Part shown: piece after piece, positions 1 to 52,885 of the stretch
Layout of the letters: each line of letters starts with the position of its first letter
How positions within the stretch are numbered: the stretch's first letter is position 1
From: Bryobacteraceae bacterium
GTDB taxonomy: Bacteria > Acidobacteriota > Terriglobia > Bryobacterales > Bryobacteraceae
Length of the DNA stretch: 52,885 nt
Reading direction: 5' to 3'
NCBI GenBank assembly: GCA_030041495.1
Contig: JASHNT010000016.1
Coordinates: forward strand, 1-52,885
Notes under the pieces: generated by a model
Database searches by the model: none
Seen by the model: the letters and a program-made list of their open reading frames with translations, nothing else
Told to the model about the DNA's origin: nothing
Made by a program: the position numbers and the translations under genes

Positions 1-1
1 A

Positions 2-664
2 GAGCACGGCCATCCCAGCATTCCGCAGGGACCTTATTACTGCGGCGTAGGGTACAAGTTCATGGGCAGCTTGGCGCGCAAGATCGTGGAGGAGCATTTG
101 GAGATGTGCCTGGCCGCCGGCATCAACCACGAAGGCATCAATGCCGAAGTGGCCAAGGGCCAGTGGGAATTCCAGATTTTCGGGAAGGGGTCGGCCAAGG
201 CTGCTGACGATCTGTGGACCGCCCGCTACCTGATGGCGCGGCTGTGCGAGAAATATGAGGTCGATCTGGAGCTGCACTGCAAGCCGATCAAGGGCGACTG
301 GAACGGCTCCGGCATGCACACCAACTTCTCGACCAAGTATCTGCGCGACGTGGGCGGCAAGGAGTACTTCGAAGCGCTGATGAAGGCTTTCGAAAAGAAC
401 GTGCCGGAGCACATTGCGGTGTACGGTCCGGACAATCACCTGCGCCTGACCGGCCTGCATGAGACGCAGTCCATCGACAAGTTCAACTACGGCCTCTCCG
501 ACCGCGGCGCTTCCATCCGCATGCCTGTGAACTTCATCAAGCATGGCTACAAGGGCTACTTGGAAGACCGCCGTCCGAACTCCGCGGCCGATCCGTACGG
601 GATCGTGTCGCAGATTCTGAAGACGATTAAGAGCGTGCCGCTGCCCGCCGCGACTGCCGCTTAA
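2..664 (+). CDS. glnII: Glutamine synthetase, type II (GlnII-like), 3' part
   Basis: Makes glutamine from glutamate, ammonia and ATP in the cytoplasm. The reading frame is open from base 2, so the gene starts before the window and only about 220 C-terminal residues are seen. The motif NGSGMHTNFST, the upstream GPYYCGVG and the ending NSAADPYGIVSQILKTI are those of the eukaryote-like GSII family rather than bacterial GSI. The ATP and glutamate-binding stretch YGPDNHLRLTGLHETQSIDK is intact. A strong hairpin follows 25 bases after the stop and probably ends the transcript. Family assignment is secure; regulation cannot be judged because the promoter lies outside the window. Confidence 0.95.
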   Translation, partial: EHGHPSIPQGPYYCGVGYKFMGSLARKIVEEHLEMCLAAGINHEGINAEVAKGQWEFQIFGKGSAKAADDLWTARYLMARLCEKYEVDLELHCKPIKGDWNGSGMHTNFSTKYLRDVGGKEYFEALMKAFEKNVPEHIAVYGPDNHLRLTGLHETQSIDKFNYGLSDRGASIRMPVNFIKHGYKGYLEDRRPNSAADPYGIVSQILKTIKSVPLPAATAA

Positions 665-689
665 CAGCGCACAAGCGGCTAACGCTTCA

Positions 690-745
690 CAGCCTCTTCG
701 GCTAGAATCGGAAAACGATTCCGGCTGAAGAGGCTGTTTGCATTT
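690..745 (+). terminator. Long hairpin terminator after glnII
   Basis: Arms 690-710 and 716-736 pair over 21 positions, with two G-U wobbles and one mismatch, around a GAAAA loop. A T-rich tract (TTTGCATTTG) follows. It sits between the glnII stop and the GntR start, so it should insulate the two genes. Confidence 0.75.
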
Positions 746-766
746 GCGGGTTGGATAAGAGGCCAT

Positions 767-1663
767 GTGATCCGGCTTTGGATTTCACGCGACAGCACGA
801 TTCCGGTGCGCGAGCAGTTGAGCGCGCAGTTGCGCTTCGGCATTCTCACCGGCCGGCTCACGCCGAAGGAGAAGCTGCCGAGCGTGCGCGACCTGGCTCG
901 GCGCTTGAAACTGCATTCGAACACCGTCGCCGCTACCTATCACGAGTTGGCTAGGAGTGGATGGGTGACGGCCAAGAGCGGCTCCGGCGTGTTCGTGCGC
1001 GATATCAAAGGTGCACGCGGTCTTGACGGAGTCGCGGCCTTCACACGTGCGTGCGTTGACGAGGGATTAAGCCGCGGCTTTACGGTCGAGGCTCTGCGGG
1101 CGGAGTTTGAGAAGATCGCGGCGGCGGGTGGGCGAGCGGGGGAGTCGCGAGGTTTCGTGGTGGTCCATGCCGATCCGGAGTTCGCGCGGATTCTGGCGGT
1201 GGAGATCGAGGAAGCGGCGGGCATACCTGTAGGATGGGGTACTCCGGAGAGCACAGAGTTGGAAGCGTCCATCGTGCTCACTACGGCGTCGGGTGCAGCC
1301 GCTGTCGCCCATCTTCCGGCGGAGCAACGCAGGCTGATTCCGCTCAAGACCATCGAGCAGGTCATGACCGGCGTGCGCCAGCCGCAGGCGCCGTTTCTGG
1401 TGGCAATCGTTTCGCGTTCGGAATCGATTTTGAAATGGGCGGTGCTGCTGATCACGGCTCTGGGAGGGTCGGGCAGCGACGTGCTGCCGCGGAATCCTGA
1501 AAAGCCTGGTTGGAAAGATGGCTTGCAGGCGTGCGATTTGGTTGTCGCCGACGTTCTGGCGATGAAGCAATTACCGAAACGTATCAAACCCATCGTGTTG
1601 CGGCTGGTAGCGGAGGAGTTTTCGCGGGAGCTTCGCGGGCTTGTGACGGTTGAGAAACTGTAA
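767..1663 (+). CDS. GntR-family transcriptional regulator
   Basis: DNA-binding regulator. Residues 1-80 form a GntR winged helix (IPVREQLSAQLRFGILTG, then LPSVRDLARRLKLHSNTV and a YHELARSGWV wing). The remaining 220 residues are an effector or oligomerisation domain that I cannot assign; it is neither a recognisable UTRA/FCD domain nor an aminotransferase domain. The start is GTG at 767, preceded by AAGAGG four bases upstream. At 298 residues it is longer than the YtrA-type regulators of about 120 residues with similar N-termini. It stands alone behind the glnII terminator, with the PQQ dehydrogenase 185 bases downstream. Target and ligand are unknown. Confidence 0.85.
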   Translation: MIRLWISRDSTIPVREQLSAQLRFGILTGRLTPKEKLPSVRDLARRLKLHSNTVAATYHELARSGWVTAKSGSGVFVRDIKGARGLDGVAAFTRACVDEGLSRGFTVEALRAEFEKIAAAGGRAGESRGFVVVHADPEFARILAVEIEEAAGIPVGWGTPESTELEASIVLTTASGAAAVAHLPAEQRRLIPLKTIEQVMTGVRQPQAPFLVAIVSRSESILKWAVLLITALGGSGSDVLPRNPEKPGWKDGLQACDLVVADVLAMKQLPKRIKPIVLRLVAEEFSRELRGLVTVEKL

Positions 1664-1848
1664 CAAGGCCGCGATTTCCGGACCCGACGCAGATGACGCA
1701 GACAGCGTTGGACAAGCGGGCCGGGCTCCATCGCAGATGCATGCGTGGGACCTTCGCCGGGATGAGAGGTTCGATGCCATCCATCCGAGCGTACTCCGTT
1801 CGCTTTCCATAGCTACGAGATCGTTCATTAGTTGATAGCCTATGTCTC

Positions 1849-3768
1849 ATGTGGAGACTCACTCTGGGCAGCGCTGCGTTGGCCTCGGCGCTGCTGGCAC
1901 AGACGGTTCCGGCCGGAGGTGAATGGCCGATGTACGGGCATGACCTCACGGGCACTCGCTATTCGCCGCTGAAGCAGATCAATGCGAAAAATGTCGGGAC
2001 GCTGAAATCGGCGTGGACCTATCGGCTGCGCTCGCAGGCCGACCAGAACACCAAGGGCGGCGGAGGGGTCGCGGGATTTTCGGAAGTCACGCCCATCGTG
2101 GTCAAGGGCGTGATGTATTTGCCGGCGGGCAAGCGGGTGGTTGCGCTCGAACCGGAGACGGGCAAAGAAATTTGGTCGTATGAACTGACCGGGCAGGGCA
2201 ATCCGTCGAACCGAGGCGTGGCCTATTGGCCGGGAGACAAGATCAATCCTCCGCGCATCATCTTTACTGCCGGCAAGCGGCTGATCGCGCTGAATGCGAA
2301 TACGGGCAAAGTCGATCCCGGATTCGGCAAAGAGGGCGAAGTGGACATGGTGGTGCCCTACAACTCGCCTCCGACAATTTATGAGAATTATGTTTTGGTC
2401 GGCGCGAACGTGCCGGAGCAGCCGGCGACGGGGCAGCCAGGGGACACGCGGGCGTACGATGCTCGGGACGGGAAGAGCCTGTGGGTGTTCCACTCCGTGC
2501 CGCGTCCGGGCGAACCGGGGCATGAAGTTTGGCAGGGGGACGACTGGAAAGATCGCACCGGCGTCAACAATTGGGGCTTCTACATGACCGTGGACCAGCA
2601 GCGAGGCCTGCTGTACACCACCTACGGGAGCGCGGCCAGCGACTTTTACGGCTTCGACCGTCCGGGACCGGATCTGTTCGCCAACTCCGTGGTTGCCATC
2701 GACATCAAGACCGGAAAGATGAAGTGGTATTTCCAGGCGGTGCATCACGATCTGTGGGACATGGACTTGCCGCCCGCGCCTCCACTGCTGGACGTGACGG
2801 TGAACGGGAAGAAGACGCCGATTCTCGCGCAGACGGGCAAGCTCGGCTACATGTTTTTGTTGAATCGCGAAACCGGCAAGCCGATTTTCGGCGTGACGGA
2901 GACCCCGGTGGCGCAGAGCACGGTGCCGGGCGAACACACCTCGCCCACGCAACCCATTCCTACAAAACCGCCCGAATTGGCGCGCCATCATTTCTCAATG
3001 GCCGACATGGTGACGGCGGACGACACCAACGAGGCCCACGCGAAAGCGTGTCAAGAACTCGCCCAGAAGAGCGGGACTCTGGTGAATCAGGGGCCGTATA
3101 CTCCGTGGGTGTTTCGAGGTCCGGGATTGCCGCCGTCTTCGAGCGTGATTTTTCCGGGCGCCATCGGTGGGACTGATTGGGGAGGCATTTCGGCCGATCC
3201 GTCACTCGGCTACGTGTTCGTGAACACATCGGACTACGCGAGCATCGGTTGGATCGAAAAGATGCCGGACGGCTCGCGCGTGCCCTACGATCAGCGCAGT
3301 GTGTACGGGACTCCGGTGCCGTCGAAATTTTGGGATCGCAAGACGGATGCGAACGGAGCGCTGCTGGGCGAAGAGAGCTGGCCGTGCCAGAAACCACCAT
3401 GGGGCAGATTGACGGCGGTGAACGCTGCGACGGGTGAGTTCGCGTGGCAGGTGACGCTCGGCGTGACCGATGAACTGCCGGAGGGCAAGCGCAACACGGG
3501 CCGCGTGAACGTGGGCGGTTCCATCGCGACAGCGGGAGGGCTGGTATTCATTGGCGCGACCAACGACAAGCGCTTCCGCGCTTTCGATTCCAGAACGGGG
3601 AAAGAGTTGTGGGAGACCAAGCTCGGCTATAGCGCGATCTCTACGCCCATCACCTATCAGGGCAAGAACGGCAAGCAGTACGTAGCGATCAGCGCGTCGG
3701 GCGGAGCGGGGATTACGGACCCGAATCCAGCGCGGGCGGAGTCGTTGTACGTGTTCGAGCTGCCGTAA
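1849..3768 (+). CDS. Secreted PQQ-dependent dehydrogenase (glucose/alcohol dehydrogenase type)
   Basis: Quinoprotein that oxidises a sugar or alcohol in the periplasm and passes electrons to the respiratory chain. A signal peptide covers residues 1-22 (SAALASALLAQTVPAGG). An eight-bladed propeller follows, with repeated tryptophan-docking motifs (GKEIWSYELTG, GKMKWYFQAVHHDLWDMDLP, GEFAWQVTLG, GKELWETKLG). The stretch VHHDLWDMDLPPAPPLLDV is characteristic of the membrane-GDH/PQQ family. There are no N-terminal TM helices and no CXXCH motif, so it is soluble and has no haem of its own. At 639 residues it has normal length for the soluble family. The substrate cannot be named from sequence. The upstream 185-base gap holds no gene. 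Confidence 0.9.
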   Translation: MWRLTLGSAALASALLAQTVPAGGEWPMYGHDLTGTRYSPLKQINAKNVGTLKSAWTYRLRSQADQNTKGGGGVAGFSEVTPIVVKGVMYLPAGKRVVALEPETGKEIWSYELTGQGNPSNRGVAYWPGDKINPPRIIFTAGKRLIALNANTGKVDPGFGKEGEVDMVVPYNSPPTIYENYVLVGANVPEQPATGQPGDTRAYDARDGKSLWVFHSVPRPGEPGHEVWQGDDWKDRTGVNNWGFYMTVDQQRGLLYTTYGSAASDFYGFDRPGPDLFANSVVAIDIKTGKMKWYFQAVHHDLWDMDLPPAPPLLDVTVNGKKTPILAQTGKLGYMFLLNRETGKPIFGVTETPVAQSTVPGEHTSPTQPIPTKPPELARHHFSMADMVTADDTNEAHAKACQELAQKSGTLVNQGPYTPWVFRGPGLPPSSSVIFPGAIGGTDWGGISADPSLGYVFVNTSDYASIGWIEKMPDGSRVPYDQRSVYGTPVPSKFWDRKTDANGALLGEESWPCQKPPWGRLTAVNAATGEFAWQVTLGVTDELPEGKRNTGRVNVGGSIATAGGLVFIGATNDKRFRAFDSRTGKELWETKLGYSAISTPITYQGKNGKQYVAISASGGAGITDPNPARAESLYVFELP

Positions 3769-3813
3769 AAGGCCCGCCGCCGAGGAGTATGATGGCCGGA
3801 GGAGGGATCGAGA

Positions 3814-4119
3814 ATGCTCCGGAAAATGAATCCTCTTTTGGCGCTGGCGGCCGGTTTAATTGGTGGGCTGGCGTCGCGTTATGTGACTCCTTCTGCGGTG
3901 CAAGCGCAAGCGCCGCCCGCGACAACGCAAGCCACACCGCCGGCCGAGATCAAGGCGCAGAGCTTCACGTTGGTGGACGGGAACGGCCGGACGATCGCCA
4001 CGTTCGCACCGCTGGCAAGCGGGCCCTTGAATCGGGGCGACGGCGTCGTTCTGCTAGATCGGAACGGACACGAGTTCTGGCGGGCTAGCGTGACGATGAT
4101 TCGACCAGTGGGACAGTAG
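3814..4119 (+). CDS. Small exported protein of unknown function
   Basis: 101 residues. The N-terminus (LLALAAGLIGGLASRYVTPSAVQA) is a signal peptide or anchor. The mature part carries a short beta-rich repeat: LVDGNGRTIATFAP and LLDRNGHEFWRAS are alike, suggesting two strands of a small repeat domain. I do not recognise the family. The start is supported by a GGAGGAGGGA ribosome site eight bases upstream. It lies 45 bases after the PQQ dehydrogenase on the same strand and may be cotranscribed with it. It ends nine bases before the convergent NHL-repeat gene. Confidence 0.65.
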   Translation: MLRKMNPLLALAAGLIGGLASRYVTPSAVQAQAPPATTQATPPAEIKAQSFTLVDGNGRTIATFAPLASGPLNRGDGVVLLDRNGHEFWRASVTMIRPVGQ

Positions 4120-4128
4120 CGGCTCGAT

Positions 4129-5202
4129 CTACTTCAGCGTCAGAATCCGGTGGGCTTCGCTGTCTCCCACGTACAGCACTCCTCCGGCGAACAGCACAGA
4201 ATGCGGGCGGTTCAGCTTGCATTGCAGCGGATCGGTCTCGGTGCAATCGCCCATCGCGCCGGTGCCGAGGATGGTCTTGATGAGGCCGGAGCGCAGATCG
4301 ATCTCGCGGATGGCTTGGCTTTCCGTGTCGGCGACGATGAGCGTGTTCTTCGGTCCCAGAGTCAGACCCTTGGGACCGGCCAGGCGCGCCATCGCGCCTC
4401 CGAACTTCGCGTCGAGCGCCGGGCCCCCGTCGCCGGAGTAGCCACTTTCCCCTGTCCCTGCAATGTGCCGCCACGTCTTTGTTTTCGCGTCCAGCCGCAG
4501 AATCACGTTACCTTCGCGCAGAGCGAGATAAATATCACCATTCGGCGCCATCGCCATGGTGCGCGGACCGTTTAAAGGAGTGCCCTCGAGCGGAGCTCCA
4601 TCCGGAGTGGGTCCGCCCATTCCGGTGCCCGCGTAGGTCTCGATAATGCCGGTATCGAGGTGCAGCTTGCGGATGCGGCGGTTCATCAGATCGCAGATGA
4701 GCAGGTTGCCGTCGCGGTCGCGAAGGACGCAGTGCGGCTGACGAAGCTGCGCCTTGTTGCCCGGGCCTCCGTCGCCCGAATAACCGGCCACACCGGTGCC
4801 AGCCACGGTCGAGATGATGTGCGTCTTCATGTCGACTTTGCGCACCACATTGTTGTCGCGCTCGGCGAAATACAGGTCGCCCTTCGAATCGAAGAGCAAC
4901 TCATGCGGAGCGCTGAGCGAAGCCTCGATCGCCGGCCCTCCATCGCCCTTGTAGGCTTTCTCGCCGTTGCCCGCGATGCCGGTGACCTGGTGCGTCTTCA
5001 GGTCCATGCGCCGGATGCGGTTGTTGCCGAGGTCGCACCAGTACAGGGCTCCGTCGGGGCCGATGGTCATGCCGTAGGGATTGTTGACCTGGGTCTGCGA
5101 ATCGCCGGGCTTGCCGTCGCCGATCAGCGTCGATACGGACGCTGCGCGAACAGGTATCAACGACGCCAGCGCGAACGAGCCGATTACAATGATGGTCTTC
5201 AT
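4129..5202 (-). CDS. Exported NHL-repeat beta-propeller protein
   Basis: 357 residues with a signal peptide (residues 1-20). Five or six NHL/SMP30-like blades follow, each with a pattern such as NPYGMTIGPDGALYWCDLGN, APHELLFDSKGDLYFAERDN and QPHCVLRDRDGNLLICDLMN, spaced by a VAGTG-GYSGDGGPA linker. This linker is typical of large acidobacterial extracellular propeller proteins. A binding or scaffold role is likely; catalysis cannot be claimed. It is divergent from the dioxygenase at 5220, with only 17 bases between the start codons, and the palindrome at 5203-5213 probably serves both. Confidence 0.8.
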   Translation of the reverse strand: MKTIIVIGSFALASLIPVRAASVSTLIGDGKPGDSQTQVNNPYGMTIGPDGALYWCDLGNNRIRRMDLKTHQVTGIAGNGEKAYKGDGGPAIEASLSAPHELLFDSKGDLYFAERDNNVVRKVDMKTHIISTVAGTGVAGYSGDGGPGNKAQLRQPHCVLRDRDGNLLICDLMNRRIRKLHLDTGIIETYAGTGMGGPTPDGAPLEGTPLNGPRTMAMAPNGDIYLALREGNVILRLDAKTKTWRHIAGTGESGYSGDGGPALDAKFGGAMARLAGPKGLTLGPKNTLIVADTESQAIREIDLRSGLIKTILGTGAMGDCTETDPLQCKLNRPHSVLFAGGVLYVGDSEAHRILTLK

Positions 5203-5213
5203 CAGTAATACTG
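5203..5213. promoter_or_regulatory. Palindrome between divergent start codons
   Basis: CAGTAATACTG is a perfect 5+1+5 palindrome lying directly between the start codons at 5202 (minus) and 5220 (plus). On the plus strand TAATAC (5206-5211) stands eight bases before ATG. On the minus strand TACAGT stands eight bases before its ATG. Both genes would therefore have leaderless transcripts, and a dimeric repressor here would cover both -10 boxes. No regulator gene is adjacent. Confidence 0.45.
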
Positions 5214-5219
5214 TACTTT

Positions 5220-6188
5220 ATGGCAAACGTACCTGAACCGATCACGGACCTGGCCCATTTGGGTCACGTCGAGATGCTGACTCCCGACCTGGAAGGGAGC
5301 CGCAATTTTTTCGTCAACGTATTCGGCATGACCGAGAGCGGGCGCCAAGGCGATTCCGTCTATCTGCGCGCGTATGACGATTATGAGCGGCATTCGCTGA
5401 AGCTGACGGCTTCGAAACTTCCGGGGCTGGGGCACGTAGCGTATCGGACGCGCAGTCCGCAGGCTCTGGAACGCAGAATCGCGGCGCTCAAAGGAACTGA
5501 ATTCGCCGTGGGATGGAACAATGGTGACCTGTGCCACGGACCCGCTTACGTGTGCAAGGATCCGGATGGTCACAACGTCGAGCTGTATTACGAGACGCAG
5601 TGGTATGAGGCTCCGCCGGAGTTGAAACCGTCGCTGAAGAATCAGGCGCAGAGGTTTCCGGCGCGCGGCTGCAACGTGCGCAGGCTGGATCACTGGAACG
5701 GGCTCGCGGTGGATATCGAAGCCAATCGCAAATTTTTCGAGAAGTACTTGGGTTTCCGTTTGACGGAACAGATCGTGCTCGATTCCGGCGTCGAAGCCGC
5801 GATGTGGATGACCTGCACCAACAAGAGCTACGACTTCGCTTACACCAAAGATCATACCGGCACCAAGGGCCGCTTCCACCACGTGACCTACGCTGTCAAC
5901 AGCCGCGAAGAGGTGCTGCTGGCCGCCGACATCTGTCTGGAGGCCGAAGTCAAGATCGAGACCGGCCCGCACAAACATGCCATCCAACAGACGTTCTTCC
6001 TGTACGTGTTCGAGCCGGGCGGGAACCGCGTGGAGATCGCCAACGCCGGCGCGCGGCTGATTCTGGCTCCGGATTGGAAACCGATCCGGTGGACGGAAGC
6101 CGAGCGCAAGAAGGGGCAGGCGTGGGGCTTGAAGACCATCGAGTCATTCCACACCTACGGGACACCGCCGGTGGAAGTCACGCATTGA
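5220..6188 (+). CDS. Type I extradiol ring-cleavage dioxygenase (catechol 2,3-dioxygenase-like, VOC fold)
   Basis: Two VOC modules (about residues 10-130 and 150-310), as in catechol 2,3-dioxygenases. The 2-His-1-carboxylate Fe(II) site is visible in the C-terminal module: H158 (LDHWNGLAV), H221 (RFHHVTYAV) and E272 (GNRVEIAN). Length (322) and spacing match the XylE-type family, which opens catechols meta to the hydroxyls using O2. The ring substrate is unknown. The M28 peptidase gene begins four bases after the stop, so the two are probably cotranscribed although no shared pathway is obvious. The start codon lies eight bases behind a -10-like box, consistent with leaderless translation. Confidence 0.9.
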   Translation: MANVPEPITDLAHLGHVEMLTPDLEGSRNFFVNVFGMTESGRQGDSVYLRAYDDYERHSLKLTASKLPGLGHVAYRTRSPQALERRIAALKGTEFAVGWNNGDLCHGPAYVCKDPDGHNVELYYETQWYEAPPELKPSLKNQAQRFPARGCNVRRLDHWNGLAVDIEANRKFFEKYLGFRLTEQIVLDSGVEAAMWMTCTNKSYDFAYTKDHTGTKGRFHHVTYAVNSREEVLLAADICLEAEVKIETGPHKHAIQQTFFLYVFEPGGNRVEIANAGARLILAPDWKPIRWTEAERKKGQAWGLKTIESFHTYGTPPVEVTH

Positions 6189-6192
6189 CGCG

Positions 6193-7038
6193 ATGCAATA
6201 TGCGCTGAGCGCCGTCGCTGTGGCTGTGCTTACGTACGGCACGGCGCTCGCGCAGACGCCTCCGCCCGAGGCGCAGGCCGGGCCGGCGATTCAGTTCGCG
6301 CCCGTCGCGAAGGCGGTCGTCGAGCAGCGGCTCGGCGCGTACACCGTCAAGAACGACCAGCGCGAGCCCGCGGTGCGCAAGCTGTTCGAGGAGGCCGGCT
6401 GCGGCGACGATAAGCTGAGCGAGCAGAAGGTGGGCGGCGTGAAGGCTCCCAACTTGATTTGCACCTCGCCCGGCGAGTCCGCATCCGAGATCGTGGTCGG
6501 CGCGCATTTCGATTTAGTCGAAAAGGGACAAGGCGTAGTCGACAACTGGACTGGCGCGAGCCTTTTGCCGAGCCTATATGAAGGGCTCGACATAACCCCG
6601 CGCCGCCACACGTTCCGCTTCGTCGCCTTCACCGGTGAGGAGAAAGGGCTCCTCGGGTCGAGGGCCTACGTTCGGCAAGCCGACAAGGTTCACGAACCCA
6701 TCATCGCCATGGTCAATATGGACACCCTGGGCCTGTCGGAGACGGAAGTTTGGGTCAGCCACGCGGATCCGAAACTGGTGAGCTTGTTAAAGACGGCCGC
6801 CGTGGCTATGAAGCTGCCTGTGTTCGGAATGAACGTGGACAACATCGGAAGCTCCGATTCAGAATCGTTTCGCAACGACAGGATCCCGGCCATCACAATT
6901 CACTCTTTGACGTCACAGACGCTGCCGCTTCTCCACAGCTCCATGGACCGGATCGACGCGGTTCACATCGACCTGTATTATCAGACTTACCGGCTGGTGC
7001 TCGCATATCTGGCCCTGCTCGATGTCTCTCTCAACTGA
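6193..7038 (+). CDS. Secreted M28-family zinc aminopeptidase-like protein
   Basis: 281 residues. The signal peptide ends near AYGTALAQ-type residue 21, and a compact M28 peptidase domain follows. Metal ligands and catalytic residues are in order: H105 (GAHFD), D118 (VVDNWTGAS), E149-E150 (FTGEE), D177 (NMDTLG) and H249 (LLHSSMD). The second ligand motif reads DNWTG where DNASG is usual, but the aspartate is kept. It probably trims peptides in the periplasm. It follows the dioxygenase by four bases. Its 3' end is three bases from the convergent alpha/beta hydrolase gene. Confidence 0.88.
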   Translation: MQYALSAVAVAVLTYGTALAQTPPPEAQAGPAIQFAPVAKAVVEQRLGAYTVKNDQREPAVRKLFEEAGCGDDKLSEQKVGGVKAPNLICTSPGESASEIVVGAHFDLVEKGQGVVDNWTGASLLPSLYEGLDITPRRHTFRFVAFTGEEKGLLGSRAYVRQADKVHEPIIAMVNMDTLGLSETEVWVSHADPKLVSLLKTAAVAMKLPVFGMNVDNIGSSDSESFRNDRIPAITIHSLTSQTLPLLHSSMDRIDAVHIDLYYQTYRLVLAYLALLDVSLN

Positions 7039-7041
7039 GGT

Positions 7042-7755
7042 TCACACCGGAATCTGCAGCCACTCCCGCATCGCTTGCGCCACCGCAGCCGGCTGTTCCA
7101 TCGGCGCCATGTGGCCGGAGTCGGGCACGATCACGACGCGGCTGTTGGGGATCGCGGCGGCCATCTCTTGATGGCGCGCGGGAGGGCTCCAGGAATCCTC
7201 GCGGCCGGTGAGCAGTAGAGTGGGACACTTGACGGTAGGCAGCACTGGGCGGGCGTCGGGACGGGCGAGCAGCGCCAGCATCTGCATTTCGTAAATCTCC
7301 GGAGTCTTGCGCTGCAACATGGCGATGATCGAATTGACTAAAGCTGTGTCCGCCATGCGGCCAGGTTTCATCATGGGTGGGAGCCACGCCATGGCGAAGG
7401 CTCGCATGCCTTGGGTCTCGGCAAGCTCCAAGAGGCTTCGCCTCTTTTGTTCCTCCAGCACGCCAGCATCGCCCGCAGGCTTCGCGTCCGCGCCGGTGTT
7501 GAATAGGGCTAAGCGCTTGACGCGCTGCGGAGCCATGCGCACCACTTGAAACGCCACGCGTCCACCCATGGAGTGGCCGGCCAAAGAGAACTCCGGCGGA
7601 GCCAGGCGCAAGACGCGCTCCGCCATGGCGAGGATCGAATCCAGCCGCCCCCAATCCATGCAAGTGCACTGGGCGACGTCACGCAGGGCGTCGATCTGAC
7701 CCTGCCAAACGGCCTCATCACACAGCAGGCCGGGAAGAAGTACGAGCGGTTCCAT
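7042..7755 (-). CDS. Alpha/beta-fold hydrolase
   Basis: 237 residues, cytoplasmic, no signal peptide. The nucleophile elbow is GHSMGG (S62), the oxyanion region is LPGLLCDEAVW near the N-terminus, the acid is probably D in LLTGREDSWSPP, and the catalytic histidine is in VPDSGHMAPMEQP. The triad is complete. It resembles the esterase/lactonase-like members found in many soil bacteria; the substrate is unknown. It is a single gene, convergent with the M28 peptidase and divergent from the Tat-exported propeller gene at 7846. Confidence 0.85.
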   Translation of the reverse strand: MEPLVLLPGLLCDEAVWQGQIDALRDVAQCTCMDWGRLDSILAMAERVLRLAPPEFSLAGHSMGGRVAFQVVRMAPQRVKRLALFNTGADAKPAGDAGVLEEQKRRSLLELAETQGMRAFAMAWLPPMMKPGRMADTALVNSIIAMLQRKTPEIYEMQMLALLARPDARPVLPTVKCPTLLLTGREDSWSPPARHQEMAAAIPNSRVVIVPDSGHMAPMEQPAAVAQAMREWLQIPV

Positions 7756-7804
7756 TAACTCAGGCTACCGCAGGGGCGGGACTTTCTTTTCAGCATGGAG
7801 GAGC

Positions 7805-7810
7805 TATAAT
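7805..7810 (+). promoter_or_regulatory. Consensus -10 box (TATAAT) for the gene at 7846
   Basis: TATAAT is a perfect -10 hexamer. The -35 region 17 bases upstream (CTTTCT) is weak. A ribosome site (GAGGAG) follows near 7830, nine bases before the ATG, so this gene has a normal leader. Confidence 0.5.
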
Positions 7811-7845
7811 AACCTGAGGCCGAAGGGCTTTTCGAGGAGCTACAC

Positions 7846-9132
7846 ATGACGAATCCGACTACCACGAAATCAACCAGGCGCACTTTCCTGACCGCGGGCG
7901 CGGCCGCGGTTGCGATGCCGTTCTTCATCAAGGGGGACGACAAAACCGGGAAGAAGCTTCCCATCCTGGGCGAGGGCGAACACAAGTACGAATGTATCCA
8001 CGATTGGGGCGAGCTGCCGTCCAACATCAAATACGGCAACACGCACAGCATCAGCGAAGATGCTCAGGGCCACATCTATGTGCACCATACGGTGTACGAA
8101 GATAGCCCCAGTCCGGATAGCGTGGTGGTGTTCGACGAGAAGGGCAAGTTTGTTCGTTCGTGGGGCGCGATGTTCCGCGGCGGTGCGCACGGCATGCACT
8201 TGCGCAAAGAAGGCAACACCGAATATCTATACTTCTGCGACGAGAAGCACGGCATCATCACCAAGCGCACGCTGAAGGGCGAAGAGGTCTGGACCATGGG
8301 CTATCCGCAGGATTCGCCCATTTACCAGAAGGGCATCGGCGCCAACGGCCCGGGCGGCGCGGCGGGGCTGAATTATCGCCCGACCAATATTGCGATTGCT
8401 CCCAACGGCGATTTCTGGGTGGGCGACGGCTACGGATCGTATTACATGTTCCACTACACGGTGGCGAGCCCCACGGCGTATCCGAAGCTGAAGAACACCT
8501 TCGGCGGTCCGCCAAAACAGGAAGAAGGCGGTGAAGCGCGCGGCGGTGGAGCTCGCGGAGGCGGCCGTGGCCGCGGTCGTGGAGAAGGCGGCGGTGGCGC
8601 CCGCGCCGGTGCGGGTGGTCCCGGAGGCGGACGCGGGCCCGGTGGTGGCGCGCGTGGGCCGGCAACCGTGCCCCCTCTCAATCGCGTCGGAACGCCTCGC
8701 AACGCACCGATCGAGTCGATGAACAATCCCCACGGCAATTGGGTCGATTTGCGCGACCCCAACACGCCGTACCTGCTGGTCGCCGACCGCGGCAATGCCC
8801 GCATTGTTCGCTACACGTTGGACGATAAGCCGCTGGAAGTTTTCGGTGGCACTTTGCAGCCGTGCCACTTCTATCCCAATCCGAAGAGCAAGGAAATTCT
8901 GGTGCCGGATCTGCAGTCGCGTGTCTCCATTCTCGACGCGGACAACAAGATCATCATCAACCTGGGCGAGCCCACGGTGCCCAATCCGCCGCGCACCACC
9001 ACGGACCGCAGCTCGTTTATTCCGGGACAGTTCGTCGCGCCGCATACCTCCATCTACGATCACAATCAAAACATCTTCGTGGGCGAGTGGGTAGAGATCG
9101 GCCGTGTCACCAAATTACGGAAGCTGGCGTAG
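7846..9132 (+). CDS. Tat-exported beta-propeller (NHL/peptidylglycine-lyase-like) protein with a Gly/Arg-rich insert
   Basis: 428 residues. The N-terminus has a twin-arginine signal (STRRTFLTAGAAA, R11-R12), so it is exported folded. Propeller blades (HSISEDAQGHIYV, GAHGMHLRKEGNTEYLYFCD, NPHGNWVDLRDPNTPYLLVAD) flank a low-complexity insert at about residues 228-272 made almost only of Gly, Arg and Ala. The fold is like NHL or peptidyl-alpha-hydroxyglycine lyase propellers, but no catalytic set could be confirmed. The insert sits between blades and may be a disordered, nucleic-acid- or surface-binding loop; that is inference. The promoter (TATAAT at 7805) and ribosome site are clear. Confidence 0.82.
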   Translation: MTNPTTTKSTRRTFLTAGAAAVAMPFFIKGDDKTGKKLPILGEGEHKYECIHDWGELPSNIKYGNTHSISEDAQGHIYVHHTVYEDSPSPDSVVVFDEKGKFVRSWGAMFRGGAHGMHLRKEGNTEYLYFCDEKHGIITKRTLKGEEVWTMGYPQDSPIYQKGIGANGPGGAAGLNYRPTNIAIAPNGDFWVGDGYGSYYMFHYTVASPTAYPKLKNTFGGPPKQEEGGEARGGGARGGGRGRGRGEGGGGARAGAGGPGGGRGPGGGARGPATVPPLNRVGTPRNAPIESMNNPHGNWVDLRDPNTPYLLVADRGNARIVRYTLDDKPLEVFGGTLQPCHFYPNPKSKEILVPDLQSRVSILDADNKIIINLGEPTVPNPPRTTTDRSSFIPGQFVAPHTSIYDHNQNIFVGEWVEIGRVTKLRKLA

Positions 9133-9197
9133 GGGGCTTCCATTCAACGATCGTAAACAGCAACTCTGAGCCCAGTCAGCAAAGGGGAAAACTGTAG

Positions 9198-9923
9198 ATG
9201 CACTCGGCATTCTTCGGGGAATTCATGGGGACTCTGGTCCTCGTGCTGTTAGGAAACGGGGTTGTTGCCAACGTCGTGCTGAAGAAGACGCTGGGTGAAA
9301 ACTCCGGCTGGCTGGTGATCTGCACCGGCTACGGATTGGCGGTGATGGCCGGGGTGCTGGTGGCGATTGCCTGCGGCAGCTCCGACGCGCATATCAATCC
9401 GGCGGTGACCCTGGGGATGGCGATCGCACACAATGATTTCAGCAAAATCGCGACCTACTGGCCGGCGCAGATCCTGGGCGCGATGGCAGGAGCGCTGCTG
9501 GTGTGGCTGCACTACATGCCGCACTTTAAAGCGACCGCCGACCCCGGCAACAAGCTGGCGTGCTTCTCGACCGGCCCGGCGATCAAGTCGACGGGCTCCA
9601 ACCTCTTCTCCGAGACGCTGGGCACCTTCATGCTGGTGGCTCTGATCGGCGCGATCGTTGCGAAGTCGGTCGGCGCTTCCGCTACGCCGGCGCTGGTCCC
9701 GTTCCTGGTGGGCGGGGCCGTGTGGCTGATCGGGCTGTGCCTGGGCGGGACCACTGGATTCGCGATTAACCCGGCTCGCGATCTGGGTCCGCGCATCATG
9801 CACGCCATCCTGCCGATCCCTGGCAAAGGCGGATCGAACTGGGGTTACGCCTGGATTCCGGTTCTCGGTGGATTGATCGGCGGTTCCATCGCTGGCGTGC
9901 TGATCAAGTTCCACTTCCAGTAA
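9198..9923 (+). CDS. glpF: MIP-family channel, glycerol facilitator type
   Basis: Membrane channel for glycerol and small neutral solutes. 241 residues with six hydrophobic helices and two NPA half-helices: HINPAVTLG near residue 65 and AINPARDLGPR near residue 190. The Asp after the second NPAR (NPARD) is the glycerol-facilitator signature, rather than the Ser/Cys/Thr of water-selective aquaporins. A purine-rich ribosome site (AAAGGGG) precedes the start. The exported methyltransferase begins two bases after the stop, so they are cotranscribed. No glycerol kinase is nearby, so the physiological solute is open. Confidence 0.9.
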   Translation: MHSAFFGEFMGTLVLVLLGNGVVANVVLKKTLGENSGWLVICTGYGLAVMAGVLVAIACGSSDAHINPAVTLGMAIAHNDFSKIATYWPAQILGAMAGALLVWLHYMPHFKATADPGNKLACFSTGPAIKSTGSNLFSETLGTFMLVALIGAIVAKSVGASATPALVPFLVGGAVWLIGLCLGGTTGFAINPARDLGPRIMHAILPIPGKGGSNWGYAWIPVLGGLIGGSIAGVLIKFHFQ

Positions 9924-9925
9924 GA

Positions 9926-10675
9926 ATGACGCGAGCGCGCACGATCCTCGCCGCACTCCTCACACTCGCGGCGGGATTGTGGACCGCGCGCGCGTTTCAG
10001 GCTCCGCCGGCGAATCCCGGCGTCGATCCCGTCACCGGCCGGCAAATCGCCAATGTTTGCGGATTCGGCGGTTGCGAAGCCTGGCTGGAGCGGCCGGAGC
10101 GCGAGCAGGAAGAAAATCCCGACGGCGCTCTGGATGCGCTGAAGCTGAAGCCCGGCATGATCGTGGCGGATGTCGGCGCGGGCACCGGTTACATGAGCTT
10201 GAAACTGGCCCAGCGCATCGGTCCCTCAGGTAAGGTCTACGCGGAAGACGTGCAGCCACAGATGCTTGAAAAGGTGCGCGAGAACGCCGCCAAGGCGAGG
10301 GCTTCGAATATAGTCACCGTGCTCGGCAGCTACACCGATCCGATGCTTCCCAAGGAAGGGACGGATCTGATTTTACTGGTGGACGTGTACCACGAGTTTT
10401 CGGAGCCTCAAAAAATGCTGCGCGGAATCCGCGCCGCTCTCAAGCCCGATGGGCGGCTGGTGTTGCTGGAATATCGCAAAGAGGACCCCTCGATTCCGAT
10501 TCGCCCGGAACACAAGATGAGCGTGGCGGAGGTCAAAGCCGAGCTCGAAGCCGAGGGCTTCAAAATGAGCCAGGTGATCGAGACGCTGCCGCGCCAGCAC
10601 ATCATCATTCTGACAAAAGCGGCTGTGGCTCCCTCTGCCGCCCGGCCAGCGGCGGCTGGTGGGACTTCACGCTAA
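9926..10675 (+). CDS. Class I SAM-dependent methyltransferase with signal peptide
   Basis: 249 residues. The N-terminus (ARTILAALLTLAAGLWTARAFQA) reads as a signal peptide. The Rossmann methyltransferase core has motif I VADVGAGTGYMSLKLA near residue 80, an acidic AEDVQPQML strand, LILLVDVYHEF and a post-III region KPDGRLVLLEY. All SAM-binding motifs look intact. An exported SAM enzyme is odd because SAM is cytoplasmic; the signal may instead act as a membrane anchor. It follows glpF by two bases. The substrate is unknown. The C-terminal tail is Ala/Pro-rich. Confidence 0.82.
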   Translation: MTRARTILAALLTLAAGLWTARAFQAPPANPGVDPVTGRQIANVCGFGGCEAWLERPEREQEENPDGALDALKLKPGMIVADVGAGTGYMSLKLAQRIGPSGKVYAEDVQPQMLEKVRENAAKARASNIVTVLGSYTDPMLPKEGTDLILLVDVYHEFSEPQKMLRGIRAALKPDGRLVLLEYRKEDPSIPIRPEHKMSVAEVKAELEAEGFKMSQVIETLPRQHIIILTKAAVAPSAARPAAAGGTSR

Positions 10676-10680
10676 AAAGC

Positions 10681-10686
10681 TATAAT
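10681..10686 (+). promoter_or_regulatory. -10 box (TATAAT) giving a leaderless transcript for the gene at 10694
   Basis: A perfect TATAAT hexamer ends eight bases before the ATG at 10694, so transcription would begin at or next to the start codon. No Shine-Dalgarno is present. No good -35 was seen. Confidence 0.5.
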
Positions 10687-10693
10687 GTGACTT

Positions 10694-11143
10694 ATGAAAA
10701 AACTTGGTTTTGCTGTGCTTCCTTTGTTGGTGCTCCCTGTGCTGAGCGCGCAGGACGTGCCCGACGGGCCGGGGAAAGACACCTTGATGAAGGTCTGCAC
10801 GACGTGCCACGATCTGGGCGTGTTGGCGTCGATGAACGGCAACTCGGACGTCTGGCAGTCGGTGATCGACGACATGAAGAGCCGCGGCGCCGACGGCACC
10901 GATGACGATTTCAAGACCATCATCACGTACTTGTCCAAGTACTATGGGCCCGCCGTGAAGATCAACACGGATTCGGCCATGGACATTCAAACCAACCTCG
11001 GGCTGACCGCGGATGAAGCCGCAGCCATCGTGAAGTACCGCACCGATAACGGTAATCTCCATTCTTGGGACGATCTGATGAAGGTCCCGGGCCTGGATAT
11101 GTCGAAGCTGCAGGGCCTGCAAAACCGCATCAAATTCATGTAG
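10694..11143 (+). CDS. Exported cytochrome c / helix-hairpin-helix fusion protein
   Basis: 149 residues. A signal peptide covers residues 1-20 (LGFAVLPLLVLPVLSAQ). The haem-c site CTTCH is at residues 35-39 in a small cytochrome-like segment (to about residue 92). A C-terminal ComEA-like double helix-hairpin-helix follows (INTDSAMDIQTNLGLTADEA, then KVPGLDMSKLQGLQNRIKF). The candidate axial Met (M55, in LASMNGN, or M66) is uncertain. HhH modules of this type usually bind DNA, so a periplasmic haem protein with a DNA-binding tail is unusual. It may equally be a protein-interaction module of an electron carrier. It is a single gene with a leaderless promoter. Confidence 0.8.
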   Translation: MKKLGFAVLPLLVLPVLSAQDVPDGPGKDTLMKVCTTCHDLGVLASMNGNSDVWQSVIDDMKSRGADGTDDDFKTIITYLSKYYGPAVKINTDSAMDIQTNLGLTADEAAAIVKYRTDNGNLHSWDDLMKVPGLDMSKLQGLQNRIKFM

Positions 11144-11262
11144 GCCCCGCCTACCTTTAGGTGCTGTGAGCTGGTAGTGGTTGTTTGAGAGATTGGCCTG
11201 CGCGTAGGCCGCTTTTAGGTGCTGAGAGGCCGCAGGTGAGAGTTTGAGGGGTTAGGCTGCAC
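11142..11262. repeat. Two imperfect tandem copies of a ~58-bp unit
   Basis: The 11-mer TTTAGGTGCTG occurs at 11156-11166 and 11214-11224, a period of 58 bases. It is preceded in each copy by TAGGCC(CC)GC and followed by a G/T-rich stretch ending in a GGCCTGC or AGGCTGC block. No ORF runs through it. Function unknown. Confidence 0.5.
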
Positions 11263-11288
11263 GGTTTACATTCCTTAAGAAATGAAAT

Positions 11289-11318
11289 GGGCGGCTGGCT
11301 CCAGCCGCCCTCGGTGTT
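11289..11318 (+). terminator. Perfect hairpin terminator
   Basis: GGGCGGCTGG (11289-11298) pairs with CCAGCCGCCC (11301-11310) around a 2-base spacer and is followed by TCGGTGTTTTG. It lies 146 bases after the cytochrome/HhH gene and before the CYTH gene. Confidence 0.65.
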
Positions 11319-11401
11319 TTGAGAGAGCTGTGTGAAGCCCTTGGCGCCGGATGCGTCGCGCGGCGTTGGGGCTTCCGCCTATCATTTGGACGGAGCCAGT
11401 T

Positions 11402-12016
11402 TTGAAGAATCCCGCCGGACCCATCGAAACCGAAATCAAGATTCGCATGCCGGATGGCGCAGAGTCCGCGCGCGGCCTCATTGAGGGGCACGGTTGCCGC
11501 GTCAGCATCCCCCGCGTCCTGCAAGTGGATCAGGTGCTCGACTTTCCTGATAAAACTTTGCGGCAGGCCGGCAAGCTACTGCGGGTGCGTTGGGAGGATT
11601 CATCCGCCGGTTCCGCGATCCTCACATTCAAAGGTCCGGTGATTTCCAACAGCCCTCACAAATCGCGCGAGGAATTGGAGACCTCCACTGCGAGCCATGC
11701 CGTTCTCGAGCAGATTCTGGAGCGGCTGGGACTGGTCCGTTCCTTCCGCTACGAGAAATATAGGACCACATTCCAAGAGGCGCACGGCGAATCCGGATTG
11801 ATCGCGCTGGATGAAACTCCGATCGGCGTGTTCCTGGAACTGGAAGGCTCCGAGTACTGGATCGATCGCGTCGCTCTAAAGCTGGGATTTACGGCGCACG
11901 ATTACATTACGGCGAGCTATGCCTCGCTCTATCGCGAGCATTTGGCGCGGCACCATGGACCTTCCGACATGGTCTTCCTAAGTGGGGATTTAAGGTCCCC
12001 GGGAAAAGACTCTTAG
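11402..12016 (+). CDS. CYTH-domain (CyaB / triphosphate tunnel metalloenzyme) protein
   Basis: Belongs to the CYTH superfamily of class IV adenylate cyclases, thiamine triphosphatases and tripolyphosphatases. The signature ExExK is present (ETEIKIR), followed by a strand-rich barrel with the charged residues LRVRWEDS, LTFKGP, REELET, YEKYRTTF, LALDETPIG and LELEGSE. I place the start at TTG 11402, which has GGAG six bases upstream; an ATG at 11351 would add 17 residues without a ribosome site. Which triphosphate it acts on cannot be told. It is a single gene. Confidence 0.82.
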   Translation: MKNPAGPIETEIKIRMPDGAESARGLIEGHGCRVSIPRVLQVDQVLDFPDKTLRQAGKLLRVRWEDSSAGSAILTFKGPVISNSPHKSREELETSTASHAVLEQILERLGLVRSFRYEKYRTTFQEAHGESGLIALDETPIGVFLELEGSEYWIDRVALKLGFTAHDYITASYASLYREHLARHHGPSDMVFLSGDLRSPGKDS

Positions 12017-12126
12017 TTCGCCAGAATTTGATTGATCGCGGATCGCTTCGATGCTAACCTGCCATTAGCTCAAAGAAGTCGGAGGAGTTCGGTGAGCTGC
12101 ATCCGATTTTGTGCGAGTGCTGGGTT

Positions 12127-12600
12127 ATGTTGCCGCATCATCAGTTCGAACTGGCAATAACGGTAATCATCGTAGCGGGGTCGGCCCTGCTGTTGGGTTA
12201 CTGGTTCCGTTATACCTGCCTGTTGATCCTGAGCGCCAAGACGGCTTGCGATTATGCCGGAGGCGTTGCGGCGGCCAACCAGCTTGGCTTCCAGGAAGTA
12301 CAAACCCGGCTGCGCGAGGGCTCATTCGTGGATTTCGACCCCTTGCGGACTGCGCTGGAACGCGATTACTCGCTGATTACCTTCCTGCTCAAGAACGCTT
12401 CGCAAACCGGAGCCGAAGAGTCTTCGATCGAGACCAGCATGCTGGAGATGTACTATCGCATGATGGGCGCGCTGTACCGGGCGACGCGGCCGTTCTCCGC
12501 CGAAGCGGCGCGTCATGCACTGGAGCAGATGTCCGCAGTAGTCGAGCACCTCGCCAACGTCATGGGCGAGCGAGCGGCGCTGGCCGGTTCCCTCGCTTAA
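12127..12600 (+). CDS. Single-pass membrane protein of unknown function
   Basis: About 157 residues. An N-terminal membrane helix (residues 5-35, LAITVIIVAGSALLLGYWF plus LLILSA) is followed by a soluble, helical, amphipathic domain (TALERDYSLITFLLKNASQT, AARHALEQMSAVVEHLANVM). I do not recognise the family. A TTG at 12109 could add six residues. It ends about 60 bases before the DUF3738 gene on the same strand. Confidence 0.6.
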   Translation: MLPHHQFELAITVIIVAGSALLLGYWFRYTCLLILSAKTACDYAGGVAAANQLGFQEVQTRLREGSFVDFDPLRTALERDYSLITFLLKNASQTGAEESSIETSMLEMYYRMMGALYRATRPFSAEAARHALEQMSAVVEHLANVMGERAALAGSLA

Positions 12601-12658
12601 TCAACTTCATCGCCCGTCAGATCGCCACGTTCTTCAGAATCGCTACACTGGTCCCGGG

Positions 12659-13564
12659 GTGCTTGTGCCGCGTCGCTGGCTGCATGTACCGTTAGCGATC
12701 CTCGCCGTCTTGACGGCTGCGCCGGCCGCCGCGTTGTTCGCGCAAGCTTCCGGCGCGGCCAGCTTTGAAGTGGCGTCGGTCCGGCGGGATACGTCGAATG
12801 ATCCACCCACGTCACGCTTCCCTCTTGGCCCTGGCGACGCTTACGTTCCGGGAAACCTCTTTGTGGCGGCGAATCAGCCGGTGATTGCGTATCTACGGTT
12901 CGCCTACAAGCTGGGCCAAGGGGATCTGCTTGATCTTGCCGGTTGGGTTTACAGCGAGACGTTCGACATTGAGGCTCGTGCGGTGGGAAATCCCACCAAG
13001 GATCAAATGCGTGCGATGATGCGATCCCTGCTGGCTTACCGGTTCAAGGTGAGAACGCACACGGAGAAGCAGCCCAAGCCGGTATTCGATCTTGTGCTCG
13101 CGGGCAACCGAAAACCCGGGCCGCGCCTGGTTGCGGATCCTGAGGATGGCTCTTGCCCCGGCTTGTCCGCGGCTCTCAACGCGCGCTTGCAGTTAGGGCC
13201 GGTTCCTTGCGGGGCGGCGGGCCCCCTCGGCGCAATTCAGCCCGGCACCGGGCGATTGGGAGGGCGCCGAGTCACGATCGCTCAGATTGCCGGGATCCTG
13301 AAGAATCCCTTTACCGGCGTGGATCGGCCGGTGGTGGATCGCACGGGCTTGAGCGGAACCTTCGACTTCACGCTGGAGTGGTCGCTGGTTCCCGACAATG
13401 CTCAACCGCCGGGTCCGAATCAGCCCGGTGCTCCACAAGCCCAGGACGCCGGGCCGGGTTTTCGCGAAGCTCTTCAGAAACAGTTGGGGCTAAAGTTAAC
13501 TTCCGGCTCGGCTCCAGTGGAGGTCCTGATCATCGATCAGATTCAGCGTCCGGAGGAGAACTGA
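12659..13564 (+). CDS. TIGR03435 / DUF3738 family exported protein
   Basis: 301 residues. A signal peptide (residues 1-28, LAILAVLTAAPAAALFAQ) precedes the conserved domain, recognised by FEVASVRR, GNLFVAANQPVIAYLRFAYKL, DQMRAMMRSLLAYRFKVRTH, KPVFDLVLAG, the GRLGGRRVTIAQIAGIL segment and the end TSGSAPVEVLIIDQIQRPEEN. This family is expanded mainly in Solibacter-type Acidobacteriota, which supports the taxonomic placement; its role is unknown. The start is GTG. The last 35 bases overlap the 3' end of the convergent TPR gene. Confidence 0.88.
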   Translation: MLVPRRWLHVPLAILAVLTAAPAAALFAQASGAASFEVASVRRDTSNDPPTSRFPLGPGDAYVPGNLFVAANQPVIAYLRFAYKLGQGDLLDLAGWVYSETFDIEARAVGNPTKDQMRAMMRSLLAYRFKVRTHTEKQPKPVFDLVLAGNRKPGPRLVADPEDGSCPGLSAALNARLQLGPVPCGAAGPLGAIQPGTGRLGGRRVTIAQIAGILKNPFTGVDRPVVDRTGLSGTFDFTLEWSLVPDNAQPPGPNQPGAPQAQDAGPGFREALQKQLGLKLTSGSAPVEVLIIDQIQRPEEN

Positions 13565-14696
13565 CTTTGGAGGCTTGTTGGCCGGCGTGTCTCTGTTGAA
13601 TATCGGTCAGGATGCGGCGAGCCCTGATCGCCTCCATTCCGCCAGCGGAAGAGGCCAGGAACGTTTGTAGCTTCTGTTCGGCTCCTTCCAAATCGCCCTT
13701 CCGCCACAAGACCACGCCCAGCACATAGTTGCCACGGGGCTCGGCTTGAGCCCCTTCGAGCTTGGCCGCCTCGCGAGCGCTGCGCTCCGCCGCGTCCAGG
13801 TTATTCAAGGCGAGGTTGGAGATCGCGTTGAAGTAGTACGCCTCGGGGAATTCGTACGGGTCCAGCCGCATCACCTTGCTGGAGGAGTCGGCAGCGTCCT
13901 GCCAGCGGCTTTCCCGAAGATCCATGCGGTACAACTGTGCGTACGGAAACAGAAACGCCCCGTCCGCGGCGATCGACTTCGCGTAGGCATCGCGGGCGTC
14001 GCTCCCATGCCCACGCTGCTCGTACACCTTCCCTAATTCGAGCCACGCAGCCGCGAAGCGCGGATACGTGCGCACCGCATCGCCGAACTCCTTCTGGGCG
14101 AGGTCGGGTTGGCCGTGGCGCCGCGCATCCAGGCCTTTTTCGTAAGATCTCTGCGCCTTCTTGGGAGCCAGAAGCGTTGTGGCGCTGATGGTCATAGGGC
14201 CAGTGGCGCCAACCGGGTGCAGGACGATGAGGACTTCGCCGCCGTCGGTGGCTTTCCCGTTGCCCAGCGGCAGACTGCCGGTCTGGTAGCCGGCAAAGCT
14301 GGCGCGCAGTTCGCATCCCCAGGAGCCCGGAGCGCCGGAGCCGGAAGCGTTCACGTTCGGGTCATGAGCGCCGGCTCGCGAAAGGAAAAAGTGTCCCGTC
14401 GAATCGGTTCGCGTTTCGCCGGTCACGGCCGCGCCACAGACTCGCTGCACCAAAGTGTCCCCTGCGGATTCGCCCGCACCGCTCAAGACCACCCGTCCGG
14501 AGATCCCGCCCAGCGGCGAATTCTCGCGCGTCGGGTTGCCGGCTCCGGACGCCGCGCGCATCATTCTGCCGAGGCTGCCGCCAGGGCTCGTATTGGAGTT
14601 GCCGGAAGAGTTCGGATTATTAGGCTGGCCGTTGGGACTCTGCGCCAGCGCGAATGCGCCGAGGGCGAGCGCCGTAACCCCAATCCGACGGAGCAT
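13530..14696 (-). CDS. Exported carboxypeptidase-regulatory-like / TPR protein
   Basis: 388 residues. The signal peptide (MLRRIGVTALALGAFALAQS) is followed by an Asn/Gly/Ser/Pro linker, then a CarboxypepD-regulatory-like beta-sandwich at about residues 65-165 (GISGRVVLSGAG, DSTGHFFLSRAG, ELRASFAGYQTGSLPLG). TPR helices run over about residues 180-370 (AQKEFGDAVRTYPRFAAAWL, ARDAYAKSIAADGAFLFPYA, AERSAREAAKLEGAQ, KGDLEGAEQKLQTFL). A role as a cell-envelope scaffold is likely. GAGGA eight bases upstream supports the start. It is followed by nothing on its strand, and otsB lies just upstream (67 bases). Confidence 0.82.
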   Translation of the reverse strand: MLRRIGVTALALGAFALAQSPNGQPNNPNSSGNSNTSPGGSLGRMMRAASGAGNPTRENSPLGGISGRVVLSGAGESAGDTLVQRVCGAAVTGETRTDSTGHFFLSRAGAHDPNVNASGSGAPGSWGCELRASFAGYQTGSLPLGNGKATDGGEVLIVLHPVGATGPMTISATTLLAPKKAQRSYEKGLDARRHGQPDLAQKEFGDAVRTYPRFAAAWLELGKVYEQRGHGSDARDAYAKSIAADGAFLFPYAQLYRMDLRESRWQDAADSSSKVMRLDPYEFPEAYYFNAISNLALNNLDAAERSAREAAKLEGAQAEPRGNYVLGVVLWRKGDLEGAEQKLQTFLASSAGGMEAIRARRILTDIQQRHAGQQASKVSSPPDAESDR

Positions 14697-14762
14697 AGAC
14701 CGCTTCTCCTCTTGGACGCGATTATACTCTGCTGCGGAACAGAATTCGCCCGTACCGACACC

Positions 14763-15548
14763 TTAGGAACGCGGGGAGGGCGTCCGTCGCATCTCCTGCT
14801 CCAGTTGCCGGAGAAAGCGCGCGACTTCTGCGCAATTCCGCAGGGTGTAATGGGCGCGCGTGGGCCGCACGGCGCCGACCCGCGCAGTGATCCCTTCGGT
14901 CAAGGCTGCGAATGCGCTTTCGTCGGTACCGTCGTTGCCGACGTAAAGCGGCAGCGTGTCGGGATAATGCAGGCGCCATTGGCGGCGCACGGCGTCGCCT
15001 TTTCCCCGCACCTCGCGCGGCAGCACCTCCCAGACCCGGTCGCCCGGCACGATACGCAATGCGCCTTCGCGCTGCTCGACCACCTTTTCCAGCAGGCGAA
15101 GCGCTCTTCCGGCTTCCGCTTCGCCGGCGTGGCGATGGTGCACCGCAAACGCGATACCCTTGTCTTCGATCTGGACGCCGGAAGTCCCGTTCAAGCGCGA
15201 TGCCAGATCGCGCCGGGTTTGCGCGACGGTATCGAGAACCTCGCGGCGAAAAAAGACCTTGGAAGGGTCGTCGCTGCCGTGCACGCCGAGATAGGTCAGC
15301 CCCGGTATGGTTCCCATGAGCGTTCGCAGATCAGCCTGGCGGCGTCCGCTGATCACCCACGCCCGCACTCTCGGATTCGAAGCGAGGCGGGTGAGCGCTG
15401 CGCGTGCCTCCCGATTTATCGACGCTTGGCGTGGGTCGCCGGTCAGCGGCGCCAGCGTCCCATCGAAGTCCAGAAACAGAGCGACCCCGGCGGCCTCGCG
15501 CAGCCGTCGCTCGACGGCGGACCAATCCTCAAGCAGCAGTCGTATCAT
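14763..15548 (-). CDS. otsB: Trehalose-6-phosphate phosphatase
   Basis: Removes phosphate from trehalose-6-phosphate to give trehalose. HAD fold: the nucleophile and acid are D27 and D29 in FLDFDGTLAPL, motif II is WVISGRR, the cap region is GVHGSDDPSKVFFRRE, and motif IV acids are in YVGNDGTDESAF. Length 261 is typical. Its start overlaps the otsA stop by 4 bases (ATGA), so the two are translationally coupled and make a complete two-step pathway from UDP-glucose and glucose-6-phosphate. Confidence 0.93.
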   Translation of the reverse strand: MIRLLLEDWSAVERRLREAAGVALFLDFDGTLAPLTGDPRQASINREARAALTRLASNPRVRAWVISGRRQADLRTLMGTIPGLTYLGVHGSDDPSKVFFRREVLDTVAQTRRDLASRLNGTSGVQIEDKGIAFAVHHRHAGEAEAGRALRLLEKVVEQREGALRIVPGDRVWEVLPREVRGKGDAVRRQWRLHYPDTLPLYVGNDGTDESAFAALTEGITARVGAVRPTRAHYTLRNCAEVARFLRQLEQEMRRTPSPRS

Positions 15549-17896
15549 CCTCGGATATATGCCGCATAGCGGGCTCTCACAAATGCTGCTTCACGCTCCC
15601 GGTCATCGATTCGCACTGGCCCATGCCGGTTGGGACCCGGATGCGGAATCACCGGAGGCTCTTCCACGCGCAGCGAGGCCAGCTCCGCAATCAGGTTGCC
15701 GGCCCAGCGGTAAATATTGTGTTCGCGAACATAGGCGCGCATACGCTTCATGCGGGCAGCGCGTTCCTCGGGAGGCATTTCGAGTGCGCGATGAATCGTC
15801 TCTGCCAGCGCCTCCGTGTCGTAGGGATTGATGTGGATCGCATCGGCGAGCTCGTTCGACGCGCCCGCAAAGCGGCTGAGGATCAGCACTCCGGTTTCGG
15901 CGTCCTGCGCGGCCACGTATTCCTTAGCCACCAGGTTCATGCCGTCGTGCAGCGAGGTCACCAGGCCGACGTCCGCGGTGCGGTAGTAGGGAAGAATCTC
16001 GCTGTGGCTGTGATGCTGGGCCAGAAAGACGATCGGGCGCCAGACGTCGGTCTGGAAGCGCCGGTTGATGCGGTCCACTTCCGCTGTCACTTCGTCCATC
16101 AGGTCCTGATAGCGGCGGATGTGGGTGCGGCTGGGCGCGCCGATCTGCACGAAGGTGAACTGCCCGCGGAACACCGGATATTTTTCGAAGAAACGCTCCA
16201 AGCCCAGCAGGCGCTCCGGCAGGCCCTTGGTGTAGTCGACGCGATCCACGCCGATTCCCAGCAGTGATGCTCCCGGGCAGCCCGCCTGCCGCAGAAGCTG
16301 CGTGCGCTCCGCCGAACTGTCCTCGTGATGATCGTGCTGGTTGCCGAAGGGGACGCTGATGGGGAATGGGTGGACGTAGGTCAGATGGCCGCCGCGATCC
16401 ACCGCGAAGTGCTCCCGGTCAATGCGCGACTCGAGCGCCCGATCCACGGATTCCAGAAAATTGTTGCAGTGCGACTGAATGTGGAACCCGATGAGATCCG
16501 CGCCCAGCAATCCATCCAGCAGCTCGCGCTGCCAGGGGCAAATTCCGAAAGCCTCCGGGTTGGGCCACGGGATGTGCCAGAAAATGGCGACGCGCGCGTC
16601 CGGCCGAGCCTCTTTGATCATGCGCGGCACCAGAGCGAAGTGATAATCCTGCACCAGCACGGCTGGATTCTTTTGGTCCGCCGCTTCTTCGATGAACGCG
16701 TCGGCAAAACGGCGGTTGACTTCGCGGTAGGCCTCCCAATCCTGTTCCCGGAACACCGGCCGCGTATGGGCGATGTGGCACAGCGGCCACAATCCCTCAT
16801 TGGAGAAGCCGAAATAAAAACCCTGCTCCTCGGCCGGTGTCACCCAGACCCGCCGCAGAGTGTATTCGGGATGCTCCGGAGGGACGCGCAACCGATCGTT
16901 CTCATCCACCGTCTCCCGGTCCGCGTTTCCGGTTCCCTGTGCGATCCAGGTCCCTTGGCAAGCGCGCAGCACGGGCTCCAGCGCGGTCACCAATCCGCTG
17001 GCCGGAACCAGGCATTCAACCGCTCCGTTGCGGCGCACATGCTCGTAGGGCTCACGATTGGAAATGGCGAACAGCCGGCTTCCGCCCAGCTTGCTTTCAA
17101 CCGCGATCTTCAGCCGCTCCGGAGTCCACAAAGCTTCGGCGTGGTAGCGCAGGCGCGCTTCTTCTTCCGCCGCGGCGCGGGCCGCGGAAATGCTGGTGGC
17201 CAGCCGCGCCGCTTCACGCTTGAGCGGGCGGAACACCTCCTCTTCCGGCAGTTCCGGACTGCTGCCCGCCGGAACGCGGCCTGTGCGCAGGTCCCCCAGC
17301 CAACCGGCGAGTTTCTCGATCGGCCGTCCCAATCCCCAGCGCAAAACCAGCAGCGTCACGGGCACGATCAGGAGCGTCTGGATCGCCACGCTGGCCAGCG
17401 CTTGCCGCAATGTTTCCGAACTCTGCGTCTCGATGTAGGCGGCGTCGTGAAAGACCGCCAGCGCGCCCAGGATGCCGTTGTCGCCCATCAGAGGCACCGC
17501 GAACACGTGCATCAGGTGTCCGGCAGCTTGAAAATATTCTCCGCCCGCCAAGCCTTGCCTGGCAGCCTGATCCACGACTGCGGGAAACTCCGGGAGCCGC
17601 CAGGAAAGATTGGCCGTCATCGCCAACAGCCGGTCAGAGGCGTCGTACACCGCGACCCCAGCCACACGCTCATGATCCTTGAAGCGGTCCGCGAGCCGCT
17701 GTAATTCGCGGTAAGAATGCGCAGCCACCAACGGCTCAGCCGATTTCTCGAGGCTCTCGGCTAAGACCGCGGACTGGCGATCCAGGTCGCGGCGAAGCCC
17801 GTGTACCTCACTCTGCGCCTGATACAAAGCGAACGCGAGTGACGTTCCGCCCACAGCGAAAATCAAGCAAAGATTTAAGCGGACGCTAAGGCGCAC
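15545..17896 (-). CDS. otsA: Trehalose-6-phosphate synthase (GT20) fused to an N-terminal membrane sensor module
   Basis: Makes trehalose-6-phosphate. At 783 residues it is about 300 longer than ordinary OtsA. Residues 9-27 form TM1, about 28-165 an extracytoplasmic sensor-like domain ([49 protein letters not shown]), about 168-190 TM2 ([15 protein letters not shown]), then a HAMP-like linker ([20 protein letters not shown]) and a charged coiled coil. From about residue 268 the GT20 domain runs with [69 protein letters not shown] and an [20 protein letters not shown] end. The catalytic landmarks look intact, so this appears to be a membrane-tethered synthase possibly gated by an external signal. 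GTG start. Confidence 0.9.
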
Positions 17897-18000
17897 GCCT
17901 TACCGCCTGCAACTCATGAACCGTTTTTAATCTTCTGAGTTTTCGAAGACAGCGCTAGCGTAGCGTGGAAGAATTTGCCGACTTGTGACGCAAAATGCCA

Positions 18001-18032
18001 GACCCGGCCCTGAATGGACAAAGGGCCGGGTC
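18001..18032 (-). terminator. Perfect 11-bp hairpin
   Basis: GACCCGGCCCT (18001-18011) and AGGGCCGGGTC (18022-18032) pair perfectly around ten bases. On the minus strand TGGCATTTTG follows. It lies between the coiled-coil gene (stop 18116) and the otsA start, so it probably ends the former. The rest of 17897-18115 shows no gene. Confidence 0.6.
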
Positions 18033-18115
18033 CGGCTTCGGAGGCGCGTGGATACGCAGTGCTTGGAGGGGCAACACATGCCCGCGCGCTCTCTTCTGGC
18101 GGGGGACTTCGGTCT

Positions 18116-19072
18116 TCACTCACCGGAAGCATCCGGCGATGTCTCGGCAGTCTCCTTTGGCAACAACAAATATCCGGTTACGGAATTCTTGGCGACATTG
18201 GTGAACACCAGTTCTCGTTTCTTTCCGTCCTTCGAGCCGTAGAAAATCACCGGCTCCAGCGCGCTCTGGCCGCGCAGCCACAGGTTGCGATGTTCGCTGG
18301 GCACCCACATCCATCCGTTGACCCGCCGATAGGTGACATCCGTGCCGGTGACATGCAACGCAATTCCATCCGCGAGTTCGGTATTGCGATCCTTGCTCGC
18401 TTCAAAAGGAACCTTCTGGACAGCCAGTTGATCGGAGATGGCGGCGACCTGGCGCCGGTCCTGACCCTCATCGCGCTGCAGCGCCGCCATTTGCTGGCTG
18501 GAGCCGGCGCGATTCTCTTCCACGTCCTGGCGCATCCGGGCGAGATCGTCGGAGGCTTGGGCAGCCGCGCTGGCGTTATCGCTGGCCTGTTGGCGAACCT
18601 GTCCGATCTCCTGCTTGAGCTGCGCGATTTCGGTTTGATCCCCCGCTCGCGACGCTTCCAGAGTCGCCATGCGATCCGTCAGGTTCGCGACGCCTTCCGT
18701 CCGCGCGCGGACCTCGGCGTTCAGGCGCCCCTCCAGCTTCGCGTAAGCATCCTCGGCCGCCTGGTTCGCCCGGCGGCTCACCGCATCGATGCGCGCCCGC
18801 AGATCCTTTTGGACTTTAGCGGCTTCAGCGTGCAGCGATTGTTGCAAACTTTGGGTATCGGTCGCCTTGTCCTCCACTTGCTTGACGCGATCCCGGACCT
18901 CGTCGCGGAACGTGGCGAGCGTTGCGTCCTGGCGCTTCAGGATCGGGTACACGTACCACGCCAAAACCGCAATCGCCACGCCGAGAAGAAAAGAGAATCC
19001 AACGTGGAGACGGTGATAACGGCGGGAGCGTTCCCAGCGTTCCTCCTCATCGCGTGTTTCCGCGGAATCCAT
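18116..19072 (-). CDS. Membrane-anchored coiled-coil protein of unknown function
   Basis: 318 residues from the ATG at 19072; an upstream ATG at 19108 would add 12. A short charged cytoplasmic N-terminus (DSAETRDEEERWERSRRYHR), one TM helix (residues about 23-45, VGFSFLLGVAIAVLAWYVYP), then about 180 residues of heptad-rich coiled coil (KRQDATLATFRDEVRDRVKQ, RARIDAVSRRANQAAEDAYA). A small C-terminal beta domain follows (GIALHVTGTDVTYRRVNGWM, KRELVFTNVAKNSVTGYLLL). No family recognised. The layout suggests a periplasm-spanning rod with a globular tip. Confidence 0.7.
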   Translation of the reverse strand: MDSAETRDEEERWERSRRYHRLHVGFSFLLGVAIAVLAWYVYPILKRQDATLATFRDEVRDRVKQVEDKATDTQSLQQSLHAEAAKVQKDLRARIDAVSRRANQAAEDAYAKLEGRLNAEVRARTEGVANLTDRMATLEASRAGDQTEIAQLKQEIGQVRQQASDNASAAAQASDDLARMRQDVEENRAGSSQQMAALQRDEGQDRRQVAAISDQLAVQKVPFEASKDRNTELADGIALHVTGTDVTYRRVNGWMWVPSEHRNLWLRGQSALEPVIFYGSKDGKKRELVFTNVAKNSVTGYLLLPKETAETSPDASGE

Positions 19073-19174
19073 GCCCGGAGGTTGGCAATTCGTGCGCCAA
19101 CGCTGCAAATGCTTGATGGTTCGTCGGCGGGATTGACCGGAGGGATTGAAATGTTCTGAGGTTTTTACGGCGTT

Positions 19175-20404
19175 TCAGGCCAACCCGGAAGAAAGTTCCG
19201 CAGCCGCGACGGATGGCGGGCGGACGAGAAACACGTAGGCCGCGACGCCGATCACCAGAATCAGGCTGGTGGCCGCCATGGGCGCGGCGTAGCCCCCGCT
19301 GATCTGCTTGAGCCATCCGGTGACCAGCGGCGCAAGCGTCCCGGCGACGGTGAGAGCCATGTTCTGCGCTCCCGCGACCCGGCCGGCCATGCTCTTGGGC
19401 ATCGCCGTCTGCGGCAAAGCCCAATAATTTGCGGTGGCGAGTCCCAAGCCGGCCATGGAGAGCACCGAGAAGAACACGGCTTGCGCGGTGGTTGCGGCCA
19501 GCGCTCCCAGCACGACCGTGGAAGCGATCAGCAGGCCGGCGATGGTGAATGCCCGCCGCGCTTCCAGAGCTCCGGCGCCGCGTTCAATACGCCAGTCGGC
19601 AGCGAGCCCTCCGAAAATCGCCATCGCCGCCATGCCTCCGTAACTGAATCCGCTGTAGAAGCCCGACGAAGTCAGCGATAGGTGCCTTTGCTCGACGAAA
19701 TACGCCGGCAGCCAAGTCAGCGCGTAGAACACGAAATAGTTGTAGGCGAAGGTGCCGATCAGCGTGCCCCACATCAGCTTGGAGCGGAACACCTCGACGA
19801 AAGGGCCCTCATGGGCTCTGGGTTGCTGTGAAGCATTTGATTCCGGGCGGCCGCTCCGCGCAAACAAGATCCACGGGACCAGCCACAACAATCCGAATAA
19901 TCCTTGATCGATGAACATCGCGCGCCAGCCGTATTCTTTGATCAGCCATGCGCCCACCGGCGCGCCGACCGCAGGTCCGTATTTCGAGCCCGAGAAGAAG
20001 ACGCCGGTGAACGTGCCGCGCCGGCTCTCCTCCGCGTGATCGCGAACCCAGCGCAGACCCGCCGGAGTGACCACCGCCTCGAACAATCCCAACAACAGAC
20101 GGCATCCCAGCAGCGCGGCAAATCCGTTGGCGATCCCGTGGGACGCGCTGATCAGGCACCACAGCAGGAATCCGGCGGCCAGAGGCCACTTCGGACCGAA
20201 GCGATCCACCAGCGATCCCGCGGGAATTTGCAGCAGTCCGTAGGTCCAGAAGAACGCCGAGCCAAGCAGGCCCCGATCGGTGTCCGTCAAATGCAGTTGC
20301 GCGACGAATTGCGGTGAAGCGATCGCATAGGCGATGTTGCTGCGATGCGTGTAAGCGATGCTCAGCCCCAGGCTGAGCAGGCACACCAGGAACCAGCGGC
20401 GCAT
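19175..20404 (-). CDS. MFS transporter, anion:cation symporter (hexuronate/phthalate) type
   Basis: 409 residues, twelve hydrophobic segments. The region after TM2 (FWTYGLLQIPAGSLVDRFGPK) and TM4-5 (RLLLGLFEAVVTPAGLRWV, HAEESRRGTFTGVFFSGSKY) match the ACS branch of the MFS, which carries hexuronates, phthalate, tartrate or glucarate. The substrate is not predictable here. It is transcribed divergently from the DUF885 gene, 22 bases between start codons, with a 34-base palindrome over both starts. The upstream region lacks a ribosome site. Confidence 0.85.
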   Translation of the reverse strand: MRRWFLVCLLSLGLSIAYTHRSNIAYAIASPQFVAQLHLTDTDRGLLGSAFFWTYGLLQIPAGSLVDRFGPKWPLAAGFLLWCLISASHGIANGFAALLGCRLLLGLFEAVVTPAGLRWVRDHAEESRRGTFTGVFFSGSKYGPAVGAPVGAWLIKEYGWRAMFIDQGLFGLLWLVPWILFARSGRPESNASQQPRAHEGPFVEVFRSKLMWGTLIGTFAYNYFVFYALTWLPAYFVEQRHLSLTSSGFYSGFSYGGMAAMAIFGGLAADWRIERGAGALEARRAFTIAGLLIASTVVLGALAATTAQAVFFSVLSMAGLGLATANYWALPQTAMPKSMAGRVAGAQNMALTVAGTLAPLVTGWLKQISGGYAAPMAATSLILVIGVAAYVFLVRPPSVAAAELSSGLA

Positions 20405-20432
20405 GTGTCTATACTACTTGTATAGAATGCGC
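20399..20432. promoter_or_regulatory. 34-bp palindrome covering two divergent start codons
   Basis: The inner arms CTATAC (20409-20414) and GTATAG (20420-20425) and outer arms GCGCAT (20399-20404) and ATGCGC (20427-20432) are all perfect. The outer arms contain both start codons. TATACT (plus) and TATACA (minus) could be -10 boxes. It looks like an operator shared by the MFS and DUF885 genes, with very short or no leaders. Confidence 0.6.
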
Positions 20433-22169
20433 TTTTTTGTCGTCCTCCTCTGCGCGCCCCTTATGACTGCGTTTTCCCAAACCGCTCCGGCCTGGGTGGC
20501 CAAGAGCAATCAGAACGCGCAATTGTTGATTGACATCGAATCCCGCTACGCGCCGGAGGGCGCGGCTGCAAACGGCGTCCCGGGTCTGGACGATCAGATT
20601 TCCATCCCCGGACCCGAGACCCGCGAGCACGCGCTGGCCGATTACGGCGCAGCGAAGAAGGAGCTCCAATCGAGGCTGGCTTCCGAATCCGATCCGCTAG
20701 TCAAGCAGGATCTTCAGATTCTGATTCACGCCGCGGATCTGGACATTCGTGAATACGAAGCGAGCTATCGCATCACGTTGCCGTACTCGAGCCCCGCCGC
20801 GACGATCTACGGCGGCATCAGCGGGCTGCTGGACGATCAAGTCGCGGCCGAGCGCCATCCCGCTGCGCTGGTTCGGCTGCGGAAGTACACCGGCCTTGAG
20901 CCGGGCTACACTCCCTTCACCGAACGCGCCGAGCAATGGTATCGCGAGCGTGAAAAGACTCCGGGATTGATCGGCCCTCCCAAAGAACGCGTTGAGAAGG
21001 ATCTGGAGAAAACCGAGACTTACCTCACCGGCATCGGCCTGCTCTTGGAGAAATACAAGCTGAGCGGTTACCAGGACGGGTTGGCCAAGCTGAAGGAGCA
21101 GCTCACCAGCTATGACGAATTCGTCCGCAAAGAAGTTTTGCCCAGGGCGCGCACGGATTTCCGCATGCCTCCGGAGTTGTACAAGCTCGCGCTCGAAGGC
21201 TACGGCATCGACTACTCCCCGGAGCAGCTCGCGAGCCTAGCGCATACGGGTTTTTCCCAGATTCAAGGCGACATGCAGAAGCTGGCCACGAAGATCGCGC
21301 AGGAAAGGCATCTGCCTTCATCGAACTACCGCGACGTGGTTCGCGCGCTCAAAAAGGATCAACTTGCGCCGGACCAGGTGATGCCGCGCTATCGGCAGAC
21401 GCTGGCCGATATCGAAACCATCCTGCGCCGCGAGCATCTCATCACGCTTCCGGAGCGGCCCGCAATCGTTCGCCTGGCTACCGCGGCCGAGACGGCGCAG
21501 CAGCCGGCTCCGCACATGCGCCCTCCTCCGTTGATCAACAACCACGGCGAGCGGGGCCAGTTTGTACTGCCCATGGGAACCATCGGCGGCCATGGGCAGG
21601 CGCTCAAGTACGATGACTTCACTTTCGCCGCGGCCTCCTGGACGCTGACGGCGCATGAGGCCCGCCCGGGGCACGAGCTGCAATTCGACGCGATGGTGGA
21701 ACGCGGCGTTTCTCTGGCGCGCGCATTGTTCGCCTTCAACAGCACCAACGTCGAAGGCTGGGGCTTGTACTCCGAGTGGTTCATGCTCCCTTACATGCCC
21801 GAGGACGGTCAGTTGATCTCGCTGCAATTACGGCTGCTGCGCGCCGCTCGCGCGTTCATCGATCCGGAATTGCAGTCGGGCAAGATCACTCCGGCACAAG
21901 CCATGAAGATTCTTGAAAACGATGTGGTGTGTTCCGAGGCGTTCTCGACCGAAGAAGTCGACCGTTTCACCGTCAATGCGCCGGGTCAGGCCGGCTCTTA
22001 TTTCGATGGTTTCACTCGCCTGCTGGCGCTGCGCAATGACGCGGAGAAGGCTCTGGGCTCGAAATTCAACGTCCAGCGCTTTCACGATTTCATTCTTTCG
22101 GAGGGCCTACTCCCGCCCAATCTGCTGCGCAAGGCCGTAATGGAAGATTTCGTAGGGCATACCAACTGA
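20427..22169 (+). CDS. DUF885 family exported protein (zincin-like)
   Basis: 580 residues from ATG 20427; reading from 20358 would run antisense into the MFS gene and is unlikely. A signal peptide (RFFVVLLCAPLMTAFSQT) precedes the DUF885 domain. Conserved parts include LYKLALEGYGIDYSPEQLA, the putative metal motif TAHEARPGHELQFDAM, NSTNVEGWGLYSEWFM, and the end FHDFILSEGLLPPNLLRKAV. The HEARPGH stretch resembles the HExxH of gluzincin-type peptidases, with GWGLYSE as a possible third-ligand helix; peptidase activity is inference. It shares the palindromic operator with the MFS gene and may act on a related nutrient. Confidence 0.85.
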   Translation: MRFFVVLLCAPLMTAFSQTAPAWVAKSNQNAQLLIDIESRYAPEGAAANGVPGLDDQISIPGPETREHALADYGAAKKELQSRLASESDPLVKQDLQILIHAADLDIREYEASYRITLPYSSPAATIYGGISGLLDDQVAAERHPAALVRLRKYTGLEPGYTPFTERAEQWYREREKTPGLIGPPKERVEKDLEKTETYLTGIGLLLEKYKLSGYQDGLAKLKEQLTSYDEFVRKEVLPRARTDFRMPPELYKLALEGYGIDYSPEQLASLAHTGFSQIQGDMQKLATKIAQERHLPSSNYRDVVRALKKDQLAPDQVMPRYRQTLADIETILRREHLITLPERPAIVRLATAAETAQQPAPHMRPPPLINNHGERGQFVLPMGTIGGHGQALKYDDFTFAAASWTLTAHEARPGHELQFDAMVERGVSLARALFAFNSTNVEGWGLYSEWFMLPYMPEDGQLISLQLRLLRAARAFIDPELQSGKITPAQAMKILENDVVCSEAFSTEEVDRFTVNAPGQAGSYFDGFTRLLALRNDAEKALGSKFNVQRFHDFILSEGLLPPNLLRKAVMEDFVGHTN

Positions 22170-22186
22170 GCGGAGCCCAAAGCTGA

Positions 22187-23389
22187 GTGGCCGCTTACGC
22201 AGCGTTTCGCACGCGAGATTACCGTCTTCTGCTGGCCGGCAACGTTGTGTGGGTGCTCGGCTCGCAGATGTTGTCGGTGGTGGTGGGTTGGGATTTATAT
22301 CAAGCCACTCGCTCGCCGCTGGCGCTGGGCAACGTCGGCCTGGTGCAGATCATTCCGGTTCTGCTGCTGACATTCGCGGCGGGCCATGTCGCCGATCGCT
22401 ACGATCGCCGCAAGACTCTGGTGGTCGCGCAATCGATCGTCGCGCTGACCGGCTTCGTGCTGGCGTCCGCCGGCTCGCACCGTGGAGTGCCGTTGATTTA
22501 TTCCTGCCTGTTCTGTTCGGCCGTCGCGCGGACGTTTCAGTTCCCCGCAGCCTCTTCCTTACTGCCAAAAATCGTTCCCCTGGAGAATTTGAGTAACGCG
22601 ATTTCCTGGAACGGAATGGGACGCGAGATGGCCACCATGACCGGCCCGGCGCTCGCCGGTCTGCTGATTGCCTGGCTGGGAAGCCCGGCCGTGTATCTGT
22701 CGCAGGCGGCCTTGTCGATCCTGACCGTGCTGTGCTACGGTTCGCTCAAATCCCAGGGCGCGCCCGAGGCCGCGGCGGAAGCAGGCGGATGGAAAGCCGT
22801 CGGCGAAGGCATCCGCTTCGTGTTTCGGGAGAAGCTGGTGCTGGGCGCGATGACTTTGGACCTGCTGGCGGTGCTGTTCGGCGGCGCAACGGCGTTGCTC
22901 CCGATCTTCGCCGTCGATATTCTGCACATCGGCGCGCGCGGATTGGGCTGGCTGCGCGCGGCGCCCGCCATCGGCGCCGGAAGCATGGCGTTCTGGCTGG
23001 CGCATCGCCCGCCCGTACGCCGGGCCGGACCGGTTCTGCTCGCCGTGGTCGCGGGCTTCGGCGTCGCCACCGTTGGCTTTGCGATTTCGCGGTCGGAGTG
23101 GGTGTCGTTCGCGCTGCTGGTCGCCACGGGCGCGCTCGACAGTGTGAGTGTGGTCCTACGCTCCTACCTGGTGCATTCGCGCACGCCCGACCCGCTGCGC
23201 GGCCGGGTGAATGCGGTCAACGCCCTGTTCATCAGCTCCTCCAATCAGTGGGGCGCGGTGGAATCCGGGCTGGCGGCGAAGTGGATGGGCACGGTTCCTT
23301 CGGTGGTCTTCGGCGGCGCCGCGACCGTGCTGGTCGCCGGCGTGATCACGATGGTTTCCGGGAGCCTGCGGCGCTGGCGAAATTCGTAA
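22187..23389 (+). CDS. MFS transporter, MFS_3 / enterobactin-exporter-like
   Basis: 400 residues, about 11-12 hydrophobic segments. The N-terminus AAFRTRDYRLLLAGNVVWVLG and the loop GHVADRYDRRKTLVV (MFS motif A-like) are typical of the MFS_3 branch, which includes drug and siderophore exporters. The middle break (SQGAPEAAAEAGGWKAVGEG) is followed by a second half beginning GIRFVFREKLVLGAMTLDLL. Export is likely; substrate unknown. GTG start, 17 bases after the DUF885 stop, so the two may be cotranscribed. It converges on the response-regulator gene. Confidence 0.85.
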   Translation: MAAYAAFRTRDYRLLLAGNVVWVLGSQMLSVVVGWDLYQATRSPLALGNVGLVQIIPVLLLTFAAGHVADRYDRRKTLVVAQSIVALTGFVLASAGSHRGVPLIYSCLFCSAVARTFQFPAASSLLPKIVPLENLSNAISWNGMGREMATMTGPALAGLLIAWLGSPAVYLSQAALSILTVLCYGSLKSQGAPEAAAEAGGWKAVGEGIRFVFREKLVLGAMTLDLLAVLFGGATALLPIFAVDILHIGARGLGWLRAAPAIGAGSMAFWLAHRPPVRRAGPVLLAVVAGFGVATVGFAISRSEWVSFALLVATGALDSVSVVLRSYLVHSRTPDPLRGRVNAVNALFISSSNQWGAVESGLAAKWMGTVPSVVFGGAATVLVAGVITMVSGSLRRWRNS

Positions 23390-23437
23390 AGCTCAAGAAC
23401 TTCAATCCAGTCGCTGAAGCCTCCGGAGGTGCGCGAG

Positions 23438-24151
23438 CTACCAGCGCCCCTGTTCCCGGATTGAGCCGGCCAGGCGCTTGCTCACCACTGCTTCGAACCC
23501 GTTGGACATGGTCAGCAGCCAGCGCTTGCTCGAAAGCGGCGAGATTTTGCGGATGTGGTCGGTATTGATGATGGTGGCGCGATGAACTCGGCGGAAGCGG
23601 GGCCGCTCTAATTTGTCCTCGAGCACCTTCAGGCTGTGATCGCTCAGGTAACGCCTCTCTTGCGCCGTGACGATGTGCACCAGGTCGCCTTCGGCCTGGA
23701 ACGCGACCACTTCTCCGGGATCGAGCAGGTAAATGTCCGCGCCGCGCCGGCCCACGACCTTGCGCAGCGGCTCTGAAGTGGAGGGAGGCGAAGCCGCGCT
23801 CTGGCGCCTCACTTTTTCAACGGCCTGCTCCAGCCGCTCGCGCCGCACTGGCTTCAGGACGTAATCCACGGCGCCCACCTCGAAAGCCTCCAGCGCGTGG
23901 CGCTCATATGCGGTGACGAAGATCACGGCTGGTTTACGGCCGCTGCGGAGCAAGCGCGCCGTGGCCAGACCGTCCAGCTCCGGCATCTGCAAATCCAGCA
24001 GCACCAAATCGGGCTGAAGATCGAGGATGCCCTGAATCGCTTCGCGTCCGGTGCAGGCTTCGCCGGCTACCTCGAGGCCCTCCATTCCCTCCAAGTGTTC
24101 GCGCAGCACCTGGCGAGCGATCGGTTCGTCATCCGCGATTAATACCCTCAT
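23438..24151 (-). CDS. LytTR-family response regulator
   Basis: 237 residues. The receiver domain is residues 1-120: acid pocket ADDEP, phosphoacceptor D53 in LVLLDLQMPELDG, and conserved K near residue 103 in VDYVLKPVRRERL. A LytTR DNA-binding domain (residues about 135-235) follows: LDPGEVVAFQAEGDLVHIVT, YLSDHSLKVLEDKL, FRRVHRATIINTDHIRKI. It is the partner of the histidine kinase encoded 16 bases upstream on the same strand. LytTR regulators bind pairs of short direct repeats; no target site was located. Confidence 0.93.
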   Translation of the reverse strand: MRVLIADDEPIARQVLREHLEGMEGLEVAGEACTGREAIQGILDLQPDLVLLDLQMPELDGLATARLLRSGRKPAVIFVTAYERHALEAFEVGAVDYVLKPVRRERLEQAVEKVRRQSAASPPSTSEPLRKVVGRRGADIYLLDPGEVVAFQAEGDLVHIVTAQERRYLSDHSLKVLEDKLERPRFRRVHRATIINTDHIRKISPLSSKRWLLTMSNGFEAVVSKRLAGSIREQGRW

Positions 24152-24167
24152 AGGGCGCTCGGAACCC

Positions 24168-26024
24168 TCATACCGCTACTCCCATGGTCTCAAACGGAGC
24201 GATCGCGGAAGCGGGGATCGCGAAAGAGACCGCGGTGCCTTGCGGGCCGGATTGAATATCGAGTTGAGCCGCGGAGCCGTAGCATAACTCCAGCCGCCGG
24301 GCGACGTTCTCCAGGCCGATGCCGCCGCCTCCCGGTTTTGCGAAGCCGGCCCCGGTGTCGCTGACACAGATGGCCAGAGCGCCGGAGGTATTGTGCCGCG
24401 CCTCGATCCGCACCAGGCCGCCTTCGGGCCGCGGCGCGATCCCGTGCTTGACGGCGTTCTCCACCAGGGGTTGAATCGAGAGCAGCGGAATCGGGGTGGC
24501 AGCGGCATCCTCGGGGACGTCGATTTCAATGCGTAGTTTGGGGCCCAGACGCAGGCGCTCGATTTCCAGGTACGCGCGGACGATGTTGAGCTCCTGCTTG
24601 AGCGGGAGGTGAGTTTTGCGAGTTTCCAGGAAGTAGCGGAAGATGTCCGCCAGGTTCAACACGGTTTCCCGCGCGCCTTTGGCCTCGCGGGGGATGATGC
24701 CGTAGAGTGCGTTCAAAGCGTTGAACAAGAAATGCGGGTGAATCTGCGATTGCAAGGCGCGCAGCTCGGCCTGGGCGGCCAGGCGCCGCATTTCCGATTC
24801 GCGGTACAGCTCAATCTGCTCCACGATCACGGAAACCGCGCGGCCCAGTGCAGCCAGGTCCTCGCTCAAATAACGGCGCCCGCCGGAGCGCCGGCCCAAC
24901 AGTACGTAGCGTGTGCCGCGCGACGGCAAGCGAACCGGTAGCACCACTTCGATGCCTCGGGCTTCCAATACGGCGCGCAAGCGGGAGAATTCGGACGCAA
25001 GCATGGGCCGGCGTAGCTCCAGTTCATCCAGGGCCGCCAAATCTTCGTGGGGCAAATCGTGAACGCTGGCTGAAGTGCCCATGAATTCGCCTAACTGTGC
25101 CGCGGCGGATTCGACGTAGCTTTGCTCTTCGCGCACCACTTGCTTCAGGTTGCGCAGCAGCGCCTCGATGTCTTTGCGCCGGAACAGCAGGCGGGTGAGC
25201 AGCGCCTGCACGCGCGTGCGCAGAAGGGCGAACACGATGAGCAGCAGGCATGCTCCGGTCAGGAACAGGGCCTGATCGAAGGGCGCGGGCGTTCCATGCA
25301 ACACATCCAGTCGCCAGGCGGCGGCTGCGCCCGAAACAAACAACGCTGCCAGGAACACGTTGGCCAAGAAGCGCAAGAAGGCATCCAGCAACACGAAACG
25401 GTAATCCTGCAACAGAACCAGCAGGGCCAGCGGTATCGCCGCGTGATGGAACACGAGCTCGCGCGACCATACTTGCTGGGCGTGGGCTCCTCCGAAATGC
25501 ACGAAGGAGATCGCCAGCAGGAACAAGGACATAGTGCCGATCAAGCGCGAGGCCGTGGCGCGGCGATTGGTGTCGTGCTGGTTTGCATCGCGCCACACGG
25601 CTCCCGAGGCAATGCAGGTCAGGGCCACGAAGCCGACCGTGATCAGCGTCAACCCCCAGCGGTGGAAGCGAGGGTCGTGCCGGAACAACTCGGCGACGTG
25701 TAACATGATCGCGACGCCACTCAATCCGTAGCCGGCCAGCACCAGGCGTCGATGCCGCTCCGCCAGGCACAGGTCGAACAAGACGGCCGGCAGCAGGCTG
25801 AGCACGGAAAATGCGACCGTGTCCGTGCCGAGGCCCGCGCCCAACCCCAGCACCAAGAGTGAGGCCAGGTTCCAAACCAGAGCCAGAGCCGCCGCCAACA
25901 TCGGTTTGCCGCTGCCTCGAAGCCTGCGCGCCGCACGGTCTTGAATAAGAAGGAACAGAAAGATGCCAAAGATCAGCACTCCGGCGGCATGGCCTAGCGT
26001 GTTGACCAGTACGGATTCCTTCAC
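24168..26024 (-). CDS. LytS-type sensor histidine kinase with multi-helix membrane domain
   Basis: 618 residues. About eight hydrophobic helices fill residues 8-260, a 7TM-like sensor without a clear periplasmic domain. A GAF-like linker (LAALDELELRRPMLASEFS, VVLPVRLPSRGTRYVLLGRR) precedes the His_kinase domain with the phosphoacceptor in QIHPHFLFNALNALYGIIP. A HATPase follows: the N-box is VENAVKHGIAPR and the G-box DTGAGFAKPGGGGIGLENV. GTG start. It forms an operon with the downstream LytTR regulator. The signal sensed is unknown; typical relatives respond to envelope state or small metabolites. Confidence 0.92.
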   Translation of the reverse strand: MKESVLVNTLGHAAGVLIFGIFLFLLIQDRAARRLRGSGKPMLAAALALVWNLASLLVLGLGAGLGTDTVAFSVLSLLPAVLFDLCLAERHRRLVLAGYGLSGVAIMLHVAELFRHDPRFHRWGLTLITVGFVALTCIASGAVWRDANQHDTNRRATASRLIGTMSLFLLAISFVHFGGAHAQQVWSRELVFHHAAIPLALLVLLQDYRFVLLDAFLRFLANVFLAALFVSGAAAAWRLDVLHGTPAPFDQALFLTGACLLLIVFALLRTRVQALLTRLLFRRKDIEALLRNLKQVVREEQSYVESAAAQLGEFMGTSASVHDLPHEDLAALDELELRRPMLASEFSRLRAVLEARGIEVVLPVRLPSRGTRYVLLGRRSGGRRYLSEDLAALGRAVSVIVEQIELYRESEMRRLAAQAELRALQSQIHPHFLFNALNALYGIIPREAKGARETVLNLADIFRYFLETRKTHLPLKQELNIVRAYLEIERLRLGPKLRIEIDVPEDAAATPIPLLSIQPLVENAVKHGIAPRPEGGLVRIEARHNTSGALAICVSDTGAGFAKPGGGGIGLENVARRLELCYGSAAQLDIQSGPQGTAVSFAIPASAIAPFETMGVAV

Positions 26025-26094
26025 GCTTCCAATGATATACCGGGGCCGGTCGGAGGTCTCACGCGGGCGTGATGAAAGTTTTTATGAAGAAGAC

Positions 26095-26123
26095 TTGACA
26101 ATACTACAAGCAGATTATATTAT
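26095..26123 (+). promoter_or_regulatory. Near-consensus sigma-70 promoter of hsp20
   Basis: TTGACA at 26095-26100, a 17-base spacer and TATTAT at 26118-26123. It sits in an AT-rich island unlike the surrounding DNA. An AAAGGA ribosome site is found seven bases before the ATG at 26145. No CIRCE element was seen, so a housekeeping sigma factor is likely. Confidence 0.75.
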
Positions 26124-26144
26124 CGTAATTGAGAAAGGAAAAAA

Positions 26145-26588
26145 ATGGCGCTTGTCAGATACTCCCCCTTTGCAGAATTAGACCCCTTCGTTGGCTTTAA
26201 AGCCTTGGAGGACAGCATGAACCGGATGTTCGCGGAGCCGAACGGCCGCCCCTGGGTACCGCCGGTGGACATCGTGGAGAACCAGAATGAGCTGGTGGTG
26301 AAAGCTGACGTTCCCGATGTCAAGTTTGAGGACATCGACGTGAAGCTGGAGAACGGTACCCTGACCATCCGCGGCGAGCGTAAGTTCGAGAAGCAGTCGG
26401 GCGAAAAAGGCGGTTGGCATCGCATCGAGCGAAGCTACGGCACCTTCGAGCGGTCGTTCACTCTGCCGGAAACGGTGGATCCGGAAAAGGTGAAAGCCGA
26501 CTACACCAACGGCACCCTGACCGTGACTCTGCCCAAGAAGGAAGTCGCCAAACCCCGCCAGGTCAAGGTCGAAGTAAAACACAACTAA
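26145..26588 (+). CDS. Small heat-shock protein, Hsp20 / alpha-crystallin family
   Basis: 147 residues. ATP-independent holdase that binds unfolding proteins as large oligomers. The alpha-crystallin domain spans residues 40-140: VDIVENQNELVVKADVPDVK, GTLTIRGERK, YGTFERSFTLPETV and the closing VKADYTNGTLTVTLPKKEVA. The usual L-x-N-G-x-L box is present as YTNGTLTV. The N-terminal arm (FAELDPFVGFKALEDSMNRM) is short. The promoter at 26095 and terminator at 26617 make it a one-gene unit. HtpX downstream, a membrane-stress protease, fits a stress neighbourhood. Confidence 0.95.
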   Translation: MALVRYSPFAELDPFVGFKALEDSMNRMFAEPNGRPWVPPVDIVENQNELVVKADVPDVKFEDIDVKLENGTLTIRGERKFEKQSGEKGGWHRIERSYGTFERSFTLPETVDPEKVKADYTNGTLTVTLPKKEVAKPRQVKVEVKHN

Positions 26589-26616
26589 ATCAGGCAGGAG
26601 GTGTGTGAAGTTTTGG

Positions 26617-26650
26617 GGGCGGGAACTCTTGACGGTTTCCGCCCGTTTTG
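26617..26650 (+). terminator. Rho-independent terminator after hsp20
   Basis: GGGCGGGAA (26617-26625) pairs with TTTCCGCCC (26636-26644), one G-U pair, and is followed by GTTTTGCTTTT. Confidence 0.8.
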
Positions 26651-26677
26651 CTTTTCAGGGACAATAAAGGTGGACTT

Positions 26678-27544
26678 ATGAACGCTCTCAAGACCACGTT
26701 GCTGCTTGGGCTGTTGAGCGGTTTGCTCCTGTTTGCCGGCGAAGCGATGGGAGGCACAACCGGCCTGGAGTACGGCTTGGTCGCCGCCATCGGGATGAAC
26801 GCCTTCAGCTACTTCTTTTCCGACAAGCTCTCGCTGATGACCTACTCGGCGCAGCCGGTGACCCCGCAGGAGCGGCCCGAGATTTACGCTCGTGTCGCGC
26901 CGATCGTGCAAGGCCTGGCCCAGCGCATGAACATTCCCATGCCCAAGCTGTGGCTGATCCCGGACGCTTCGCCCAATGCATTCGCAACCGGCCGGAATCC
27001 GAATCACGCTTCGGTGGCGTTCACCGAAGGCATCTTGAGCCTGATGACGGACCGCGAATTGGAAGGAGTCGTCGCGCATGAGCTGGGGCACGTCCAGCAT
27101 CGCGATATTTTGACCAGCTCCGTTGCCGCGACCCTGGCGTCGGCGATCACATTCCTGGCGCGGATGGCGTTCTGGTTCGGCCCTCGCCGCGACGATGACG
27201 AAGAAGGCGGAGCCTGGGGCGGAATCCTGATGATGATTCTGGCGCCGATCGCCGCCATGCTGATCCAGATGGCGATTTCCCGCTCGCGCGAATTCGACGC
27301 CGACGCGGCTTCGGCCAAATATACCGGCAACCCGGACGAATTGATCAGCGCCCTGGCAAAGCTCGAGAATGGGGTCGCGCGGGTTCCCATGGACGCGACT
27401 CCGGCCACCGCGCATTTGTTTATCCTGAACCCGTTCTCGGGCGGCGGGATCGCGAAGCTGTTCTCGACCCATCCTTCGACCGAAGAGCGCATCGCGCGGC
27501 TCCAGGCGATGAAATCCGACGCGTACCGGACCATGCGCCGTTGA
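26678..27544 (+). CDS. htpX: M48 membrane zinc metalloprotease HtpX
   Basis: 288 residues from ATG 26678, chosen because AAAGG lies seven bases upstream; the frame extends ten residues further without a ribosome site. Two N-terminal TM helices (LLLGLLSGLLLFAGEAM, GLVAAIGMNAFSYFF), then the catalytic HELGH near residue 134, two further TM segments, and the third zinc ligand in SREFDADAASA. The C-terminal FSTHPSTEERIARLQAM is diagnostic of HtpX. It degrades damaged membrane proteins. The stop overlaps the start of the next gene, so translation is coupled. Confidence 0.95.
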   Translation: MNALKTTLLLGLLSGLLLFAGEAMGGTTGLEYGLVAAIGMNAFSYFFSDKLSLMTYSAQPVTPQERPEIYARVAPIVQGLAQRMNIPMPKLWLIPDASPNAFATGRNPNHASVAFTEGILSLMTDRELEGVVAHELGHVQHRDILTSSVAATLASAITFLARMAFWFGPRRDDDEEGGAWGGILMMILAPIAAMLIQMAISRSREFDADAASAKYTGNPDELISALAKLENGVARVPMDATPATAHLFILNPFSGGGIAKLFSTHPSTEERIARLQAMKSDAYRTMRR

Positions 27545-28713
27545 AGCCGCCGGACCTTGAAAAAGTTCGCGTCAACCGCAAGGCCGCCGACCGCGCCGCG
27601 GGCGGCCATCCGTGGATCTTTTCAAGCGACGTCACCGATCGCGGCGGGGCTCAACCGGGCGACGCCGTCGCGGTTCTGGGCCCCACCGGCCGCGCGCTTG
27701 GCACGGCCCACTACAGTTCGACCTCCCAGATCACTCTCCGCCTGCTTTCGAACCGCATCGAAGCCATCGACCACGGCTTCTTCGAGCGGCGCCTGAAGCA
27801 AGCCATCGCGTATCGCGAGCGCGTGGTCGAAAATTCGGAAGCCTACCGCTTGGTCTTCTCCGAAGCCGACCTGCTTCCGGGATTGATCGTCGACCGCTAT
27901 GGCCCGTACCTAGTGATACAGACTCTCGATCAGGGCATGGATCGCGCGTGCCAGACAATCGCCGAGTGCCTGACGGATTTGCTCGAACCTGCCGGGATTT
28001 TGGCCCGCAACGACTCCTCCGTCCGCAAGCACGAGGGCTTGCCGCTCGAAACCAGGCTGCTGGCCGGAGAAGTCCCGGAGCGAGTCACGATCCTCATGAA
28101 CGGTCTGAAACTCGCGGCCGATTTACGGCAGGGCCAGAAGACCGGCTCCTATCTCGATCAGCGAGAAAACTATCTCGCCGTAGCCAAGCAGGCCGGAGGC
28201 AAGATGCTCGATTGCTTCACGTCTACTGGCGGCTTCGCGCTGCACGCGGCCAAGCACGTCGAATCGGTCGAGGCAGTCGATTCCTCGGCGCTTGCGCTCG
28301 AGACCGCGGAGGCCAACGCGCGAGCGAACGGCATCGCCAACATCCGGTTCCGCGAAGCGGATGTCTTCGATTTCCTGGCGCGGCGGCAGGAGCGCTATTC
28401 CACCATCGTGCTCGACCCGCCGGCTTTCGCCAAATCGCGCAAGCAGCTCGATGCGGCCGCGCGCGGGTACAAAGAGATCAACTCGCGCGCGCTGCGCCTG
28501 TTGGAGCCGGGCGGGATTCTGGTGACGTGTTCTTGCTCGCATCATATGAGCGAGGCGATGCTGCTGGAAATCGCGGCCACCGCGGCGCTTGATTCGGGCA
28601 AAATCCTGCGCGTAGTGGAGCGCCGCACGCAGGCTTCCGACCATCCCATTCAATTGACCGTGCCCGAAACGCTATACCTTAAGTGTTTGATTCTTCAGGT
28701 ACTAGCACTTTAG
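27541..28713 (+). CDS. rlmI: PUA-domain SAM methyltransferase, RlmI/YccW family (23S rRNA m5C type)
   Basis: 390 residues. An N-terminal PUA-like domain (residues 1-75, AAGGHPWIFSSDV, LGPTGRALGTAHYSSTSQIT) binds RNA. The middle EEHD-like domain has LVFSEADLLPGLIVDRYGPY. The catalytic Rossmann domain carries GQKTGSYLDQRENY, MLDCFTSTGGFALHAA and motif IV LDPPAFAKSRKQ. RlmI methylates C1962 of E. coli 23S rRNA; the position here is inferred from family. TTG start overlapping the htpX stop. No catalytic second cysteine is required in this family. Confidence 0.9.
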   Translation: MKPPDLEKVRVNRKAADRAAGGHPWIFSSDVTDRGGAQPGDAVAVLGPTGRALGTAHYSSTSQITLRLLSNRIEAIDHGFFERRLKQAIAYRERVVENSEAYRLVFSEADLLPGLIVDRYGPYLVIQTLDQGMDRACQTIAECLTDLLEPAGILARNDSSVRKHEGLPLETRLLAGEVPERVTILMNGLKLAADLRQGQKTGSYLDQRENYLAVAKQAGGKMLDCFTSTGGFALHAAKHVESVEAVDSSALALETAEANARANGIANIRFREADVFDFLARRQERYSTIVLDPPAFAKSRKQLDAAARGYKEINSRALRLLEPGGILVTCSCSHHMSEAMLLEIAATAALDSGKILRVVERRTQASDHPIQLTVPETLYLKCLILQVLAL

Positions 28714-28816
28714 TTGTTTGCAAACCGAGGCCGACTGCGGTATGGTAACGGGAGTATCTCCCCGTTCTGGGGCAATCTTCCTCAGTTTAGGTTCTGAGTT
28801 TTTGGAGGTTTTCCGC

Positions 28817-31249
<2,433 letters not shown>

Positions 31250-31279
31250 GCGCGCTCCGCCTCAAGCGCAGGGACGAAA

Positions 31280-31285
31280 TATACT
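31280..31285 (+). promoter_or_regulatory. -10 box (TATACT) just before the M49 gene
   Basis: TATACT ends six bases before ATG 31292, consistent with a leaderless transcript. No -35 match is clear. Confidence 0.4.
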
Positions 31286-31291
31286 GGAGAC

Positions 31292-32920
31292 ATGCGCTGC
31301 GTTCTTGGGTCAAGGATGCTCCGCATCCTGGCGGTCGTCTTCACCATGGCACTCGCCCTTGCAGCCGTTCCCGATCTCGCCGAATTGAACCGGATGATCG
31401 CGCGCTTCGCGCCGGTCAAAGTTACCGCCGATACATCGAAGCTCGCTCCCGGCGACCGGCAGGCGCTCGCCAAGCTGCTGGATGCGGCCAATGTCATCGA
31501 CCGGATTTTTCGCGAACAGCTCTGGGCCGGCGGCAACGCCTCAGCGGAGAAGCTCGCCCAGGACACCACGCCTCTGGGAAAAGCGCGCGATCACTATTTC
31601 CGCATCAACAACGGCCCTTGGTCGGATCTGGACGATCACGCGGCGTTCATTCCGGGTGTTCCCGCGAAGAAGCCTCTGGGCGCGAATTTCTATCCCGAGG
31701 ACATGAGTAAAACCGAGTTCGAGGCCTGGGTCGCGAAACTTCCGAAAGCTCAGCAGGACGAAGCCACCGGATTTTTTACCGTGATCCGCCGCGGCGCGAA
31801 CCGCTCGCTGAGCATGGTTCCTTACAGTCAAGCCTACGCGGATTCGCTGGCTCAGGCGGCGGCGCTGCTCAACCAGGCCGCGGATCTCACGCCCAACGAA
31901 TCGCTCAAGGATTTTCTGCATCTGCGTGCACAAGCATTCTTGTCGAACGACTATTACGCCAGCGACGTGGCTTGGATGAAGCTCGACGCGCCGATCGATG
32001 TGACCATCGGTCCGTACGAAACCTACAATGACGAGTTGTTCGGCTACAAGGCGTCGTTCGAGGCTTATGTGACGTTACGCGATGAGCTGGAAACGGCGAA
32101 GCTGAAGATGTTCGCCGACCACATCCAGGAAATCGAGAACAATCTCCCACTGGAAGCCAAGTACCGTAATCCGAAGCTCGGCGCGCTCGCGCCCATCCGC
32201 GTGGTGAACCAGATCGTCGCTACCGGTGACGGAGCGCACGGAGTCCGCACGGCCGCGTTCAATCTGCCCAACGATGAGCGCATCGTCAAGGCAATGGGAT
32301 CCAAGCGCGTGATGCTGAAGAACGTGCAAGAGGCCAAGTTCGCCACCATCCTTGAACCGATCGCGTCCCGCGTGCTTGCGCCGGCGGACCGCGGCGACGT
32401 CAGGTTCGACTCCTTCTTTACGCACATTCTGGCGCACGAGATGACGCACGGCATCGGGCCGCAGACCGGCGTGCGGCAGTCGCTCAAGGAGCTTTACTCG
32501 GCCATTGAAGAAGCCAAAGCTGACGCTACCGGTTTGTTCATGATGCAGTATCTTTTTGACCATCGGTTGCTGCCCGCAGCCGAAAAGCCGCTGTACACCA
32601 CCTTCCTGGCATCGAGTTTCCGGACTCTGCGGTTTGGTGTCCATGAAGCGCACGGCAAAGGCATGGCGCTGCAGTTCAACTATCTGACCGATAAAGGCGC
32701 ATTCGTCGCGAAACCCGACGGAACCTTCACGGTGGATTCGGCCAAGATTAAGGGTGCGGTGCGCGACCTGGTTCACGATCTGCTCGAAATCGAAGCCACC
32801 GGCGATTACGCCCGCGCCAAGCAGATGCTGGATACGCTCGGCCAGTTGCGGCCTCGAATGCAGAAGGCTCTGGATCGTTTGCAGGATTTGCCGACTGACA
32901 TCGAGCCGGTCAGCAATTAG
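31292..32920 (+). CDS. Exported M49-type (dipeptidyl-peptidase III-like) zinc peptidase
   Basis: 542 residues with a signal peptide (RILAVVFTMALALAAVPD). The helical domain in the first half contains DHYFRINNGPWSDLDDHAAF and PYETYNDELFGYKASFEAYV, as in DPP III relatives. The zinc motif is HEMTH at 382-386 and the third-ligand motif EEAKAD at 406-411. Classical DPP III has HELLGH and EECxAE/D; a five-residue HExxH variant is known in Caldithrix-type members. It probably removes dipeptides or acts as an exported hydrolase. The -10 box lies six bases before the ATG; an alternative in-frame ATG at 31316 exists. Confidence 0.85.
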   Translation: MRCVLGSRMLRILAVVFTMALALAAVPDLAELNRMIARFAPVKVTADTSKLAPGDRQALAKLLDAANVIDRIFREQLWAGGNASAEKLAQDTTPLGKARDHYFRINNGPWSDLDDHAAFIPGVPAKKPLGANFYPEDMSKTEFEAWVAKLPKAQQDEATGFFTVIRRGANRSLSMVPYSQAYADSLAQAAALLNQAADLTPNESLKDFLHLRAQAFLSNDYYASDVAWMKLDAPIDVTIGPYETYNDELFGYKASFEAYVTLRDELETAKLKMFADHIQEIENNLPLEAKYRNPKLGALAPIRVVNQIVATGDGAHGVRTAAFNLPNDERIVKAMGSKRVMLKNVQEAKFATILEPIASRVLAPADRGDVRFDSFFTHILAHEMTHGIGPQTGVRQSLKELYSAIEEAKADATGLFMMQYLFDHRLLPAAEKPLYTTFLASSFRTLRFGVHEAHGKGMALQFNYLTDKGAFVAKPDGTFTVDSAKIKGAVRDLVHDLLEIEATGDYARAKQMLDTLGQLRPRMQKALDRLQDLPTDIEPVSN

Positions 32921-33276
32921 GCGGAACGTCGCGCTGCTTGCGCCCCCCGGCGCGTAATGATCTTCGGCGGCCACAGCCGCAGGGTGTGCACCCGGCTCAG
33001 CAGCGCTGCGCCCAGCCCGTACCCGAGGCCGTAAGCCAACGGCGTCCAGGGCGATCGCACCGCCAGCCGCCACCCCTCCAGCATCAACGCCGGCCCCAGC
33101 GCGGACATCAGCATCACGCGCCAGAACGCCGCGCCCGCTTTCGCCGCGACGCGGTTGCCAACCGGGTAGACAGCCGCAACGGTCAGCCCCACCAGCAGCG
33201 GAACCACGTGCACGAAGAAGATCTTCTGGACGTAGAGCCACATCAACACAGACATTGGAATCTTGACCGCGATCAC
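32917..33276 (-). CDS. Small polytopic membrane protein, last gene of the sulfotransferase cassette
   Basis: 119 residues with three or four hydrophobic segments (SVLMWLYVQKIFFVHVVPLL, GLTVAAVYPVG, AFWRVMLMSALGPALMLEG, PLAYGLGYGLGAALL) and a basic C-terminus. Family not recognised. Its start overlaps the stop of the redoxin gene by 4 bases (ATGA), so it is translated with it. It could be a redox partner, an exporter component or an immunity-type protein; none can be shown. Its stop overlaps the convergent M49 gene by 4 bases. Confidence 0.7.
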   Translation of the reverse strand: MIAVKIPMSVLMWLYVQKIFFVHVVPLLVGLTVAAVYPVGNRVAAKAGAAFWRVMLMSALGPALMLEGWRLAVRSPWTPLAYGLGYGLGAALLSRVHTLRLWPPKIITRRGAQAARRSA

Positions 33277-33737
33277 TTCATCGCCTCCAAGATGCTGTCG
33301 ATGATCACACGCCGCTGGAGAATCGGCGATCCGGCAGGCTCGCTCTGCGCCTGAATGATTCCGTGCTTGTCGATGATCGCCACCTGCGGAGTCCCTACTG
33401 GGCGGTCCGGTCCCGTCATGCCCATGAACGCGCGCATCACTTCACGCGATAGCTTGTACACCGGAAACGTTAGACCCTGTTCCCGCGCGAACTTCGCCGT
33501 GTCGCCTTCGTCATCGAACGCGATCGCCACGGCACAGACACGTCCGGACTCGTATTCCGGTTCCAACACCGAATGCGTGAACGCCTTGCAATGCGGACAC
33601 GTCGTGACAATCCACGCCAGCACCGTGGGCCTTCCCTTGCAGGGCGATAGCAGATTCAGCGCCGGCGCCGGCCGCGGCAGTTTCGGCTGCGCGCTCGCCA
33701 GGGCAGACAGCGTCAACAGTAACAGGATTTTCTTCAT
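33273..33737 (-). CDS. Exported thioredoxin-like (TlpA/redoxin) protein with CPHC active site
   Basis: 154 residues from ATG 33737; this start overlaps the sulfotransferase stop by 4 bases and gives a clean signal peptide (KKILLLLTLSALASAQPK). The fold is thioredoxin-like: PTVLAWIVTTCPHCKAF holds the CPHC redox pair, and GTPQVAIIDKHGII supplies the cis-Pro region (TP). CPHC is the DsbA-type dipeptide, which favours oxidation of substrate thiols, although TlpA-like reductants also occur. Acting in the periplasm, it could form or shuffle disulfides in the Cys-rich peptide encoded at the head of this cassette; that link is inferred. Confidence 0.85.
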   Translation of the reverse strand: MKKILLLLTLSALASAQPKLPRPAPALNLLSPCKGRPTVLAWIVTTCPHCKAFTHSVLEPEYESGRVCAVAIAFDDEGDTAKFAREQGLTFPVYKLSREVMRAFMGMTGPDRPVGTPQVAIIDKHGIIQAQSEPAGSPILQRRVIIDSILEAMK

Positions 33738-34519
33738 AAGATCACCACCCCGCGAGGATTCTCCGCCTCCCAAAAACACTTGTCGTGCACCTTGAACAGA
33801 TCCGGCGGAAGAATCGACTCACGCTGGTTCGCCACCACCGGCCCGCTCACCCGGTGTAGCCCCGGCATGTTCAGCCGGCCGTCAAACTCCGGCGAATCGT
33901 ATTCGACACTGCTGAAGCCGTGCTCGAACTCCGGCTCTTCCAGCAAGCTGTACAACCGCCTCATCGTGCGCTGCGGCTGCTCGGTCAGCGATTCGTACCG
34001 CACCGCGATCATCCGCTGCGCCTGTTCGCTGAACCACGCCTGTTTCATATTCCTGAGAGCGGACCCGACCGACCTTTTCATCAGGTCCTCGCACCGTTGG
34101 TAGACGTCCGTGGCTGTGGGTGGCGAAGTTTTCGGGATCACCGTCATGTCTCGCTGCGCGATGCGCTCGAAGCTGTCCAGCGCCCACGCCGGACTCCGTA
34201 GCATGCAGATCACACGCGATTCCGGATACAGCTCCGCGATCAGCGGCAACATACCGGACCATCCCCGGCTCGTGTCGAACACCACATCGAACGGACTGTC
34301 CCTGTAGTAGGCGTCTCCGACGGCTCGCAACACGCGTTTCCGTTGTTCCGAGGACACAAAGAAGCCGCTCTCGGCCTGTGACATCCCGACGATCAGCCGC
34401 CGGATGAAATCGCACAGCGGAGCCGTCATCTCCGCCCGAAACCTAGGATTCTGCCGCAGAATCGCCGATAACAACGTCGATCCCGCGCGCGGCATTCCCG
34501 AAATAAAGTGAATTCTCAT
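33734..34519 (-). CDS. PAPS-dependent sulfotransferase
   Basis: 261 residues, no signal peptide. The 5'-phosphosulfate loop is residues 9-17 (MPRAGSTLL), matching the PxxGTS/ST-type P-loop of sulfotransferases. The 3'-phosphate site is near VICMLRSPAWALDSF (R108, S116). The remainder (YEPLTEQP-like VRYESLTEQPQRTMRRLYSL) is typical of the bacterial Sulfotransfer family. It transfers sulfate from PAPS to a hydroxyl. The acceptor is unknown; the Tyr-rich peptide encoded 51 bases upstream is a candidate. GGAGG four bases before ATG is a strong ribosome site. It overlaps the redoxin gene by 4 bases. Confidence 0.88.
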   Translation of the reverse strand: MRIHFISGMPRAGSTLLSAILRQNPRFRAEMTAPLCDFIRRLIVGMSQAESGFFVSSEQRKRVLRAVGDAYYRDSPFDVVFDTSRGWSGMLPLIAELYPESRVICMLRSPAWALDSFERIAQRDMTVIPKTSPPTATDVYQRCEDLMKRSVGSALRNMKQAWFSEQAQRMIAVRYESLTEQPQRTMRRLYSLLEEPEFEHGFSSVEYDSPEFDGRLNMPGLHRVSGPVVANQRESILPPDLFKVHDKCFWEAENPRGVVIL

Positions 34520-34533
34520 AGCCTCCTCAAACA

Positions 34534-34556
34534 GGGGCGGATTCTGAATCCGCCCC
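34534..34556 (-). terminator. Perfect hairpin between peptide gene and sulfotransferase (attenuator-like)
   Basis: GGGGCGGATTC (34534-34544) and GAATCCGCCCC (34546-34556) pair perfectly with one central base. On the minus strand it sits 15 bases after the peptide stop and before the sulfotransferase ribosome site. The following TGTTTG is a weak U-tract, so partial termination or mRNA stabilisation is more likely than full termination. This is the layout seen where a precursor peptide is made in excess of its enzymes. Confidence 0.65.
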
Positions 34557-34570
34557 CGAAAACGCGCCCA

Positions 34571-34729
34571 CTAGATCGGGCAACAGGCATACGCGGCGGC
34601 GCCGTACTCGTCCTGCACCCACCCCTCAACAGAGGACCCGCAGTAATACCAGCCGTGACCCAGGTATTCCTGGCAATAAGGCTCGTAGTGGAACCCGTCC
34701 GGCGGCCAAATAATGATCGGTTCACCCAT
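34571..34729 (-). CDS. 52-residue Tyr/Trp/Cys-rich peptide, candidate precursor
   Basis: Translation starts MGEPIIIWPPDGFHYEPYCQ and ends GAAAYACCPI. It has seven Tyr, three Trp and four Cys (C19, C30, C49, C50, the last two adjacent and two residues from the end). There is no signal peptide or membrane helix. Several tyrosines have acidic neighbours (HYEP, QEYL, QDEYG), which is the context that protein sulfotransferases usually prefer. A purine-rich GGGAGGAAAGG run lies upstream but its nearest part is 12 bases from the ATG. It heads a minus-strand cassette with a sulfotransferase, a CPHC redoxin and a membrane protein. I do not recognise a family; the function is not known. Confidence 0.6.
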   Translation of the reverse strand: MGEPIIIWPPDGFHYEPYCQEYLGHGWYYCGSSVEGWVQDEYGAAAYACCPI

Positions 34730-34868
34730 GATGTTTCTAATCCTTTCCTCCCGCGCTTCGTTTGAAAAACAGCGCGCGTTCTGCCCGAAGGCTATCGGAG
34801 GAAACCGGGCGCACTTGCGGCGCTCAAGCTTGATGTGTTTGAAAGGTGTGGATTAAACCGCGGCGGCG

Positions 34869-34902
34869 GCCCGTTTATGTCCGCGCCGCCCGTTTATGTC
34901 CG
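34869..34902. repeat. 15-bp direct repeat across the permease stop codon
   Basis: GCCCGTTTATGTCCG occurs at 34869-34883 and 34888-34902, period 19. The permease stop codon (34875-34877) lies in the first copy, out of frame with the second, so a small duplication probably reset the protein's C-terminus (GHKRAART). Confidence 0.6.
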
Positions 34903-36365
34903 TAGGCGAAGTAGATCGCGAGACCGATGGCCAGCCACACTACGAACCGGACCCACGTCTCCAGTGGCAGGCTCAGCATCAGCACCAGGCAGAAGGCGAT
35001 CGAAAGGAGCGGCAGCACAGGCACCCACGGGACTCGGAAGCTGCGCGTCCGGTCCGGTTGGGTGCGCCTTAGGATGATCACGCCCGCCGAAACGACGATG
35101 AACGCGAATAGAGTGCCGATATTGGTCAAGTCTCCGAACGTGCCGATGTCCCAGATGCCCGCGGGAATGCCCACCGCGAAGCCCGCGACCCAAGTGCTCA
35201 AGTGCGGAGTCTCGTACTTCCGATGCACTCGCGAAAACAGCGGTGGCAAGAGCCGGTCCCGCGACATCGCGAACCAGATTCGCGCCTGGCCGTATTGACC
35301 CACCAGCAGGGAGCTGGTCATTCCCAGCAGAGCGCCCACGGTCACGGCAAACCGAATGCGGTTGTAGCCCAGAGCCTTGAGCGCGTTGGCCACCGGAGCA
35401 TCGTTGTTGAGAGTGTCCCAGTGGGCGATGCCCGTCAGCACCAGCGAAACTCCCGCGTACAGCACCGCGCAAGCCAGCAAGGTCAGCATCAGCCCGCGTG
35501 GCATGTCGCGCTGCGGGTTATGGCACTCTTCCGCGGCGGTCGATACGGCATCGAATCCGATATATGTGAAAAAGACAATGGCCCCTCCGGTCAACACGCC
35601 GGGGAATCCGTTGGGCATGAAGGGATGCCAGTTGGCGCTATGGACGGCGCGGCCAGCACCGACGATGAAAATTACAATAGCCGCGATTTTGATCAGTACC
35701 ATCGTGTTGTTGGCACTCGCGCTCTCTTTCGCTCCGCGCACCAGGATCCAGCTCAGCGCCATCATCAGGATCAGTGCGGGCACATTGAAGATTGCCCCTG
35801 TGGCTTTCCCTTCGACGAACACCGGATTGGAAAAAGCCGCGGGCAGATGAAAACCGAACGCGTTTTCGAGCAGATCGTTGAAATAAGCCGCGAACCCCAC
35901 CGCCACGGCCATGTTGGCAACGGCGTATTCCAGGATCAAATCCCAGCCGATGATCCACGCGAAGATTTCGCCCAACGTCGCGAAGGCGTAAGTGTAGGCG
36001 CTGCCCGCGACCGGGATCATCGAGGCGAGTTCGGCGTAGCACAGCGCTGCGAATCCGCACGCAATGGCCACCAGGACGAAGGAGAGGGAAATCGCGGGTC
36101 CAGCACCGGGCCGGCCGGAGAGGCTCAGGGCATTGCGCCCATGCAGCATCAGGTCCAGCACGGGGGCCTTCAGCGCGCTCTTGAAATCGAACTTGAGCCC
36201 CGCCGCGGCCGTTCCCGTAAGCGTGAAAATACCCGACCCGATGACGTTTCCGATCCCCAAGGCCACCAGGCTCCATAGCCCCAGCGTCCGCCGCAGCCGT
36301 GAGTTCGGATCGTGGCTGGCCGCAATCAGATCGTCAATGGACTTGGTGCGGAAGAGACTGGCCAC
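34875..36365 (-). CDS. APC-family amino-acid permease
   Basis: 496 residues from the GTG at 36365, chosen because homologs begin near ASLFRTKSIDDLIA; the open frame extends 67 residues further but overlaps the divergent hydrolase gene and looks non-coding. Twelve or more TM helices. APC landmarks: LVALGIGNVIGSGIFTLTG (TM1), FAALCYAELASMIPVAGSAY (TM2-3) and VFFTYIGFDAVSTAAEECHN (TM8 region). It resembles cationic amino-acid transporters of the CAT/YfnA branch, which import or exchange amino acids. Standalone gene; substrate unconfirmed. Confidence 0.9.
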   Translation of the reverse strand: MASLFRTKSIDDLIAASHDPNSRLRRTLGLWSLVALGIGNVIGSGIFTLTGTAAAGLKFDFKSALKAPVLDLMLHGRNALSLSGRPGAGPAISLSFVLVAIACGFAALCYAELASMIPVAGSAYTYAFATLGEIFAWIIGWDLILEYAVANMAVAVGFAAYFNDLLENAFGFHLPAAFSNPVFVEGKATGAIFNVPALILMMALSWILVRGAKESASANNTMVLIKIAAIVIFIVGAGRAVHSANWHPFMPNGFPGVLTGGAIVFFTYIGFDAVSTAAEECHNPQRDMPRGLMLTLLACAVLYAGVSLVLTGIAHWDTLNNDAPVANALKALGYNRIRFAVTVGALLGMTSSLLVGQYGQARIWFAMSRDRLLPPLFSRVHRKYETPHLSTWVAGFAVGIPAGIWDIGTFGDLTNIGTLFAFIVVSAGVIILRRTQPDRTRSFRVPWVPVLPLLSIAFCLVLMLSLPLETWVRFVVWLAIGLAIYFAYGHKRAART

Positions 36366-36421
36366 CAGTGCAGTGTAGCTTGAATGCAACGGAAGAGTCC
36401 GGGACCCGTCTATTACATCGC

Positions 36422-37299
36422 ATGCAAGGGTTCCGAAAATGGGCGCTCGCTTTATTAGCGTTAGTGGCCGTTCTGAGTCTTCTTGGCGCGGCTTATCAGG
36501 TTCTCGGAAACTGGTGGGACGAGCATCGTTTTCCTCAGCATGGGCGCTCGGTCCAAGCCGGGCCACTGCGGCTCAACATTGACTGTTCAGGCCAAGGTAG
36601 CCCGGCCGTCATCTTGGACAGCGGAATGGGCGTTCCCGCGCTGGGCTGGCTTCTGGTACAGCCGGGCGTTGCCAGGTTTTCGCGCGTCTGCTCTTACGAC
36701 AGGGCGGGGTACGGTTGGAGCGAGGTGGGGCCGAAGCCTCGCACGAGCCTGCAAATCGCTAAGGAGCTCAAAGTGCTCCTGGACAGCTCAGGCGAAAAAG
36801 GCCCATACATCCTGGTTGGGCATTCGTTCGGCGGATACAACGTCCGCATGTTCAACGCGTTGTACCCGAGCGACGTTGCCGGAATCGTGCTGGTGGAGGC
36901 TGAGCATGGGGATGAAGAAAAGCGAATCGACGCCCTACTACCCGCAGCCGTCAACGCCGAGGAGGAAAAGCATGATCGGCGAGCTGTCGCAGTGGATCGA
37001 GTTCTAACGCCACTCCCCCTTCACCTGGGGGTTGAACGGCTGATGACGACGCCCGGCTGGGGCGCGGATCGCTCGTTCCCAAGGGATTTTCGGGAGGTCC
37101 CGACCCTCTGCTGACAAAAGAGGAAATGGACCAGGAAAAACGGGTGTGGATCAACGGCCTGCAAGCCGAGGAGGCGCGTCTGTCGACACGCGCGAAGCAG
37201 ATTGTTGTTGCCGATAGCGGACATATGATTCCCTTCGAGCGTCCAGATTCTGTTGTTTCCGCGATCCATGAGGTTTGGGCAGCCTCGCGCCAGAAGTAG
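36422..37299 (+). pseudogene. Alpha/beta hydrolase interrupted by a frameshift
   Basis: The first frame (36422-37114) encodes a membrane anchor (KWALALLALVAVLSLLGAAY) and a hydrolase core with VILDSGMG, YDRAGYGWSE and the nucleophile elbow GHSFGG. It then runs into a frame ending at 37114. A second frame (about 37036-37299) continues with PKGFSGGPDPLLTKEEMDQE and the catalytic-His region VADSGHMIPFERPDSVV. Joining them gives about 290 residues, the normal size for this anchored hydrolase family. The break is near 37045-37080. Either a recent inactivating indel or a sequencing error. Confidence 0.75.
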
Positions 37300-37327
37300 C
37301 GCCGCCCGTTGTGATAGGCTCGGGTGC

Positions 37328-37537
37328 ATGGACGAAGCGGAGATTCGACGGAAGCTCCGTGAGAATTCGCGCAAGGCCCAAGAGAACTGGCTTAAGCGAT
37401 CTGTTCCCCGGAGCGTGCCACCGCCGGATGACGTCCTGAGCGCCGATGTGGTCGGTGTCATCCGGGCCCCAGACCCCGGCTTGCCTGAGGCGCTTGAATG
37501 CGAGACCTCTTGTCCTGCTTATCGTTGCGAAGTATGA
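37328..37537 (+). CDS. Possible 69-residue protein of unknown function
   Basis: Begins MDEAEIRRKLRENSRKAQEN, a charged helix, and has a proline-rich middle (VPRSVPPPDDV) and a Cys-containing end. No ribosome site, no known family. It fills the gap between the broken hydrolase and the kinase gene; coding status is uncertain. Confidence 0.25.
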   Translation: MDEAEIRRKLRENSRKAQENWLKRSVPRSVPPPDDVLSADVVGVIRAPDPGLPEALECETSCPAYRCEV

Positions 37538-37557
37538 TGGCGTAGTCGGATGCCATC

Positions 37558-40500
37558 ATGACGCCGGAACGTCGTCAGCGGATTCATTATCTATACCGCT
37601 CGGCTCTCGATCGAGAGCCCGCCGCCCGCCCAGGCTTTCTCACGCAGGCGTGTGCTGGCGACCACGGGTTGCGCCGCGAAGTCGAGTCGCTCCTGGCTCA
37701 GGACAGCCACTTGAGCGAGTCTATGGAACTCCCCAACGCCATGGACTGGTCCCCTAAAGCGCGTAACACGGCGGTGACTGCCACCTTAACCGGTGCTGTG
37801 GATCGAGCAACGCTATCCGGAAGCCGCATGAGCCATTACGAGATCATCTCTCTACTCGGCGCCGGCGGCATGGGCCAAGTGTATTTGGCTCGCGACGCGC
37901 GGCTGGGACGGAACGTGGCGCTCAAGCTCCTTCCCCGATCCAGCGCCAGCCAGCCCCAACGTCTGCGACGTTTCGAGCGGGAAGCGCGCGCCGCGTCGGC
38001 GCTGAATCACCCGAACATCGCCACCGTTCACGATATTGGAGTCGCCGAGGCGGGCCACTTCATCGTCATGGAATATGTCGCCGGCCGGACTCTGCGCGAC
38101 ATGTTGAGGGAAGGCCTGCTCGCTTCTCTTCCCGAGATCGGCCTCCAGATCGCCAGAGCGCTGAGCGCGGCTCACGCGGCCGGAATCACCCATCGCGATA
38201 TCAAGCCCGAAAATGTGATGGTCCGGCAGGATGGCTACGTCAAGATCGTCGATTTCGGGTTGGCGCGACTGCTACCCAGATCGGCCGAAGGCGAACCCTT
38301 CCAATCCCGCGCGGAATCGAGAACGGTTGTTGGAACGCCGTGTTATATGTCGCCGGAGCAGGCACGCGGAAAACGTCCCGGGCCGCCCTCCGACGTCTTC
38401 TCCCTGGGAGTGCTCTTTTATGAGATGGCCACCGGCCGGCGGCCGTTCGCCGCGGACTCCGTGCTGGCCACACTGCAAACGATCATTGCGCAGGAGCCTG
38501 AGCCGCCCTCGCGTTGGAACCCTGCTCTCGATCGCGGGCTCGAGCAGATGATTCTCTCCATGTTGCGTAAGGAGCCCTCCGAGCGGCCATCCGCGGCGGA
38601 GGTCACGGCCCTTATTGCGACTGTGGGCAAGAAACCGGCTTCGGCCGAGTCCAGCCTTCCGGCTCAGCGGACCGCCTTTGTGGGACGGCATCAGGAACTC
38701 GCTTCTATCCGGGCCCTGTTAGGGGACGCCGCGGTCCGTCTGCTTACGCTGACTGGGCCAGGAGGAACCGGCAAAACGCGCCTCGCGCTGGAAGCCGCAC
38801 AGGACATGCGCGCAAACTTTGCCGGCGGCGTATACTTCGCGGAGTTAGCGCCATTGACCGAACCCCGGCAGGTGACCGCCGCCGTCGCCAAGGCGGCGAA
38901 TGTGCGCGAGATGCCTTTTCGCGACTTGGCGGATCTGGTGCGTGAACGATTTAGAGCCGTCGAGGCCGTGCTGCTGATCCTGGATAGCTTCGAGCACGTC
39001 TTGGACGCCACGCCGATCGTGGCCGATTGGCTCGAGTCATGCCCGAACCTCAAGGTGCTGGTCACCAGCCGTCCGGCGCTTCGCATTTATGGTGAGCAGG
39101 AATTTCCCGTACGTCCCCTGCCGCTGCCGGCCGCGAACGTATCCGCAGCGCCGGATCGCCTAAGGGATTTTCCCTCCGTGGAGCTGTTTGTGCAACGCGC
39201 ATCGGCCGTCCGGCCCGGTTTCCGCCTGACGGTGGAGAACGCCGCGGCGGTAGGGGAAATTTGCCGGCGCCTGGATGGGCTGCCGCTGGCCATCGAACTG
39301 GCGGCGGCGCGAGTCAAGTTTCTCCCGCCCGCAAGCCTGCTCGCCCGCATCGAAAGCCGGTTGGAGCTACTCACCGGGGGCGCGCGCGATCTCCCGGAGC
39401 GTCAGCAGACTCTACGCCGGACCATCGACTGGAGCTACGAATTGCTTGCCCCGCCCGAACGGAAGCTTTTCTCGCGGCTCTCTGTTTTCGCCGGCGGCTG
39501 CACTTTAGAGGCAGCGGAGGCCGTCGCCAACACACGCGAGGACCTGGAACTGGATGTGTTCGACGGAATCGCGTCGCTTGTGGATAAGAGCCTTCTGCGG
39601 CAGGAGGGCGGCGATGAGGACGAGCCAAGGTTCTCCATGTTGGAAACAATTCGGGAGTATGCGCGGGAACGGTTGAAGAACAGCGGGGAACAGGATGCCG
39701 CCGAGCAAGCTCATGCCGCCTACTACCTGGTCCTGGCCGAAGAAGACGTAGGGCGTATTCCGGCCGATCAGCGCAATGCCTGGTTCCGGCGAAGCGCCCT
39801 GGAACACGATAATTTTCGAGCCGCGGTTCGCTACCTCCTCTCCACCGGTAACGCCGAATGGGCGCTCCGCCTGGGAACGTCACTGCTGTGGTTTTGGGAA
39901 CAGCAGGAGTATTACACGGAAGGCCGCGAGGCCATGGACGCCATTCTACGAATGCACGGCGCACAGGGGCGAACTGCCTTACGGGCGCGGGCAGCGCATT
40001 CCGCCGGGGTCCTCGCAGGCCGAATGCGGGATATGCCGTCCTCGACCAACTGGTTCAGCGAAGCATTGGCCATCTTCCGCGAGCTTAACGACCGGCAGGG
40101 AATTGCTACTTCCCTAAACGCCCTTTCCTTGAACGCACGGCACGAAAGGCAATTTCAGGAGGGGAGGGCAATGCTGGAGGAAGCGGTCCAGCTTTGGAAG
40201 GAGACCGGCGATGAAGCCGCAGCGGACCGGGCCCTCAGCAATTGGGGCCAGATCGCCAAGGATCAGGGCGATTTCGAGGGCGCCCGCGCCGTTTTCGAAC
40301 AATTGGCCGTGCGTTTTCGCGCTCGTGGCAACGTCGGGGGAGCCGCTTCTGCAATGAGCTGTCTAGGAGACGTAGCCGCCGCACAGAACAACGGCACACT
40401 GGCCAGAAGCCACTATGAACAGAGCTTGGCGCTGTTTCGCGGCTTAAACGATCGCGCCGCTGTAGCCCGGGTTCTTGCCGATCTCGGCAACCTGACGAGA

Positions 40501-40845
40501 GATTCGAAGGATTACGAAGCCGCCCGGGCGTTCTACTTCGAGTCGCTACAGGAATCGGTTAAGGTCGGCCGGCGCACGAGCCTTGCCCGAACCCTGGCTG
40601 CCATGGCTTGGTGCGCCGTTTGCCAGGAACGCTACACGCGGGCGGTAAAGCTCGCCGGCGCTGCTGCCTCCCTGTGGAAGACAGTAGGGACAGCAGGAGA
40701 CGCCGCGGACCGCGATGCGATACAGAGAGTCTGGGAGGCGACCGCGTCCCGGATGCCGGCTCCGGAACACTTTAGTGCGTGGAGGACCGGACAGCAATTT
40801 GACGTGCCTCAGGCCGTTGAGTACGCGGTTGGGGAAGCCGACTAG
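37558..40845 (+). CDS. Ser/Thr protein kinase fused to STAND-type ATPase and TPR repeats
   Basis: 1095 residues. A short N-terminal helical domain (residues 1-60, ERRQRIHYLYRSALDREPAA) is common on acidobacterial kinases. The kinase domain spans about 94-355: Gly loop GAGGMG (101-106), K123, HRDIKPEN (212-219), DFG (232-234), and APE-like SPEQA. No TM helix follows. A STAND/NB-ARC-like ATPase starts near 370 with Walker A GPGGTGKT (400-407), Walker B LLILDSFEH (472-480) and LVTSRP (501-506). TPRs fill about 820-1050 (MLEEAVQLWKET, ARAVFEQLAVRF, ARSHYEQSLALF). A large intracellular signal integrator; targets unknown. ATG start. Confidence 0.92.
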   Translation: MTPERRQRIHYLYRSALDREPAARPGFLTQACAGDHGLRREVESLLAQDSHLSESMELPNAMDWSPKARNTAVTATLTGAVDRATLSGSRMSHYEIISLLGAGGMGQVYLARDARLGRNVALKLLPRSSASQPQRLRRFEREARAASALNHPNIATVHDIGVAEAGHFIVMEYVAGRTLRDMLREGLLASLPEIGLQIARALSAAHAAGITHRDIKPENVMVRQDGYVKIVDFGLARLLPRSAEGEPFQSRAESRTVVGTPCYMSPEQARGKRPGPPSDVFSLGVLFYEMATGRRPFAADSVLATLQTIIAQEPEPPSRWNPALDRGLEQMILSMLRKEPSERPSAAEVTALIATVGKKPASAESSLPAQRTAFVGRHQELASIRALLGDAAVRLLTLTGPGGTGKTRLALEAAQDMRANFAGGVYFAELAPLTEPRQVTAAVAKAANVREMPFRDLADLVRERFRAVEAVLLILDSFEHVLDATPIVADWLESCPNLKVLVTSRPALRIYGEQEFPVRPLPLPAANVSAAPDRLRDFPSVELFVQRASAVRPGFRLTVENAAAVGEICRRLDGLPLAIELAAARVKFLPPASLLARIESRLELLTGGARDLPERQQTLRRTIDWSYELLAPPERKLFSRLSVFAGGCTLEAAEAVANTREDLELDVFDGIASLVDKSLLRQEGGDEDEPRFSMLETIREYARERLKNSGEQDAAEQAHAAYYLVLAEEDVGRIPADQRNAWFRRSALEHDNFRAAVRYLLSTGNAEWALRLGTSLLWFWEQQEYYTEGREAMDAILRMHGAQGRTALRARAAHSAGVLAGRMRDMPSSTNWFSEALAIFRELNDRQGIATSLNALSLNARHERQFQEGRAMLEEAVQLWKETGDEAAADRALSNWGQIAKDQGDFEGARAVFEQLAVRFRARGNVGGAASAMSCLGDVAAAQNNGTLARSHYEQSLALFRGLNDRAAVARVLADLGNLTRDSKDYEAARAFYFESLQESVKVGRRTSLARTLAAMAWCAVCQERYTRAVKLAGAAASLWKTVGTAGDAADRDAIQRVWEATASRMPAPEHFSAWRTGQQFDVPQAVEYAVGEAD

Positions 40846-40866
40846 CCAGCCCCGCCTTGCGAGCTG

Positions 40867-41151
40867 TTATTGAACAGCCGAACTGTACTTCGCCGGATCG
40901 ATCATTCTCCGCACCGCCGAGACTCGATTGGCAGGCAGGCCGAGCCGATTCGCATGTTCGCGAATCGAAGACTCGTCCGGCGCAAGGTAGACGCAATATA
41001 TCTTGTCGTCGGTGACGTAGCTATGCAGCCACCGGATTTGCGGGCCAAGGTCGCCTAGAATCGCTAGCGACTTTAACGAAGTTTCTCGAATTTGGTCTTC
41101 GGTCAAGCTTCCCGCGCCCGGGATATCGCGTTCGATGACGTATTCGCGCAT
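40867..41151 (-). CDS. DUF4242 (SCO4226-like) small protein
   Basis: 94 residues. The ferredoxin-like alpha/beta layout YVIERDIPGAGSLTEDQIRE, IRWLHSYVTDDKIYCVYLAP, DESSIREHANRLGLPANRVS matches the DUF4242 family; one Streptomyces member binds nickel. Most relatives of this type are found near stress or metal genes. Metal binding here is untested; the visible candidate ligands are H58 and C68. It is convergent with the kinase gene (21 bases apart). Confidence 0.75.
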   Translation of the reverse strand: MREYVIERDIPGAGSLTEDQIRETSLKSLAILGDLGPQIRWLHSYVTDDKIYCVYLAPDESSIREHANRLGLPANRVSAVRRMIDPAKYSSAVQ

Positions 41152-41254
41152 GGCATTAAAGTATCACAGTCCGCATTTGAGCGGAGTTTCTGGTTAGGCG
41201 CGCGTCCTCTAATGGCGGCAGTGGCTCGCGGTCTTCTTGAGCGGCCCCGCCCGC

Positions 41255-41413
41255 TTACCGCTTGCGCTGGCCCTTGGCCATCTTCTTCACTTTGCGCTTT
41301 TGCGAGCCTCGGGCCACATCGGCGGCGCGCGGCTTCAGCGCCGGAGCCTCCTTGCGCGCGGCGCGCTTGGCCTTCTTGCGGTCTGCTCTATCTTTGATGT
41401 GCTTGGTGTTCAT
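41255..41413 (-). CDS. 52-residue highly basic protein coupled to pcrA
   Basis: Begins MNTKHIKDRADRKKAKRAAR and ends KVKKMAKGQRKR. I count 13 Lys and 9 Arg against 4 acidic residues, with no Cys, Phe, Trp or Tyr. Its ATG overlaps the pcrA stop (ATGA), so ribosomes finishing PcrA can restart on it. The composition suggests a nucleic-acid-binding or ribosome-associated peptide. No family recognised. The tight coupling and lack of stop codons argue that it is real despite its length. Confidence 0.6.
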   Translation of the reverse strand: MNTKHIKDRADRKKAKRAARKEAPALKPRAADVARGSQKRKVKKMAKGQRKR

Positions 41414-43716
41414 TCGATCTTGATCCCTGCGTATTTAGCGATTAATTTCTTCAACCCGTACCCGGGAAAACTCACCGTCACCTTCGCGTCGTCGCCCGAG
41501 CCTTCCAGCCGTACGATGGTGCCGCGGCCGTACTTCGCGTGCTCGATGGTCGATCCCAACCCGGTCTTCTTCTTGGGCATCGCCAGAGGCGCTTTCGCGA
41601 CCGGCACCTTTGACTGCAGCGACGGCGCCGGGGAGGGCGTCGACGCCCCCTTCTCCGCGAAGAACTGGCGGATATTCTCCACCGAGTTATAAGTCTTTCC
41701 AGTATAGAGGTTCCGGCGGGCGGTTTCGCGCACCAGGTGCTGCTCCGCGTACAGATCCACTTGCCCGCTCTGTCCGCGAGCCCGTTCGAGCAGTGCCGCA
41801 GGGACCTCGTTCAAGAAGCGCGAGCGGATGGAGGCCTCCGGCTGCCCGCCTCCGAAACGCCGCCGGTAGCGAGCCCAGCTCAAATACAGACGCTTTTCCG
41901 CGCGCGTCATTGCGACGTAGCAGAGCCGTCGCTCTTCTTCCATCGATGCATCGGTGTCGATTGAGCGGCTATGCGGAAAAAGGCCCTCTTCCATGCCGGC
42001 GATGAACACGATGGGGAACTCGAGGCCCTTGGCATTGTGCATCGTCAGCAAGGAGACCGGAGCGCGCTCGTCGACGGAGTCCGCGTCGGAAACCAGCGCG
42101 GCATGATCCAGAAAATCGCGGAGGGTCTCGCCGCGCTCGGCGGCGTCGGAGGCGGCGTTCAATAATTCGTCGAGGTTGCCGAGCCGGCTCTGGGCTTCGG
42201 GCGTTCCTTCTTCTTCGAGGGCGGTCCGGTAGCCGGTTTTATCGAGCACCGCGCGCAGCGTCGCGGCGGCAGAACGTGTTTCGATATCGGTTCCCAGTTC
42301 TTGCATCATGCGATGAAAGCTGGCCAGCGCGGCTTCGGCGCGCGCGGGAAATGCACGCTCGATCAGCATTCGTTCGATTGCTGTCCAGATGGTCAGCTCG
42401 TGTTGCAGAGCGTACTGCTCAATCTGTTCAATGGTGGTGCGCCCGATGCCTCGCGCCGGAGTGTTGATGATGCGCAGCAGGCTAATGGAATCCTGCGGAC
42501 TCACCAGCGCTTTGAGATACGCGATCAAATCCTTCACTTCAGCGCGCTGGTAGAAGCTGAATCCGCCGACGACCACGTATTTGCGTCCGTAGCGCCGCAG
42601 AGCTTCCTCAATCTGCCGCGATTGCGAATTGGTGCGGTACAAAACGGCAACGTGATCGGCCGGGTTGCGGCCCACATGGCCCTCAATTGTATCGGCGATC
42701 CACAACGCTTCGTTTTCGGCGCCGGGAGCTTCATACAGAGTGATCTTTTCGCCCGCGCCCGATTCGGTCCACAGCCACTTGCCGATGCGCTCGGTGTTGT
42801 TGGCGACCACGGCGCTGGCGGCTTCCAGGATGTTTTTGGTGGAGCGGTAGTTCTGCTCCAGGCGGATGGTTTTCGCTCCCGGAAAATCGCGCTCGAAATC
42901 CAGAATGTTGCGGATGTTCGCACCGCGCCAGCCATAGATGGATTGGTCTTCGTCGCCGACCACCGCCACGTTGCCACGCTCCTGAGACAGAAGCCGCATC
43001 AGCTCATACTGACTGCGATTGGTGTCCTGATATTCGTCGACCATCAGGAATTCGTAGCGGCGGTTGGCTTTCTCGCGAGTGGGCGCGTCGTGAGCCAGCA
43101 GGCGCACCGTTTCGAGTAGCAGGTCGTCGAAATCGAGAGCGTTCGATTCGAGAAGCTTCGCTCTGTATCTTTCATAGACGACTGCCAACCGGGTGGAGAG
43201 CGGATCGGTGGCCGCGCGAGCCAGGTCTTCCGGAGTGTGCTTGTGGCTTTTGGCGTGGCTGATGCGCGAGAGCGCCGCGCGGTAAGCCAAAAATTTTTCG
43301 TCCAGGCCGAGCTGTTTGTAGACCGTCTTGAGAACCGAAAGCTGGTCGTCATCGTCATAGATGGAGAACAGGGGGGTGAACCCGCGGCGGATTTGGGCGA
43401 GTGGGGCTCCCTCACGCCTGAGGAGGCGGACGCAGAAGGAATGAAACGTCGCGACCGTGGGCAGCGAATCGGCGCCTGGAGCATGCCTGGCAATGAGGCT
43501 GCGCACGCGGTCGCGCATCTCGCCGGAGGCCTTGTTGGTGAAGGTGACCGCCAGAATCGCCCAGCCGGGCACCTTGTGGGCGGTCATCAGGTGGGCCATC
43601 CGGTGGGTAATGACCCGGGTTTTTCCGCTCCCGGCTCCGGCCAGCACCAGCAAGGGACCTTCGACGTGGGCTACCGCTTCGCGTTGGCGCGGATTGAGCC
43701 CTTCGAGGAAATCCAT
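41410..43716 (-). CDS. pcrA: UvrD/PcrA-type ATP-dependent 3'-5' DNA helicase
   Basis: About 768 residues. Unwinds DNA in repair, replication restart and removal of RecA filaments. Superfamily I motifs in order: Q motif LNPRQREAVAH, Walker A LAGAGSGKT, Ia VTFTNKAS, Walker B MVDEYQDTN, III GDEDQSIYGWRGA, IV LEQNYRST, V TMHNAKGLEFPIVF, VI YVAMTRAEKRLYL. The C-terminal tail (SVENIRQFFAEKG, LGSTIEHAKYGRGTIVRLEG) carries the PcrA-type RNA-polymerase-interacting Tudor-like end. I place the start at the ATG 43716; an ATG at 43728 adds four residues. A coupled small basic protein follows. Confidence 0.95.
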   Translation of the reverse strand: MDFLEGLNPRQREAVAHVEGPLLVLAGAGSGKTRVITHRMAHLMTAHKVPGWAILAVTFTNKASGEMRDRVRSLIARHAPGADSLPTVATFHSFCVRLLRREGAPLAQIRRGFTPLFSIYDDDDQLSVLKTVYKQLGLDEKFLAYRAALSRISHAKSHKHTPEDLARAATDPLSTRLAVVYERYRAKLLESNALDFDDLLLETVRLLAHDAPTREKANRRYEFLMVDEYQDTNRSQYELMRLLSQERGNVAVVGDEDQSIYGWRGANIRNILDFERDFPGAKTIRLEQNYRSTKNILEAASAVVANNTERIGKWLWTESGAGEKITLYEAPGAENEALWIADTIEGHVGRNPADHVAVLYRTNSQSRQIEEALRRYGRKYVVVGGFSFYQRAEVKDLIAYLKALVSPQDSISLLRIINTPARGIGRTTIEQIEQYALQHELTIWTAIERMLIERAFPARAEAALASFHRMMQELGTDIETRSAAATLRAVLDKTGYRTALEEEGTPEAQSRLGNLDELLNAASDAAERGETLRDFLDHAALVSDADSVDERAPVSLLTMHNAKGLEFPIVFIAGMEEGLFPHSRSIDTDASMEEERRLCYVAMTRAEKRLYLSWARYRRRFGGGQPEASIRSRFLNEVPAALLERARGQSGQVDLYAEQHLVRETARRNLYTGKTYNSVENIRQFFAEKGASTPSPAPSLQSKVPVAKAPLAMPKKKTGLGSTIEHAKYGRGTIVRLEGSGDDAKVTVSFPGYGLKKLIAKYAGIKIE

Positions 43717-43891
43717 GGAAACACACATTTTAGCACGGGTCTGGGGGCTTGGCCTAGAATAAGAACGGCTAATGCTTCAGCGCTCCGAGATGTTTATGCT
43801 CCAATCGCTTACCGAGTGTTGTAACCTATCAAAGTGCCGATGCGCCTTTTCGTTTGGATCGAAGAGGATATGACTGCCACCGGCCGCCGCG

Positions 43892-44491
43892 GTGGCCATG
43901 CTGGTTGAATTTGAGTTAATTGAGCGGGCGCGCAGCGGCGATGACAGTGCGTTCAGCCAGGTGGTGCAAGCCTACAGGAAGCGTATCCTGGGGACCATCG
44001 CAAGGCTGATCGGACGGCCGGAAGATGTTGAGGATGTAGGCCAGGAGGTTTTTCTCCGGCTGTATTATTCGTTGGAGCAGTTGCGGACGCCTGAGGTTTT
44101 CGAACCTTGGTTGTACCGGCTGACCGTGAACGCCGCGTATGATTACCTGAGGCGGCAGAAGCGGCGGCAGGAAAGCCGCATGTCGGACCTGAGCGAACAA
44201 CAGGTCATGATGGCGGATGCGGCCGCGGGCGGGAAGTTGAACGCCGAGGAGTTGCGGCGCGGCAAGGTCCGGGAGCAGGTGGAGGCCTTGTTGGAGCATG
44301 TGTCCGAGGAAGATCGGATTTTGCTGACGTTGAAGGAGGTAGAAGGGCTCTCTCTCAAGGAACTCGAGAAGATTTATCGGGTTAATGAGAATGCCCTGAA
44401 GGTAAGGTTGTTTCGGGCCCGGCAGAGGGTCTTGAAGGCGTATGAAGCCGGCGAGGGGGCCGAAAAGGAAAAGGGCGCCCGCGAGGGTTGA
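43892..44491 (+). CDS. ECF-type sigma-70 family RNA polymerase sigma factor
   Basis: 199 residues. Region 2 (about 20-95): SAFSQVVQAYRKRILGTIAR, the DVEDVGQEVFLRLY core-binding helix, and the -10 recognition helix LYRLTVNAAYDYLRRQKRR. Region 4 (about 135-185): LLEHVSEEDRILLTLKEVEG, LSLKELEKIYRVNENALKVR. Start GTG at 43892, with an ATG two codons later (43898); no ribosome site in front of either. It is followed by two membrane proteins on the same strand, which probably form its regulatory module; no classical zinc-binding anti-sigma factor is evident. Confidence 0.92.
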   Translation: MAMLVEFELIERARSGDDSAFSQVVQAYRKRILGTIARLIGRPEDVEDVGQEVFLRLYYSLEQLRTPEVFEPWLYRLTVNAAYDYLRRQKRRQESRMSDLSEQQVMMADAAAGGKLNAEELRRGKVREQVEALLEHVSEEDRILLTLKEVEGLSLKELEKIYRVNENALKVRLFRARQRVLKAYEAGEGAEKEKGAREG

Positions 44492-44539
44492 AAATACAGT
44501 CTAGAGGGGCTTGGCGGGGCGATGGCCCTGAGGTGTAAA

Positions 44540-44983
44540 ATGGATCGCATGAATTTTAAGGATAACGACTCGAAACTTGACGCGCTGTTGGCGCAGTATC
44601 GCGACGCTATCCCGGACCAGGACGCGGGCGCGAATTTCATGCCGGACTTGTGGAAAAAGATCGAGGCCCGGCGGCGTGAGGGAGTTTTTGCCCTCGATTG
44701 GCTGTTCGCCGATTACCGCGAAGCTGTCCCTGATCCAGAGCTGAGTTCCGGCTTCATGCCTGCGCTGTGGAGACGGATTGAGGCTCGCCGCAATGAGAAC
44801 GTGTCTGTGTTTCGCCGTTTCGCGCAGGTCTGCATGCTGGCGACGGCGGCCTTGACCCTGGCGATGGTCGTAATCACGCACGTGCAAAGCGAGCCGGTCT
44901 ACAGCGCCAGCTATGTGGATGTGCTCGATGCCGCCCACACCGTCGATTCCGCTCAGTTGATGGATAGCGGAGACTTCCAGTAA
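44540..44983 (+). CDS. Membrane protein with internally duplicated cytoplasmic module, candidate anti-sigma factor
   Basis: 147 residues from ATG 44540, with GAGGTG four bases upstream. Two copies of a ~37-residue unit precede one TM helix (about residues 98-118, VCMLATAALTLAMVVITHV). Copy 1 has YRDAIPDQDAGANFMPDLWK and KIEARRREGVF; copy 2 has YREAVPDPELSSGFMPALWR and RIEARRNENVS. Its location directly after the ECF sigma gene and the topology (soluble N-terminus, single TM, short tail) suggest a regulator that holds the sigma factor. It lacks the HxxxCxxC zinc motif of common anti-sigma factors, so this is inference. Confidence 0.7.
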   Translation: MDRMNFKDNDSKLDALLAQYRDAIPDQDAGANFMPDLWKKIEARRREGVFALDWLFADYREAVPDPELSSGFMPALWRRIEARRNENVSVFRRFAQVCMLATAALTLAMVVITHVQSEPVYSASYVDVLDAAHTVDSAQLMDSGDFQ

Positions 44984-44990
44984 TTTTTTT

Positions 44991-45440
44991 ATGAAGTTGT
45001 CGCGGGCCACAATCGCGCTGTACGTGGGCCTCGTTTTCGTGTGTGGAGGAGTGGTTGGATTTTTCGCCAACCGGCTATATGCCGCCGGGTACCGCTTTTT
45101 CGCTCCGACCACTGCTTCGGCCGCCCAGAATCCTCCCACGCCGGCTGAGTTCCGCAAATGGCTCGTCGGACAATATCAGAAGCGCCTCAGCCTCAGTGAC
45201 GACCAGGTGCAGAAGCTCAACGTCATCCTGGATGAAACCCAACGGCAGGTCAACGCCATTCACGCGGAAATGGATCCGCAGTTGGACGCCGTCCGGCAGA
45301 ACCAGATCACGCGCATGAACCTGATGCTCTCGCCGGACCAGCAATCCGATTACGAAAAAATGCGCGAGGAGCGGCTGAAACGCCAACAGCAGCAAAAACA
45401 GCAGCGCCGCACCAGCCGCCCCGGCGGCCGAGGCTTCTAG
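44991..45440 (+). CDS. Spy/CpxP-like membrane-anchored periplasmic protein
   Basis: 149 residues. An N-terminal TM helix (ALYVGLVFVCGGVVGFFAN) anchors a helical periplasmic domain with the LTxxQ-like pattern found in Spy/CpxP and heavy-metal-sensor proteins: KRLSLSDDQVQKLNVILDET and MNLMLSPDQQSDYEKMREER. The C-terminal tail is Gln/Arg-rich. It begins seven bases after the previous gene, so sigma factor, duplicated membrane protein and this protein form one operon, plausibly an envelope-stress sensing unit. Confidence 0.75.
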   Translation: MKLSRATIALYVGLVFVCGGVVGFFANRLYAAGYRFFAPTTASAAQNPPTPAEFRKWLVGQYQKRLSLSDDQVQKLNVILDETQRQVNAIHAEMDPQLDAVRQNQITRMNLMLSPDQQSDYEKMREERLKRQQQQKQQRRTSRPGGRGF

Positions 45441-45450
45441 CCGGACTTCC

Positions 45451-45997
45451 TCAGTCCAAGCGCCGGCTTCGCCGATGCCGCGCTGCCCAGTAAATCGTCA
45501 CGCAAATCCAGCCGATCGCTGTCATGATCGCATCCAGCCGCACGCGGTACGAGAGTGTTTCCGTACTGGTCCACATGCCGAAGCAGGTCAAGACGAACCA
45601 AGTCAACAGCAGCTCCTCCGAGACCACCCTCGTCTGCGCACGGCTCCCTTCAGCGCCAATGTCACCAGAGCTACCAAGGGCACAACGAGCACGGCGGCCT
45701 CGACCATTCATTCAGGTCCGGAGGCCGGGTCAGCCGCGCGAAGGCGTAGTCGAGGAGCGCTAGAAAGAGGAAATAGCCCCCGAAAATAACCAGGCTGCCC
45801 AGCAGGTAATCGGACGAGCACACCTGGCGCCCGAACCTTCGCAGCACGATGAGCACGGTTTGACGCCAATACCAGACCCGGGACCGGCCGTTGCGAAACT
45901 CTTCGAAAAGATCACCGGCCAGAGCTCGATGGTGACGTGTAGGGCTGAAGGTCTTCACCAGCCACGTGGCGAGCCGCGGTGGCCTCCGTTCGCTCAT
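45451..45997 (-). pseudogene. Permease-prefix-type membrane protein, broken by two frameshifts
   Basis: N-terminal frame (45997 to about 45690): SERRPPRLATWLVKTFSPTR, GDLFEEFRNGRSRVWYWRQT and a TM helix. A second frame then gives VEAAVLVVPLVALVTLALKG (TM). A third frame (to 45451) gives SEELLLTWFVLTCFGMWTST and MTAIGWICVTIYWAARH. Each piece is a credible membrane helix, so a normal gene of about 180 residues has lost its frame twice. The PadR gene overlaps its start by 4 bases (ATGA), the standard pairing in Solibacter-type genomes. Confidence 0.65.
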
Positions 45998-46326
45998 GCG
46001 GGCCCTCCTTCGAGCTGCGGCAATCCTTGCCAGAGAGCCGTCAGCGCCCGTTGCGACTCACGAACGGCCCGCAAGCCCCGAGCTGTTACATGGAAATAGC
46101 GCTTGGCCCGGCCGCCCCGTTCCGCCGTTCGCTCCCCCATTCGCGATTTGACGAAGCGCTTATCCTCTAACCGTTCGAGAGCGGCGTAGACGCTGCCAAG
46201 GGAAGCCTCGCGCCCGGTCCGATGCTCGATCTCATGCGAAATCGGGACGCCGTAGGCGGTCTCGTCGAGCCGGATGACGGCCAACAAAACCATCAGCTCG
46301 AACTCGGCCAAATGAGTGCGCGCCAT
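45994..46326 (-). CDS. PadR-family transcriptional regulator
   Basis: 110 residues. The winged helix is LAEFELMVLLAVIRLDETAY, then HRTGREASLGSVYAALERLEDKRFV-type recognition helix and GGRAKRYFHVTARGL wing with a short C-terminal dimer helix. It is the small PadR class common in acidobacteria beside MacB-type or permease-prefix proteins. The upstream 10-bp inverted repeat covers its start codon and is likely its own operator. The cotranscribed membrane gene is broken. Confidence 0.92.
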   Translation of the reverse strand: MARTHLAEFELMVLLAVIRLDETAYGVPISHEIEHRTGREASLGSVYAALERLEDKRFVKSRMGERTAERGGRAKRYFHVTARGLRAVRESQRALTALWQGLPQLEGGPA

Positions 46327-46351
46327 TTATTCAACTATAGAGAATAAATGG
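46323..46351 (-). promoter_or_regulatory. Inverted repeat and -10 box at the padR start
   Basis: CCATTTATTC (46323-46332) and GAATAAATGG (46342-46351) are perfect inverted repeats with a 9-base spacer that itself contains CTATAG. On the minus strand TATAGT lies seven bases before ATG, so transcription starts at the codon. A PadR dimer bound here would block its own transcription. Confidence 0.6.
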
Positions 46352-46386
46352 ATAAAAGCAAAGCCGCAGTTGGGTTTGAGAGAAGA

Positions 46387-46623
46387 CTAATTCTTCTTGG
46401 CGGTCTCTTTGACGGCCAGCTTCGCTCGCTGATACTTCTTCTGGAAGCGGTCCACGCGGCCCTCCGTGTCCACCAGCTTCTGGCGGCCGGTGAAGAACGG
46501 GTGGCAGTTGGAGCAGATTTCCACGCGGATGTCGCCCTTATGGGCCGAGCGGGTGCGGAACGTGTGTCCGCAGGCGCAGATCACGTTGACTTCTTCGTAG
46601 GCGGGGTGAATTCCGGATTTCAT
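46387..46623 (-). CDS. rpmE: 50S ribosomal protein L31, zinc-binding type
   Basis: 78 residues. Starts [20 protein letters not shown]. Cys16, Cys18, Cys37 and Cys40 (CAC, CSNC) form the zinc site of C+ L31. [14 protein letters not shown] is the conserved end. L31 spans the ribosomal subunit interface. The 437 bases upstream contain a structured transcript that could be its leader. Confidence 0.97.
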
Positions 46624-46689
46624 GGTGAGACGACTTCAGCTTAACACAGGCGTCAAGGCCTTATTCAAAGCGCCGCCTCAAACCGCAAA

Positions 46690-46756
46690 CCCCGGCCTTG
46701 ACAGGCCAGGGGTCTTTGCACAAATTCAAAGGCGCACAACGCTTCCGCTGTGCGCC
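46690..46756 (-). terminator. Two tandem hairpins ending the transcript upstream of rpmE
   Basis: Hairpin one: GGCGCACA (46731-46738) with TGTGCGCC (46749-46756), then TTTGAATTTG on the minus strand. Hairpin two: CCCCGGCCT (46690-46698) with AGGCC-A-GGGG (46703-46712), then TTTGCGGTTTG. Either could be a terminator, or together an attenuator before rpmE. Confidence 0.55.
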
Positions 46757-46980
46757 TCTCACTTCGTCATGCCTGCCAAGCAAAGCCTGGCGAGCATGAA
46801 ACGTTTCTCGTCATTCGCGTGAAGAGCCGGTCCACAGGAACTGCGGTCTCGTCACTGAAACGACACCTGAACGTTAGGAGCGGTCGATTTAAGAGTCGGC
46901 CACCTCACGCGTTGATAGAGTCCCGTTTGAATTACTACTGCCAGATTTCATTCGACTGGACCACCTCCTTTCTCAGTGAT
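46713..46980 (-). ncRNA. Candidate structured RNA or rpmE leader
   Basis: The 437-base gap 46624-47060 contains no long gene, but on the minus strand it holds a full transcription unit: promoter at 46987-47015, predicted start near 46980, an AAAGGAGGTGG ribosome site (46961-46971), a 20-codon ORF (46889-46951), further inverted repeats (CATGC...GCATG around 46769-46799; GAAACGTTTC), and tandem terminator-like hairpins. It may be a small RNA, a small-peptide gene or a ribosomal-protein leader for L31, for which leader motifs are known in other phyla. No match to a named motif can be made by eye. Confidence 0.4.
46889..46951 (-). CDS. 20-codon ORF in the transcript upstream of rpmE
   Basis: Encodes MKSGSSNSNGTLSTREVADS. 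The Shine-Dalgarno AGGAGGTGG lies nine bases before the ATG and is the strongest in the window. The first four residues equal those of L31 (MKSG). Hydrophilic, no signal. It may be a leader peptide. Confidence 0.35.
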   Translation of the reverse strand: MKSGSSNSNGTLSTREVADS

Positions 46981-46986
46981 AACTAC

Positions 46987-47015
46987 ATCCTAAGACGGAG
47001 ACACGGACCTGTCAA
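46987..47015 (-). promoter_or_regulatory. Sigma-70 promoter of the transcript upstream of rpmE
   Basis: On the minus strand TTGACA (47015-47010), a 17-base spacer and TAGGAT (46992-46987). It points towards rpmE and away from the MFS gene that ends at 47061. Confidence 0.65.
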
Positions 47016-47060
47016 GTTGTTTGAGAGCCGATCTGGCGCGGCGTGTCCGCGCCATGGCGG

Positions 47061-48386
47061 CTAAGCCGCCTTGTGCTTCAGCGGGCGCACCAGCAGCGTT
47101 AGCACGAACCCCAGCGCCAGCCCCGCGGCCAGAACCTCCAAAGGCTGGTCGTAGACATGGACTTTGCTTGCGCCGGGAGCCAGAGCCCGTTTGGCGCTGT
47201 CGGAAAGCTGGGTGATGATCACTGGACCGACGATCGCCGCCGCGCTCCAGGCGGTCAGAATTGCGCCGTGGATCGCGCCGACGTTCTCCGGTCCGAAGAT
47301 GTCGGCCAGGAACGCAGGAATGGTCGAGAAGCCGCCGCCGTACATCGTATATACAATCGACCAGCTCGCCAGGAATCCGATGTAGTTGCCGGACGCGGCC
47401 AGGAACGGAATCAACAGGAACAGGCAGAATTGCACCACGAAAAACACGATGTAGGTGTTGCGCCGTCCGATGTAGTCCGACGCCGACGCCCAGATGAAGC
47501 GGCCTGCCAGGTTGAACAAGCTGATCAACGACACCACGTAACCGGCTTCCGCCGCGGTTTTGGTGAACAGATCCTGGGTCATGGGCGAGGCCTGCGACAG
47601 CACTCCGATTCCGGCCGACACGTTGATGAACAGGATGCTCCACAAAAGGTAGAACTGCGGCGTCGCCAGCGCCGCATTGCGGCTGATGCTGCGGTCGGAG
47701 ATCATGCGATTCGTGCTGGCTTGGGGAGTCCATCCGGCCGGCTTGAAACCCTCCGGAGGCCGGCGCAGAATGCGCGAGCCCACCAGCATCACCACCAGAT
47801 AGATCGCGCCCAGCACGAACATGGTCAAGCCCACGCCGCGCGTCGGGTCGGTGGGCGACCCCAGGGTCTTCATCAGCCACACGTTCATCGGGCTGGCGAT
47901 GGATGCTCCTCCGCCGAAACCCATGATCGCCATTCCGGTCGCCATGCCGCGGCGGTCCGGGAACCACTTCACCAGAGTGCTGACCGGCGCGATATAACCG
48001 AGCCCACATCCCACTCCGCCGACCAATCCCATTCCCACGAAAACTCCCACCGGTTGCCGCAGCAGCAGACCCACGCCGCCGATCGCGAGTCCGATTCCGA
48101 AGCACAAAGCCGCCACCGTCGCCGCGACGCGCGGACCACGCCGCTCCACCCAGGGACCTCCGAACGCCGCGCTCAGTCCTAGGAGGACCAGCGCGGTGGT
48201 GAACGTTGTGTAAGGCGGGCTGAACCAGGAGGGCGTGCCGGGCAGCGCGTTCTTAATTGGAATATTGAACGTGCTCCAGGCGTAGACCGAGCCGATGCAG
48301 ATGTGCACCAGCACGGCGCCTAAAGGGATCAGCCAGCGATTTGAAACCGACGCCGACGTGGGTGTTCCGGTCTGTGGTGCTGCCAT
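47061..48386 (-). CDS. MFS transporter, oxalate/formate antiporter (OFA) family
   Basis: 441 residues, twelve TM helices. The OFA signatures are GSVYAWSTFNIPIK in TM1, RRGPRVAATVAALCFG after TM2, and GGVGCGLGYIAPVSTLVKWF with PDRRGMATGMAIMGFGGGAS in TM4-5. OxlT exchanges oxalate for formate; other members carry pyruvate or other monocarboxylates. No oxalyl-CoA or formyl-CoA genes are near, so the substrate is open. Ends just before the minus-strand promoter at 47015. Confidence 0.9.
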   Translation of the reverse strand: MAAPQTGTPTSASVSNRWLIPLGAVLVHICIGSVYAWSTFNIPIKNALPGTPSWFSPPYTTFTTALVLLGLSAAFGGPWVERRGPRVAATVAALCFGIGLAIGGVGLLLRQPVGVFVGMGLVGGVGCGLGYIAPVSTLVKWFPDRRGMATGMAIMGFGGGASIASPMNVWLMKTLGSPTDPTRGVGLTMFVLGAIYLVVMLVGSRILRRPPEGFKPAGWTPQASTNRMISDRSISRNAALATPQFYLLWSILFINVSAGIGVLSQASPMTQDLFTKTAAEAGYVVSLISLFNLAGRFIWASASDYIGRRNTYIVFFVVQFCLFLLIPFLAASGNYIGFLASWSIVYTMYGGGFSTIPAFLADIFGPENVGAIHGAILTAWSAAAIVGPVIITQLSDSAKRALAPGASKVHVYDQPLEVLAAGLALGFVLTLLVRPLKHKAA

Positions 48387-48497
48387 AAGGTATCTGGCAG
48401 TATACTAACTCCCAAATGAATTTTCAGTGAATTTTTGAGCCTCAGCGCCCTTGCTTGCATCCCGCGTCCGCCTTGAAATAGTCTTGTAAGGACCCTT

Positions 48498-48593
48498 ATG
48501 AGCGCTAAGGAGATTATTCTCTTCGGGTTGTCTCTGGCCGCGGCGTGCTTGCACGCAGCCTCCACCGATCCTCGCACCTGGTTAGACCAATAG
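48498..48593 (+). CDS. 31-residue ORF that is little more than a signal peptide
   Basis: AAGGA six bases before ATG leads into a typical signal peptide (IILFGLSLAAACLHAAST) and then stops after DPRTWLDQ. Either a genuine small exported peptide or the 5' stub of a lost gene. The rest of 48387-48785 (399 bases) shows no other convincing gene. Confidence 0.3.
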   Translation: MSAKEIILFGLSLAAACLHAASTDPRTWLDQ

Positions 48594-48785
48594 TGCGTCA
48601 CCTCCATGCGAAAAAGTGATCACCAAGCTGCGCGCGGGAGCCATGCCTTCTCCGGGGCGTCCGCGGCCCGACAAGGAACGATACGCGGGATTTAATTGCC
48701 GCTCTGGCCGGATCTCGGGATGCCGCAGCCGCCGCGAACCAGCCGATTCACCCTGCGTCGCCGAGACTACCCTGCGGGTCCGGTA

Positions 48786-48905
48786 TCAAGGTACCTCCTC
48801 AGTCCGGCCGGTCTGCGGGTTCTCCCAGATCGCGTGCTCTTTGCCTTCTCTGCGCAGCACACAGCCATACTGACGGAGGTGGCGCAACAGCGCCTCGCGC
48901 TTCAT
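48786..48905 (-). pseudogene. hicA: Truncated HicA-type toxin remnant
   Basis: 39 residues: MKREALLRHLRQYGCVLRRE, then KEHAIWENPQTGRTEEVP and a stop. This is the front of a HicA mRNA-interferase (conserved G-C-x-L-x-REG-x-x-H, with His24), but HicA normally continues with PRHxEI and an ARKI helix to about 60-80 residues. In the same frame, 20 codons past the stop, RHPEIRPE appears, so an insertion of about 63 bases carrying a stop seems to have split the gene. Its ATG overlaps the hicB stop (ATGA). Confidence 0.6.
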
Positions 48906-49117
48906 CCGACGACAACGAGTTCCTTGACTGCATCCGCGGGCAGCGCTCGCATCAACTCCTCGCGCCGAGGCTCCAGCATCAGCTCAATTGCTTCGCGCAA
49001 ATTCGCGAGGCACTCCTCACGAGTCTTCCCTTGTCCATTGGCGCCCGGCACCTCGGCGCAGTAGGCGACGTACCACGGACCATCTCGCTCAATGATCGCG
49101 GTGAATTCGTTGCGTAT
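48902..49117 (-). pseudogene. hicB: HicB-type antitoxin with lost start codon
   Basis: 71 codons in one open frame: RNEFTAIIERDGPWYVAYCA, EVPGANGQGKTREECLANLR and EAIELMLEPRREELMRALPA, the full partial-RNase-H fold of HicB. The codon where Met is expected is ATA (49117-49115), and no ATG, GTG or TTG lies between it and the upstream in-frame stop. Either the start is mutated or a rare ATA start is used. It is coupled to the truncated hicA. Confidence 0.65.
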
Positions 49118-49379
49118 GCCTACATTCTACGCCGGCATCCGCCACGAAACCCCCGGCAGCTTCCTGGTACATCGCGTCCGGGGCCAGATCAATCTCTCCC
49201 GGCCACACGCCACCCACCGTGATCGATGAAGACCCGCTGGAAGAACGCCGCATTGCGCAACGGGCCAGCACGCCGGTCAGGTCCTCTTGATGCAGTTGTA
49301 CCCGCTCTGGCAACCCGTCTTTGAAGCGCACGAAGAGCGAATATCCTGGCTCGGCCCTGACCTCGATTACGCCCCAGTG
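49089..49379 (-). pseudogene. DUF2442 remnant with two frameshifts
   Basis: Frame A: HWGVIEVRAEPGYSLFVRFK, then DGLPERVQLHQEDLTGVLAR. Frame B: PLRNAAFFQRVFIDHGGWRV. Back in frame A: VWPGEIDLAPDAMYQEAAGG. Together they give a normal DUF2442 protein, a family often linked to toxin-antitoxin loci. A stop codon stands where the initiator should be. It runs directly into the hicB remnant. Confidence 0.65.
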
Positions 49380-49516
49380 CTACTGCCTTCACTTTATGAC
49401 CGCTTGGATCGAGCGGTTCTACAGTGAGAGACCGAGGAAGTCGAGACCCAAACGTACCATCGCGAGCAGTACGTTATGTTCATTGACTCGCCATGCTAGC
49501 GGCTATCTAATGGGCC

Positions 49517-49729
49517 ATGACGAAATATCGTTCCCGCTGCGCGATGTGCAACAGTGTCATCGCGAGAAGCGATTCAGAATGTTACGTTTGCGGGGAACCA
49601 GTACCGGGGCAGAAACGATCCTGGTTTTCCGCCAAGCCGGCGACGAACAAGGCTCTGCTGGACCGGGTCAAGGGTCACGACTTTGCCCCTCAGAAACAGG
49701 CCGGCGCGCCCCCGGCTTTCCAGCGTTGA
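49517..49729 (+). CDS. Small zinc-ribbon protein
   Basis: 70 residues. CAMC (8-11) and CYVCG (22-26) form a CxxC-10-CxxC zinc ribbon, followed by a basic Ser/Lys-rich tail (GQKRSWFSAKPATNKALLD). No family name recognised; it resembles the tiny ribbon proteins common in acidobacteria. It lies alone between the decayed minus-strand genes and the glycosyltransferase. Confidence 0.6.
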   Translation: MTKYRSRCAMCNSVIARSDSECYVCGEPVPGQKRSWFSAKPATNKALLDRVKGHDFAPQKQAGAPPAFQR

Positions 49730-49833
49730 GCGCTACCCGGGGTCGCCGCTTGGAACGCCCTGCCGCACGTGTCCGGGAGGCAAGCGCACCAAGTGTCACG
49801 CCACTAATCTTCCTTGCTATCCTAACTATTACC

Positions 49834-50817
49834 GTGCCAGGACTCTCGGTGGTCATTCCGATTCACAACGAGGAACCGTCCATTCTTCCTCTTTACGACC
49901 GCCTGACCGCCGTTCTGGAGCGCCTCCGAAAACCGTACGAAATCATTTTCGTCGACGATGCCTCCACGGACCGCAGCTTCGATCTGCTGGCCAACCTGGT
50001 GGAGACCGACGCGCGGCTCAAAGTGATCCGCCTGCGGCGCAACTTCGGCCAGACCGCGGCGCTCGCCGCCGGTTTCGATGAATCGCAGGGCAACATTGTC
50101 ATCTCGCTCGATGGCGACCTACAACACGCTCCCGAGGACATCCCCGCGCTGCTCGAAAAAATTGACGAGGGCTACGATATCGCCAGCGGCTGGCGCAAGA
50201 ACCGGCTGGACAACGCCGTTACGCGCAAGTTCCCTTCGCGCATCGCGAATTGGCTGATGGCCAAGGCCTCGAATGTCGACTTGCGCGATTTCGGAACCAC
50301 CTTCAAAGCCTACCGCGCCGAGATTCTCAAGGACGTCAACCTCTACGGCGAGTTGCACCGTTTCATTCCCGCGCTCGCTGCGCTGTACGGAGCCCGCATC
50401 GCGGAGGTGCCCATCCGCAACAATCCGCGCTCCAACGGAGGGTCGCATTACGGGCTGGGCCGTACCTTCCGCGTGATGTTCGATATCTTCACGGTATGGT
50501 TCCTGCTCAAATACTTCACGCGTCCGATGCACTTCTTCGGTAAGTGGGGCTTGGCGAGCATTGGCGCGGGCGGCGCGGTGCTGGCTTGGCTGGCCGGCTG
50601 GAAGCTGTGGACCGGCGCCGACGTCATCGCCGAACATGGACCGTTGATGATCGTCGGGGGGCTCGCGCTGGTGAACGGAGTCATCCTGTTCTGCACCGGC
50701 ATGCTGGGCGAAGTGCTCACGCGCACCTATTTCGAGAGCCAGGGCCGCCGCATTTATGCGGTCCGCGAAATCCGCACGCGCCGCGAGGAAAAAGCCGCCG
50801 GCGGTTCGCGCGGTTGA
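49834..50817 (+). CDS. GT2 glycosyltransferase, dolichol-phosphate-mannose-synthase / GtrB type
   Basis: 327 residues from GTG 49834 (VPGLSVVIPIHNEE); the frame opens far upstream but that part overlaps other genes and is not coding-like. The GT-A domain has VVIPIHNEE, IIFVDDASTDRSFD, LRRNFGQTAALAAGFDESQG and the metal-binding DGDLQH (DxD). FGTTFKAYRAEIL and two C-terminal TM helices (WGLASIGAGGAVLAWLAGW; PLMIVGGLALVNGVILFCTG) follow. It transfers a sugar from a nucleotide donor to a polyprenyl phosphate for cell-surface glycans. The HAD gene overlaps its stop by one base. Confidence 0.92.
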   Translation: MPGLSVVIPIHNEEPSILPLYDRLTAVLERLRKPYEIIFVDDASTDRSFDLLANLVETDARLKVIRLRRNFGQTAALAAGFDESQGNIVISLDGDLQHAPEDIPALLEKIDEGYDIASGWRKNRLDNAVTRKFPSRIANWLMAKASNVDLRDFGTTFKAYRAEILKDVNLYGELHRFIPALAALYGARIAEVPIRNNPRSNGGSHYGLGRTFRVMFDIFTVWFLLKYFTRPMHFFGKWGLASIGAGGAVLAWLAGWKLWTGADVIAEHGPLMIVGGLALVNGVILFCTGMLGEVLTRTYFESQGRRIYAVREIRTRREEKAAGGSRG

Positions 50818-51491
50818 TGCCCGCGAGGTTGATGCAGCCCAGCCCGATCCCGACGAGAGCCGTCATCTTCGATTTCGGCGGAGTTCTTTGCTTCCACCCC
50901 ACCGAGGACCGCTTCCGTCGCATCGCGGACCTGCTGGGCATTCAGGTTCCCCGCCTGCTCGAAATCTTCTGGGCAAACCGAATCGAGTATGACGCGGGGA
51001 GAGTGGATTCGCGAACCTATTGGACGCGCGTAACCGGCGCCGCAGGGAGGGCCATGGCTGGCAAATCCATCGGCGACGCGCTGCTGGCGCGGCTCGGCCG
51101 GCTGGAGATCGAGCTGTGGAATAACTACGATACCCGTGTTTTCGAGTGGGCCGCGCATCTCCGGTCGCAGGGCATTCGAACCGCGATCCTGTCGAATCTG
51201 CCGCGTACGCTTGGGGAGGCTCTCCTCGCTACTCCCGGCTTGCTCGCTCCGTTCGATCATCTAACCCTGTCCTATGAGCTGAAGATGGTCAAGCCGGAAC
51301 CGGGGATTTATCGCGACGCGGCACGCGGGCTGGGAGTCGAACCGTCGCAGGCGCTGTTTCTCGACGACAAGCCGGATAACATTCAGGGCGCGCGGGCCAT
51401 CGGCATGCAAGCCGAGCTCTACTCCACCTGGGAGGAGTTCGTGAACGGCGCTGCCGGGCGCTACAAGTTGCCGATGCTACAATCGCCGTAG
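50817..51491 (+). CDS. HAD-superfamily phosphatase
   Basis: 224 residues. HAD motifs: AVIFDFGGVLCFHP (motif I, DFGG instead of DxDGT, with the second Asp replaced by Gly), ILSNLP (II), the Lys in ELKMVKPEPGIYRDA (III) and FLDDKPDNIQGARAIGM (IV). This matches the epoxide-hydrolase N-terminal/YihX-type branch, in which DxGGV is usual. Helical cap of type I. The substrate is unknown. The start ATG shares a base with the GT2 stop (TGATG), so it is coupled; a second ATG at 50832 is possible. Confidence 0.85.
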   Translation: MPARLMQPSPIPTRAVIFDFGGVLCFHPTEDRFRRIADLLGIQVPRLLEIFWANRIEYDAGRVDSRTYWTRVTGAAGRAMAGKSIGDALLARLGRLEIELWNNYDTRVFEWAAHLRSQGIRTAILSNLPRTLGEALLATPGLLAPFDHLTLSYELKMVKPEPGIYRDAARGLGVEPSQALFLDDKPDNIQGARAIGMQAELYSTWEEFVNGAAGRYKLPMLQSP

Positions 51492-51508
51492 GAGCACCTT
51501 CCGGCATC

Positions 51509-52885
51509 ATGAAACCCGCTTCCGGCCTTCCCGATACCCTCGGCAGTCTTCGCGCGCACAAAAAATATGGTGATGCGCGTCTTGTGCAGCGTACCGTCAA
51601 AGACGAATTGCGCGAGAACCTGATCTGCCGGCTGGAGCGCAAGGAGCCTCTGTTTTCGGGTATCGTGGGTTACGAAGACACTGTGGTCCCGCAAGTGGTC
51701 AACGCGGCTCTTTCGCGGCACAACTTCATCCTGCTGGGCCTGCGCGGCCAGGCCAAGACCAAGTTGATCCGCATGCTGGTGACGCTGCTGGATGAGCATC
51801 TGCCTTACATCGCCGGCTGCGAAATCCACGACAATCCTTTCTCTCCCATCTGCAAAAGCTGCCGCGAGCTGGTGCAGGAAAAGGGCGATGCAACTCCCAT
51901 CGCATGGCTTGCGCGCGAAGAGCGCTACGTGGAAAAGCTGGCGACGCCGGACGTGACCATCGCGGACATGATCGGCGATATCGATCCCATCAAGGCCGCG
52001 CGCAAAGGTCACAACATTTCGGACGAGCTGACCGTGCACTACGGCTTGCTTCCGCGCGCCAACCGCGGCATCTTTGCCATCAACGAACTGCCCGACTTGG
52101 CCGGCAAGATTCAGGTGGGCTTGTTCAATATCATGCAGGAGGGCGACGTCCAGATTAAGGGATATCCCGTCCGCCTGCCGCTCGATCTCATGTTGGTCTT
52201 CACCGCCAATCCGGAAGACTACACCGCGCGCGGCAAAATCATCACGCCGCTCAAGGACCGAATCGGCAGCGAGATCCGCACGCATTATCCCGCCACTCTG
52301 GAGCACGGGATGGCGATTACGGAGCAGGAGGCCTGGACCGCCCGCCATTCGCCGGTCGAGCTAAAGGTTCCCGCGTACATCCGGGAAATAATCGAGCACC
52401 TCGCGTTCGCCGCTCGCGAAGACAAGAAGATCGACAAACGGTCCGGCGTAAGCCAGCGTTTGCCGATTTCGGCCTTGGAAAATGTACTTTCCAGCGCGGA
52501 GCGCCGCACGCTGATCGCGGGCGAGCCGGTTGCTGTTCCGCGCGTGCTCGATGTCTACGCCGCGCTGCCGTCCATCACCGGAAAACTTGAGCTCGAATAC
52601 GAAGGCGAGCTCAAGGGCGGCGATACCGTTGCCCGCGAGCTGATTCGCATCGCCGTCGGCAAGGTCTACAGCAAATATTTCGATGGTGACAGCCTGAATC
52701 ACGTGGTGCAATACTTCGAGCTCGGCGGATCGCTGAAGCTGCCGGAGACCGCGCCCGCTGCGGAAATGCTCGCCGAGCTTTCCAAGATTCAAGGCTTGCT
52801 CGAAAAGACAAAAAAGCTGGGCCTGGGCGCGAGCGAGCCCGACGCGATTCGCGCCGGCGCGGCCGAATTCATCCTGGAAGGCCTC
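51509..52885 (+). CDS. MoxR/Mg-chelatase-type AAA+ ATPase, 5' part
   Basis: 459 codons visible, no stop before the window end. An N-terminal segment (1-55) leads into the AAA+ core: a Walker A variant GLRGQAKTK, then a Cys cluster (CEIHDNPFSPICKSC), arginine-rich ARGKIITPLKDRIGSEI, and sensor I TANPEDYT. The lid region contains HLAFAAREDKKIDKRSGVSQ, RLPISALENVLSSAERRTLI. Similar to Mg-chelatase-like BchI/MoxR proteins that act on metal-dependent or VWA-domain partners. The partner gene (often a VWA protein) would lie downstream, outside the window. Starts 17 bases after the HAD stop. Confidence 0.88.
   Translation, partial: MKPASGLPDTLGSLRAHKKYGDARLVQRTVKDELRENLICRLERKEPLFSGIVGYEDTVVPQVVNAALSRHNFILLGLRGQAKTKLIRMLVTLLDEHLPYIAGCEIHDNPFSPICKSCRELVQEKGDATPIAWLAREERYVEKLATPDVTIADMIGDIDPIKAARKGHNISDELTVHYGLLPRANRGIFAINELPDLAGKIQVGLFNIMQEGDVQIKGYPVRLPLDLMLVFTANPEDYTARGKIITPLKDRIGSEIRTHYPATLEHGMAITEQEAWTARHSPVELKVPAYIREIIEHLAFAAREDKKIDKRSGVSQRLPISALENVLSSAERRTLIAGEPVAVPRVLDVYAALPSITGKLELEYEGELKGGDTVARELIRIAVGKVYSKYFDGDSLNHVVQYFELGGSLKLPETAPAAEMLAELSKIQGLLEKTKKLGLGASEPDAIRAGAAEFILEGL

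Follow-up and report, generated by a model that had tools for sequence, protein, structure and literature searches.

The window, a 52,885-nucleotide contig from a soil-type Bryobacteraceae bacterium, carries on its reverse strand a compact cassette in which a gene for a small peptide is followed by a hairpin and by genes for a sulfotransferase, a redoxin and a membrane protein, with the sulfotransferase gene lying between those of the peptide and the redoxin (Table 1). An earlier note on this DNA had read the cassette as a RiPP-like locus, and its observations hold with small corrections: the PAPS sulfotransferase and the exported CPHC redoxin are both recovered by profile searches (the signal-like N-terminus of the latter by eye), the hairpin is present, and the peptide has the reported 7 Tyr, 3 Trp and 4 Cys, along with 7 Asp/Glu and no Lys or Arg. 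The genes had been described as joined by ATGA overlaps; this is true of the sulfotransferase and redoxin frames, while the redoxin and membrane-protein frames share GTGA. The redoxin most likely starts at the ATG at position 33737, which gives a protein of 154 amino acids. Inspection by eye of the N-terminus of the peptide reveals no leader-like sequence, with neither a Sec signal nor a double-glycine leader visible. Pfam and NCBIfam searches gave no match to the peptide, Rfam returned nothing at gathering score, and a scan for sigma-70 promoters and terminators yielded no signal above chance.

Table 1. The cassette, feature by feature (feature, positions in the window, strand, description)
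Peptide gene	34571..34729	-	52 aa, four-Cys, Tyr/Trp-rich, Lys/Arg-free
Intercistronic hairpin	34534..34556	-	10-bp perfect stem, 3-nt loop
Sulfotransferase	33734..34519	-	PAPS-type, TPST-like; 261 aa; PF13469 E 1.8e-20
Redoxin	33273..33737	-	TlpA/AhpC-type, CPHC, exported-looking; PF00578 E 5.8e-9
Membrane protein	32917..33276	-	119 aa, GTG start, no known family

The peptide proved to be a member of a conserved family, found upstream of the same redoxin/membrane-protein pair in the window and in five other genomes (six of six). Of 237 genomes of the bacterial family, six, each belonging to the genus of the window, gave strong scores with a profile built from those same strong-scoring rows. 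In an alignment of eight peptides the four Cys (positions 19, 30, 49 and 50) are invariant, typically in the signature C(Q/A)..G..YYC..CC, whereas no Tyr is. A profile trained on four other genomes, with six peptides in all, placed the window ORF first (E 3.4e-4) and that of G539 second (E 0.02) among the 752 ORFs that the window and the G539 locus together contain; with a profile from only four peptides the G539 ORF ranked first (E 0.0017) and the window ORF second (E 0.034). A search with the window peptide as a single sequence in 200 genomes gave matches in 99 others, mostly at chance level (best E 0.0043); one of these, in G028 (E 0.24), later turned out to be immediately followed by a redoxin gene. 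The peptides are acidic, with at most one Lys or Arg, and in the relatives their genes are preceded by ribosome-binding sites. The substitution pattern suggests purifying selection, as the earlier note had required of a real gene: dN is below dS in seven of eight peptide pairs, the seven with computable dS, several of these dS values being saturated (window versus G539: dN 0.55, dS 1.28). As a family with four invariant Cys occurs ahead of this gene pair in all six genomes, comparative sequence evidence identifies the 52-aa ORF as a genuine gene.

The redoxin and membrane-protein genes are paired in seven genomes, and all seven redoxins have a CxHC motif (CPHC in four, CAHC in two and CSHC in one); the two frames overlap by 4 nt in loci L068 to L073 as in the window. 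Hydropathy predicts 2-3 membrane segments for the membrane protein of the window and 2-4 for its relatives. Pfam assigns it to no family, a search with eight members giving one chance-level hit (E 0.2), and PHROGs likewise gave one hit (E 0.3). A weak match to MrtX, spanning about 40 aa at E 0.004 and scoring 17 bits where the cut-off is 180, was taken as chance. Peptide paralogs with hydrophobic, signal-like N-termini occur in G000 and G539; no redoxin lies beside this form, and homologs of the membrane protein adjoin it too, making the membrane protein the common partner of both peptide forms. Among the six peptide-bearing genomes only that of the window has the sulfotransferase (at E 1e-20). 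The conserved core is peptide, redoxin and membrane protein, the sulfotransferase not being part of it, and a reading centred on the sulfotransferase has to be changed accordingly.

The hairpin begins 14 nt past the peptide stop codon, and its exact core sequence occurs once in the genome. It was not flagged in the terminator scan, and folding of the full 261-nt stretch gives no advantage over shuffled sequences (z 0.01). In the relatives stem-loops were found at the equivalent place by folding, there run without shuffles, although the perfect stems counted downstream of the peptide genes in L069, L179 and L181 reach only 4 bp.

Among proteins of solved structure the sulfotransferase is, by sequence profile and predicted fold, closest to the tyrosylprotein sulfotransferases. 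TPST1 and TPST2 are its best solved relatives by profile (TPST1 E 4e-8), nearly equalled by the sulfotransferase domain of a polyketide synthase (E 8e-8). The AF2 model (pLDDT 91.9) was compared with the PDB by Foldseek, and the top 13 hits are all human or tick TPST chains, at moderate TM-scores of 0.53-0.59. R11 and S116 are invariant in all 42 aligned sequences. The Glu-Glu-Thr site of TPST2, which we take to be the position of its catalytic Glu, aligns with i-s-t in the profile, the Glu not being conserved at the aligned position; another His or Glu of the enzyme may take the catalytic role. The genome of the window also contains two APS-kinase matches.

A scan of the genome collection with the single sulfotransferase sequence found no match, and among 297 genomes sampled from the phylum its profile detected only the genome of the window at E 1e-25. 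An alignment-based scan retrieved 348 relatives, and the best 80 were then studied. The three closest full-length ones (G531, G064 and G092) come from the same bacterial family and form one clade with the window enzyme (support 0.987). The earlier note had expected the peptide beside orthologous sulfotransferases; it is absent there, an outcome that the note, taken literally, had named as refuting, and these enzymes lie near different peptides. That of G531 has nearby a 115-aa ORF with 12 Cys, for which 110 relatives of G531 gave no convincing homolog, and is overlapped through ATGA by a MauE gene. In G064 a signal-like 83-aa ORF with 6 Cys lies 1.5 kb away, and the locus also encodes a rhodanese-domain protein and a weakly redoxin-like protein. 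In G092 the neighbour is an ORF with a double-glycine leader, accompanied by NHLP export genes; the locus has a C39 transporter and an HlyD-like protein. The type of neighbour, a small Cys/Tyr-rich or leader-borne peptide, recurs in the clade, while the peptide sequence differs. Of the ORFs near sulfotransferases on the same strand, 4 of 794 satisfy a strict definition of Cys/Tyr-rich, set after three of its hits had been seen; at greater distance the count is 0 of 1474, and in antisense 2 of 2594. Outside the bacterial family only 1 of 77 loci passes it near the sulfotransferase. The sulfotransferase of G179, a genome of the same genus as the window, is truncated, and its strand showed no ORF rich in Cys and Tyr. 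Wider relatives have neighbours that include RTX, tail-collar and other proteins. Loci L106, L131, L148 and L151 contain ABC and HlyD genes, the ABC protein of L148 with a C39 match, and the first two and L151 also encode a large repeat protein, unlike L148; these four were set aside as probable type I secretion of large proteins. Further ABC matches occur in L112, L117, L136 and L141, with no HlyD partner in the clusters.

Taken together, the locus probably yields a sulfated, disulfide-linked secreted peptide. The hairpin might let the first cistron exceed the enzymes in amount, and the overlaps at the two downstream junctions couple the genes translationally. A cytoplasmic sulfotransferase using PAPS would sulfate one or more Tyr of the peptide, those best placed by nearby acidic residues being Y15, Y18, Y22 and Y42. 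Export of the peptide would follow, with the conserved membrane protein as a possible exporter (no export route is visible), and outside the cytoplasm the redoxin would make two disulfides from the four invariant Cys. In relatives lacking the sulfotransferase the product would be a disulfide peptide of this kind without the sulfate. As to the RiPP reading, a ribosomal precursor and a candidate modifying enzyme do share one operon; a leader and, as the earlier note had remarked, a cassette protease to remove it are lacking. The interpretation given in the note survives in part: the peptide gene, the invariant Cys and the TPST-like enzyme speak for it, but the peptide family usually occurs without a sulfotransferase, and acidic-Tyr positions, which had been named with the Cys as expected support, are not the conserved signature. 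Tyr-richness is also independent of the enzyme, the G099 peptide having 7 Tyr in a genome that lacks it.

We give slightly better than even credence to a small secreted peptide, Tyr-sulfated by the sulfotransferase and disulfide-bonded through the redoxin, as the best explanation of the whole. A less probable one, though the strongest competitor, is that the sulfotransferase is a passenger acting on another acceptor, such as a glycan, a lipid or another secreted protein, with a disulfide peptide as the product of the core cassette. Its absence from five of the six peptide-bearing genomes, the varied neighbours of its wider relatives and its best NCBIfam match, the Nod-factor enzyme NoeE (27 bits where the cut-off is 500), would fit this; against it stand the ATGA-coupled position between peptide and redoxin, the small-peptide context repeated across the clade and the ranking of TPSTs above glycan sulfotransferases by fold. 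An improbable reading makes the peptide a leaderless bacteriocin-like toxin and assigns to the membrane protein a role in immunity, not export: a small peptide heading an operon before a hairpin, and a membrane protein shared by both peptide forms, would fit it, yet the peptides are acidic and poor in Lys/Arg, and the membrane protein matches no known immunity family. Still more doubtful is a cytoplasmic or metal-binding protein whose Cys the redoxin keeps reduced; the four conserved Cys and the lack of a visible export signal in the window form agree with it, but the redoxin N-terminus and those of the G000 and G539 paralogs are signal-like. A chance frame, compatible with the lack of Pfam and NCBIfam matches, is contradicted by the conserved family, synteny, selection and ribosome-binding sites and can practically be dismissed.

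RaxX, a signal of the plant pathogen Xanthomonas, is the best-known case of tyrosine sulfation among bacteria. We tentatively propose, at somewhat less than even confidence, that the secreted sulfopeptide favoured here belongs to a leaderless class marked by four invariant Cys, for whose maturation a CxHC redoxin with a signal sequence and a small membrane protein alone would suffice. One lineage would have acquired a RaxST-like sulfotransferase in addition and so make a disulfide-bonded, secreted peptide with sulfated Tyr outside Xanthomonas, and the sulfotransferase relatives within this bacterial family would act on other substrates, each on its own Cys/Tyr-rich or leader-borne peptide. The locus and its three sulfotransferase relatives offer concrete enzyme-substrate pairs for testing, and the peptides constitute a new small family whose set of maturation genes is minimal.

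Among known systems, metazoan TPST1 and TPST2 offer the closest solved structures, but the window enzyme is bacterial, has no anchor that we could see, and differs at the aligned Glu, with only moderate structural similarity. Glycocin clusters such as those of sublancin and pallidocin, as described in PMC6405829, likewise combine a short two-disulfide peptide, a transferase and thiol-disulfide oxidoreductases; the cassette has a sulfotransferase and no glycosyltransferase among its genes, and is without a leader, an ABC transporter or a recognised DsbB-like protein. NHLP bacteriocin export is represented at the G092 locus, whereas the cassette contains no NHLP gene. The RaxX-raxSTAB system shares with the window a soluble TPST-like sulfotransferase adjoining a short Tyr-containing peptide. 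Arg-11 and Ser-118, essential in RaxST according to PMC6637879, correspond by place to R11 and S116, RaxST itself not being in our alignment. The window locus lacks the double-glycine leader, RaxA and RaxB; what it has in their stead is a peptide with four Cys, and a redoxin. In G092 a leader-like ORF is accompanied by a C39 transporter and an HlyD-like protein.

All four genes of the cassette lie on the minus strand, as an earlier note on this DNA had described, and its residue counts for the short ORF agree with ours (Table). After this ORF come a hairpin, a sulfotransferase (PF13469, E 1.8e-20), a redoxin with a CPHC motif (PF00578, E 5.8e-9) and a 119-residue membrane protein, for which no Pfam family was found. 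The ATGA overlaps claimed to join the genes hold for sulfotransferase and redoxin, whereas redoxin and membrane protein are joined by GTGA. Directly past the membrane protein, a convergent gene (window 31292-32920, plus strand) gives a partial match to M49 peptidases.

The redoxin and membrane protein form a conserved pair. Among 237 genomes of the same bacterial family, matches to the membrane protein occur in eight and to the redoxin, a common type, in 211. In seven of the eight, all from the window's genus (G000, the window's own genome, G539, G028, G170, G072, G032 and G099), the best redoxin directly precedes the membrane gene; the eighth, G525, is a weak match. Apart from the window, six loci were read, and in each the two frames share 4 nt (in L068 counted from an internal ATG). 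Every paired redoxin has CxHC, as CPHC in four genomes, CAHC in two and CSHC in one. In loci L069, L070 and L071 a gene for an ECF-type sigma factor lies 3' of the cassette (Pfam run on L069); none was seen in the window.

The 52-residue ORF belongs to a real gene family. In six of the seven genomes, G032 being the exception, a similarly built short ORF lies upstream of the pair. It directly adjoins the pair in five genomes, and in the window the sulfotransferase intervenes; in each of G028 and G170 there are two such ORFs. Of the Cys and Tyr positions that the earlier note looked to find conserved, four Cys are invariant in an alignment of eight peptides, but no Tyr is. A profile of these eight recovered the six peptide genomes among the 237 at E <=5.6e-16, and one further genome, G504, at E 0.022. 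As a profile necessarily recovers the rows it was built from, a separate one was trained on six peptides alone, those of G028, G170, G072 and G099. Of 752 ORFs in the window and at the G539 locus, its best hit was the window peptide (E 3.4e-4), with the G539 peptide next (E 0.02), an order reversed by a four-peptide profile (G539 0.0017, window 0.034). Eight peptide pairs were tried, and dN is below dS in all seven that yielded dS (ratios about 0.08 to 0.43, several dS values being saturated; window versus G539, dN 0.55 and dS 1.28). AAGGAGG-type ribosome-binding sites lie 5' of the first peptides in G028, G170, G072 and G099.

G539 and contig C48 of G000 also carry peptides of another type (48% identical), in which the N-terminus is hydrophobic and signal-like and the core reads CQ.WFG..WYYCG...YCC; when a profile of the eight other peptides was run over 269 ORFs, they took the top two places (E 0.0015, 0.033). 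Each has a related HTH-like protein before it (73% identical to one another; Pfam HTH match below cut-off) and a membrane protein after it (66% identical), which matches that of the window at 30% and E 8e-6 in G539 and only at E 0.008 in G000. No redoxin adjoins the signal-like peptide at either locus.

Coordinates of the window peptide ORF and of related loci
Feature	Location	Strand	Content
Peptide ORF	34729-34571	-	52 aa: 7 Tyr, 3 Trp, 4 Cys, zero Lys/Arg
Signal-like peptide paralog	L179:4954-5154 (G000 contig C48) and L181:5958-6158		
RaxSTAB-like locus of G092, Candidatus Solibacter sp. (acidobacterium)	L025:10791-19867		Sulfotransferase, LanC-like ORF, NHLP HlyD, two NHLP ABC genes, 70-aa ORF
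Sulfotransferase locus of G531	L033:10990-13829	one strand	334-aa ORF, 115-aa 12-Cys ORF, MauE, sulfotransferase

The sulfotransferase is an add-on to a peptide system otherwise found without it. With up to ten candidates scored per genome, it was detected at E 1e-20 in five of the 237 genomes (G000, G179, where the frame is cut short, G064, G531 and G092), and in no peptide-bearing genome other than the window's. G539 has peptide and redoxin without it, downstream of a permease 89% identical to the window's. In a FastTree phylogeny of 42 sulfotransferases the four full-length sequences from the bacterial family form one clade (support 0.987), within which the grouping of the window with G064 and G531 has a support of just 0.314.

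Near the related sulfotransferases, where the earlier note proposed to look for the short ORF, different ORFs lie instead. In G092 the sulfotransferase shares 1 nt with the LanC-like ORF (25 bits; cut-off 23), and three NHLP export genes score above cut-off, with a TIGR03896 match below it; convergent on the opposite strand, the 70-residue ORF has by eye a double-glycine leader, a C-terminal GGG-TYGFGNDDGN and one Tyr in the presumed core, its NCBIfam matches (lantibiotic, ATP-grasp-target leaders) being below cut-off. In G531 the 115-residue ORF has a ribosome-binding site and is followed by MauE (PF07291, E 1.7e-21), which overlaps the sulfotransferase by ATGA; no Pfam family was found for the 334-residue ORF, and among 110 relatives of G531 there was no convincing homolog of the 115-residue ORF (a single match, E 0.005, with two stops). 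This gene order presumably resembles that of methylamine dehydrogenase maturation genes. In G064, where the sulfotransferase is near a contig end, an 83-residue ORF with six Cys and a signal-like start lies 1.5 kb on, along with a rhodanese-domain protein and a sub-cut-off redoxin match.

Under a strict rule (Cys/Tyr-rich, Lys/Arg-poor) applied to 80 sulfotransferase loci and the window, 4/794 ORFs within 2 kb on the same strand pass, against 0/1474 farther and 2/2594 antisense (Fisher p 0.015 near versus far, 0.008 near versus rest); since the rule was fixed after three of the four were known, this is support rather than proof. Outside the bacterial family a near ORF passes in one of 77 loci. 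Ten loci lie near a tail-collar-like cluster (L128, L143, L145, L146, L159, L161, L162, L165, L166, L168; Pfam run on L165 only), ABC and HlyD genes are nearby in L106, L131, L148 and L151, and APS-kinase-like genes in 5 of 80 loci (two tested); such surroundings would fit an enzyme that acts on exported proteins. A PhyH-like cluster is also seen in eight of the ten tail-collar loci (Pfam run on L159 only).

The exact hairpin core occurs once in G000, at the cassette, and so does not belong to a widespread repeat. Of eight first-cistron peptides, four (window, L070, L071, L073) have a perfect stem of at least 8 bp in the 60 nt that follow them; such stems are seen in 18/2400 random 60-mers and 2/128 stretches past long ORFs, and after neither of two second-cistron peptides. 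Speaking against the hairpin, the whole 261-nt stretch is not more stable than its shuffles and a terminator scan did not pick it. The hairpin may give uneven expression of the first cistron.

We consider it most likely that the peptide would be sulfated in the cytoplasm and then exported, with the redoxin forming disulfides outside. Sequence comparison shows the genes, how they are coupled and conserved, and the class of the enzyme, whereas the peptide as substrate, its disulfides, the way it is exported and what it does biologically are inferred. PAPS can be made, as G000 has two APS-kinase matches. Among openly licensed papers, none of the matches listed describes a bacterial peptide cluster that combines a sulfotransferase with a disulfide enzyme; the nearest statement in print is in PMC9372746.

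Among solved proteins, tyrosylprotein sulfotransferases (TPST) are the nearest to this enzyme in sequence and in fold. By sequence, human TPST1 comes first (E 4e-8), followed by a polyketide-synthase sulfotransferase domain (8e-8) and by TPST2 (3e-6). The 13 best Foldseek matches of its AlphaFold model (42 sequences, pLDDT 91.9) are human or tick TPST chains (TM 0.53-0.59), with polyketide-type, mycobacterial and carbohydrate sulfotransferases ranking below. A point against this is that the aligned position does not conserve the Glu of TPST. Of 348 relatives in a scan of named genomes, the best 80 are 40-49% identical and span Proteobacteria, Cyanobacteria, Actinomycetota and others. PMC6637879 reports that RaxST homologs about 40% identical, from Proteobacteria and Cyanobacteria, sit in varied gene contexts that mostly lack RaxA/RaxB, and that Arg-11 and Ser-118 are essential in RaxST; R11 and S116 of our enzyme, invariant in 42 aligned sequences, appear to match these in place. 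For a short peptide served by both a transferase and thiol-disulfide enzymes, the nearest analogue is provided by the glycocins (PMC6405829).
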